From IMG/VR virus record IMGVR_UViG_3300044846_001112, positions 1 to 33,873 of that record: DNA of 33,873 nucleotides. The stretch is one strand, 5' to 3'. Both the position numbers and the translations under genes were made by a program. Numbering within the stretch: position 1 is the stretch's first letter; each line of letters starts with the position of its first letter. The notes beneath the pieces are model-generated. The model was not told where the DNA came from, did no database searches, and saw only the letters and a list, made by a program, of their open reading frames with translations. Shown here in pieces: positions 1-33,873 of the stretch. This DNA comes from a virus.

Positions 1-304
1 TCACAAACGAAAATGGCAAAATAAACAGAACTTTAAAATCAAACGCAAAATTAGTTCCTGATGGCGTTCAATACGAAAGAGTATCAGTTCTTTTGTTAGA
101 TGTTGTTAAGCGTCAAGAAGAAGCAATCCAAGAACAACAAGCAATCATTACAGACCTAAAAGCTCGCATTGAAACCCTAGAATCTAAATAAGGATAAATC
201 ATGGAACTCAAAGTAAATCAACTAGACCGCAACACAGATGGTGACATCGTAACTACTGTTCATTGGACAGCAATTAAACAAGATGGTGAATTCACAGCAT
301 CATC
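1..304. repeat. Left copy of the terminal near-identical repeat
   Basis: Bases 1-304 align without gaps to 33570-33873. I count 13 substitutions (at 128, 143, 149, 151, 152, 167, 176, 177, 183, 209, 272, 273 and 274), and the first 127 bases are identical. The copy spans the end of the tail fibre gene and the start of the next small gene. Phage direct terminal repeats are normally exact, so this most likely marks a circular or permuted genome whose two ends came from slightly different strains. Confidence 0.85.
3..191 (+). CDS. Tail fibre C-terminus (S74-type chaperone domain), 5' truncated
   Basis: This open frame enters from the window edge and gives the last 62 residues of a protein nearly identical to the C-terminus of the tail fibre at 32264-33760. 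It holds the GVQYERVSVLLLDVV stretch and a closing coiled coil with QEEAIQEQQAI and RIETLESK, typical of the trimerising end of Peptidase_S74 intramolecular chaperone domains. Differences from the right-hand copy are minor: T for N before DLKAR, and S for A near the end. In a circular genome this would be the same gene as the right-hand one. Confidence 0.85.
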   Translation, partial: TNENGKINRTLKSNAKLVPDGVQYERVSVLLLDVVKRQEEAIQEQQAIITDLKARIETLESK

Positions 305-482
305 TTATGGCACAGTCGGTGTAGAAGTAGGTGATACAGTCATTCCTTTTGCTGATTTGACTGAAGAAGTAGTTAAGACTTGGTTAGCTGAAAAGCTAGA
401 CTTAGAAGCTATGGAAGCTAGTCTTGATGCTCAATTAGCAGACCTAAAAGCACCTAAAGTAGTAAGCGGATTACCTTGGTAA
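201..482 (+). CDS. Small conserved phage protein after the tail fibre
   Basis: The gene encodes 93 residues and starts with ATG behind AAGGAT, nine bases after the fibre stop. The N-terminal half looks like a small beta domain (VTTVHWTAIKQDGEFTASSYG), followed by GDTVIPFADLTEEVVKTWL and an acidic helical end. Short proteins of this build, with a W-T-A-x-x-D-G-E-F/Y pattern and a DLTE-V-WL helix, are common beside tail genes in phages and usually lack an assigned role. The 5' end recurs at 33770 with a changed residue pair after HWTA. The position suggests a virion or tail-assembly accessory, but nothing in the sequence proves it. Confidence 0.8.
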   Translation: MELKVNQLDRNTDGDIVTTVHWTAIKQDGEFTASSYGTVGVEVGDTVIPFADLTEEVVKTWLAEKLDLEAMEASLDAQLADLKAPKVVSGLPW

Positions 483-491
483 TATGGGTAA

Positions 492-511
492 ACCGCTTCC
501 CTTTAAGCGGT
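492..511 (+). other. Intergenic hairpin
   Basis: ACCGCTT (492-498) and AAGCGGT (505-511) form a perfect 7-bp stem with a 6-base loop between two structural-type genes. Only four T residues follow, so it is at best a weak terminator. It may instead be an mRNA-stabilising or processing hairpin, since the next Shine-Dalgarno begins seven bases after the stem. Confidence 0.4.
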
Positions 512-527
512 AATTTTGGAGAAAACT

Positions 528-746
528 ATGGGAAATAAAGAAAAAACCCCAGTCGTTTTAGATGATGTTGAGTATTTTTACGAAGATATGAACCAGCAAC
601 AACAAATGATGGTTAATCATATTCAAGACTTAGACCGCAAGATTGGTTCAATGTCATTCAACATTGATCAGTTGAATGTCGGTAAGGCTGCTTTCGTTAA
701 GCTACTAAAAGAAGCTTTGGAAACTAAGGAAATTACGGAGCAATAA
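528..746 (+). CDS. Small conserved phage protein, DUF6447-like
   Basis: I chose the ATG at 528 (72 residues) because GGAG at 518-521 lies six bases upstream; an in-frame TTG at 516 overlaps that site. The protein begins with a short polar stretch, then VVLDDVEYFYEDM, a glutamine-rich segment (NQQQQMMVNHIQDLDRKI) and a C-terminal helix. This matches the build of small DUF6447-type phage proteins: a 'target-your-name' strand, an N/Q-rich helix, then a coiled-coil helix. The function is unknown. Its stop overlaps the next ATG by one base (TAATG), so the two are probably translationally coupled. Confidence 0.75.
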   Translation: MGNKEKTPVVLDDVEYFYEDMNQQQQMMVNHIQDLDRKIGSMSFNIDQLNVGKAAFVKLLKEALETKEITEQ

Positions 747-949
747 TGTCGGAAATAGACCCAGTACGCTATGGTGTTTTATGGCACAAAGTAGAAAAAA
801 TGGAAGAAGAAGTTGCTGAACTTCGCAAGGATATGAAAACCCTCATAGCTATGGCTGAACGCTCAAAAGGCGGTATGTTCATGGGTATGGCCATCGTTTC
901 TGCTTTAAGTAGCGTAGTGGGCTATATCACCCATTGGTGGACTAAGTGA
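746..949 (+). CDS. Small coiled-coil membrane protein, possible holin-like or XhlA-like
   Basis: The protein has 67 residues. Residues 10-38 form an amphipathic heptad helix (KVEKMEEEVAELRKDMKTL), and residues 43-62 a single hydrophobic segment (GMFMGMAIVSALSSVVGYI) ending in HWWTK. One coiled coil followed by one C-terminal membrane helix resembles XhlA/haemolysin-type lysis accessories and small phage membrane anchors. It lies upstream of the lysis genes, so a holin or antiholin role is possible but unproven. The start overlaps the previous stop (TAATG) and the end overlaps the next GTG start. Confidence 0.75.
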   Translation: MSEIDPVRYGVLWHKVEKMEEEVAELRKDMKTLIAMAERSKGGMFMGMAIVSALSSVVGYITHWWTK

Positions 950-1428
950 GAGAAATACTCGTTATTTGGGCGGTATTGATTGGCGTAGCGTTTGCCTACA
1001 ACGCCAAAGCCCAAAATACTGTGATGGACATGAACTACAAAGGGCAACCTGTACCTTCAGCGATTGCACCATCTATGTCAGCATTTTCTCAAGATGTATG
1101 CGGTATTCCTGTAAGCGGTGCAGTATCTTCTACTGTTATTGGAGTATCAGGTGGCACAGTTTATACCGATGCTAACTGTGAACGAATTAAGATTGCCAAA
1201 ACACTCAATGACCTTGGTCTAAAAGTAGCTGCCGTAGCGACTTTATGTGCTGATAACAGGGTTTGGGATGCTATGTTGATGTCAGGTACGCCATGCCCTA
1301 TTGATGGGTTAATTGGTGATGCTGCTAGAGATGCTTGGATTAAGAAAAACCCTGAGAAATTTGAGAAGCTTTATGGCAAAGTACCCCCTCTATCTACTGT
1401 TGCTACTAAGCCTACTGAGGACAAGTGA
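946..1428 (+). CDS. Exported hypothetical protein with four cysteines
   Basis: The protein has 160 residues from a GTG start that overlaps the previous TGA. Residues 1-22 are a clear signal peptide with a hydrophobic ILVIWAVLIGVAFA core and an AKA cleavage motif. The mature part has four cysteines placed as DVCGIP, DANCER, ATLCAD and TPCPI. The order of a glycine/serine/valine beta segment, then D-x-N-C, then an L-x-x-L-G-x-K-x-A-A helix, then a C and a T-x-C-P pair is one I associate with unassigned exported proteins in proteobacterial phages. It is probably periplasmic. Its last 56 bases are shared with the start of the next gene in another frame. Confidence 0.75.
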   Translation: MREILVIWAVLIGVAFAYNAKAQNTVMDMNYKGQPVPSAIAPSMSAFSQDVCGIPVSGAVSSTVIGVSGGTVYTDANCERIKIAKTLNDLGLKVAAVATLCADNRVWDAMLMSGTPCPIDGLIGDAARDAWIKKNPEKFEKLYGKVPPLSTVATKPTEDK

Positions 1429-2509
1429 TGCTTTGGCTCAAGCGTGTTATTGCACGACTCCTTGGCAACCAAACTCAGTCTTTGGACAATCCTGTACCGC
1501 AAACGCAAACTGTTGGGCTTGCCAACAAGGTGCGTACAACACAAGCTGGCAACAAGCGTTCTGTGGCAACTACCAAGCACCTCAACCAGTCCCAGTCACT
1601 TGCACAACAACATTCACCGAAAAAACAGAAAGTTGCCAAGCAAACTTTAGCGGTATCAAAAGATTCAAGCAAGAAACCAAAACCTGTACAGACGGCCAAG
1701 TCACGAACTACGGCTGGCAACTCTACTCAGACAGTTGCACACCAAACCCACCAAGTTGCATCAACTCAACGGACTCAAAAACAGAAACTTGCGGAATCAA
1801 TCAAAGCGGTCAAAAAAGCTACCAAAGAAACAACATCTGTAGCGACCCCTACGGCACGAAAACGCTAGGTGATTGGGTTTTAACTTCTAATACTTGCACC
1901 CAAGACCCACCTTCTTGCCAAGTGCAAAGCCAAAGTCAAACACTTTCTTGCCAAGTAGGTTATGTTGGTAGTATTACGCAAATACAAACATCAACTTGCC
2001 CTAATCCTTATGGGCAACCAGTATGGAGTGGATCATGGATAACAACACAGAATACTTGCACAAAGTCAGTAACGAATCCGACCAATATAGCGAGTCCTGT
2101 ATCGCCTGTAAGCCCACTCAACCCCACGAGTGTAGCCACCCCTGTATCGCCAACGCCCACATCAACTGTAACTGCACCGACTACTCAGGATGTGCCGAAC
2201 TCGGCAGCGACCCTGACAACCTCGCAGACAAAATCAACTGCATCGGAAACCCCTACCCCCAAAGAAACACCGAAGTCACCATTCACCCTAAAGACTTTAC
2301 CCCTTGCGTTGTCGTTGGAGCTATTTTCTAAGCCAATGGCACAACCCAATGTATTTCCTGACTTAAATATTGGTCAAGAACTGCCAAATGATATTAAAAT
2401 CATGCAACAAACATACATGGACTTAATCACTAACGGTTCATTGTTTAACCCCAACCAAGCCGATAAATTAAAACGCATCGCTAGTGATGCTGTGGAGTTA
2501 GAGCAATGA
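1373..2509 (+). CDS. Secreted cysteine-rich triple-repeat protein
   Basis: I chose the ATG at 1373 (378 residues) because GAGAAG sits five bases upstream and the first 22-24 residues are a strong signal peptide (MAKYPLYLLLLLSLLRTSDA, then LAQA). The frame stays open to 1313, but that would bury the signal. Residues 25-235 contain 18 cysteines and about three repeats of the pattern T-E-x-C, S-G, C-x-D/N-x-x-G, G-x-W, N-T-C-T, P-P-S-C. A proline/threonine/serine linker follows, then a helical C-terminal domain. The end overlaps the next ATG. I do not recognise the family. The context places it in the lysis block, so it may act in the periplasm or at the outer membrane. Confidence 0.75.
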   Translation: MAKYPLYLLLLLSLLRTSDALAQACYCTTPWQPNSVFGQSCTANANCWACQQGAYNTSWQQAFCGNYQAPQPVPVTCTTTFTEKTESCQANFSGIKRFKQETKTCTDGQVTNYGWQLYSDSCTPNPPSCINSTDSKTETCGINQSGQKSYQRNNICSDPYGTKTLGDWVLTSNTCTQDPPSCQVQSQSQTLSCQVGYVGSITQIQTSTCPNPYGQPVWSGSWITTQNTCTKSVTNPTNIASPVSPVSPLNPTSVATPVSPTPTSTVTAPTTQDVPNSAATLTTSQTKSTASETPTPKETPKSPFTLKTLPLALSLELFSKPMAQPNVFPDLNIGQELPNDIKIMQQTYMDLITNGSLFNPNQADKLKRIASDAVELEQ

Positions 2510-2946
2510 GTGATAGTGATAAATTAGATAAGATTGAGTCCGCAATCAAGTTTGCAAGAGAAAATGCCATCGTATTGGGCTTTTTAGGTACTGCCGTGCC
2601 GTTTATTTTTGGTTTAGGTTATACCGCTATTACCGAAATCAACAAAGCCAAGGATGCCCTTTCTCAGTTCACAGAGATTGTTGAACAATTTGGCGAATAC
2701 AAGAGCAAAGTCGCTAATTTAGAGCGTGATAACCAGTTATTGAGAGAGCGTTTACAAGCTCAAGGTGATCAAATTGGCAAAGCACAGGATAGATTGACCG
2801 ATGCCGTGTTGGATTCTAAGCAAGCCAAAGCCAAGGCTGATGCCGTGGAAAGAATGACCACGCAAGAGCTAAAGATTCTTGGTGAAGCCATGAAATCTGA
2901 GCTAAACGCCATCAAACGAGCAACTTCTAACCGATTGGGGAACTAA
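2506..2946 (+). CDS. Membrane-anchored coiled-coil protein, candidate inner-membrane spanin
   Basis: The protein has 146 residues and begins with ATGA overlapping the previous stop. A short cytoplasmic N-terminus is followed by one hydrophobic segment at about residues 21-43 (AIVLGFLGTAVPFIFGLGY). A long heptad-rich region covers residues 50-135, including KVANLERDNQLLRERLQAQ. One N-terminal membrane helix plus a periplasmic coiled coil is the layout of Rz-type i-spanins, and the gene lies directly before holin and endolysin. No matching small lipoprotein (o-spanin) is obvious, so the call rests on topology and position only. Confidence 0.6.
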   Translation: MSDSDKLDKIESAIKFARENAIVLGFLGTAVPFIFGLGYTAITEINKAKDALSQFTEIVEQFGEYKSKVANLERDNQLLRERLQAQGDQIGKAQDRLTDAVLDSKQAKAKADAVERMTTQELKILGEAMKSELNAIKRATSNRLGN

Positions 2947-3446
2947 TGGATAACTTACTTACATTACTAAAAGCGACTGCACCAGCATTAGCGACTGCGG
3001 TGGCTGGGCCATTAGGTGGTGCTGCCGTATCTATGATTGCTGACAAGCTAGGTTTGGATGACAAGACTGTAGAAGGCGTGACCAAAGCCCTGATTGCTGA
3101 CCCTGAGAAGCTAAACAAGCTCAAAGAGATGGAGTTGGAGTTTGCCAAGATTGATGCTCAAGACCGCAATTCTGCTCGCAATCGTGAGATTGAAATTGCT
3201 AAGTCTGATGTGCATTTCATTACCAAAAACATCGCTTCTATCCTAGCTCTTGGAACTTTGTCAGGCTCAATGATTATGACTGGCTTGATATTCTTTGTGG
3301 ATTTCCCTGATAGTCAAGAAAACATCATTATTTTTGCTTTGGGATTCTTGTCCAGTTCTGCAACTCAGGTCTTGTCTTACTACTTTGGATCAAGCCAAGG
3401 TTCTAAAGAAAAAACCGAAGAAATTAAAGGAATGATGAAAAAATGA
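2946..3446 (+). CDS. Holin, 3-TM family (GTA-holin type)
   Basis: The protein has 166 residues. The N-terminal segment (ALATAVAGPLGGAAVSMIAD, about 14-33) is weakly hydrophobic and glycine/alanine-rich. A helical region follows with KLKEMELEFAKIDAQDRNSA and the charged R-N-R-E-I-E-I-A-K-S-D. Two clear membrane helices lie at about 97-118 and 126-148. The E-x-E-x-A-K-x-D-x-x-x-R-x-S-A-R pattern before two C-terminal helices is characteristic of the Pfam 'holin of 3TMs, for gene-transfer release' family. It should form the inner-membrane lesion that releases or activates the adjacent endolysin. The start overlaps the previous stop (TAATG) and the end overlaps the endolysin start (ATGA). Confidence 0.85.
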   Translation: MDNLLTLLKATAPALATAVAGPLGGAAVSMIADKLGLDDKTVEGVTKALIADPEKLNKLKEMELEFAKIDAQDRNSARNREIEIAKSDVHFITKNIASILALGTLSGSMIMTGLIFFVDFPDSQENIIIFALGFLSSSATQVLSYYFGSSQGSKEKTEEIKGMMKK

Positions 3447-3904
3447 ACCTAAGCCCTAACTTTACCCTTGAAGAAGCCACATTTAGCGAAACTGCTGTGC
3501 GTTTAGGTATTCCTAACGAACCAAGCCCTGAGCAGTTGGAGAATATGAAGAAGGCAGCAGAAGGCATGGAAGCTATCAGAAAGCTTTTAGGTAAGCCAAT
3601 TCGTGTGAACTCATGGTTACGCCTACCAGCTGTTAATCAAGCGATTGGTGGTGCTGCTAAATCAAGCCACATGGATGGGTGGGCTATTGACTTTGTATGC
3701 CCTAGTTATGGTGATCCTTATGCCGTGGCTAAGGCTTTGAAAGATTCAGATATTCAAGTGGATCAGGTGATTCATGAGTTTGGTCGTTGGGTTCATGTAT
3801 CGTTTGCCCCTGAGATGAGAAACCAATTCCTGACCATATTTAAACCGCAGAATAAATATGTATCAGGAATCTTGACTGCTGAAGAATACGCTAAGAGTGC
3901 TTAG
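3443..3904 (+). CDS. Endolysin, M15 family zinc D-Ala-D-Ala carboxypeptidase type
   Basis: The protein has 153 residues, a normal length for the Peptidase_M15_3 family. The N-terminal part (NFTLEEATFSETAVRLGI) is the usual lead-in, and IRVNSWLRLPAVNQAIGG is the conserved R-x-x-S-x-x-R-x-x-x-x-N region. Zinc ligands are visible as S-S-H76-x-x-G-x-A-x-D83 and W-V-H118-V-S, with a likely catalytic E112 in VIHEFG. It should cleave peptide bonds in peptidoglycan. There is no signal peptide, so export depends on the holin just upstream. Its last 14 bases overlap the 3' end of the opposing gene at 3891-4061, with no good terminator between the convergent units. Confidence 0.93.
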   Translation: MNLSPNFTLEEATFSETAVRLGIPNEPSPEQLENMKKAAEGMEAIRKLLGKPIRVNSWLRLPAVNQAIGGAAKSSHMDGWAIDFVCPSYGDPYAVAKALKDSDIQVDQVIHEFGRWVHVSFAPEMRNQFLTIFKPQNKYVSGILTAEEYAKSA

Positions 3905-4061
3905 TTTCGTTAATAGCTAAAGCGTTGCGGTATCTTGCCCATTTCTCTTGATACCGCTTATCTTCGCTAGGTGGCTCAAAGCCAAGTCTACGCAATGTTT
4001 CTGCAATATTAGTCTTGGCTGCTGGCGTATATTTCCAGTTGATATTGTCAAGTCGCATCAT
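3891..4061 (-). CDS. Small hypothetical protein (56 residues)
   Basis: This short gene is the last of the leftward block. Its first ATG (4061-4059) overlaps the TGA of the upstream HTH gene as ATGA, which supports both its reality and its start. The product opens MMRLDNINWKYTPAAKTNIA and continues with ETLRRLGFEPPSED and a basic helix KRYQEKWARYRNAL. This helical, basic small protein could bind nucleic acid, but I do not recognise it. Its 3' end overlaps the endolysin gene tail-to-tail by 14 bases. An 8-bp inverted repeat (GCGGTATC at 3927-3934, GATACCGC at 3950-3957) lies inside the coding sequence and lacks a T run. Confidence 0.6.
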   Translation of the reverse strand: MMRLDNINWKYTPAAKTNIAETLRRLGFEPPSEDKRYQEKWARYRNALAINETKHS

Positions 4062-4255
4062 TTGACCCCCATGTAGGTATATTTAGCCCAACGCTTACCT
4101 TCAGCCGTTTGAATCGTTGCAACAATGTTATGGCTATCTTTTAATCTAAATATTACATCGGCTAGGCGTGTAATGCCATACTTTTGGATAGCTTCCCAGC
4201 TAGTGATTGATTTACGCTTTTTAAAGTGAGCTAACACCATCTCTTTTTGATTCAT
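4058..4255 (-). CDS. Helix-turn-helix protein, HTH_39-like
   Basis: The protein has 65 residues, almost all one winged-helix fold: an N-terminal helix MNQKEMVLAHFKKRKSITSW, then EAIQKYGITRLADVIFRLKD and a wing containing TAEGKRWAKYTY. The order 'I-L-x-x-F/L-K-x-x-x-S-I-T-x-x-E-A-x-x-x-x-G-I-T-R-L-x-x-x-I-x-x-L' is characteristic of the small phage HTH_39 family. It is likely a DNA-binding regulator within the early leftward operon. The ribosome site GGGGGTC lies within the end of the tiny upstream membrane-peptide gene. Confidence 0.85.
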   Translation of the reverse strand: MNQKEMVLAHFKKRKSITSWEAIQKYGITRLADVIFRLKDSHNIVATIQTAEGKRWAKYTYMGVK

Positions 4256-4256
4256 A

Positions 4257-4343
4257 TTAAAGACCCCCTGTGCGGATTACCCATACTGTTAAAGGAACAA
4301 CAAAGAAACAAACACCCAAAAACAAACCTTTAAGGATCATCAT
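4257..4343 (-). CDS. Tiny single-pass membrane peptide (28 residues)
   Basis: The peptide MMILKGLFLGVCFFVVPLTV continues WVIRTGGL and is nearly all one membrane helix with a positively charged end. The gene fits exactly between its neighbours: it starts two bases after the stop at 4346 and ends one base before the ATG at 4255. Such tight packing supports translation. Its role is unknown; small phage membrane peptides of this type can affect membrane potential, exclusion or lysis timing, but nothing here shows which. Confidence 0.5.
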   Translation of the reverse strand: MMILKGLFLGVCFFVVPLTVWVIRTGGL

Positions 4344-4345
4344 GA

Positions 4346-4540
4346 TTAGTAGCCCTCGCAGATTTCTTGAGCTAATGACTCAATGATTTTTGGTGAAATC
4401 AATTCGTAAATATCAACGCCTTGATGTTTTATGGTGTGGATTTGAACTCCACCGTTATAGCCAACTGTATCGTCAGCATCTTCGTAGTCGTACTCTATGT
4501 CTAAAAGCACACCATCACGGTCAATTTGTATTTCTTCCAT
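4346..4540 (-). CDS. Acidic hypothetical protein
   Basis: The protein has 64 residues and is the first gene of the leftward transcript from the promoter at 4583-4611. The start is well set by AAGGAG a few bases upstream of the ATG. The protein is strongly acidic (MEEIQIDRDGVLLDIEYDYE, then DADDTVGYNGGVQIHTIKH), has a predicted beta-rich front half, and ends in a helix (SPKIIESLAQEI). Small acidic early proteins are often DNA mimics or host-takeover factors, but no family is recognisable. Confidence 0.65.
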   Translation of the reverse strand: MEEIQIDRDGVLLDIEYDYEDADDTVGYNGGVQIHTIKHQGVDIYELISPKIIESLAQEICEGY

Positions 4541-4560
4541 TTGTTTCTCCTTGTTTACTC

Positions 4561-4576
4561 ACTGCGATGTTGCAGT
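4561..4576 (-). promoter_or_regulatory. Operator-like inverted repeat, copy 1
   Basis: ACTGC-GATGTT-GCAGT is a perfect 5-bp inverted repeat with a 6-base centre. It lies just downstream of the -10 hexamer of the leftward promoter (6 bases away) and upstream of the ATG at 4540. A second copy with the same arms and the same distance to its -10 lies at 7282-7297. The shared arrangement suggests both are bound by one regulator. Confidence 0.65.
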
Positions 4577-4582
4577 AATGAC

Positions 4583-4611
4583 AGATTAAGCCAACTTAAC
4601 AAGTAATGCAA
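4583..4611 (-). promoter_or_regulatory. Leftward promoter for 4346-4540 and following genes
   Basis: Read on the minus strand, TTGCAT (4611-4606) and TAATCT (4588-4583) are separated by 17 bases. The region from the -10 to the operator closely resembles the promoter at 7304-7332. Transcription would begin in or next to the operator-like inverted repeat. It would serve the four leftward genes ending at 3891. Confidence 0.6.
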
Positions 4612-4657
4612 GAATTATTTTGTAGGGACAAACCCTAGTGTTGTTTATTTGCAACAT

Positions 4658-4733
4658 TGGCTCCTCGGGCTGGGCTTGAACCAGCGACCCTACGATTAAC
4701 AGTCGTATGCTCTACCAACTGAGCTACCGAGGA
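4658..4733 (-). tRNA. tRNA-Asn (anticodon GTT)
   Basis: The minus strand folds into a complete 76-base cloverleaf with an encoded CCA. The acceptor stem TCCTCGG/CCGAGGA is 7 bp perfect, the D stem is GCTC/GAGC, the anticodon stem is TACGA/TCGTA around CTGTTAA, and the T stem is GCTGG/CCAGC around TTCAAGC. The anticodon GTT reads AAC and AAU. It lies between the exonuclease gene and the 4583 promoter in the leftward block. No integrase is present, so it is more likely a translation aid than an attachment site remnant. Confidence 0.97.
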
Positions 4734-4774
4734 ATGGGGCGTGACAATTTGGCAACTACTAGCAACCAACGAGA

Positions 4775-4818
4775 AAGCCGTAAAACCGTTGGATTGTTGC
4801 ATCCTTGTTTGACGGCTT
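4775..4818 (-). other. Nested hairpin after the exonuclease gene
   Basis: AAGCCGT (4775-4781) pairs with ACGGCTT (4812-4818), enclosing a small GGAT/ATCC hairpin (4791-4804). It lies between the exonuclease stop at 4828 and the tRNA. On the minus strand it is followed by TTCTCGTT rather than a clean T run, so it could be a weak terminator or a processing structure for the tRNA-bearing transcript. Confidence 0.35.
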
Positions 4819-4827
4819 AACCACGCT

Positions 4828-5574
4828 TTAAATATTGTTCTTTAGCTTATAAAACGCTAATAAATGAGTAAAGCATTCCCATGCCGACTTCAGGGAATCA
4901 GGGGGTATTTCGCATAACTTTACCTCATTGGTAGTGCCATTGACAAATACAATTGCTGCTCTGCATTCCTCAAGCTTGTAGCCAAGACCTACGCAATAGG
5001 CTGCCAGTTGCATCTCATGTTCGTGATATGGCTCAACCTTTTCAAGATCCGTTTCTTTGGTCTTAAAGTCCACAACCAAGTTTTGGGCTGATAGGTCAAT
5101 TTTTCCACCATACCCTAGCTCATGGGCAAAAGACTTTTCAGATAGCCACAGTTGGCTTCCAAACGCATCAGCAAGGGCTTTATCTATGTTCTTCACATAT
5201 TGTGGCCATTCAGGAAGGTAAACTTGCTCAAAGTAGCTTTCAATGATTCCGTGGATAGCCGTTCCACGCTCTGCTGCTTGTCTGCCCTGAACCTTAGAAT
5301 CAGCCATGACTCGCTCCAACCAATCCTTCTCAGGTTCGTTTGGGTTTCTTGGCAAGGTTAATGCTGATAACAACACCTGAGTTTGTAACCAAGTATTGAG
5401 TGCTGGTTTAGCTGCCACACCCAAGATAGTGGTTACGCTAGGCACTAGGTCTAGCTTACGAGCATCACGCAATGTGGTGGCTCTTAGACCTGTTTTGCCT
5501 TCAACTTGATACGCTGATTCACCAGTTTTGGTATACCAATGAGAGGATTCGCTATTTTTTTGTTTGATTATCAT
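4828..5574 (-). CDS. PD-(D/E)XK exonuclease, RecB/Cas4-like
   Basis: The protein has 248 residues from the ATG at 5574, which overlaps the previous stop as ATGA; an earlier in-frame ATG at 5592 would overlap more. Nuclease landmarks run in order: LVPSVTTIL near the N-terminus, AAERGTAIHGIIESYF at about 101-115, GYGGKIDL with the metal-binding Asp at about 160, VVDFKTKE (D169, K171) and HEMQLAAYCVGLGY, the Q-x-x-x-Y motif. This is the PD-(D/E)XK exonuclease core used by phages for end resection in recombination. It is encoded in the same direction as the SSB-like protein, with which it probably works. Confidence 0.85.
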   Translation of the reverse strand: MIIKQKNSESSHWYTKTGESAYQVEGKTGLRATTLRDARKLDLVPSVTTILGVAAKPALNTWLQTQVLLSALTLPRNPNEPEKDWLERVMADSKVQGRQAAERGTAIHGIIESYFEQVYLPEWPQYVKNIDKALADAFGSQLWLSEKSFAHELGYGGKIDLSAQNLVVDFKTKETDLEKVEPYHEHEMQLAAYCVGLGYKLEECRAAIVFVNGTTNEVKLCEIPPDSLKSAWECFTHLLAFYKLKNNI

Positions 5575-5735
5575 TTGTTTTCCATTGTGCATTTGAAGTT
5601 AGACTTAGCTATTTGCATAACTGCATCCATCGTTAATTGAGCGTGTTTACCGCTTTTGTAGCCATGACCATAAGCCAACACTACCAAAACAATAAATAAC
5701 GCCACCCAAGCGGTTCTAATAGCCACCTTACTCAT
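5571..5735 (-). CDS. Small membrane protein (54 residues)
   Basis: I chose the ATG at 5735, giving MSKVAIRTAWVALFIVLVVL as an N-terminal membrane helix followed by AYGHGYKSGKHAQLT and a short polar tail with one cysteine. An in-frame start 21 bases earlier is possible but would place charged residues ahead of the helix inside the previous gene. It overlaps the 32-residue membrane peptide upstream by 8 bases and the exonuclease gene downstream by 4. A signal-anchor with the short soluble part outside is the likely topology; function unknown. Confidence 0.6.
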   Translation of the reverse strand: MSKVAIRTAWVALFIVLVVLAYGHGYKSGKHAQLTMDAVMQIAKSNFKCTMENK

Positions 5736-5826
5736 TTTGAGTCCACCATAAGGCAAACAAAATAGACAAGATGGCTAAAGCCAACATTCCAATACCGCCC
5801 AATACGACCCATAAAACTGTGATCAT
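5728..5826 (-). CDS. Tiny membrane peptide (32 residues)
   Basis: The peptide MITVLWVVLGGIGMLALAIL continues SILFALWWTQNE, a single long hydrophobic helix with a glycine zipper-like GGIG and a tryptophan pair at the interface. Its ATG overlaps the stop of the HTH gene as ATGA, and its end overlaps the next membrane-protein start, so it belongs to the operon. Two adjacent membrane peptides (this and 5571-5735) may form a pair. Function not recognisable. Confidence 0.6.
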   Translation of the reverse strand: MITVLWVVLGGIGMLALAILSILFALWWTQNE

Positions 5827-6239
5827 TTTGGGTTAAACATCCAACTAGCTGCTTCATCCATGCGTGGCATAAGCTTTTTAGGCTTTGTATTGCCATGTGC
5901 TTGCTCCCTGTATTTCTTTTGTAGTTCACGCTGAGGAATAGGCGGTAGTTCAGGTGCATCAGGTAGGTCACCAGTTGCGTAAAACGACTTAGGTTTGTGC
6001 CTTGGCGTTCTTTCGTAATGGTGAATGTAAATCTTCTTGGCATCTCTTAGCTGGGTAATGTACCTAGCAATAAAAACCACGCTAACACCTAAAAAATCAG
6101 CCATTTCTGTGCGAGTCATAGGTGTGATTGCAAGTTGCTCCAATAGCTTTTTTTGTAAAAGTTCTTTTCTATTCATAATTGAAGGTGGGGTTACTCGCTG
6201 CACTAACGCTAGAGTCGGTAGCCTGTTTGCAGTCAGCAT
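5823..6239 (-). CDS. Winged-helix DNA-binding protein
   Basis: The frame encodes 138 residues from the ATG at 6239, with AAGGGG about nine bases upstream. An internal ATG at 6176 (117 residues, opening MNRKELLQKKLLEQL) is also plausible and gives a more typical N-terminus for a helix-turn-helix protein, though I see no good ribosome site for it. The core is MTRTEMADFLGVSVVFIARY followed by ITQLRDAKKIYIHHYERTP, a clear HTH with a wing. A proline-rich linker and a basic tail follow. It is probably a transcription or replication regulator of the early block. Confidence 0.75.
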   Translation of the reverse strand: MLTANRLPTLALVQRVTPPSIMNRKELLQKKLLEQLAITPMTRTEMADFLGVSVVFIARYITQLRDAKKIYIHHYERTPRHKPKSFYATGDLPDAPELPPIPQRELQKKYREQAHGNTKPKKLMPRMDEAASWMFNPK

Positions 6240-6258
6240 CCGCTTTCACCCCTTAATC

Positions 6259-6408
6259 TTAATAACAGTTAGTTGTGCAATTTCCACCATAACAACAGGT
6301 CGTGCAAGTTACAAACTTACCGCCTGAGTTGATTGTATGGGTAGAACAATTAGCGTAAACCAATGTTGTTGAAGCTGCTAACCATAATCCAATAAGTAAT
6401 TTCTTCAT
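6259..6408 (-). CDS. Secreted cysteine-rich peptide (49 residues)
   Basis: The ATG at 6408 is preceded by a perfect AAGGAG with five-base spacing. Residues 1-19 are a textbook signal peptide (MKKLLIGLWLAASTTLVYA). The mature 30-residue peptide has six cysteines: NCSTHTINSGGKFVTC, then TTCCYGG, NC and TNCY. The even cysteine count and extreme compactness suggest a disulfide-stabilised periplasmic peptide. It lies between the SSB-like and the HTH gene. I know of no function; superinfection exclusion or envelope modification are possible roles. Confidence 0.7.
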   Translation of the reverse strand: MKKLLIGLWLAASTTLVYANCSTHTINSGGKFVTCTTCCYGGNCTTNCY

Positions 6409-6417
6409 ATTCACTCC

Positions 6418-7059
6418 TTAAAAGGGCATATCATCATCTTTTAAATCGGCTAACGCAGTAGAGATAGCTTGGTTGGCTTCTTCTTCTCCGTTAGTTCCAC
6501 GCCATTCAGCAGACTTCTTGATGATGTCCTTAAGTCCGTCTGAAAGACTGTCAAACTTAGCTTGATCAAAAGCATCTAGGCTAAATATGAGCAGTTCGTT
6601 TACGCCAGTAGGCTCAGGCAACTTCTTCAATGCTGCTGGCACTTGGCTTAGTCCTGACAAATTAGCGTATGTTTTGCCTTCACGGTCATTGTGAGTGACA
6701 TTACACATAGCAAACTTGCCTAACAATACATTTAGGTCAAAACCTAACAATTCTTCAGCTGTGAACTTTTTGCCACGCCATGATTCCAAGTCTTTGCGTA
6801 GGGTAGATTGCTCACCCAAAGACATGGTGTAGCGTTTAGAAATCATTAATGGCTTGCCATCGTTGGTCGTTAGTGCTTGACCATCGTTATCTTCGCCATG
6901 TAGCTCAAAGCTAAACATCAGCTTGCGTTGCATTTTGATAGCACCTTGCCATTCAACTTTCTGAGTGCCAAGGTCTAGGATTCTGTATAAACGCCCAAGG
7001 TGTGATCCTGATGGCGGTAGTTTAAAAGTGGATTCTGTTCGGTTTTCTCTGATAATCAT
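6418..7059 (-). CDS. Phage single-stranded DNA-binding-like protein
   Basis: The protein has 213 residues. The body looks like an OB-type beta domain (LGRLYRILDLGTQKVEWQGA, then KLMFSFELHG and RYTMSLGEQSTLRKDLESWR), as in phage single-stranded DNA-binding/DUF669-like proteins that accompany exonucleases. The last residues, ADLKDDDMPF, closely copy the acidic tip of bacterial SSB (DDDIPF), which docks host repair and replication proteins. Its start overlaps the previous stop (TAATG). It likely coats DNA during replication or exonuclease-driven recombination. Confidence 0.75.
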   Translation of the reverse strand: MIIRENRTESTFKLPPSGSHLGRLYRILDLGTQKVEWQGAIKMQRKLMFSFELHGEDNDGQALTTNDGKPLMISKRYTMSLGEQSTLRKDLESWRGKKFTAEELLGFDLNVLLGKFAMCNVTHNDREGKTYANLSGLSQVPAALKKLPEPTGVNELLIFSLDAFDQAKFDSLSDGLKDIIKKSAEWRGTNGEEEANQAISTALADLKDDDMPF

Positions 7060-7265
7060 TAAATTACTCCTTGTTTACGGAAAATAGATGCCCAGTCCTC
7101 AAATATTGGGGATAGTTTTGACTTTGGTTTGGAAGGTTTACCACACGCCCAACGAATGATAGAAACATCATCATCGGATAAGAAATCACCAGCTTCCATG
7201 CGTTCCAAAGCTAGTTCTAGGCGTTCTTCTTGCTGTTGCATAGCAACAAATTCTTCGTGGTTCAT
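7059..7265 (-). CDS. Hypothetical early protein, first gene of the leftward operon
   Basis: The protein has 68 residues from the ATG at 7265, preceded by AAAGGAG. A GTG at 7283 is in frame but lies inside the operator, so I reject it. The protein has an N-terminal amphipathic helix (EEFVAMQQQEERLELALERM), an acidic EAGDFLSDDDVSII and a basic KPSKPKSK segment. The family is unrecognised. As the first gene behind a strong promoter it would be expressed early. Confidence 0.7.
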   Translation of the reverse strand: MNHEEFVAMQQQEERLELALERMEAGDFLSDDDVSIIRWACGKPSKPKSKLSPIFEDWASIFRKQGVI

Positions 7266-7281
7266 ATTTACTCCTTTTCTC

Positions 7282-7297
7282 ACTGCGACATTGCAGT
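7282..7297 (-). promoter_or_regulatory. Operator-like inverted repeat, copy 2
   Basis: ACTGC-GACATT-GCAGT has the same arms and 6-base spacing as the element at 4561-4576. It starts six bases after the -10 hexamer of the leftward promoter, the same distance as in copy 1. A protein bound here would block initiation of the leftward early transcript. The nearest candidate binder is the Cro-like protein encoded at 7377-7604. Confidence 0.65.
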
Positions 7298-7303
7298 AGT
7301 TAC

Positions 7304-7332
7304 ATATTAAGCATACTAAAACACTATGTCAA
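7304..7332 (-). promoter_or_regulatory. Strong leftward early promoter
   Basis: On the minus strand, a perfect -35 hexamer TTGACA (7332-7327) is followed, after exactly 17 bases, by TAATAT (7309-7304). The operator-like repeat overlaps the expected start point. It should drive the SSB-like, peptide, HTH and exonuclease genes. Confidence 0.75.
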
Positions 7333-7338
7333 TACCCT

Positions 7339-7366
7339 TTGCAAAATATATTTTTTAGACTATACT
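7339..7366 (+). promoter_or_regulatory. Rightward promoter for the Cro-like gene
   Basis: TTGCAA (7339-7344) and TATACT (7361-7366) are 16 bases apart. The -35 elements of this and the leftward promoter are only six bases from each other, so the two polymerases would compete. The -10 ends ten bases before the ATG at 7377, which predicts an mRNA with almost no leader. Confidence 0.65.
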
Positions 7367-7376
7367 GGGCTTAATT

Positions 7377-7604
7377 ATGAAATTAACTGACTCACAAATT
7401 GTAGACCTTTTAGGTGGCACAACTGCCGTTGCCAAGCTATGCAAAGTAAGCCCACCAGCCGTTGCTCAATGGAAAACTAAAGGTATTCCATACGACAAAA
7501 TGGTGTTTTTGGGTGCTGAATTGGAGCAGAAAAGCTGTGGCTTGATGAGCAGAAAAACGATGTTTCCTAAAGTTTATAAATTTATTTGGCCTGAACTGGA
7601 ATAA
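7377..7604 (+). CDS. Cro/YdaS-like regulator
   Basis: The protein has 75 residues. MKLTDSQIVDLLGGTTAVAK is followed by LCKVSPPAVAQWKTKGIPYD, which has the Cro/YdaS helix-turn-helix spacing (helix 2 GGTTAVAKLCK, turn, recognition helix SPPAVAQWKTKG). The rest is short, with no peptidase or dimerisation domain as in CI. There is no Shine-Dalgarno and the promoter predicts a near-leaderless message, as known for lambda cI from PRM. It sits at a divergent promoter pair, the classical place for an early switch. With no integrase present it more likely times early gene shut-off than lysogeny. Confidence 0.8.
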   Translation: MKLTDSQIVDLLGGTTAVAKLCKVSPPAVAQWKTKGIPYDKMVFLGAELEQKSCGLMSRKTMFPKVYKFIWPELE

Positions 7605-7615
7605 TACGGTATGAT
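7586..7615 (+). promoter_or_regulatory. Candidate promoter for the structured RNA / replication gene
   Basis: TTGGCC (7586-7591) and TATGAT (7610-7615) are separated by 18 bases and overlap the end of the Cro-like gene. A start about seven bases later would begin the RNA at roughly 7622, just before its first pairing segment. The -35 is imperfect, so the call is moderate. Confidence 0.4.
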
Positions 7616-7621
7616 TTGCAC

Positions 7622-7739
7622 ATCTCTTGTCAGGGGATTAAACTTAGTGTGGCTTCACATGATACTCAGTAGGTTGCTAAGACCTATCCTGACAGACCCC
7701 TTAAAAAAGGGTTGGGTATCAGGTGAAGCCATTTTTTTT
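7622..7739 (+). ncRNA. Structured leader or small RNA ending in a terminator
   Basis: The closing stem pairs GGCTTCAC (7651-7658) with GTGAAGCC (7723-7730) and, past a 2x2 bulge, GATACTCA (7661-7668) with 7713-7720. Inside are two hairpins: TAGGT/ACCTA (7670-7686) and CCCTT/AAGGG (7698-7711). Eight T residues follow (7732-7739). The 5' segment TGTCAGG (7628-7634) can also pair with CCTGACA (7688-7694), giving a pseudoknot or a competing fold. The next bases are the ribosome site and ATG of the replication gene, so this may be an attenuator, a riboregulator or a free small RNA. I do not recognise a known family. Confidence 0.6.
7651..7739 (+). terminator. Intrinsic terminator formed by the leader RNA
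   Basis: A long, mostly paired stem enclosing two sub-hairpins ends in GTGAAGCC, then A and eight T. It is unusual in that two inner hairpins are enclosed and the 3' arm lies directly before the Shine-Dalgarno of the replication gene. Efficient termination here would cut off that gene unless polymerase reads through. Confidence 0.6.
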
Positions 7740-7749
7740 GAAGGCTTTT

Positions 7750-8466
7750 ATGAAACTGATTCCTAAAAATTGGGACAACTTTCAGCATTACAAACATCGT
7801 TCCCCACCTTGGATAAAACTTCACAAAAACTTGCTTGATGACATGGCATATCAACGCTTGCCTGTTGCTAGCAAAGCTCTAGCACCGATGCTTTGGTTGC
7901 TAGCAAGTGAATCGCATGACGGAGTTATCCACAGGACACCTGAAGAAATAGCGTTTAGGCTTAGAATGACTGAAAAAGAGGTCATTAGTGCCATTAAACC
8001 TTTGATTGATAACGGCTTTTTTATTGAAGATAGCAATATGCTAGCAACAAGCTTGCAAGGTGCTACTACAGAGACAGAGAAGAGACAGAGTAGAGTAGAG
8101 ACAGAGAAAGAGACAGAGACACCTAGCGGTGTTACTGAGTCTGTTTTTAAAGACTACTTAGAAGTTCGCAAAACCAAAAAAGCCAAATGGTCTGAAACTG
8201 CACTCAAAGGTTTAATCCGAGAATCTGAAAAGGCTGGGATTTCACTACAAGATGCTATGGAGCTCTGCTGTGCTAGAGGTTGGGTTGGTTTCAAGGCTGA
8301 ATGGATTAAAGACCAACAGCCTACAAACAACGACAAAGCTTGGATGTTTAGCGATGCTGGTATTGTTGCCAAAGCTTCCGAACTTGGCATACATAGCATT
8401 GGCCTTTCATACAAAGAACTCAAAGACAAATGCTTGCTGATAATGGCTAAAAAGGCGATGGCATGA
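7750..8466 (+). CDS. DnaD/DnaT-like phage replication protein
   Basis: I chose the ATG at 7750 (238 residues) with GAAGG five bases upstream; an upstream in-frame GTG at 7723 lies within the terminator stem. The N-terminal winged-helix region runs from FQHYKHRSPPWIKLHKNLLD to SHDGVIHRTPEEIAFRLRMT and IKPLIDNGFFI, as in phage replication initiators that recruit the host helicase. A threonine/glutamate linker (TETEKRQSRVETEKETET) encoded by iteron-like repeats joins it to a helical C-terminal domain ending in KAWMFSDAGIVAKASELGI. The gene ends in ATGA overlap with the next. It likely starts replication with the host DnaB machinery. Confidence 0.75.
   Translation: MKLIPKNWDNFQHYKHRSPPWIKLHKNLLDDMAYQRLPVASKALAPMLWLLASESHDGVIHRTPEEIAFRLRMTEKEVISAIKPLIDNGFFIEDSNMLATSLQGATTETEKRQSRVETEKETETPSGVTESVFKDYLEVRKTKKAKWSETALKGLIRESEKAGISLQDAMELCCARGWVGFKAEWIKDQQPTNNDKAWMFSDAGIVAKASELGIHSIGLSYKELKDKCLLIMAKKAMA
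8070..8118 (+). repeat. Four iteron-like direct repeats inside the replication gene
   Basis: The decamer AGAGACAGAG occurs exactly at 8070-8079, 8081-8090, 8097-8106 and 8109-8118, at intervals of 11, 16 and 12 bases. The block is a purine-only strand apart from C and T spacers. Lambdoid phages often place their origin as iterons within the initiator gene, so this is a candidate origin; it could also simply encode the TE-rich linker. Confidence 0.5.
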
Positions 8467-8612
8467 AATACCACATATTTGACGAAAACAACGACAGAAT
8501 GCGTATTGTCAGCAGTCTTTGGGAAGCTAAACACATCACTAGTTTGCGTGATGGTTGGACTTTTATCAGAATCAAAGCACCTAAAATTGTTTATGAGGAT
8601 GCCCCATTTTGA
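8463..8612 (+). CDS. Small hypothetical protein (49 residues)
   Basis: The gene fills the gap between the replication and methyltransferase genes with ATGA at its start and TTGA at its end. The product opens MKYHIFDENNDRMRIVSSLW and continues EAKHITSLRDGWTFIRIK. This order of a strand, E-A, then a 'DGWTF' strand is typical of small phage proteins that sit beside replication genes. It has no known function. Perfect coupling at both ends and no internal stop support it. Confidence 0.65.
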   Translation: MKYHIFDENNDRMRIVSSLWEAKHITSLRDGWTFIRIKAPKIVYEDAPF

Positions 8613-9832
8613 ATTATTTAAGCGTTTGCTCTGGCATTGAAGCTGCTACTGTTGCTTGGGATGGTATGGGTTGGAATCCCTTAGCTTTTAGCGAAATAGA
8701 GAAATTTCCTAGTGAAGTTTTAAAACATCATTACCCTACAGTCCCAAATTTTGGGGACATGACTAAATTTAAGGAGTGGGACTTTGGAACAAATAGATTG
8801 GATTTACTCGTTGGCGGAACACCCTGTCAATCATTCTCAGTCGCTGGACTCAGAAAAGGACTTGATGACCCAAGGGGAAACCTTGCCCTTACCTATGCTG
8901 CAATTCTTGACAAGTTTAGACCCAAGTGGTGCATTTGGGAAAATGTGCCGGGTGTCCTCAGTTCAAACAAAGGAAGGGATTTTGGATCCTTCCTTGGGGC
9001 GTTGGTTGAACTCGGCTATGGGTTCAGCTACAGGGTGCTTGATGCTCAACACTTCGGAGTCGCACAGCGAAGAAGAAGAGTGTTTGTTGTCGGACATCTT
9101 GGAGATTGGAAGCCTACCGCAAAAGTTCTTTTTGAGTCCCAAAGCTTGTCAGGGGATACTAAAAAGAGCAGACAGGAGAGGAAAGAAGTTACCGGATATG
9201 TTGAAAGCAGCTTTGGACAGTACCGTGAGGACAGCATTGCTGGAACAACCAAAGCAAGCGGTGGAGTCTTAGGTGGTGGTAGCGAAACTTTTTTGGCTAT
9301 CCCAATACATTCACAAGCCATGCAATCAACCGGTGGCGGTAAAAATAGAAACGATGACGGCAAAGGAAATGGTCTTGGGGTTGGCAAGAATGGTGACCCA
9401 ATGAATACATTAACTACCGCTAATGTTCATGCAGTTGCCCATGCTTTCAAGGTTCGTGGTGGTTGCGAAGGTGGTGGCAAAGGCTATCTTGGTCAAGATG
9501 AAAAAGCTTTTACTTTGTCTACAGTTCAGGATCAACAAATAGCAGTTGGTTTTGATGCCTACAATAGTTCTGTAACTGGCAACATATCCAAAACTTTAGA
9601 TACAGGCTGTGATTATCACCATGTCCCCAATGTTTATTCTCAAACTATGGCGGTTCGTAGACTTACCCCTGTTGAATGCGAAAGATTGCAAGGTTTTCCT
9701 GACAATTACACCAATATCAAAGAAAATTGCCCTGACGGCCCAAGATACAAGGCTTTGGGTAATTCAATGGCAGTTCCTGTAATGAGATGGATTGGCAACA
9801 GAATACAAATGGTAGAAGATGGACTTATTTGA
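8609..9832 (+). CDS. DNA cytosine C5 methyltransferase, solitary
   Basis: The protein has 407 residues from a TTG start overlapping the previous TGA; GAGGA lies nine bases upstream. The start must be here because motif I (LSVCSGIEAATVAW) begins at once. Motif IV holds the catalytic Cys (GGTPCQSFSVAG, C73), motif VI is WENVPG, motif VIII is QRRRRVFVVG, and motifs IX-X include RRLTPVECERLQGFPDNY and YKALGNSMAVPV. The region between (about 180-330) is a glycine/histidine-rich target-recognition stretch. It transfers methyl groups from SAM to cytosine C5. No restriction endonuclease lies nearby, so protection of phage DNA is the likely role. Confidence 0.93.
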   Translation: MNYLSVCSGIEAATVAWDGMGWNPLAFSEIEKFPSEVLKHHYPTVPNFGDMTKFKEWDFGTNRLDLLVGGTPCQSFSVAGLRKGLDDPRGNLALTYAAILDKFRPKWCIWENVPGVLSSNKGRDFGSFLGALVELGYGFSYRVLDAQHFGVAQRRRRVFVVGHLGDWKPTAKVLFESQSLSGDTKKSRQERKEVTGYVESSFGQYREDSIAGTTKASGGVLGGGSETFLAIPIHSQAMQSTGGGKNRNDDGKGNGLGVGKNGDPMNTLTTANVHAVAHAFKVRGGCEGGGKGYLGQDEKAFTLSTVQDQQIAVGFDAYNSSVTGNISKTLDTGCDYHHVPNVYSQTMAVRRLTPVECERLQGFPDNYTNIKENCPDGPRYKALGNSMAVPVMRWIGNRIQMVEDGLI

Positions 9833-10028
9833 TGACAAAAACTCCGAACAATACAGGCACGAATGCGAAGTCAGGCAACTCATCCAATGGCGTAAAGAAT
9901 GGGGTTTGCAAAGATTTCAAAGATATTTGGAAACTTATGGATTTAGTAACCGAATTGCAAAACTCAGAACGGACATTGCAGACCAATGGGCAAAAGGTAA
10001 CAGAGGAAAAAAAGGAGAGTGGCGATGA
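9819..10028 (+). CDS. Small conserved phage protein
   Basis: The protein has 69 residues and overlaps the methyltransferase end by 14 bases. The sequence SEQYRHECEVRQLIQWRKEW and the later RIAKLRTDIADQWAKGNRGK match a short conserved family often found after phage methyltransferase or replication genes (H-E-C-E-V-R, then a helix and a basic tail). Its role is unknown. Its stop overlaps the next ATG as ATGA. Another frame is open across the same bases but lacks this recognisable pattern. Confidence 0.75.
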   Translation: MDLFDDKNSEQYRHECEVRQLIQWRKEWGLQRFQRYLETYGFSNRIAKLRTDIADQWAKGNRGKKGEWR

Positions 10029-10360
10029 AAGATATTGATCCAAACGCTTGCATAGACTTTATATTTGAAAAAGCACCTGAATTTGCCAAGGCAAAAGCGG
10101 TATTGGCTGACTTAGAAAACGCCAAAAGCTCAATCAAAGCGGACTTGATGAAAGCCAGTAATGAAACTACCATTGCTGGTCAGGAGCGTGAAGCATACTC
10201 AAGCCCACAATATAAACAACATTGCAAAGCCATCGGCATAGCTACCCACGAAGTAGAAATGCTCAAGCTGCACATAAAATGTGCTGAATTACGCTGGGAA
10301 ACATGGCGAACCCAGCAAGCCAACGACAGACAATTTGACAAAATGATAAGGAATAACTGA
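10025..10360 (+). CDS. Conserved helical phage protein
   Basis: The protein has 111 residues from the ATG at 10025, seven bases after AGGAG; a GTG two codons earlier is less likely. The protein is almost entirely helical, with KAKAVLADLENAKSSIKADL and HEVEMLKLHIKCAELRWETW. Proteins with the pattern 'A-x-A-x-x-x-Y-L-E-E/A-x-x-x-K-x-x-x-A-x-L' that end in W-R are common in phage recombination or replication blocks with no assigned role. Its coupling to both neighbours fits that operon. Confidence 0.7.
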   Translation: MKDIDPNACIDFIFEKAPEFAKAKAVLADLENAKSSIKADLMKASNETTIAGQEREAYSSPQYKQHCKAIGIATHEVEMLKLHIKCAELRWETWRTQQANDRQFDKMIRNN

Positions 10361-10581
10361 TGAACGAAACTCTCAACAGGGCGATTAACTTTGCCGTTAA
10401 AAACACCAAATACATTGATTTTGCTGAAACATTGCTAGAAATCAAACGAACAACTAGGGCATACGAAGAAGCAACCCTCAAAAAAGATTGGGATGGTGCA
10501 TACGATATCAGCATAGCGTTGGTAGACCTAACGCATGACCTAGAAGATATTGCTCGTCAGATGCTAAATGACCAAAAGTGA
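10360..10581 (+). CDS. Hypothetical helical protein
   Basis: The protein has 73 residues and begins in a TGATG overlap with the previous gene. It is a set of amphipathic helices (MNETLNRAINFAVKNTKYID, then TTRAYEEATLKKDWDGAYDI and DLTHDLEDIARQML), with no motif I recognise. It overlaps the Ref-like nuclease gene by 14 bases, so it is probably co-translated with it. Confidence 0.65.
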   Translation: MNETLNRAINFAVKNTKYIDFAETLLEIKRTTRAYEEATLKKDWDGAYDISIALVDLTHDLEDIARQMLNDQK

Positions 10582-10843
10582 AAAAGAACACTACTCCAAA
10601 GTCGCAAGACTTGGATGTATCCTATGCTATCACTTGGGCCACCGAGGGACAGAGTGCGAAATTCACCACATTAGACGATTTGGCGGTAAAAGAGCTAATG
10701 CACCAGTTATCGGACTTTGCCCTGAACACCACCGAGGAAATACAGGTGTTCATGGTCTTGGAGCAAAAGGGTTTGAAAAACATTATCAAATTGGACAAGA
10801 AGATTTGCTTGAAATGACGGAGAAACTGCTTGCTAATTCTTAA
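10568..10843 (+). CDS. Ref-like HNH nuclease (RecA-dependent type)
   Basis: The protein has 91 residues. A treble-clef zinc-binding core is visible: G-C-I-L-C-Y near the N-terminus, then CEIHHIRR and LCPEHHRG, followed by GVHGLGAKGFEKHY. The order C-x-x-C, H-H-x-R, L-C-P-x-H-H, G-V-H-G is that of the small Ref/RecA-dependent nuclease family in phages. In phage P1 the homologue cuts DNA with RecA filaments and boosts recombination. Here it is coupled to RusA, suggesting a recombination or junction-processing unit. The frame shared with 10578-10817 is a shadow. Confidence 0.8.
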   Translation: MTKSEKEHYSKVARLGCILCYHLGHRGTECEIHHIRRFGGKRANAPVIGLCPEHHRGNTGVHGLGAKGFEKHYQIGQEDLLEMTEKLLANS

Positions 10844-11198
10844 TTTACCCTTACCCCCATCGGTCAATACCTATTGGCGAGCTAATGGCAAAAGACGATT
10901 TATTTCCAAAGAAGGTATGCTTTTTAGGGAAAATGTCATTGACTACTGCATTGAAAACAAAGTGCCTAGTTTTGGCGATAAACGCCTACAGTTTCAAGTT
11001 ACCCTATACCCTAGGGATAAGCGTATCCAAGACATAGATAATCGCATTAAAGCCCTTTTTGACGCATTAGAAGGTTGGGCTTATGATTCTGATTCACAGA
11101 TAGATGTTTTGATAGTACAAAGAGGTGAAATCCGCAAAGGCGGTGGCTGCCTAGTAATGATTGATGAAATAAATGAACCACGACAAGACCAGCGGTGA
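10830..11198 (+). CDS. rusA: RusA-family Holliday junction resolvase
   Basis: The protein has 122 residues starting with TTG, which has a good GGAG seven bases upstream and overlaps the previous gene by 14 bases. It opens LILNLPLPPSVNTYWRANGK, the universal RusA beginning. The catalytic acidic cluster follows (KRIQDIDNRIKALFDALEGW), and a further Asp pair is in YDSDSQID. RusA cuts four-way DNA junctions and commonly replaces other resolvases in phages that resolve replication or packaging intermediates. Length and motif order are normal for the family. Confidence 0.92.
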   Translation: MLILNLPLPPSVNTYWRANGKRRFISKEGMLFRENVIDYCIENKVPSFGDKRLQFQVTLYPRDKRIQDIDNRIKALFDALEGWAYDSDSQIDVLIVQRGEIRKGGGCLVMIDEINEPRQDQR

Positions 11199-11331
11199 CA
11201 GAACCTTGCAAGAATGCTCAAACTGTAAATTACGAAAAGCCAAAGAATTTGGCAGATATGTTCCTTTTAACCAAGGTATGAATCAAAAATGGGTGTGTGG
11301 CTATTGCTACGAGAAAAGAAACAGGCGATAA
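11173..11331 (+). CDS. Small CxxC zinc-ribbon-like protein (52 residues)
   Basis: The gene overlaps the end of RusA in another frame by 26 bases. The product MNHDKTSGDRTLQECSNCKL continues RKAKEFGRYVPFNQGM and ends CGYCYEKRNRR. Two CxxC pairs about 27 residues apart make a zinc ribbon likely, and the arginine-rich ends suggest nucleic-acid contact. Small zinc proteins of this type are common in phage replication blocks. Its start has only a weak ribosome site, so translation may be coupled to RusA. Confidence 0.6.
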   Translation: MNHDKTSGDRTLQECSNCKLRKAKEFGRYVPFNQGMNQKWVCGYCYEKRNRR

Positions 11332-11393
11332 TGGTCTAACGAGAGTGATATTTGGGGAAATCCGTGGAAAGTACCCATTTTTTTGGAGATGCT

Positions 11394-11750
11394 ATGAAAG
11401 AGTGTGCTTTATTTACCCTAACGCTGTTGCATAGTGCTACCAATGCACACTTGATGCACTTCAAAACTCGCTCTTACTCAGAACACAAAGCTTTACGCCA
11501 GTATTACGATGGCATTGTTGATTTGGTGGACACCTTAGTTGAAAGCTATCAAGGCTTGTACGGCATAGTTGAAGACTATCCAAATGTCTATCATTCACCA
11601 AAAGACCCCATCAAGTATTTTGAATCTTTGCAACGCTTTGTAAAAGATGCTCGCCAAGACTTGCCACAAGACTCAGAATTGCAAAATGTGATTGACGAAA
11701 TCGCTGATTTAATCAATTCAACAACCTATAAACTTAAATTTTTGGGGTAA
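11394..11750 (+). CDS. Dps/ferritin-like phage protein, DUF5856-like
   Basis: The ATG at 11394 (118 residues) has GGAG five bases upstream; the frame is open to a TTG at 11352. The protein is helical: MKECALFTLTLLHSATNAHL, MHFKTRSYSEHKALRQYYDG, then VDLVDTLVESYQGLYGIV. The pattern H-S-A-x-x-A-H-x-x-H-x-x-T-x-S-x-x-x-H-x-A-x-x-x-Y-Y-x-x-x-x-x-x-D-x-x-x-E-x-x-x-G resembles the iron-site surroundings of Dps-type proteins and a family of phage proteins of unknown function (DUF5856). A DNA- or iron-binding role is possible. Confidence 0.6.
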   Translation: MKECALFTLTLLHSATNAHLMHFKTRSYSEHKALRQYYDGIVDLVDTLVESYQGLYGIVEDYPNVYHSPKDPIKYFESLQRFVKDARQDLPQDSELQNVIDEIADLINSTTYKLKFLG

Positions 11751-11752
11751 TC

Positions 11753-11941
11753 ATGCCTTTAGATAAATCAGGTAGCAAAGAATCAGTCGGCAAAAACATC
11801 AAAGCCGAGATGAAAGCTGGCAAGCCAAAGAAGCAAGCCGTAGCCATCGCCCTAAATGTAGAGCGTGACAACGCAAAAGGTAGCCGTAAAGCTAAACTTG
11901 AAGAAGCTTATGGTCGCTTTTTAGGTGAGCGTGATGAGTGA
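11753..11941 (+). CDS. Small basic conserved phage protein
   Basis: The protein has 62 residues and is very basic. The sequence KESVGKNIKAEMKAGKPKKQ followed by AVAIALNVERDNAKG matches a widely distributed short phage family (S-x-x-A/S-V-x-x-N-I-K-x-E-M-x-x-G-K-P-x-K-Q-A-I-A-I-A-L) that often lies near terminase genes. Its function is unknown, and its charge suggests DNA association. It overlaps the next gene by eight bases. Confidence 0.75.
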   Translation: MPLDKSGSKESVGKNIKAEMKAGKPKKQAVAIALNVERDNAKGSRKAKLEEAYGRFLGERDE

Positions 11942-12116
11942 CGGCTTGTACGCCAACATTCACGCTAAAAGAGCTAGGATTAAGGCTGGTTCAGGTGAGC
12001 GTATGAAGAAAGCTGGCGAAGAAGGCAGACCGTCAGCCAAAGACTTCAAAGAATCTGCTAAGACCGAAAAGCCTACACGCAGAGAAACCATTGAATCTAA
12101 AATGAAGGATATGTGA
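11934..12116 (+). CDS. Small basic conserved phage protein
   Basis: The protein has 60 residues from the ATG at 11934; AGGTGAG lies upstream within the previous gene. MSDGLYANIHAKRARIKAGS followed by GERMKKAGEEGRPSAKDFKE is a recurring short family in tailed phages (Y-A-N-I-H-A-K-R, G-S-G-E-x-M, A-K-D-F-K-x-A-A/S-K-T). The gene commonly neighbours terminase and portal genes, as here. Its role is not established. Its TGA overlaps the next ATG. Confidence 0.75.
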   Translation: MSDGLYANIHAKRARIKAGSGERMKKAGEEGRPSAKDFKESAKTEKPTRRETIESKMKDM

Positions 12117-12262
12117 TGTTTCCCAAAGAAAAAATCAAACCAAAAGACTCATTGTTGCAACCGCACAAAGAATCAACCCTTGAAAAGAACGAAGCCAAAC
12201 GAGTGGCTCGCAGAGAAATGCTAAATAGAGAATTCAATAAGGTTGTTAAAGATAAGTTTTAA
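12116..12262 (+). CDS. Small basic hypothetical protein (48 residues)
   Basis: The ATG overlaps the previous stop (TGATG). MFPKEKIKPKDSLLQPHKES continues TLEKNEAKRVARREML and ends FNKVVKDKF, a lysine/arginine-rich helix. The gene closes the run of small genes ahead of the packaging block. Its last bases also carry the -35 and spacer of a promoter candidate for that block. Confidence 0.6.
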   Translation: MFPKEKIKPKDSLLQPHKESTLEKNEAKRVARREMLNREFNKVVKDKF

Positions 12263-12271
12263 CGCTACAAT
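12243..12271 (+). promoter_or_regulatory. Promoter candidate for the packaging/morphogenesis block
   Basis: TTGTTA (12243-12248) and TACAAT (12266-12271) are separated by exactly 17 bases, just before the ParB-methyltransferase gene. The two hexamers each differ from consensus at one or two positions. It is the only gap of any size before the long morphogenesis run, which makes a promoter here sensible. Confidence 0.55.
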
Positions 12272-12298
12272 TAAGTTATCTAACTACTTGGATGACTT

Positions 12299-13414
12299 AT
12301 GCAAATCACAGAAGTTGCAGTTGAAGCGTTAATCCCTTACGCTAAGAACTCACGAACTCACGATGATGCACAGGTGGCACAAATTGCCGCCAGCATTAAA
12401 GAATTTGGGTGGACAAACCCTATTCTTGTTGATGGAGATAAAGGCATTATTGCTGGTCATGGCCGTCTAATGGCTGCTCGCAAGCTTGGACTAACAAAAG
12501 TCCCTGTAATTGAGCTTAAAGATATGACTGAAGCCCAAAAGAAAGCGTATGTAATTGCCGACAATAAGTTGGCTATGAACGCTGGTTGGGATATGGACTT
12601 TTTAAAGCTAGAGCTACAAGACCTAGAAGATGCAGATTTTGACCTATCTCTTACAGGTTTTGACGATAAAGAGCTAGACCAATTACTTGCACCTGAAATT
12701 GAAGAAGGTCTTACAGATGAAGATGCTGTGCCTGAAGTCCCTGAAGAACCCAAGACTAAGCTAGGCGATATATATATTCTTGGAAATCATAGACTTATGT
12801 GCGGTGATAGCACAATGTTGCATGATGTTGAAAAACTTATGGATGGCACAAAACCTGATTTGATTCATACAGACCCACCATACGGCATGAATGCAGTCAG
12901 CAAATCATCAGTTTTGAAAGCAAACTATGGCACAGACATCATGGGTGACGATAACCCTGATGTGGCCAAAGATGCGTTTAACTTAATTTATGGTTTATAC
13001 CCTGATGCCAAACAAATATGGTGGGGTGCAAATTATTACTGTTCCGTCTTACCTGATAGCGAATGTTGGTTGGTTTGGGATAAAAACAACGGTCAATCAG
13101 ACCAAACGGATTGTGAGTTAGCTTGGGCTAACTTTAGAAGTGTTGTAAGACAATTTACTCAAGCATCTGAAAAAACAAACCGAGTACATCCTACACAAAA
13201 GCCTGTATCTTTGATGGAGTGGATTATCAAAAGATTTAATGTTTCTGCCAAAACAATTGCAGATTACTTTGGAGGATCAGGTTCAACATTAATTGCTGCC
13301 GAAAAGCATGGATTACAAGCATTTATTATGGAATTTGACCCAAAGTTTTGTGATGTAATAATTAAACGATGGGAAGATTACACTGGTAAAAAAGCACAAC
13401 TTTCGGAGTTATAA
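12299..13414 (+). CDS. ParB-like domain fused to DNA N6/N4 methyltransferase
   Basis: The protein has 371 residues. Residues 1-95 form a ParB/Srx-type domain (EALIPYAKNSRTHDDAQVAQ, then GIIAGHGRLMAARKLG with the G-H-G-R motif). Residues 155-371 form a methyltransferase of the N6-adenine/N4-cytosine class, with catalytic DPPYG at 192-196 and the SAM-binding FGGSGST near 325. RVHPTQKPVSLMEWII is the usual H-P-T-Q-K-P box. This fusion is common in phages and defence-evading elements. It directly precedes the terminase genes and has no restriction partner, so it probably modifies the phage's own DNA before packaging. Confidence 0.9.
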   Translation: MQITEVAVEALIPYAKNSRTHDDAQVAQIAASIKEFGWTNPILVDGDKGIIAGHGRLMAARKLGLTKVPVIELKDMTEAQKKAYVIADNKLAMNAGWDMDFLKLELQDLEDADFDLSLTGFDDKELDQLLAPEIEEGLTDEDAVPEVPEEPKTKLGDIYILGNHRLMCGDSTMLHDVEKLMDGTKPDLIHTDPPYGMNAVSKSSVLKANYGTDIMGDDNPDVAKDAFNLIYGLYPDAKQIWWGANYYCSVLPDSECWLVWDKNNGQSDQTDCELAWANFRSVVRQFTQASEKTNRVHPTQKPVSLMEWIIKRFNVSAKTIADYFGGSGSTLIAAEKHGLQAFIMEFDPKFCDVIIKRWEDYTGKKAQLSEL

Positions 13415-13417
13415 AAT

Positions 13418-13753
13418 ATGGCTCAGGGAAAATTACACAAACCAACGCAAGCTGATAGAGATACAGCTAAACGCCTGTCTGCTTTAGGCGTTCCACATGA
13501 AGATATAGCCACAAGACTAAAGATTAGTGCTGACACCCTTGTTAAATACTATCAAGAGGAACTTGATGAGGGTCGTATTGATGCCAATGCCGCTATCGCT
13601 GGAACATTATTTAGTCAAGCAAAAAAAGGCAATACGGCAGCTGCTATCTTTTGGCTTAAAACAAGGGCTAGATGGAAAGAAACTCAAGTAAATGAGATGG
13701 TCGGCAACAACGGTGGAGCAATACAGATAGCATGGGCTGATGAAGAAGATTAA
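13418..13753 (+). CDS. Terminase small subunit-like protein
   Basis: The protein has 111 residues and begins behind CGGAG. The N-terminal half is a helix-turn-helix (RDTAKRLSALGVPHEDIATR, then LKISADTLVKYYQEEL), followed by a helix AAIAGTLFSQAKKGNTAAAI and FWLKTRARWKET. This is the pattern of small terminase/DNA-recognition proteins of phages with this type of large terminase. It lies directly before the large subunit and overlaps it by 14 bases. It would recognise the packaging site and hand DNA to the motor. Confidence 0.85.
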   Translation: MAQGKLHKPTQADRDTAKRLSALGVPHEDIATRLKISADTLVKYYQEELDEGRIDANAAIAGTLFSQAKKGNTAAAIFWLKTRARWKETQVNEMVGNNGGAIQIAWADEED

Positions 13754-15080
13754 GCTTAAATATCGCCCAAGAACGGTATTTGCAGAGTTCCATAAAAGAA
13801 CCCAGCGTTGGGCAGTATTGGTAGCACACCGAAGGGCTGGTAAAACCGTAGCTTGCATCAATGACCTAATCCGTAGGGCTTTGCTTGAAAACAAGAAAGA
13901 TGCACGGTATGGTTATCTTGCACCCTATTATTCTCAAAGTAAGACAATTGCTTGGGATTACCTTATGCGGTATTCAGAACCGTTTAGGGTGGCTGCCAAC
14001 CAATCAGAGCTATGGGTTGAGCTATTTAACGGTGCAAAAATCAGGCTTTTTGGTGCTGACAACCCTGATGCCTTGCGTGGCTTATACTTAGATGGCGTGG
14101 TTCTTGATGAATATGCCGATATGAAGCCTAGCGTTTGGGGTGCAGTTTTACGCCCATTATTGGCTGACAGGGGTGGTTGGGCGGTATTTATTGGAACACC
14201 CAAGGGTCATAACGCCTTTTACGATATATACAATACGGCCACCAAACAAAATAACTGGTTTGTAAGAACGCTAAGGGCAAGCCAAACAAACCTATTGCCA
14301 CAAGCCGAACTTGAAGATGCTCAGGCATCTATGTCACCTGATCAATACGAGCAAGAGTTTGAATGTAGCTTTGAAGCTGCCATCATGGGTGCTTACTATG
14401 GTAAAGAGATGCGAGTCCTTACCGATGCCAAGCGTATTACCACGGTTGAATACGACAAGATGTTCCCATGCCACACCGCTTGGGACTTGGGTTATTCAGA
14501 CGATACGGCTATTTGGTGGTATCAAGTCGTATTTGGTGAGTTACGGATACTGGACTACCATTCAAGCAACGGCCACCAAGTAAGCTATTACACCGACCTA
14601 CTGGCTGCCAAAGAACGAGAGTTTGGGTATAAATACGGCACACATTACTTACCGCATGATGCTAGGGCAAAAACATTGGCAAGTGGTGGGAAATCAATTA
14701 TTGAACAAATATCTAGCAAAATTCCATTGACTTCGCTTAAAATAGTGCCAAGCTTATCGCTTCAAGACGGTATTCAAGCCACTAGACTTGCATTAATGCG
14801 AAGCTGGTTTGATGCAGATAGATGTCATGACGGTATAGAGTGCTTACGGCAGTATCAGCGTGAATACGATGAGGACAAGAAGGTTTTTAGGGATAAACCC
14901 AAACACGATTGGACTTCTCACGGTGCAGATGCTTTCCGTATGCTTGCAATAGCATGGAAAGAAGAAGATAAAACCACTCCGAAAGACCACTCTGTACGGG
15001 GTATTGTAGTAGGTGAGAACAAAACCACATTGAATGATATGTGGCGAACTCAAACCACAAAACCTAGCGGAAGAATATAA
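13740..15080 (+). CDS. terL: Terminase large subunit
   Basis: The protein has 446 residues, normal for the family. The ATPase half has Walker A AHRRAGKT at 29-36 and Walker B GVVLDEYAD with D123/E124, then GTPKGHNAFYDIY. The nuclease half shows the RNase H-type acidic residue in TAWDLGYSDDTAIWW (about D249) and the C-terminal HDWTSHGADAFRM motif. It is the packaging motor and endonuclease that cuts the concatemer. It follows the small subunit and precedes the portal at three bases, the classic packaging order. Confidence 0.95.
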   Translation: MKKIKLKYRPRTVFAEFHKRTQRWAVLVAHRRAGKTVACINDLIRRALLENKKDARYGYLAPYYSQSKTIAWDYLMRYSEPFRVAANQSELWVELFNGAKIRLFGADNPDALRGLYLDGVVLDEYADMKPSVWGAVLRPLLADRGGWAVFIGTPKGHNAFYDIYNTATKQNNWFVRTLRASQTNLLPQAELEDAQASMSPDQYEQEFECSFEAAIMGAYYGKEMRVLTDAKRITTVEYDKMFPCHTAWDLGYSDDTAIWWYQVVFGELRILDYHSSNGHQVSYYTDLLAAKEREFGYKYGTHYLPHDARAKTLASGGKSIIEQISSKIPLTSLKIVPSLSLQDGIQATRLALMRSWFDADRCHDGIECLRQYQREYDEDKKVFRDKPKHDWTSHGADAFRMLAIAWKEEDKTTPKDHSVRGIVVGENKTTLNDMWRTQTTKPSGRI

Positions 15081-15082
15081 GC

Positions 15083-17347
15083 ATGGAAAATTCGTCAAAG
15101 CACACCTATGAGAACTGGTATAACGAGATTGCCAGTTATGAGCGTACCTTCAAGAAATGGGAAGGGCGAGCAGATAAGATTCTCAAACGCTACCGTGACG
15201 ATTCTAGGACTCAGAACAATCCTAACGCTAGATTCAATATCCTATATTCCAATGTGCAGACGGTTATTCCAGCCATCTTTGCACGACTACCAAGACCTGA
15301 TGTAAGCCGTAGATTCCGTGACAATGATCCTGTGGGTCGTGTTGCTTCTATGATGCTTGAGCGAGCATTAGAGTATGAGCTAGAACACTACACAGATTAC
15401 AAGTCCGCTATGGACTCAGTTGTATTTGACCGCATGATTGGTGGTCGTGGTACGGCTTGGGTTCGTTATGAACCGCATATCGTTGCTGGTGAAGGCACAC
15501 CTGAAGATGGCGTACAGATTACCGAAGATATTGACGAAGCTGACGAGTCAGTTGAAGGTCTAGAGAACGAAAGCCAAGAACGCATTGAGTACGAGTGTGC
15601 TCCGATTGATTATGTTCATTGGCGTGACTTTGGTCATTCAGTTGCAAGAACATGGGAAGAAGTAACTGCGGTATGGCGTAAGGTTTATATGAACCGTGAT
15701 GCCTTAGTTAATCGTTTTGGCGAAGAACTTGGCTACCAAATCCCATTGGATTCAACACCGCATGACTCTAAGACTTATGCCCAACAACAAGATATGGCTA
15801 TGCAAGCCACAATCTATGAGATTTGGGATAAAGAAACAGGCACAGCACTTTGGATTAGCAAGTCATTAGGTAAGATTCTTGATGAACGCCCTGATCCATT
15901 GCAGTTGGAGAACTTTTGGCCATGTCCGAAGCCATTGTTTGCTAACCTTACAACTGAAAACCTAGAACCAATCCCTGACTTTGTGATGTACCAAGACCAA
16001 GCAAGGGAATTGGACACGCTTTCAGACCGAATTGATGGCTTGATTAACGCATTGAAGGTTCGTGGCGTTTACGATGCAAGCTCAAGCGAATTACAACGAC
16101 TATTCTCTGAGGGAGAGAACAACACCTTGATCCCAGTTCACAACTGGATGGCTTTTGCTGAGAAGCAAGGCATGAAAGGTGCAATTGACTTAGTAGACAT
16201 TACCCCATTTGCTCAAGCGTTGCAGCAATGCTACCAAGCTATGGAGCAAGTCAAGGGTCAAATCTACGAATTGATGGGTATTGCCGACATTCAGCGTGGT
16301 CAAACAGACCCTAATGAAACGCTTGGTGCTCAGATTATCAAGTCAAACAACGCTGCTGGTCGTTTAAAGACTATGCAAAACCATGTGGTTCAGTTTGCAA
16401 CTACATTGTTGAACATTAAAGCACAGATTATCTGTAATCATTTCTCAGAAGATACGATTCTAAAGATTTCAGGTGCTGATCAGCTATCTGAGCAAGACAA
16501 GATGCTTGTTCCGCAAGCTCTCCAACTACTAAAGTCAGAATCTGCTAAGAACTTCCGCATTGAAGTCACTAGCGATTCAATGATTTATCAGGATGAGCAA
16601 CAAGAAAAAGCCGACAGAATGGCATTCTTGCAAGCTATGGGTGCATTCTTCCAACAAGCCGTACCAATGGCTACTGCAGTACCTGAAACAACACCAATGT
16701 TGATGGAAATGCTTAAGTTTGCTGTGACTGCGTTTAAGGCTGGCAAGCAACTTGAAGGAATGATTGACGAAACTGCCGATAAATTCCGTGAGCAAGCTAA
16801 AGCACGAGAAGGTCAGCCTAAGCCACCAACACCTGAAGTTCAGAAGTTGCAGATGCAAGCCCAGCTTGAGCAACAGAAGATGCAAGCTCAGATGCAGTTG
16901 GAAACTCAGAAGATGCAAGCTCAAATTGAGATGGAAAGAGCTAAACAAGAGTACCAATCTCAAGAAACTCAAGTTCGTATGCAGATGGAAATGCAAAGAG
17001 ATGCTGCTGAACGAGAGATGGAAATGAAGATGGCACAGATGAAGATGATGACTGAGCGTAACACCCAGTTGTTATTGGCTTATGTGAACAACGGTGCTAA
17101 GGTTGAAGTGGCTCAAATCTCTGCTGGCGTAAACGGTGGCGAAGGATTGCCACAAGCCTATGATTTAGATGAAGATATGGCTAAAGCTATGGAACATCCG
17201 CTTGCACCAATTGCTAATGCTATTCAACAAGGCAACCAACAAACTGCCGAGATGATTGCACAGTTAGCTGAAAACATTAACCAAAACAGTAACAGACCTA
17301 AACAAGTCATTCGTGGAGCAGACGGTAAGATTATAGGTGTTCAATGA
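15083..17347 (+). CDS. Portal protein with long C-terminal coiled coil
   Basis: The protein has 754 residues. The N-terminal part (YNEIASYERTFKKWEGRADK, RYRDDSRTQNNPNARFNILY, then SNVQTVIPAIFARLPRPDV) is the usual opening of podovirus portals. The middle contains YEIWDKETGTALWISK and DTLSDRIDGLINALKVRG. The last 200 residues form a glutamine/methionine-rich coiled coil with repeats like EQQKMQAQMQLETQKMQAQI. Such a barrel extension runs into the capsid in P22-like portals. It is the dodecameric channel docking the terminase. Its end overlaps the next start as ATGA. Confidence 0.9.
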   Translation: MENSSKHTYENWYNEIASYERTFKKWEGRADKILKRYRDDSRTQNNPNARFNILYSNVQTVIPAIFARLPRPDVSRRFRDNDPVGRVASMMLERALEYELEHYTDYKSAMDSVVFDRMIGGRGTAWVRYEPHIVAGEGTPEDGVQITEDIDEADESVEGLENESQERIEYECAPIDYVHWRDFGHSVARTWEEVTAVWRKVYMNRDALVNRFGEELGYQIPLDSTPHDSKTYAQQQDMAMQATIYEIWDKETGTALWISKSLGKILDERPDPLQLENFWPCPKPLFANLTTENLEPIPDFVMYQDQARELDTLSDRIDGLINALKVRGVYDASSSELQRLFSEGENNTLIPVHNWMAFAEKQGMKGAIDLVDITPFAQALQQCYQAMEQVKGQIYELMGIADIQRGQTDPNETLGAQIIKSNNAAGRLKTMQNHVVQFATTLLNIKAQIICNHFSEDTILKISGADQLSEQDKMLVPQALQLLKSESAKNFRIEVTSDSMIYQDEQQEKADRMAFLQAMGAFFQQAVPMATAVPETTPMLMEMLKFAVTAFKAGKQLEGMIDETADKFREQAKAREGQPKPPTPEVQKLQMQAQLEQQKMQAQMQLETQKMQAQIEMERAKQEYQSQETQVRMQMEMQRDAAEREMEMKMAQMKMMTERNTQLLLAYVNNGAKVEVAQISAGVNGGEGLPQAYDLDEDMAKAMEHPLAPIANAIQQGNQQTAEMIAQLAENINQNSNRPKQVIRGADGKIIGVQ

Positions 17348-17745
17348 GTGCATTAAAGTATTCCAACGCATTGCGACACGCTCAGAACGAAGCGTTGATC
17401 ACTTATGCTGGTAGCGGTGCAATTATTAACATCTATCAGGGAACTGCACCAGCTAATGCTAATACTGGCATAACAACACAGACCTTATTGGTTTCATGTG
17501 TGTTGGCTGGGGCATTTGGCACGGATACCAATGGAACTTTAACACTTGGCACAGTCAATAATGGGACTGCGGTAGCTACAGGCACAGCTAGTTTCTTCCG
17601 CATATTTAAGGCTGACGGCACAACTGTAGTGATGGATGGATCAGTAGGTGTAACAGGGGCAGATTTAAACCTTGACACCACAAACATCAACATCACGCAA
17701 ACCGTCAATATTTCAGGTGGCACTATCATTAGGAACAATCAATAA
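17344..17745 (+). CDS. Structural beta-sandwich protein
   Basis: The protein has 133 residues. It opens MSALKYSNALRHAQNEALIT and continues GSGAIINIYQGTAPANAN, followed by a beta-rich, threonine/glycine-rich body (NNGTAVATGTASFFRIFKAD). The order 'A-L-x-x-x-I-x-x-x-A-G-S-G-x-x-x-I-x-x-Y-x-G-T-x-P' and then 'A-T-G-T-A-x-x-F-R-x' is shared with small virion-associated phage proteins. It is probably a virion or tail-associated component. It is coupled at both ends (ATGA, TAATG). Confidence 0.7.
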   Translation: MSALKYSNALRHAQNEALITYAGSGAIINIYQGTAPANANTGITTQTLLVSCVLAGAFGTDTNGTLTLGTVNNGTAVATGTASFFRIFKADGTTVVMDGSVGVTGADLNLDTTNINITQTVNISGGTIIRNNQ

Positions 17746-19091
17746 TGGCTATTACCGTCAAACATACTAAAGTTAGCACCGTACCTGATACAGCAGACAC
17801 AAGCTTAGTTCGCCCATCGGATTGGAACGCTGATCATACTCTTACTGGTCTTGGCACAATGGCAGAGCAAAATGCCAACAATGTCAGCATCACAGGCGGT
17901 TCAATTAGCGGTACGACTGTTAGCGGTTACATCCCTACAAGTGAAAAAGCCCAACCTTTAGGTGTTGCAACCCTAGATGCTGGCGGTAAAGTCCCAACAA
18001 GTCAGATTCCATTGCAAGGTGACCTAAACTATCAAGGCACATGGAATGCAAGCACCAATACACCAACTTTGACTAGCTCAACAGGCACTCAGGGTTATTA
18101 CTATGTCGTGGATGTGGCTGGTTCTACAGACCTAAACGGCATTACTGATTGGAAAGTAGGCGATTGGGCGATATTTAACGGCTCTGTATGGCAAAAAGTA
18201 GACAACACCGATGCTGTGACTTCAGTAAACGGTCAAGTGGGTACTGTGGTGCTTACTACTACCAATATTGCTGAAGGCACAAACGAATACTTTACACAAG
18301 CTAGAGCAAGGCAATCTTTGAGTGCTGGTACAGGCATTAGCTACGATAGTGGCACTGGCGTGATCACCAATTCAAGCCCATCTTTGGGTGGTGATGTAGT
18401 TGGCCCAGCTTCTGCTACAGATAACTCTTTGGCTAGATACGATACGACTACTGGCAAACTTATTCAAAACTCAGCAGTAATTGTTGATGATTCAAGTAAC
18501 ATGAGTGGCGTTAATACGCTTACTACTGCCAATTTAATAGTCAATGATGATACAACTTTGGGTGGCTCAAATACTGACACTTTAGCTGTAAATGCTCGCA
18601 TTACTACTGATTTAGAACCAAACACCGATGCAGCCAAAGACATTGGCACAAGTGGCAGAAATTGGCGTGATGGATTCTTTAGCCGTAATTTGCAAGCAGA
18701 AGGCAAAGTGGTAAGCCCACATTTTGATGCTTTAAACTCTGCTGGCGGTTCATTAAGAAATGCTAGTGGCACTGCTCAACTACAATGGGGTGGTGGCGGT
18801 GGCAACAATGTTAGCGTTGATGTAGCTATAAACATTAACCCAGCAAATGCACAAGTAGATATTAGCCCTACAGGTACTGGCACAGTAAGAATTAACCCAA
18901 TTACTTTGTCTAGCATGAACAATGTGACGATTGGAGCAACTACACCAGCTGCCATCACAGGCACAACAATTACAGCAACTACTCAATTTACAGGTGCTGG
19001 TACTGGTTTAACTGGTACAGCTTCTAGCTTGTCTATTGGCGGTAATGCCGCTACTGCAACTGTGGCAACAACGGCTCTTTGGGGAGCTTAA
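17745..19091 (+). CDS. Tail-fibre-like or collagen-like structural protein
   Basis: The protein has 448 residues, low in charge and rich in T, G, S and N. N-terminal DWNADHTLTGLGTMAEQNAN and SEKAQPLGVATLDAGGKVPT are standard openings of phage fibre-type proteins. YYYVVDVAGSTDLNGITDWK and the 'VNGQVGTVVLTTTNIAEGTN' segment resemble repeats in fibre shafts. No S74 tail is present. The lack of a chaperone domain and its place before a glycosyltransferase suggest a minor fibre or capsid-decorating fibre. It overlaps the next gene at TAATG. Confidence 0.75.
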   Translation: MAITVKHTKVSTVPDTADTSLVRPSDWNADHTLTGLGTMAEQNANNVSITGGSISGTTVSGYIPTSEKAQPLGVATLDAGGKVPTSQIPLQGDLNYQGTWNASTNTPTLTSSTGTQGYYYVVDVAGSTDLNGITDWKVGDWAIFNGSVWQKVDNTDAVTSVNGQVGTVVLTTTNIAEGTNEYFTQARARQSLSAGTGISYDSGTGVITNSSPSLGGDVVGPASATDNSLARYDTTTGKLIQNSAVIVDDSSNMSGVNTLTTANLIVNDDTTLGGSNTDTLAVNARITTDLEPNTDAAKDIGTSGRNWRDGFFSRNLQAEGKVVSPHFDALNSAGGSLRNASGTAQLQWGGGGGNNVSVDVAININPANAQVDISPTGTGTVRINPITLSSMNNVTIGATTPAAITGTTITATTQFTGAGTGLTGTASSLSIGGNAATATVATTALWGA

Positions 19092-19618
19092 TGACTACTG
19101 CGTTTCAGTCAAATGCGTTTCAAAACTCAGGGTTTCAGGTAGACCCAGTTACTGGTGTTATTTACGCAGTAGACCAAAACGATACAGCCAATTTAGTTGG
19201 TACTGTTACAGGTGGTGAGATAACAGTTGATACTCATGACGGCTTTACTAAAGACGAATACAAACGCTTTAAAAAGCTACAAAAGAAACTAGCTCAAGCC
19301 GAAGCTGCCAAGATTCAAGCAAGACTAGATAAGCAATACCTACGCAAGCAACAAATCAGGGACTTAATAGACCCTAAACCTTCACAAGTTAAAGTAACTA
19401 AAGTAGAATCCGTTTCAGAAGTTAAGATTGATAAACCGTCAATTGACCTTAAGAAACTCAATGCGACCATTATCAATCTTCAACGCCAGCAAGAACAACT
19501 GCTGAAAACGGTTGAGTTACGGAATCAAATAGCACAGGCACAAGCCATGTTAGCGATTCACGAAGCTCAAATGGCTGCTGAACGAGATGATGAGGAAGCA
19601 TTATTACTACTAATCTAA
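19091..19618 (+). CDS. Coiled-coil hypothetical protein
   Basis: The ATG at 19091 overlaps the previous stop (175 residues). The start MTTAFQSNAFQNSGFQVDPV is followed by a beta hairpin, then long charged helices (KDEYKRFKKLQKKLAQAEAA, and NLQRQQEQLLKTVELRNQIA). Short 'AFQSNAFQ-x-x-x-FQ' openings are common in phage structural proteins. The end overlaps the likely true start of the glycosyltransferase by 16 bases, and no frameshift signal of the usual kind is seen. Confidence 0.7.
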   Translation: MTTAFQSNAFQNSGFQVDPVTGVIYAVDQNDTANLVGTVTGGEITVDTHDGFTKDEYKRFKKLQKKLAQAEAAKIQARLDKQYLRKQQIRDLIDPKPSQVKVTKVESVSEVKIDKPSIDLKKLNATIINLQRQQEQLLKTVELRNQIAQAQAMLAIHEAQMAAERDDEEALLLLI

Positions 19619-20511
19619 ACCCACACGCAGAATACAAGAAGGCTTACGACCATTTACACGCTGGCAGATATTCTGCTGGCTTTAGGCTTTTTGAATACCG
19701 CTGGCATCCAGCTATTCTGACAAACCAACAACTGCCATACGAAAGACTGCCAAAAGCACCAAAAACATGGCAAGGTGAGTCATTGATTGGCAAATCTATC
19801 GTGGTTCAGATGGAGCAAGGCTTTGGTGACATATTCCAATACGCTAGATTCTTGCCAGCCCTTAAAGTTATGGGTGCTGAAAAGGTTGTTGTGCTTTGTG
19901 TGCCAGCATTAATGCAAGTTTTAGGTCAGATGGACTGCATTGATCAACTAACAAACAAGACAGAAGAAGGCCCAGCCCACGAATGTGACTACTGGATTGG
20001 CTCAATGTCACTCCCATACTACATTGACTGTGCGATGCCTTATGTAAAAGCCCTATTCCCTGTAAGCAACGCCAAGGTTGTAGGCTCAGAGGGCTACTTT
20101 GAAGCAGAACCAAGCCATATTCCTAAGAAAGTAGGCGTAAATTGGGGTGCGAGCAAGGGAAATCTTCAATGGATCAAGTCAATTTCTGTTGAACACATGG
20201 AAAGCTTGGTTGGTGACGATGTTTATTCATTAAATCCTGAAAGCGATGGCAACTTTAGACCTCTACCTAACGATGGTTGGAAGAAAGATTGGTCAATTAC
20301 CGCTAAACACATGAAGGCTATGAAGGGTGTGGTAACAGTTGATACAGGAACTGCCCATTTAGCTGGTGCTTTGGGCGTTAAAACCATTGTTTTGTTGCCA
20401 AAAGAAGAATTTGTATGCTGGCGATGGAAGAATGCTAGATGGTATGACTCCGTTGTTTGCTTACGACCTGACGAATATCACAAAGTACCTGAACTTATAG
20501 CGAGGATGTAA
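19603..20511 (+). CDS. Glycosyltransferase (GT-B/GT9-like with TPR front), probable ATT start
   Basis: The canonical in-frame start is only the TTG at 19783. Coding clearly continues upstream, because the segment AYDHLHAGRYSAGFRLFEYR matches the short TPR front of such enzymes. The frame is closed by TGA at 19591; a rare ATT at 19603 lies six bases after GAGGA and would give MTTNLNPHAEYKKAYDHLHA. The GT body includes GKSIVVQMEQGFGDIFQYAR (the G-x-G-D-x-x-x-x-x-R-F/Y box), KKVGVNWGAS and VVTVDTGTAHLAGALGVKTI. It may glycosylate a virion protein or host surface sugar. The total is 302 residues with the ATT start. Confidence 0.7.
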   Translation: MTTNLNPHAEYKKAYDHLHAGRYSAGFRLFEYRWHPAILTNQQLPYERLPKAPKTWQGESLIGKSIVVQMEQGFGDIFQYARFLPALKVMGAEKVVVLCVPALMQVLGQMDCIDQLTNKTEEGPAHECDYWIGSMSLPYYIDCAMPYVKALFPVSNAKVVGSEGYFEAEPSHIPKKVGVNWGASKGNLQWIKSISVEHMESLVGDDVYSLNPESDGNFRPLPNDGWKKDWSITAKHMKAMKGVVTVDTGTAHLAGALGVKTIVLLPKEEFVCWRWKNARWYDSVVCLRPDEYHKVPELIARM

Positions 20512-20891
20512 TGTTAGTTAAAGTAAAACATAACTGTATTTTATGTAATCACGAAGTTGAGGAATATGACCGCAGTCAAATGTCCGAAAAAGAGTATTAC
20601 TTGACCTTTTGGAAGTATGAGCTAGGCACACCTGAAGCCGAAGAAGCTTGGAAGCAAAAGCAATCTATGACCAAGCGAGATGCTCCAATGGTGCAGTCAG
20701 ACATTCAGGGTTATATCAGCCAAATTGATGGATCATGGATTGATTCCAAGTCCAAACACCGTAACCACCTTAAACAACACGGCTGTATTGAGGTTGGCAA
20801 CGAAAAACAAAGTAACGCAACACCAAAGCAAGACCCACAACTAAAGCAACGCATCGCTGAAATAGCGTATGAAAAGCTTAGATACCGATAA
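20511..20891 (+). CDS. Conserved phage protein with zinc-finger-like front
   Basis: The protein has 126 residues. The front carries HNCILCNHEVEEYDRSQM, a possible C-x-x-C half-site, and the middle holds APMVQSDIQGYISQIDGSWI followed by DSKSKHRNHLKQHGCIEVGN. That 'I-D-G-x-x-I-x-S-K-S-x-x-R-x-H-x-x-x-H-G-C-I-E-V-G-N-E' box is shared with a conserved family encoded just before scaffold and capsid genes in many phages. Function is unknown; it is perhaps an assembly or head-maturation accessory. Its ATG overlaps the glycosyltransferase stop. Confidence 0.75.
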   Translation: MLVKVKHNCILCNHEVEEYDRSQMSEKEYYLTFWKYELGTPEAEEAWKQKQSMTKRDAPMVQSDIQGYISQIDGSWIDSKSKHRNHLKQHGCIEVGNEKQSNATPKQDPQLKQRIAEIAYEKLRYR

Positions 20892-20912
20892 TCCGACAAC
20901 TTGGAGAAAACT

Positions 20913-21983
20913 ATGTCAGAGCTAGACCGTAGAGAACAACTAATGGCTGCAATGGAGCAAGCTGAAGAAGGCACATTGGAAGCACCTGTAGAACGAGAAA
21001 TTGAGGTAGATGATGACCCAATACGCAACGAAAAAGGACAGTTTGCTTCTAGAAAAGAGCAAGAAGAACCGTCTGAAGAAGAAACACAGGTTGAAGCTCA
21101 GGCTGAGGAAGCAGTAGAAGAGGCCGTTGAAGAACCCCAAGAGTATGTGCCTACGGTTGCTCGCCCAACGACATGGAAAAAAGAGTATTTACCGCTATGG
21201 GATAAGCTAGATAAAGGTGAAAATTTAACCCCTGAAGAAGCTCGTAAGATGTTGGAGTATTCAACACAGCGTGAAACCGAATACAAGAAGGGTGTTTCTG
21301 CCTACAAAGCTGAAGCTGACAATGCTAGGGCTTTGACTGAAGCGATTAGTCCTTTTGTGCCTGAATTGCAAAAAAATAACATTCACCCAGCAGCTTGGAT
21401 CAATAACTTGGGTCGTGCTCACATGATTTTGACTCAAGCTCCTTACCAACAAAAGGTGCAATTATTTAATCAGCTTGCAAAAGATTATGGTATTGATTTA
21501 AACTCAGCTTATAGTGGTGAAAATACAACACAGTATCAAGACCCACAGGCTTTTGCGTTACAACAGCAGATTCAACAGTTGCAACAACAAGTTCAACAGG
21601 TTGGTAGCTGGAAGGAACAGCAAGAGCAAGGCGTTCTTATGAACGAGATACAAAGATTTAGTAGTGATGTGGAGAAGCATCCACATTTTGAGGCGGTGCG
21701 AGAACAAATGGCTCAATTACTTGAGAACGGTTTAGCAAACGACCTTGAAACGGCTTATGCAAAAGCTGTGCGTTTGAATGATGAAGTTTGGCAGACCGAA
21801 CAGAATAAACTTCTGAAACAGGCTACAAACCAAGCAAATCAAGCACAACGAGTAGCTAAAGCCAAAGCTGCTGCGGTTAGTCCTAAGAGCGTTACACCTA
21901 ACACTCAGGCTGGAGCAACAGACAAAAAGGATAGACGGTCTATATTAGCCGAACAAATGGGCGAATTAGGCAGTCGTGTTTAA
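20913..21983 (+). CDS. Scaffolding protein
   Basis: I chose the ATG at 20913 (356 residues), seven bases after GGAG; a TTG at 20901 overlaps the ribosome site. The N-terminus is strongly acidic (REIEVDDDPIRNEKGQFASR, then a glutamate run with QAEEAVEEAVEEPQEY), typical of scaffolds. A middle domain (PFVPELQKNNIHPAAWINNL, then GRAHMILTQAPYQQ) is followed by glutamine-rich coiled coil (QQQIQQLQQQVQQVGSWKEQ) and a basic C-terminus that would bind the capsid interior. The position directly before the capsid gene fits. Confidence 0.85.
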   Translation: MSELDRREQLMAAMEQAEEGTLEAPVEREIEVDDDPIRNEKGQFASRKEQEEPSEEETQVEAQAEEAVEEAVEEPQEYVPTVARPTTWKKEYLPLWDKLDKGENLTPEEARKMLEYSTQRETEYKKGVSAYKAEADNARALTEAISPFVPELQKNNIHPAAWINNLGRAHMILTQAPYQQKVQLFNQLAKDYGIDLNSAYSGENTTQYQDPQAFALQQQIQQLQQQVQQVGSWKEQQEQGVLMNEIQRFSSDVEKHPHFEAVREQMAQLLENGLANDLETAYAKAVRLNDEVWQTEQNKLLKQATNQANQAQRVAKAKAAAVSPKSVTPNTQAGATDKKDRRSILAEQMGELGSRV

Positions 21984-22005
21984 TAAACTAAATTAAGGAA
22001 ATATC

Positions 22006-23001
22006 ATGGCATTCGCTAACTCAGCAATTACCGATATTATCGCAACGACTATCCAAAGCCGTAGCGGTGAATTGGCAGACAACTTAACAAACAACAATGC
22101 GTTATTGAAGCGTTTGAAGTCTAAGGGCAATGTACGCCCATTCTCAGGTGGTAATGTGATTCTTGAGGAATTGATGTACAACGATCCAAATACCAACAAC
22201 GCTAACTCTTACTCAGGTTACGAAGTTCTTAACATTACTCCTGACAGCCCTATTTCTGCTGCTCAGTTCAGCATCACTCAGTATGCTGACTCAGTAACAA
22301 TGTCAGGTCTTGAAATGTTGCAAAACTCAAGCAAAGAAGCAATCATTGACCTTCTAGATGGTCGTATGCAAGTTTCTGAAGCTCGCTTGCTAAACCGCAT
22401 CGGTTCTGACATCTATGGTGACGGTACTGGTAACGGTGGTAAGAACATTACTGGTTTGGCAGCTGCTGTTCCTGATTCTCCAACATCAGGCACATACGGT
22501 GGTATTAACCGTGCAAACTGGACTTTTTGGCAGTCTAAGAAGTATTCAGGTACATCAGATGGTGGTGCAGCAGTTTCAGCAACAAACATCCAAAAGTACA
22601 TGACTTCATTGGCTATCCAATTGGTTCGTGGTAACGACAAAGCTGACCTTATCGTTGCAGACAACAACTACTACTCATTGTATGTTCAGTCACTACAAGC
22701 TATTCAGCGTATTACTAGCGAAGAATCAGCTGCTGGTGGTTTCGCATCATTGAAGTTCTACGGTGGTGGTACATCTGCTGATGTGGTGTTAGACGGTGGT
22801 GTTGGTAATGCTTGTACGGCTAACCATATGTTCTTCTTGAACACAAACTACATCTTCTTACGCCCACACAAAGAGCGTAACTTTGTACCTATCGGTGGTG
22901 AACGCCAAGCGATTAACCAAGATGCAATCGTGAAGTTATACGGTTGGGCTGGTAACTTGACTTGTTCTAACAGCTTCTTGCAAGGCGTGTTGATTGCTTA
23001 A
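22006..23001 (+). CDS. Major capsid protein
   Basis: The protein has 331 residues. MAFANSAITDIIATTIQSRS and GELADNLTNNNALLKRLKSK open the protein, and GGNVILEELMYNDPNTNNAN follows. Late residues NTNYIFLRPHKERNFVPIGG and DAIVKLYGWAGNLTCSNSFL complete the pattern of an abundant phage capsid family found mostly in proteobacterial phages with a scaffold gene upstream. The fold is presumably HK97-type. Codons here look strongly biased (GGT, AAC, TTC), as expected of the most abundant protein. AAGGAA lies upstream of the ATG. Confidence 0.9.
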   Translation: MAFANSAITDIIATTIQSRSGELADNLTNNNALLKRLKSKGNVRPFSGGNVILEELMYNDPNTNNANSYSGYEVLNITPDSPISAAQFSITQYADSVTMSGLEMLQNSSKEAIIDLLDGRMQVSEARLLNRIGSDIYGDGTGNGGKNITGLAAAVPDSPTSGTYGGINRANWTFWQSKKYSGTSDGGAAVSATNIQKYMTSLAIQLVRGNDKADLIVADNNYYSLYVQSLQAIQRITSEESAAGGFASLKFYGGGTSADVVLDGGVGNACTANHMFFLNTNYIFLRPHKERNFVPIGGERQAINQDAIVKLYGWAGNLTCSNSFLQGVLIA

Positions 23002-23036
23002 TTGTGATCACATCCATTAACTTTTAGGAGAAAATT

Positions 23037-23333
23037 ATGTCTTATAACATTACCCCAACCGCTGGCATTAACTTGGATGATGTAGTTAATACAAATCCAA
23101 ACTCAGCTGGCACAGGCGTACCTGTAAATGGCCCATTGGGTTCACAGGTGTTTGGTTCAGATGGCAAACGCTATGTTCTAGGTGTTGCTGGTGCAGCTAT
23201 TACAGCTTCTACAGCGACTTGCTCAATCAATGCTTCAACATTTGTTGTTACAGCTTCAGGCGGTACTTATGCAAGTCCAGCCGTTGCGGTTCCATCAGGT
23301 GCTTATGCTTGGTTCGCTGCTACTAGCGTTTAA
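23037..23333 (+). CDS. Small capsid-associated protein, possibly decoration/head fibre
   Basis: The protein has 98 residues behind AGGAG. The protein is a low-charge beta-rich chain with VNTNPNSAGTGVPVNGPLGS and DGKRYVLGVAGAAITASTAT, ending SGAYAWFAATSV. It lies directly after the capsid gene and before a strong terminator, so it is made at a similar high level. That position and size fit a cement or decoration protein, though I recognise no specific family. Confidence 0.75.
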   Translation: MSYNITPTAGINLDDVVNTNPNSAGTGVPVNGPLGSQVFGSDGKRYVLGVAGAAITASTATCSINASTFVVTASGGTYASPAVAVPSGAYAWFAATSV

Positions 23334-23352
23334 GTAACTTAAGTAGTAAACT

Positions 23353-23389
23353 AAAGGGGCGGTCTTAACGGACTGCCCTTTTTTCTTTT
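23353..23389 (+). terminator. Strong intrinsic terminator after the capsid genes
   Basis: AAAGGGGCGGTC (23353-23364) pairs with GACTGCCCTTTT (23371-23382, two G-U pairs) around a 6-base loop and runs directly into a T-rich tract. It closes the capsid operon before the 23419 gene. Confidence 0.9.
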
Positions 23390-23418
23390 AACAACCTTAA
23401 TCCCTTAAGGAGTATTAA

Positions 23419-24045
23419 ATGGCTATTCAATCAGATGTTCGTAATGGCGATGAGAACCTGTATGCTGAGTTCTACATCAAACCTGTAAAACAAAACTTTG
23501 CTTCTGAAGAAGCTGGCAGACCAATCTTCCAAGATGTGGTGTTTGTCAAAATCATGACCCCTAGTGACCAATTGACCCAAATTGACACGATTGCTAGAGA
23601 GGATCACAAAGCACGATTCCCAAGACAATGGGCTCACTTCCAAAACAAACAAGCTGGTCAGCAACAAGTTACTGGTACACCTGTGGGTGAATGGCCACAA
23701 CTAACCGCTAGTGCTGCCGAGGAACTGCGAGCATTGAAATTCTTTACAGTTGAGCTAATTGCCAATGCGAATGATGGTCAATTGCAAAGAATTGGCATGA
23801 TTGCTGGTATGTCACCTAACTCATTGCGTGACAAAGCAAGAGCGTTCTTGAACCTAGCTAATGATTCTGCTGAAGAAGCCAAGCGTGAAGCTGAAATTGC
23901 TGAACTAAAGGCAGAAAACGAAAGAATCAAGACAGAAACAGACCGAAAACTTGCAGAGATGCAAGAGCAAATGAAAGCTTTGTTGTTAATGGCTTCTGAA
24001 AAGAAACCAAGAACCAAGAAGAAAGTTGAAGAAGTAGAAGAATAA
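23419..24045 (+). CDS. Conserved phage protein with coiled-coil tail
   Basis: The protein has 208 residues; AAGGAG lies upstream of the ATG. The front (FYIKPVKQNFASEEAGRPIF, then QDVVFVKIMTPSDQ) and the middle (KFFTVELIANANDGQLQRIG followed by MIAGMSPNSLRDKARAFLN) match a conserved family found between capsid and connector genes in podoviruses. The last 70 residues are an acidic coiled coil ending in a lysine/glutamate cluster. It may be a head-completion or internal scaffold factor; function is not established. Confidence 0.75.
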   Translation: MAIQSDVRNGDENLYAEFYIKPVKQNFASEEAGRPIFQDVVFVKIMTPSDQLTQIDTIAREDHKARFPRQWAHFQNKQAGQQQVTGTPVGEWPQLTASAAEELRALKFFTVELIANANDGQLQRIGMIAGMSPNSLRDKARAFLNLANDSAEEAKREAEIAELKAENERIKTETDRKLAEMQEQMKALLLMASEKKPRTKKKVEEVEE

Positions 24046-24047
24046 AT

Positions 24048-24071
24048 AAGGGGGTTCGCCCCCTTTTATTT
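24048..24071 (+). terminator. Intrinsic terminator, GC-rich tetraloop hairpin
   Basis: AAGGGGG and CCCCCTT flank the stable loop TTCG (24055-24058) and are followed by TTTATTTT. The stem begins just after the stop codon of the preceding gene. The two terminators only 680 bases apart isolate the 23419 gene as its own unit. Confidence 0.9.
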
Positions 24072-24082
24072 TGTGCAGTAAT

Positions 24083-24091
24083 TGTTATAAT
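24083..24091 (+). promoter_or_regulatory. Extended -10 promoter candidate for the tail block
   Basis: TGTTATAAT is a perfect extended -10 (TGnTATAAT), with a weak T-rich -35 region overlapping the terminator tail. It lies 53 bases before the connector gene. A GCAGTAAT half-site like the operator arms lies just upstream (24075-24082), which may be coincidence. Confidence 0.5.
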
Positions 24092-24143
24092 CAAGAAAAC
24101 CTTAATTACTTAGGGTGCAAACCACTAAAGTAAAGGATTCTCC

Positions 24144-25049
24144 ATGTCACAGACAATGCTCCAACTAATGCAAGAAACCTCTAACGAGCTTGGATTAGTA
24201 GCCCCCACTTATGTTGCTGGTAACACCAATCAAGATGTGATTCAGCTATTAGCTTTGATGAACCGTCAGGGCTATAACCTAACAAAAGAATACAACTGGC
24301 GAGCATTAGAGAAAGAATATCGTTTTTATACCCAAGCCATCAGCACAACTGGCGATGTATTAGATGGTTCTTATGACATTCTGAATGTGGCTAACACTTC
24401 AGGTATTGTGCCTAATAAATGGATGGTTACAGGCACAGGCATTCCACAAGATTGCTATGTTGTAGCCGTTAATGGATCAACTGTTACCCTCAATCAACCA
24501 GCAGAGCAAACGGCTGTTGGCACTACGCTTACATTTGGTCAGACTAAGTATGATTTACCCCCTGACTACGAAACCATTACTGACCGCACTCAATGGGATA
24601 AAACAAAGCATTGGGAGATGCTTGGCCCTGAAGATGCACAGCAATGGCAATGGTTAAAATCAGGCTATATTTCAACAGGCCCACGCATTAGATGGCGTAT
24701 TTTGGGTCAATATTTCCAAGTATGGCCAATGATGAACACCCAAGAGTATTTGGGTTATGAATATCGTTCAAAAGGTTGGGTTGAAAGCTCTACTGGAGCA
24801 GTAAAAAACAGCTTTACATCAGACACAGACACAACCGTATTTGATGATCAAATTATGATTCTAGGCACTAAGCTTAGATATTGGCAGATTAAAGGCTTTG
24901 ACACTACTGCGTTGCAACAAGAATATGACCGCTATTTGAATGTGGCTAAAGCTAACGACAAAGGTGCTCCAAACTTGTCATTTGCACCTTACCCATCTAA
25001 GGTTCTTATCGGTTACGCAAATATCCCTGATACTGGCTACGGAAGTTAA
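24144..25049 (+). CDS. Head-tail connector / tail adaptor protein
   Basis: The protein has 301 residues. The front (MSQTMLQLMQETSNELGLVA, then MNRQGYNLTKEYNWRALEKE) and rear (GYEYRSKGWVESSTGAVKNS, then DDQIMILGTKLRYWQIKGFD) match podovirus connector proteins that ring the portal (P22 gp4/T7 gp11 role). An extra beta module sits at about 67-132, with IVPNKWMVTGTGIPQDCYVV and AVNGSTVTLNQPAEQTAVGT, the same kind of small domain found inserted in many phage surface proteins. It would close the head and start the tail. Confidence 0.8.
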   Translation: MSQTMLQLMQETSNELGLVAPTYVAGNTNQDVIQLLALMNRQGYNLTKEYNWRALEKEYRFYTQAISTTGDVLDGSYDILNVANTSGIVPNKWMVTGTGIPQDCYVVAVNGSTVTLNQPAEQTAVGTTLTFGQTKYDLPPDYETITDRTQWDKTKHWEMLGPEDAQQWQWLKSGYISTGPRIRWRILGQYFQVWPMMNTQEYLGYEYRSKGWVESSTGAVKNSFTSDTDTTVFDDQIMILGTKLRYWQIKGFDTTALQQEYDRYLNVAKANDKGAPNLSFAPYPSKVLIGYANIPDTGYGS

Positions 25050-25051
25050 TT

Positions 25052-26824
25052 ATGGCTTTCCCACAAAGACGAGTTGCTAGAACGGCAAGTTTGCCCTCAC
25101 CCATTGGCGGTTGGAATGCTAGAGATTCTTTAGCTGAAATGAACGCTATTGATGCGGTAGAGATGGTTAATTTTTTTCCTACCCCTACCGATATTTTGAT
25201 GCGTAAGGGCTACAGTCAGCATTCAGGTGGCATAACTGGTTCAGTAGATACATTGATGAACTATGCTGGGCCAACATCACAGACTTTGTTTGCGGTTGCT
25301 AACGGTGTAATCTATAACACAGCTACTTCAACAGCAACTTCTGTATATACAGGCTTATCCAATAGCAGATTGCAACACGCCAACTTTACCAATAGTGCTG
25401 GTGATCCATTTTTATCAGCAGTAAACGGTCAAGACCCAGCTTTGCTATATAACGGCACATCTTGGATTAAGACGGCTGCCACAAGCACAGCACAAACTAT
25501 CAGCACCATCACTAGGGGTGGCACAGGCAACCTTACTGCCACCTTAACAACGGCTTCTGCACACGGATTGGTTACTGGCAACCAAGTAACGATTTCAGGT
25601 ACTACAGAATCTAACTACAACGGCACTTACATTATTACTGTAACTGGTTCAACAACCTTTACTTATGTAATGGCTACTGCCCCAGCTGCCGATGCAAGCG
25701 TTGTTGGTTCTTATACAGTAAATTTTGGTATTACTGGCGTTAATTCAAACACTTTCATCAATATCAATGTGTTCAAAGAGCGACTTTTTTATGTAGAAAA
25801 GAACTCAATGAATGTTTGGTATTTAGGCACTAAAGCCGTATCAGGCACAGCAAGCAAATTAGACTTTGGATCAGTCGCAAAAATGGGTGGATACATCCAA
25901 GCGATGGGTACTTGGACTATTGATGCTGGTCAAGGCGTTGATGATTACGCAGTTTTCGTAACTAACATGGGCGAAGTCATTGTTTACGAAGGCACAGACC
26001 CAAGCGATGTAACTAAATGGGCTTTAAGAGGTGTTTGGCAACTAGGTCAAACATTTACAAGGCGTTGTTTTGCTAAATTTGGCGGTGATTTACTACTAAT
26101 CACGCAAGAAGGTCTTGTGCCTTTGGCTTCTGCTTTGCAATCTAGCCGTTTAGACCCAAGAGTAAACCTCACAGACAAGATTTATGGTGCTTTTGCTCAG
26201 GCAACTAGCTTGTATAGCACTAATTTTGGTTGGGAAATCCAATACTTCCCTAAAGCCAATATGTTGATTGTGAACATACCTACAAATACAAGCTTTGAGC
26301 AATATGTAATGAACAACATTACAAAATCATGGGCTAGATTTACAGGGGTTCAGGCAACAAACTTTGAAATCCACAACGAAAACATCTATTTTGGATCAAA
26401 TGGTTTTGTTGGTAAGTTTTGGGACACTTTTGCTGATAACGGCAATGTTATTAATGCAACTGTTCAACAATCTTATAACTACTTTGATAGCCGTGGTCAA
26501 AACAAGCGATTTACCCTTGTAAGACCTATATTCTTGACTGATAACGGCTTGCCAAGCGTATTTTGTGCAATTAATACCGATTTTGATACTCAATCTCAAT
26601 TAGGACAGGTTTCATTTAACCCATCTGCGTTATCCGTAGGTTTGTGGGATGTAGGTGATTGGGATGATAACTTTTGGGGCGGTACTTTGGCGGTCAATAA
26701 AGACTGGCAAGGCGTATCAGGCATCGGTTACTGTGCAAGTATTTCGCTGAATGTGGCATCAAAAGGCATTGAAGTTCATTGGGCATCAACTGACTTTGTA
26801 ATGGAAGCTGGTGGCGTTATTTGA
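25052..26824 (+). CDS. Large tail/structural protein
   Basis: The protein has 590 residues. It opens PSPIGGWNARDSLAEMNAID and continues AVEMVNFFPTPTDILMRKGY, the standard front of a podovirus tail protein of unassigned name. A short insertion at about 148-222 carries AHGLVTGNQVTISGTTESNY, another inserted beta module. The body continues with TRRCFAKFGGDLLLITQEGL and WDVGDWDDNFWGG. It is probably part of the tail hub or tube. The end overlaps the next gene at TTGA. Confidence 0.75.
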   Translation: MAFPQRRVARTASLPSPIGGWNARDSLAEMNAIDAVEMVNFFPTPTDILMRKGYSQHSGGITGSVDTLMNYAGPTSQTLFAVANGVIYNTATSTATSVYTGLSNSRLQHANFTNSAGDPFLSAVNGQDPALLYNGTSWIKTAATSTAQTISTITRGGTGNLTATLTTASAHGLVTGNQVTISGTTESNYNGTYIITVTGSTTFTYVMATAPAADASVVGSYTVNFGITGVNSNTFININVFKERLFYVEKNSMNVWYLGTKAVSGTASKLDFGSVAKMGGYIQAMGTWTIDAGQGVDDYAVFVTNMGEVIVYEGTDPSDVTKWALRGVWQLGQTFTRRCFAKFGGDLLLITQEGLVPLASALQSSRLDPRVNLTDKIYGAFAQATSLYSTNFGWEIQYFPKANMLIVNIPTNTSFEQYVMNNITKSWARFTGVQATNFEIHNENIYFGSNGFVGKFWDTFADNGNVINATVQQSYNYFDSRGQNKRFTLVRPIFLTDNGLPSVFCAINTDFDTQSQLGQVSFNPSALSVGLWDVGDWDDNFWGGTLAVNKDWQGVSGIGYCASISLNVASKGIEVHWASTDFVMEAGGVI

Positions 26825-27261
26825 GGACTGTTGTTACTAATAACCAACAATATATGCGAGATTGGCTTACTCGCATACTTTGTCAAAAGTTTCCTGAAGA
26901 TGCTCAGTTTATAGGGCAAGAAAAAGACGGAAACTTGGTTGCAGTAATAGCGTATTGCAATTTTGTCAATGGATCTTGTGCTATGCACATAGGTACAGTT
27001 GGCGAAAATTGGATGGATAAAAATTTATTGTGGGCTTGCTTTGATTACCCCTTTAACAAATTGGAAAAAAAGGTTATATTAGCGACTATGGATGCTTCAA
27101 ATGAAGAAGCCATAAAACTAAACCGACACCTTGGTTTCCAAGATAAAGCGTTAATTGAAGATGCTCATGAAAATGGGGATTTACTTTTAATGACGATGAG
27201 AAAAGAAGATTGCAAATGGCTAAATCTTCAATGCTCATTAAGGAAACGAATAGGAGATTAA
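26821..27261 (+). CDS. GNAT-like N-acetyltransferase
   Basis: The protein has 146 residues with a TTG start overlapping the previous TGA. The fold cues are ILCQKFPEDAQFIGQEKDGN, LVAVIAYCNFVNGSCAMHIG, the mid-domain KKVILATMDASNEEAIKLNR and HLGFQDKALIEDAHENGDLL, which is the 'N-x-x-x-x-x-L-x-x-x-G-F-x-x-x-x' box of GNAT enzymes. The acetyl-CoA pyrophosphate motif is not obvious, so activity is uncertain. It sits in the tail block, where similar genes occur in related phages. It may modify a virion protein. Confidence 0.75.
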   Translation: MRTVVTNNQQYMRDWLTRILCQKFPEDAQFIGQEKDGNLVAVIAYCNFVNGSCAMHIGTVGENWMDKNLLWACFDYPFNKLEKKVILATMDASNEEAIKLNRHLGFQDKALIEDAHENGDLLLMTMRKEDCKWLNLQCSLRKRIGD

Positions 27262-27262
27262 T

Positions 27263-28204
27263 ATGGGTGGTTTAGGAATAATGGCTCGTGGAGATGGCAA
27301 TTTTGTCCAGTCACCAGCTTATCAAGATGCTTTCAGACAAAGCGATAACCCCTATGTGCAAGCGGCTCAACAAACAGCCATGGGTAATATTGCTGGTGCT
27401 CAGTCTGCTACCCAAGCTAACCGTATTAATCAAGCAACGCCTTATGGTAATTTGCAATACACTCAAACAGGCATTGACCAGTTTGGCAACCCTATTTGGT
27501 CAGCTAATCAAACTTTAGCTCCACAATTTCAAGGTGCATTAGGCAATTTATCAAGCCAATTAGCATCACAAACAGCAACTCCATTCAATGCAAGCCAGTT
27601 TGCCCCACAAACAAAGGTAGAAGGATCAGGAATGGAAGGTTGGGACAAGGCTACTGGCTTGGTAATGCAACGCCTAGCACCCCAATTAGAAAGACAGCAA
27701 AGGTCTTTGGATACGCAATTAGCTAATCAAGGCATCATGCGTGGCTCTGAAGCTTATATGCAAGCTCAACAAGATTTAGGTCAAAGACAGAATGATTTGC
27801 TTAACCAAGCTGCTTTAGCTGGTCAGCAAGTTCAGCAAAACCTATATACACAAAACTTGCAAGGTGCAGCTTTAGGCAATCAAGCTCAAGCTCAGGCTTA
27901 TCAGCAAGCTTTAGGTGGTTACAACTTGCCATTGGCTCAATTAGGTGCATTTAGAACTGCTACTGCTCCAACTTACATTAATCCTTACCAACAAGCTGCT
28001 GTTGCTGGCCCTGATATTTTGGGTGCTTATACATCTAGCGAAGCCGCTAAGATTGCCCAACAAAACGCTGATGCTGCCGAAAAGTCTGCATTAACAGGCG
28101 GTCTATTCCAGCTAGGTGGTAGTGCATTAAGCAACCCATCGGTAGTTTCAAGCATTGGTAAGGGCTTAGGTAGCTTGTATGACACGGTAACAGGTTGGTT
28201 CTAA
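27263..28204 (+). CDS. Glutamine-rich virion protein, possible ejection protein
   Basis: The protein has 313 residues; AGGAG lies upstream. It is poor in acidic residues and very rich in Q, A and N, with MEGWDKATGLVMQRLAPQLE, RQQRSLDTQLANQGIMRGSE and AQAQAYQQALGGYNLPLAQL. The C-terminus (GGLFQLGGSALSNPSVVSSI, then GKGLGSLYDTVTGWF) is amphipathic and glycine-rich. Such chains, followed by two or three further large proteins, are typical of podovirus ejection proteins stored in the head. Confidence 0.65.
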   Translation: MGGLGIMARGDGNFVQSPAYQDAFRQSDNPYVQAAQQTAMGNIAGAQSATQANRINQATPYGNLQYTQTGIDQFGNPIWSANQTLAPQFQGALGNLSSQLASQTATPFNASQFAPQTKVEGSGMEGWDKATGLVMQRLAPQLERQQRSLDTQLANQGIMRGSEAYMQAQQDLGQRQNDLLNQAALAGQQVQQNLYTQNLQGAALGNQAQAQAYQQALGGYNLPLAQLGAFRTATAPTYINPYQQAAVAGPDILGAYTSSEAAKIAQQNADAAEKSALTGGLFQLGGSALSNPSVVSSIGKGLGSLYDTVTGWF

Positions 28205-28205
28205 C

Positions 28206-28571
28206 ATGAAGCCAAGCGAAATCATCGCAGCAGATGCTCAAAGGCGTGGCAATAACCCACAAAAAGAACTTGCTTTCGTTAAAAAAGCAGTTGAAATTGG
28301 TGGTATTTTCTTGCGTGAGGGTGACACTTTGCTTTTGTTAATACCTTTGGGTGATAACAACGCTGAAATCCACTTATATACTCAAGATTCACCATTAAAG
28401 CTATACAAAGCAATGATTGCGTTTTGGAAAAAGCTAACTGCTTCAGAATTAGTAAAGCTCTATACAGATATTACTAACCCACAAGTCGTTGAAATGGCCA
28501 AGAGAACTGATTGGAATGTTCAACCCTCAGATAATGAAAACTACAACACAATGGTGTTGGTGAAAGGATAA
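28206..28571 (+). CDS. Hypothetical protein in the tail block
   Basis: The protein has 121 residues, one base after the previous stop. It is a mixed alpha/beta protein (ELAFVKKAVEIGGIFLREGD, then TLLLLIPLGDNNAEIHLYTQ and DSPLKLYKAMIAFWKKLTAS), with near-complete polarity and no motif I recognise. Its place among ejection-type genes suggests a virion or assembly factor. Confidence 0.65.
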   Translation: MKPSEIIAADAQRRGNNPQKELAFVKKAVEIGGIFLREGDTLLLLIPLGDNNAEIHLYTQDSPLKLYKAMIAFWKKLTASELVKLYTDITNPQVVEMAKRTDWNVQPSDNENYNTMVLVKG

Positions 28572-28573
28572 TT

Positions 28574-29422
28574 ATGTGTGGTGGCGGATTTATTGGTGAT
28601 GCTTTAGGAAGCGTTGGTGACTTCATCGGTGATGTTGGCGATGTATTTGATGATGCAGTTGATTGGGTTGATGAAACAGTACAAGGTGCTGGTCAATGGA
28701 TTGACGATAAAGTAAACGATGAAATTCCAGGGGGTTGGGGTACGGTTGCTGCTGTTACTGGGGCTGCTTATTTTGGTATGCCAACAGAGTTTGGATTTGG
28801 TGAAGCCGCTGCTGGAGAAGCCGCTGGTTCTAGCCCTTGGTTATTAGGTGGCTCTGAAGTTGCAAGCCCTTGGGGTTTATCAACTACTGGTGGTGAATTT
28901 GGCGTATTTAATCCATCAACATTAGGTGGTTTTGGTATTGATACTGCTGCACTTGGTGGCATGGAGTGGCTTGGCGGTGTTGGATCATTGGCGGCTGGAA
29001 CTGCTGGATTGACTGCTTCTCAAATAGCTAACGCTGCAATGGCTGGGCAATATGGCTCAAACGCTGCTAGTGGATTAGGCTATTTAGGTGGTGCAAGTTC
29101 ATTGCCTAGCGGAACTGCTGGTATTCAAGGCGTTTCATCAACCCCTATTTGGGATAAAGTTAAGAAAGTTGGAGAATCATTCTTAGATGGACAGCAACAG
29201 CAACAAAGTGGCAACACAACTATGTTGTTAGCTAAGGGTTTGGGTGGATCACAACAAGATATTCCGCTTTCATACAACATGAACCAAAACCCATTCCAGT
29301 TTACGGCTCAATTGCCTATTCAAACGCAAGCAACGCCTGAAACTGATTTATCTAAGAAAACAGAATCATTAGACTTCAATAAAATAAACCAAAATTTAGC
29401 TTCTTTGTTAAGGAATCAATAA
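28574..29422 (+). CDS. Glycine/alanine-rich virion protein with amphipathic front
   Basis: The protein has 282 residues. The N-terminus MCGGGFIGDALGSVGDFIGD, then VGDVFDDAVDWVDETVQGAG, is a repetitive amphipathic region. The body is glycine/alanine/serine-rich and the end QLPIQTQATPETDLSKKTES is polar. It has the general character of internal virion or ejection proteins that cross membranes during DNA entry. It has the same kind of MCGG front seen in many podovirus structural proteins. Confidence 0.65.
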   Translation: MCGGGFIGDALGSVGDFIGDVGDVFDDAVDWVDETVQGAGQWIDDKVNDEIPGGWGTVAAVTGAAYFGMPTEFGFGEAAAGEAAGSSPWLLGGSEVASPWGLSTTGGEFGVFNPSTLGGFGIDTAALGGMEWLGGVGSLAAGTAGLTASQIANAAMAGQYGSNAASGLGYLGGASSLPSGTAGIQGVSSTPIWDKVKKVGESFLDGQQQQQSGNTTMLLAKGLGGSQQDIPLSYNMNQNPFQFTAQLPIQTQATPETDLSKKTESLDFNKINQNLASLLRNQ

Positions 29423-29423
29423 C

Positions 29424-30656
29424 ATGGCTCAATCACCATTTTTAACCGACCCAACCAATCCAGCTAATCCTGAGATTTTGGGGTTAGAACGCCAAAGAAA
29501 ACTTGCAGAGATGCTTCAACAGCGTGGTATGAAAACGCCTGAAGGTCAAATGGTAAGTGGTCGTTATGTTGCTCCATCTTGGACTCAGTATTTAGCTAAC
29601 GCTTTTGATGTTTATAGTGGAGCACAAGGTCAAAGAGATGTTGAGCAAAAGCAAGCAGAACTTGCACAAATGCTACGCAGAAAATCAGGCGAAGATGTCA
29701 TTAAATATAACGAACTTATGTATGGTTCTCCTGAACAAGCGACTTATGGTGCTGGCATGGAAGGCCCAACTAAGCAAGTTACTTCTCCTGAAGTTGCTGC
29801 TGACCCATCTAAAGCCTTCCAATTTGCCTTATCTTCTACAAGCCCAGTTCTTAATCAAATGGCTGTTGAACAACTCAAACCTAAAACCTTTAAAGAAGGT
29901 GAAATTGAGATGGTATTCAACCCAAGAACAGGCAAAAGAGAGCAAGTTGCTCAAGGTGGCACTAAGCTTCCAGCTGACATTCAAGGAGCAACTATTTTCT
30001 TGGGCTTGCAAAATAAAGACCCAAATACATGGACTCCTCAAGAAAGATTGGCTGTTGAAAATAAAGCTAAAGAATTTAGACAGTCAGGTGCTATGAATAC
30101 AGGTCAAAAAGGCTTGGATAACACTTTAAAATTGCGTAGTGATTTCCGTAGCGAACCTGTTTACAAAGATTTCCAAGCTATTGATAGTGCTTATCGTCAA
30201 ATTAACAAAGGTTTGGATGCTGGTAACGCAGCTGGTGATTTGGCAGCATCAACCAAGCTTATGAAGTTGTTAGACCCAACATCTGTTGTTCGTGAATCTG
30301 AGTTGGTAATGGCTATGCAGGCAACAGGCAAGCTTGATCAGCTTTATAACTATGCAAACAAGATTGCAACTGGTCAATTCCTAAGCCCAACGCAAAAAGA
30401 GCAATTTAGAGGTTTAGCAAAAGAGTTTTACAACTCTGCTGGCGAGCAATACAATTTGAAGCGTAAAGAGTACGCTGATATTGCTGAGAGAAATGAATTA
30501 AATGTTCCTGATGTTGTTGGTGCTGAAGTTAGAATGCAACCTACATCAGGTTCAAAGAAAGCTCCACCGCCACCAAAAATAAATGAAGTAATTGATGGTT
30601 ATAGATTTAAAGGTGGAAACCCAGCAGACCCTAAAAACTATGAAAAGGTGAAATGA
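29424..30656 (+). CDS. Internal virion-type protein
   Basis: The protein has 410 residues. The start AQSPFLTDPTNPANPEILGL and RQRKLAEMLQQRGMKTPEGQ, then VSGRYVAPSWTQYLANAFDV, resembles the front of phage internal virion proteins. The middle has helical KGLDNTLKLRSDFRSEPVYK and ELVMAMQATGKLDQLYNYAN. The C-terminus is proline/lysine-rich (KKAPPPPKINEVIDGYRFKG). It is probably an ejection protein. The stop overlaps the next start as ATGA. Confidence 0.65.
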   Translation: MAQSPFLTDPTNPANPEILGLERQRKLAEMLQQRGMKTPEGQMVSGRYVAPSWTQYLANAFDVYSGAQGQRDVEQKQAELAQMLRRKSGEDVIKYNELMYGSPEQATYGAGMEGPTKQVTSPEVAADPSKAFQFALSSTSPVLNQMAVEQLKPKTFKEGEIEMVFNPRTGKREQVAQGGTKLPADIQGATIFLGLQNKDPNTWTPQERLAVENKAKEFRQSGAMNTGQKGLDNTLKLRSDFRSEPVYKDFQAIDSAYRQINKGLDAGNAAGDLAASTKLMKLLDPTSVVRESELVMAMQATGKLDQLYNYANKIATGQFLSPTQKEQFRGLAKEFYNSAGEQYNLKRKEYADIAERNELNVPDVVGAEVRMQPTSGSKKAPPPPKINEVIDGYRFKGGNPADPKNYEKVK

Positions 30657-32260
30657 TGGCTGCTCCTTGGGAAAAATATCAAGCAACCCCTGAAGCTTCT
30701 GCTCCTTGGGAAAAATATGGTCAAGTTGAACCAACTGATGTTGCAGAACAACAGTTTGGCGAAACTGGTGGCGGTGCTGCTACTGGCAGACCTAATAGGC
30801 GTAATCAGGTTAATATTCAAGCCCAACCACGCCCATTAGAAGCTGTTGGTGCTGGGTTTGTTAAATCTATGTTTGTTGATCCTGTATTGGGTACTGCAAA
30901 GCTATTGTCAGGCGGTAATGTAGGTCAAGAAGCATCACAGAGATACGCAGAAGAAGCAAAACCATACAAAGAAGCATCACCTATTGGTTATGGTATTGGT
31001 CAGTTTGGTGGTTCAATTGCCCCAGCTTCTATGGTTATGAAGGGTTCTTCAATGATTCCTTCGTTTGCTAACTCACAATTGGCTCAAAATGTGCTAACTG
31101 GCACAACTATGGGGCTATTAACCCCACAGGAAACAGGCAAAACAGGCGTTGATTTTTACAAACAACAAGCCAAAGAAGGCGTTATTGGTGCTGGTGCTGG
31201 TTTTATCCCTACTGCTGCTGAAAAGCTTGGTTTTGCATTAAGAGGTAAGCCACAAACCCCTGAAATGACCGCTGCTATTGATAAGGCTAGGTCATTGGGT
31301 TATGTAATTCCACCAACTCAAGCCAATCCTAACCTTATTAACAAAACTGTTGAAGGTATTTCAGGTAAAGCCGCAACAGCACAAAACGCAAGTGCTAGAA
31401 ACCAGTTAATTACTAACGAATTAGCAGCACAGTCTTTAGGATTGCCAAAAGATACTGTGATCACTAGAGATGTTTTAGAGGGTATTAGAAAAACTGCTGG
31501 CACAGCATACGAAAATCTAAACTTATCAGGAACAATTAAGACAAGTTCTAAATATAACCAAGCTTTAGATGATATTGCTAAAGATGCTGTTAAAGCACAA
31601 CAAGGCTTTCCAAATGCAAAACCTAGCGAAGTTATTGACCTAGTTAATTCATTAAAATCACCTACTTTTGATGTTGGTGCTGCAACTTCTAAGATTAATT
31701 TGCTTAGAGATGATGCAGATAAAGCATTTAGACAAGGCGATACTGCTTTGGGTAGAGCAAATAGAAAAGCTGCCGAAGTTCTTGAAAATACAATTGAAGC
31801 TCACCTTGGCAACACCAAGCAAACAGACCTATTAGATAAGTTTAGAGAAGCTCGCCAATTAATTGCTAAGACTTACTCTGTTGAAAAAGCCGCCAATACG
31901 GTTACAGGCACGGTTGATGCTAAAAAACTAGCTGCCCAACTAGCCAAAGGCAAACCATTAAGTGGTGAACTTAAAGATGTTGCTGAGTTTAGTGCTAGAT
32001 TCCCTAAGGCCACGCAAACAACTGAAGGCATGGGTAGCTTGCCACAATTTAGCCCATTAGATTACATGGCTGGCGTAGGTGGCTCACTTGCAACGCAAAA
32101 CCCAGCATTATTAGGGGCGGCCGCTGGCAGACCATTACTAAGAGAAGCTGCTTTATCTAGCCCAATTCAGAACAGATTGGCACAAAGAACACCAAGACCA
32201 ACTTCAGAGTTAGCTAGACTACTCATGTTGCAACCAGCGAATCAATTAATAGGAGAGTAA
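30653..32260 (+). CDS. Large internal virion or ejection protein
   Basis: The protein has 535 residues; two ATGs in a row give either 535 or 534. The N-terminus contains two copies of APWEKY, each encoded within a 19-base exact repeat. The middle includes ASPIGYGIGQFGGSIAPASM and helical runs, and the rear has NRLAQRTPRPTSELARLLML. Proteins with repeated short 'PWxKY' fronts and glycine-rich membrane-active segments are typical of ejection proteins. It is the last gene before the tail fibre. Confidence 0.7.
   Translation: MMAAPWEKYQATPEASAPWEKYGQVEPTDVAEQQFGETGGGAATGRPNRRNQVNIQAQPRPLEAVGAGFVKSMFVDPVLGTAKLLSGGNVGQEASQRYAEEAKPYKEASPIGYGIGQFGGSIAPASMVMKGSSMIPSFANSQLAQNVLTGTTMGLLTPQETGKTGVDFYKQQAKEGVIGAGAGFIPTAAEKLGFALRGKPQTPEMTAAIDKARSLGYVIPPTQANPNLINKTVEGISGKAATAQNASARNQLITNELAAQSLGLPKDTVITRDVLEGIRKTAGTAYENLNLSGTIKTSSKYNQALDDIAKDAVKAQQGFPNAKPSEVIDLVNSLKSPTFDVGAATSKINLLRDDADKAFRQGDTALGRANRKAAEVLENTIEAHLGNTKQTDLLDKFREARQLIAKTYSVEKAANTVTGTVDAKKLAAQLAKGKPLSGELKDVAEFSARFPKATQTTEGMGSLPQFSPLDYMAGVGGSLATQNPALLGAAAGRPLLREAALSSPIQNRLAQRTPRPTSELARLLMLQPANQLIGE
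30661..30718 (+). repeat. 19-base direct repeat encoding APWEKY twice
   Basis: TGCTCCTTGGGAAAAATAT is exact at 30661-30679 and 30700-30718, offset by 39 bases (13 codons), so the reading frame is kept. It duplicates the APWEKY motif at the protein front. Confidence 0.85.
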
Positions 32261-32263
32261 ATA

Positions 32264-33760
32264 ATGTCACGCAATGGATCAGGAGTATATTCATTACCAG
32301 CTGGCAACCCAGTTGTCACAGGTACAACCATATCATCATCTTGGGCGAATACAACCCTAAGTGATATTGCAACTGCTCTTACAGGCTCAGTAGCTGCTGA
32401 CGGTCAAACAGCTATGACTGGCAACTTGCAGATGGGTAACAACAAAGTTACTGGTCTTGCTGTAGCTACATCGTCAGGCGATGCTTTATCTTATGGTCAA
32501 GCTGCTACTATTTCTGCTCTTACAGTAACAGGTGCTTTCGCTGCCAACGGTGGAGCAACACTAGGAGATGCTAGTGGAGATGCTTTAACTATTAACTCTA
32601 GTGCAGTATCTATTCCTAATGGGTTGAATTTTGATAGCAATACTTTTGTTATTGATGCTACTAATGACAGAGTTGGTGTAGGTACTGCTAGCCCAGCACA
32701 AAAACTTCATGTTGCATCTGCTGGCACAGTAGCAATTAGAGTTCAAAATACTGCTTCAAATGGTTCAGCAGCCACAAATTACATAAACACAACAACTACA
32801 TGCAATGTTGGAGTTGATGGAGTTGGTGGATATATTGAAACACTAGGTGCATATGCAACGGTTTTTTATACCAATTCAGTACAACGCATGATAATAGACT
32901 CTAGCGGTAATGTAGGTATTGGAACAAGTAGTCCTCAAGCTAAACTTCATGTCAGCGGAACTACAACAAGACCTATTATCCAAGCAACAAATACCAATGG
33001 AAATGCTGATATTAAATATCAGAGTACAAATAGAACTTATGTTGTTGGAGTAAATACAGGCGGTGCTGCTGGTGAGTTTGCTTTCTATGATGATACTGCT
33101 GGTGCAGAACGCATGAGATTAGACACTAGCGGTAACTTGCAAGTTGGTAGCTCAGGTTTTAACACTCGAATTGGTGCTTTTGTAGATGGCGGAGCAGACC
33201 GTGGAATTTTTCAAGCTGCCGTAGTTGGTGTTACAAATGGGTTTTATATTAACTATATAAATGGTTCAGGTTTAGTTGCAGTTAGATTTTCAGGTATTGC
33301 TACTACCGCAGCAGCAGCAAACGCACACTTAGATTCAGGGGATGACAATAGACTTTATCGTTCAACTTCTTCCATTCAATATAAAACAAATGTTGAAAAT
33401 ATTGCTAAAGAAAATTCTGATTCTGTATTAAATTTAAGACCTGTTTGGTATCGTTCATTAGCATCTGAAGATAAAAAAGATTGGTCTTGGTATGGCTTAA
33501 TTGCTGAAGAAGTTGCGGAAATAGAACCGAGATTGGTGCATTGGTCTTATCCTGATTCTGATTATGATGTCACAAACGAAAATGGCAAAATAAACAGAAC
33601 TTTAAAATCAAACGCAAAATTAGTTCCTGATGGCGTTCAATACGAAAGAGTATCAGTTCTTTTGTTAGATGTTGTTAAGCGTCAAGAAGAAGCAATTCAA
33701 GAACAACAAGCCATCATCAACGACCTAAAAGCTCGTATTGAAACATTAGAAGCTAAATAA
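32264..33760 (+). CDS. Tail fibre with C-terminal S74 chaperone domain
   Basis: The protein has 498 residues behind GGAG. The N-terminus MSRNGSGVYSLPAGNPVVTG and TTISSSWANTTLSDIATALT is a standard virion-binding front. The shaft has two modules of the kind RVGVGTASPAQKLHVASAGT and NVGIGTSSPQAKLHVSGTTT. From about residue 360 lies an S74-type chaperone (STSSIQYKTNVENIAKENSD, then SWYGLIAEEVAEIEPRLVHW) ending in a coiled coil. Such domains aid trimer folding and can cleave themselves off. It is the likely receptor-binding protein. The C-terminus continues across the genome ends (3-191). Confidence 0.9.
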   Translation: MSRNGSGVYSLPAGNPVVTGTTISSSWANTTLSDIATALTGSVAADGQTAMTGNLQMGNNKVTGLAVATSSGDALSYGQAATISALTVTGAFAANGGATLGDASGDALTINSSAVSIPNGLNFDSNTFVIDATNDRVGVGTASPAQKLHVASAGTVAIRVQNTASNGSAATNYINTTTTCNVGVDGVGGYIETLGAYATVFYTNSVQRMIIDSSGNVGIGTSSPQAKLHVSGTTTRPIIQATNTNGNADIKYQSTNRTYVVGVNTGGAAGEFAFYDDTAGAERMRLDTSGNLQVGSSGFNTRIGAFVDGGADRGIFQAAVVGVTNGFYINYINGSGLVAVRFSGIATTAAAANAHLDSGDDNRLYRSTSSIQYKTNVENIAKENSDSVLNLRPVWYRSLASEDKKDWSWYGLIAEEVAEIEPRLVHWSYPDSDYDVTNENGKINRTLKSNAKLVPDGVQYERVSVLLLDVVKRQEEAIQEQQAIINDLKARIETLEAK

Positions 33761-33873
33761 GGATAAATCATGGAACTAAAAGTAAATCAACTAGACCGCA
33801 ACACAGATGGTGACATCGTAACTACTGTTCATTGGACAGCTTCTAAACAAGATGGTGAATTCACAGCATCATC
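33570..33873. repeat. Right copy of the terminal near-identical repeat
   Basis: Counterpart of 1-304, same length and no indels, 13 substitutions. Being 304 bases at both extreme ends, it supports a circular or permuted molecule of about 33,569 bases. Because substitutions cluster in the last 180 bases, the two copies probably come from different strains. Confidence 0.85.
33770..33873 (+). CDS. Start of the small protein after the tail fibre, 3' truncated
   Basis: The first 34 codons match the gene at 201-482, including MELKVNQLDRNTDGDIVTTV and HWTA, but the next residue differs (S instead of I). The frame runs off the window end. In a circular genome this is the same gene as the left copy. 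Confidence 0.85.
   Translation, partial: MELKVNQLDRNTDGDIVTTVHWTASKQDGEFTAS

Follow-up and report, generated by a model that had tools for sequence, protein, structure and literature searches.

The window analysed here is a stretch of 33,873 nucleotides from a freshwater phage (IMG/VR record IMGVR_UViG_3300044846_001112, positions 1 to 33,873), in which a folded RNA of ~118 nt lies at 7622-7739, just 5' of a DNA-replication gene. The gene on its upstream side (7377..7604, plus strand) encodes a Cro/YdaS-like regulator (Pfam P22_Cro, E=2.8e-07; PHROG transcriptional repressor). The 3' end of this gene overlaps the promoter of the RNA, a sigma-70-like site on the plus strand (7586..7615) with TTGGCC at 7586-7591 and TATGAT at 7610-7615, 18 nt apart, for which the predicted start is ~7622. 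The downstream gene (7750..8466, plus strand, ATG at 7750) encodes a DnaD-like or phage O-like replication protein (PHROG replication protein, E=4.4e-42; O-like, E=1.2e-18). Divergent promoter-like sites are present at 7304-7366, between the leftward genes and cro, a layout that resembles the lambda immunity region. Of those leftward genes that were scanned, none resembled a CI-like repressor, and no PF00589 integrase was found in the window. The leftward region also carries a tRNA gene (69.8 bits, 4661-4733, minus strand), as do the related loci L084 and L085.

The RNA, all parts of which are on the plus strand, begins with the hairpin H0 (7622..7638, arms ATCTC at 7622-7626 and GGGAT at 7634-7638), whose loop is segment A (UUGUCAGG, 7627..7634). 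It is followed by segment B (CUUAGUG, or CTTAGTG in DNA, 7643..7649) and by the closing stem P1. This stem consists of an outer block of 8 bp, P1a (GGCTTCAC at 7651..7658 with GTGAAGCC at 7723-7730), and an inner block of 9 bp, P1b (TGATACTCA at 7660..7668 with TGGGTATCA at 7713-7721), with one mismatch (A7659, G7722) between them; its 3' arms together span 7713..7730. Enclosed by P1 are hairpin H1 (7670..7686, UAGGU/ACCUA), whose loop B' (TGCTAAG, 7675-7681) is complementary to B, the linker A' (CCUGACAG, 7688..7695), which is complementary to A and joins the two inner hairpins, and hairpin H2 (7696..7712), which stacks directly on P1b. A run of eight T (7732..7739) marks the predicted RNA 3' end. 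A preliminary description of this segment had listed the promoter, the stems, the eight T, the TGTCAGG/CCTGACA complementarity and the ATG, and all are located where it placed them. Its two-part closing stem is present, with the second block now extended to 9 bp, one mismatch away from the first. The segment TGTCAGG (7628-7634) does pair with CCTGACA (7688-7694), and is the loop of a hairpin of its own. The folding energy of the window RNA is -43.9 kcal/mol (z = -2.67, 4 of 200 shuffles equally good), which by itself is moderately unusual; the decisive evidence is comparative.

Searches by protein homology to the downstream DnaD-like and upstream Cro-like genes recovered 87 loci, and a similar element is recognisable after cro in several of them (L009, L022, L082, L084, L085 and others). 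A sequence pattern based on the 3' half of the RNA retrieved 25 contigs, and two more patterns retrieved at least 120 contigs each. With a covariance model built from 19 sequences (R1), members were then found in most of the collected loci, among them L019, L021 and L044, recruited via protein homology and missed by the RNA patterns, and also in L431 and L434. Against circularity, we built a second model (R2) without the window and without L019. R2 finds the window RNA at 55.3 bits (E=3.9e-13, where E-values of these covariance models are rough), with one other weak match within the window (E=0.29), and it scores L019 at 58.8, L044 at 86.4, L431 at 89.3 and L434 at 84.6 bits. The structured RNA that had been proposed from the window is therefore real, as shown by this window-free match and by the covariation described below. 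In total, at least 138 distinct members were collected, almost entirely from uncultured phages. Model matches on the antisense strand (17-36 bits) were rejected as echoes of the inverted stem rather than second genes.

Exactly one sense copy is present per genome in 36 of 36 whole virus contigs. This bears on the similarity in position to HK022 put and to lambda nutR-tR1, which also lie after cro and before the replication genes on an early transcript. An element of this type would modify the polymerase to pass later terminators, and the RNA does follow a Cro-like gene in the window and its relatives and places a structured segment ahead of a terminator. However, a put-like second copy was sought in the 36 contigs and not found, in conflict with one element per early operon; many members are not behind cro; the terminator lies within the structure, the closing stem itself being the putative terminator; and no boxA/boxB or put hairpins were identified. 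We consider this explanation extremely improbable.

The preliminary description matched the RNA to no known family, and this holds for Rfam 15: segment 7610-7752 has no match at the gathering threshold, the best matches at E<=5 reaching 13-15 bits against cut-offs of 77-191. The members in ten other loci likewise have no Rfam match, except for a chance 25-bit miRNA. The RNA at 7622-7739 belongs to a family that Rfam 15 does not contain. When the window segment and four other members were compared by BLASTN with named phages, only two uncultured Manatee Spring records were recovered, both carrying the same element. In isolates with related DnaD genes (the Limnohabitans phage DC33, the Iodobacter phage PLPE and the Cylindrospermopsis phage Cr-LKS3), the RNA was not found near that gene. 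A loose pattern scan of genome contigs yielded 0 loci that survived an added stem and T-run filter.

The preliminary description proposed covariation in the paired arms as the test of this structure, and the family passes it strongly. Among 95 non-redundant members and 39 pairs, both pseudoknots included, both partners have changed in 34 pairs, and 97.7% of the cells are standard pairs, compared with ~40% when the partners are slid. Cells with double changes number 554 in these members, against 128 +/- 9 in shuffles and 46-98 with slid partners; the alignment was fitted to the nested structure and not to the two pseudoknots. Double changes occur at all pairs of P1a, and P1b is likewise supported by covariation. 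The pairs of H0 are standard in 100% of the 95 members (double changes in three of four), and all four modelled pairs show double changes in both H1 (100% paired) and H2 (98.9% paired). G-U outnumbers A-C by 171 to 6 in the paired positions, and this excess indicates that the plus-strand RNA is the acting molecule.

Both long-range pairings are conserved by compensation. At least seven matched versions of A and A' occur: TTGGCGG/CCGCCAA (its frequency is biased because one recruiting pattern fixed A and A'), TTGACGG/CCGTCAA, TTGGCAG/CTGCCAA, TTGGTGG/CCACCAA, TTGGAGG/CCTCCAA, TTGGAAG(G)/CCTTCCA and the window type, the other versions coming from scans in which A and A' were not fixed. For B and B', which were fixed in no scan, there are 108 distinct combinations, and the mean longest complement is 5.91, compared with 3.99 +/- 0.08 when partners are permuted. 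The pseudoknot or alternative fold anticipated between A and A' is thus maintained across the family, and it is accompanied by a second long-range pairing (7643-7649 with 7675-7681) that had been overlooked.

The geometry of the RNA is nearly invariant. In 136 of 138 members, P1 is built as 8 pairs, a 1x1 mismatch and 9 pairs. The modelled H0 loop has six nucleotides, H0 contains an invariant CUUG of U-turn type, a single G precedes H1, no base separates H2 from P1b in any member, and the spacers are constant. Such constancy exceeds what a generic terminator needs and indicates a defined three-dimensional fold. A compact, knotted fold of invariant geometry between a promoter and a gene start might be expected of a leader that senses a ligand or is bound by a protein, either riboswitch-like or as an attenuator. 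Yet the constant unpaired positions amount to essentially one G and one T, with no ligand pocket in evidence of the kind that defines a riboswitch core, and the unrelated genes downstream have no metabolite in common. A sensing leader is therefore very unlikely.

The promoter ahead of the RNA and the T-run at its end, both noted in the window, are also supported across relatives. In 85 of 137 members a -10 box lies 12-13 nt ahead of H0. The combined promoter score of 137 relatives is 8.46, compared with 6.90 +/- 0.06 for shuffled sequences; the transcript should therefore start at the foot of H0. At the other end, the first four tail positions are T in at least 132 of the 137-138 members. The G+C-rich P1 (17 bp) and the eight T stand between promoter and ATG as in an attenuator, and a standard scan for consensus terminators misses them owing to the long, branched loop that P1 encloses. 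Judged from these features, intrinsic termination at the predicted 3' end (7739) is likely. In 118 of 134 members, P1 is separated from the next ATG or GTG by 15-20 nt, with a mode of 18-19, which leaves no space for a further promoter. By this layout, the RNA is a unit that runs from promoter to T-run and at once the leader directly 5' of the following gene; both a terminated RNA and a readthrough product are therefore expected.

A promoter and T-run of its own are also what would be expected of a stand-alone small RNA that acts in trans on a target in the host or the phage, with leak-through or upstream promoters providing expression of the next gene. A hairpin at the 5' end and a rigid fold point to a stable product, which is present in a single copy per genome and precedes downstream genes of varying identity. 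Moreover, in L141, L143 and L157 a hairpin with a T-rich tail upstream of the RNA, read by eye as the intrinsic terminator of the upstream gene, implies that these RNAs are separately transcribed. Against this, the conserved positions are nearly all paired and covarying, and with so few constant unpaired bases no conserved target-pairing seed is visible. A same-strand gene follows in 136 of 138 members, its start usually 15-20 nt past P1, an arrangement needless for a free small RNA. On balance we regard the trans-acting RNA as unlikely, though it is the main competitor.

The genes that follow the RNA are mostly replication genes of unrelated families and sometimes homing endonucleases; they include DnaD-like, DUF1376 primosomal, Lin1244-like, O-like initiator, ParB-like and HNH or GIY-YIG endonuclease genes. 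The placement ahead of a replication gene that was described for the window therefore stands, but not the tie to one replication protein, as the same RNA heads many unrelated gene families. In some members a gene for a small protein comes next and then the replication genes. A lineage richer in G+C has a gene for a ~212-residue protein, then the RNA, frequently an HNH gene or another short one, and finally a gene for a long DNA-polymerase-like protein, which is a probable phage DNA polymerase; in L155 the RNA directly precedes this long gene, whose sole Pfam match is weak and RNase H-like. HNH, NUMOD4 and GIY-YIG homing endonuclease genes follow the RNA directly, at an unchanged distance, in L044 (558-1178, minus strand), L089, L116, L093, L119, L138 and L171, and their recurrence suggests that these genes insert preferentially at the 3' end of the RNA or move together with it. 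In many members (such as L206, L204 and L348), a ~55-residue protein with C-terminal CRTC/CKIC...LR motifs is encoded directly 5' of the RNA and may be another conserved part of the slot.

Tyrosine integrase (PF00589, the integrase type covered) was detected in three of 37 carriers. Among ~770 betaproteobacterial genomes sampled, one has a family member, and the genome searches gave a single prophage-like match (L431). Given the rarity of PF00589 and the frequency of about 1 in 770 genomes, carriers are mostly not ordinary integrase-bearing prophages, which disfavours a role in prophage immunity.

This is relevant to the resemblance to P4 CI and P1/P7 C4 RNAs, in which a phage leader ahead of replication or antirepressor genes has internal segments complementary to its own flanks. 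P4 CI RNA acts through pairing with seqA and seqC (PMC4825925). The self-complementarity of this type, conserved by compensation, is present in the window family as A/A' and B/B'. By analogy, released RNAs could act in trans, using their A' and B' to bind A and B of leaders that are still being transcribed, so that copy number sets replication-gene expression. The loop-to-line complementarity within one transcript, as in P4 seqA/CI, and the invariant CUUG of H0 are consistent with such self-targeting, as is the finding that 88 of 146 core-identical pairs of members differ in B/B' while nearly all remain complementary. IsrK of Gifsy-1 offers a precedent for an RNA that is both small RNA and leader, as one promoter yields a terminated small RNA and, via terminator readthrough, a downstream phage mRNA (PMC4825925). 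The pair of products is shared with the window family, where it is proposed, but the fold, genes and targets differ, and IsrK acts on a downstream short ORF (PMC4825925). However, P4 CI and C4 function in the immunity of lysogens or plasmids and arise by processing of a longer transcript, while the window family has its own promoter and T-run, carriers that mostly lack an integrase, and no match to the Rfam C4 model. With 34 of 37 carriers, including the window, without PF00589 and about one in 770 betaproteobacterial genomes positive, lysogenic immunity is unlikely. Pairing in cis accounts for the covariation without a trans step. B and B' also vary no more than other parts (0.40 differences per nt, compared with 0.41 in H0 and 0.34 in P1b), and we rejected the idea that they are a hypervariable immunity determinant. 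Trans self-targeting is thus improbable.

We favour instead the reading that the ~118-nt structured leader heads replication genes and regulates them via conditional intrinsic termination, at a probability of roughly 0.47. More generally, the RNA probably controls the timing or strength of phage replication gene expression. We infer the switch itself: that transcription ends at the U-run, that B-B' and P1a compete, and that a trigger decides between them. Transcription starting at 7622 would first produce H0, B, the 5' arm of the closing stem, H1 and A', and before the 3' arm emerges A could pair with A' and B with B'. Once the 3' arm is out, H2 and P1b would zip up. If P1a, the eight pairs beside the U-run, closed too, the polymerase would terminate at 7739 and release a stable RNA of ~118 nt. 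The B-B' helix would oppose closure of P1a, because B adjoins the 5' arm of P1a and B' sits at the far end of P1, ~18 layers off; this steric argument is simple length reasoning, under which B-B' and P1b could coexist. With the pseudoknots kept, P1a would stay open and transcription would read through into the replication genes; with the pseudoknots lost, it would terminate. Anything that holds the pseudoknots (polymerase speed, a protein or a second RNA) would permit readthrough.

Minimum free energy folding, which takes no account of pseudoknots, is compatible with this order of events. Partial transcripts ending at A' form A-A' in 132 of 138 members and A-A' together with B-B' in 89, and full-length RNAs form P1 in 137 of 138. 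P1 and the long-range pairings have zero nucleotides in common, and a single pseudoknotted fold without switching therefore fits the covariation equally well. Feedback by any single gene product does not fit so varied a set of downstream genes.

The same slot, after a promoter and before the same replication gene family, is occupied by int-alpA (RF02996) RNAs in DnaD-type loci. We know of no function for the int-alpA family. Both RNAs have a two-part closing stem around one or more inner hairpins and an internal loop complementary to another part of the transcript. They differ in that the complementary sites of int-alpA are downstream, one near the ribosome site, while those of the window family are upstream, in H0 and B; int-alpA usually lacks a strong T-run, and there is no sequence or model match between the two. 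The RF02996 model matches L039 and L062 but not the window, L009, L082, L084 or L085, and the common slot does not make the window RNA a member of int-alpA.

Related replication genes in L024-L080 are preceded by RNAs that can be aligned with int-alpA (for example L033:302-419, L035:508-625 and L024:2886-3003). In these, the internal loop is complementary to two copies of a downstream segment, typically ~20 and ~7 nt before the ATG, such as CCACTT with AAGTGG twice, TTATCAC with GTGATAA twice, and CACCTT with AAGGTG and AAGGT. The best complement averages 5.5, compared with 3.9 +/- 0.34 when permuted, and the second 4.1, compared with 1.9 +/- 0.36. The anatomy of int-alpA is, as far as the sequences reveal it, self-targeting and like that of C4 and P4 CI. 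L044 has both kinds of RNA, a member of the window family heading a leftward HNH gene and an int-alpA-alignable RNA heading a rightward replication gene.

In L001 and L081, a different, int-alpA-like RNA lies between genes whose Cro and DnaD products are 99% and 97% identical to those of the window; the RNA was assigned by eye from shared motifs, because the RF02996 model gives no match there. That unrelated RNAs, flanked by near-identical genes, share the slot makes the slot itself look like a general point of control, whose function can be tested directly through these natural swaps between phages. As a possible wider reading, we tentatively propose a new class of protein-free molecular switch. 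In it, the two loop-to-line pseudoknots would control whether the lower half of a branched terminator closes, and thereby how strongly the replication genes are expressed, in a large set of freshwater phages that are mostly virulent; in sister phages, an unrelated RNA of int-alpA type would play the same role in mirror image. Few cases of RNA control of the replication switch are known in virulent phages, and this family is a probable addition to them. It is a new and well-supported RNA family with a double pseudoknot, strictly placed at the head of viral replication genes, and it also provides a lead on the uncharacterised int-alpA.

Other RNAs also occur in this position. In L087 (3270-3389), the Rfam Betaproteobacteria-1 RNA (RF02932) follows a related Cro gene in the same slot, which brings the number of unrelated RNA families found there to at least three. 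A fourth kind of leader, a short hairpin after a -10 box (CTACTCAATAGCTTTTGAGTAG followed by a hairpin like GCGAGATGCTC), is present upstream of the MLEFPS gene in the DnaD-type relatives L051, L055, L072 and L076.
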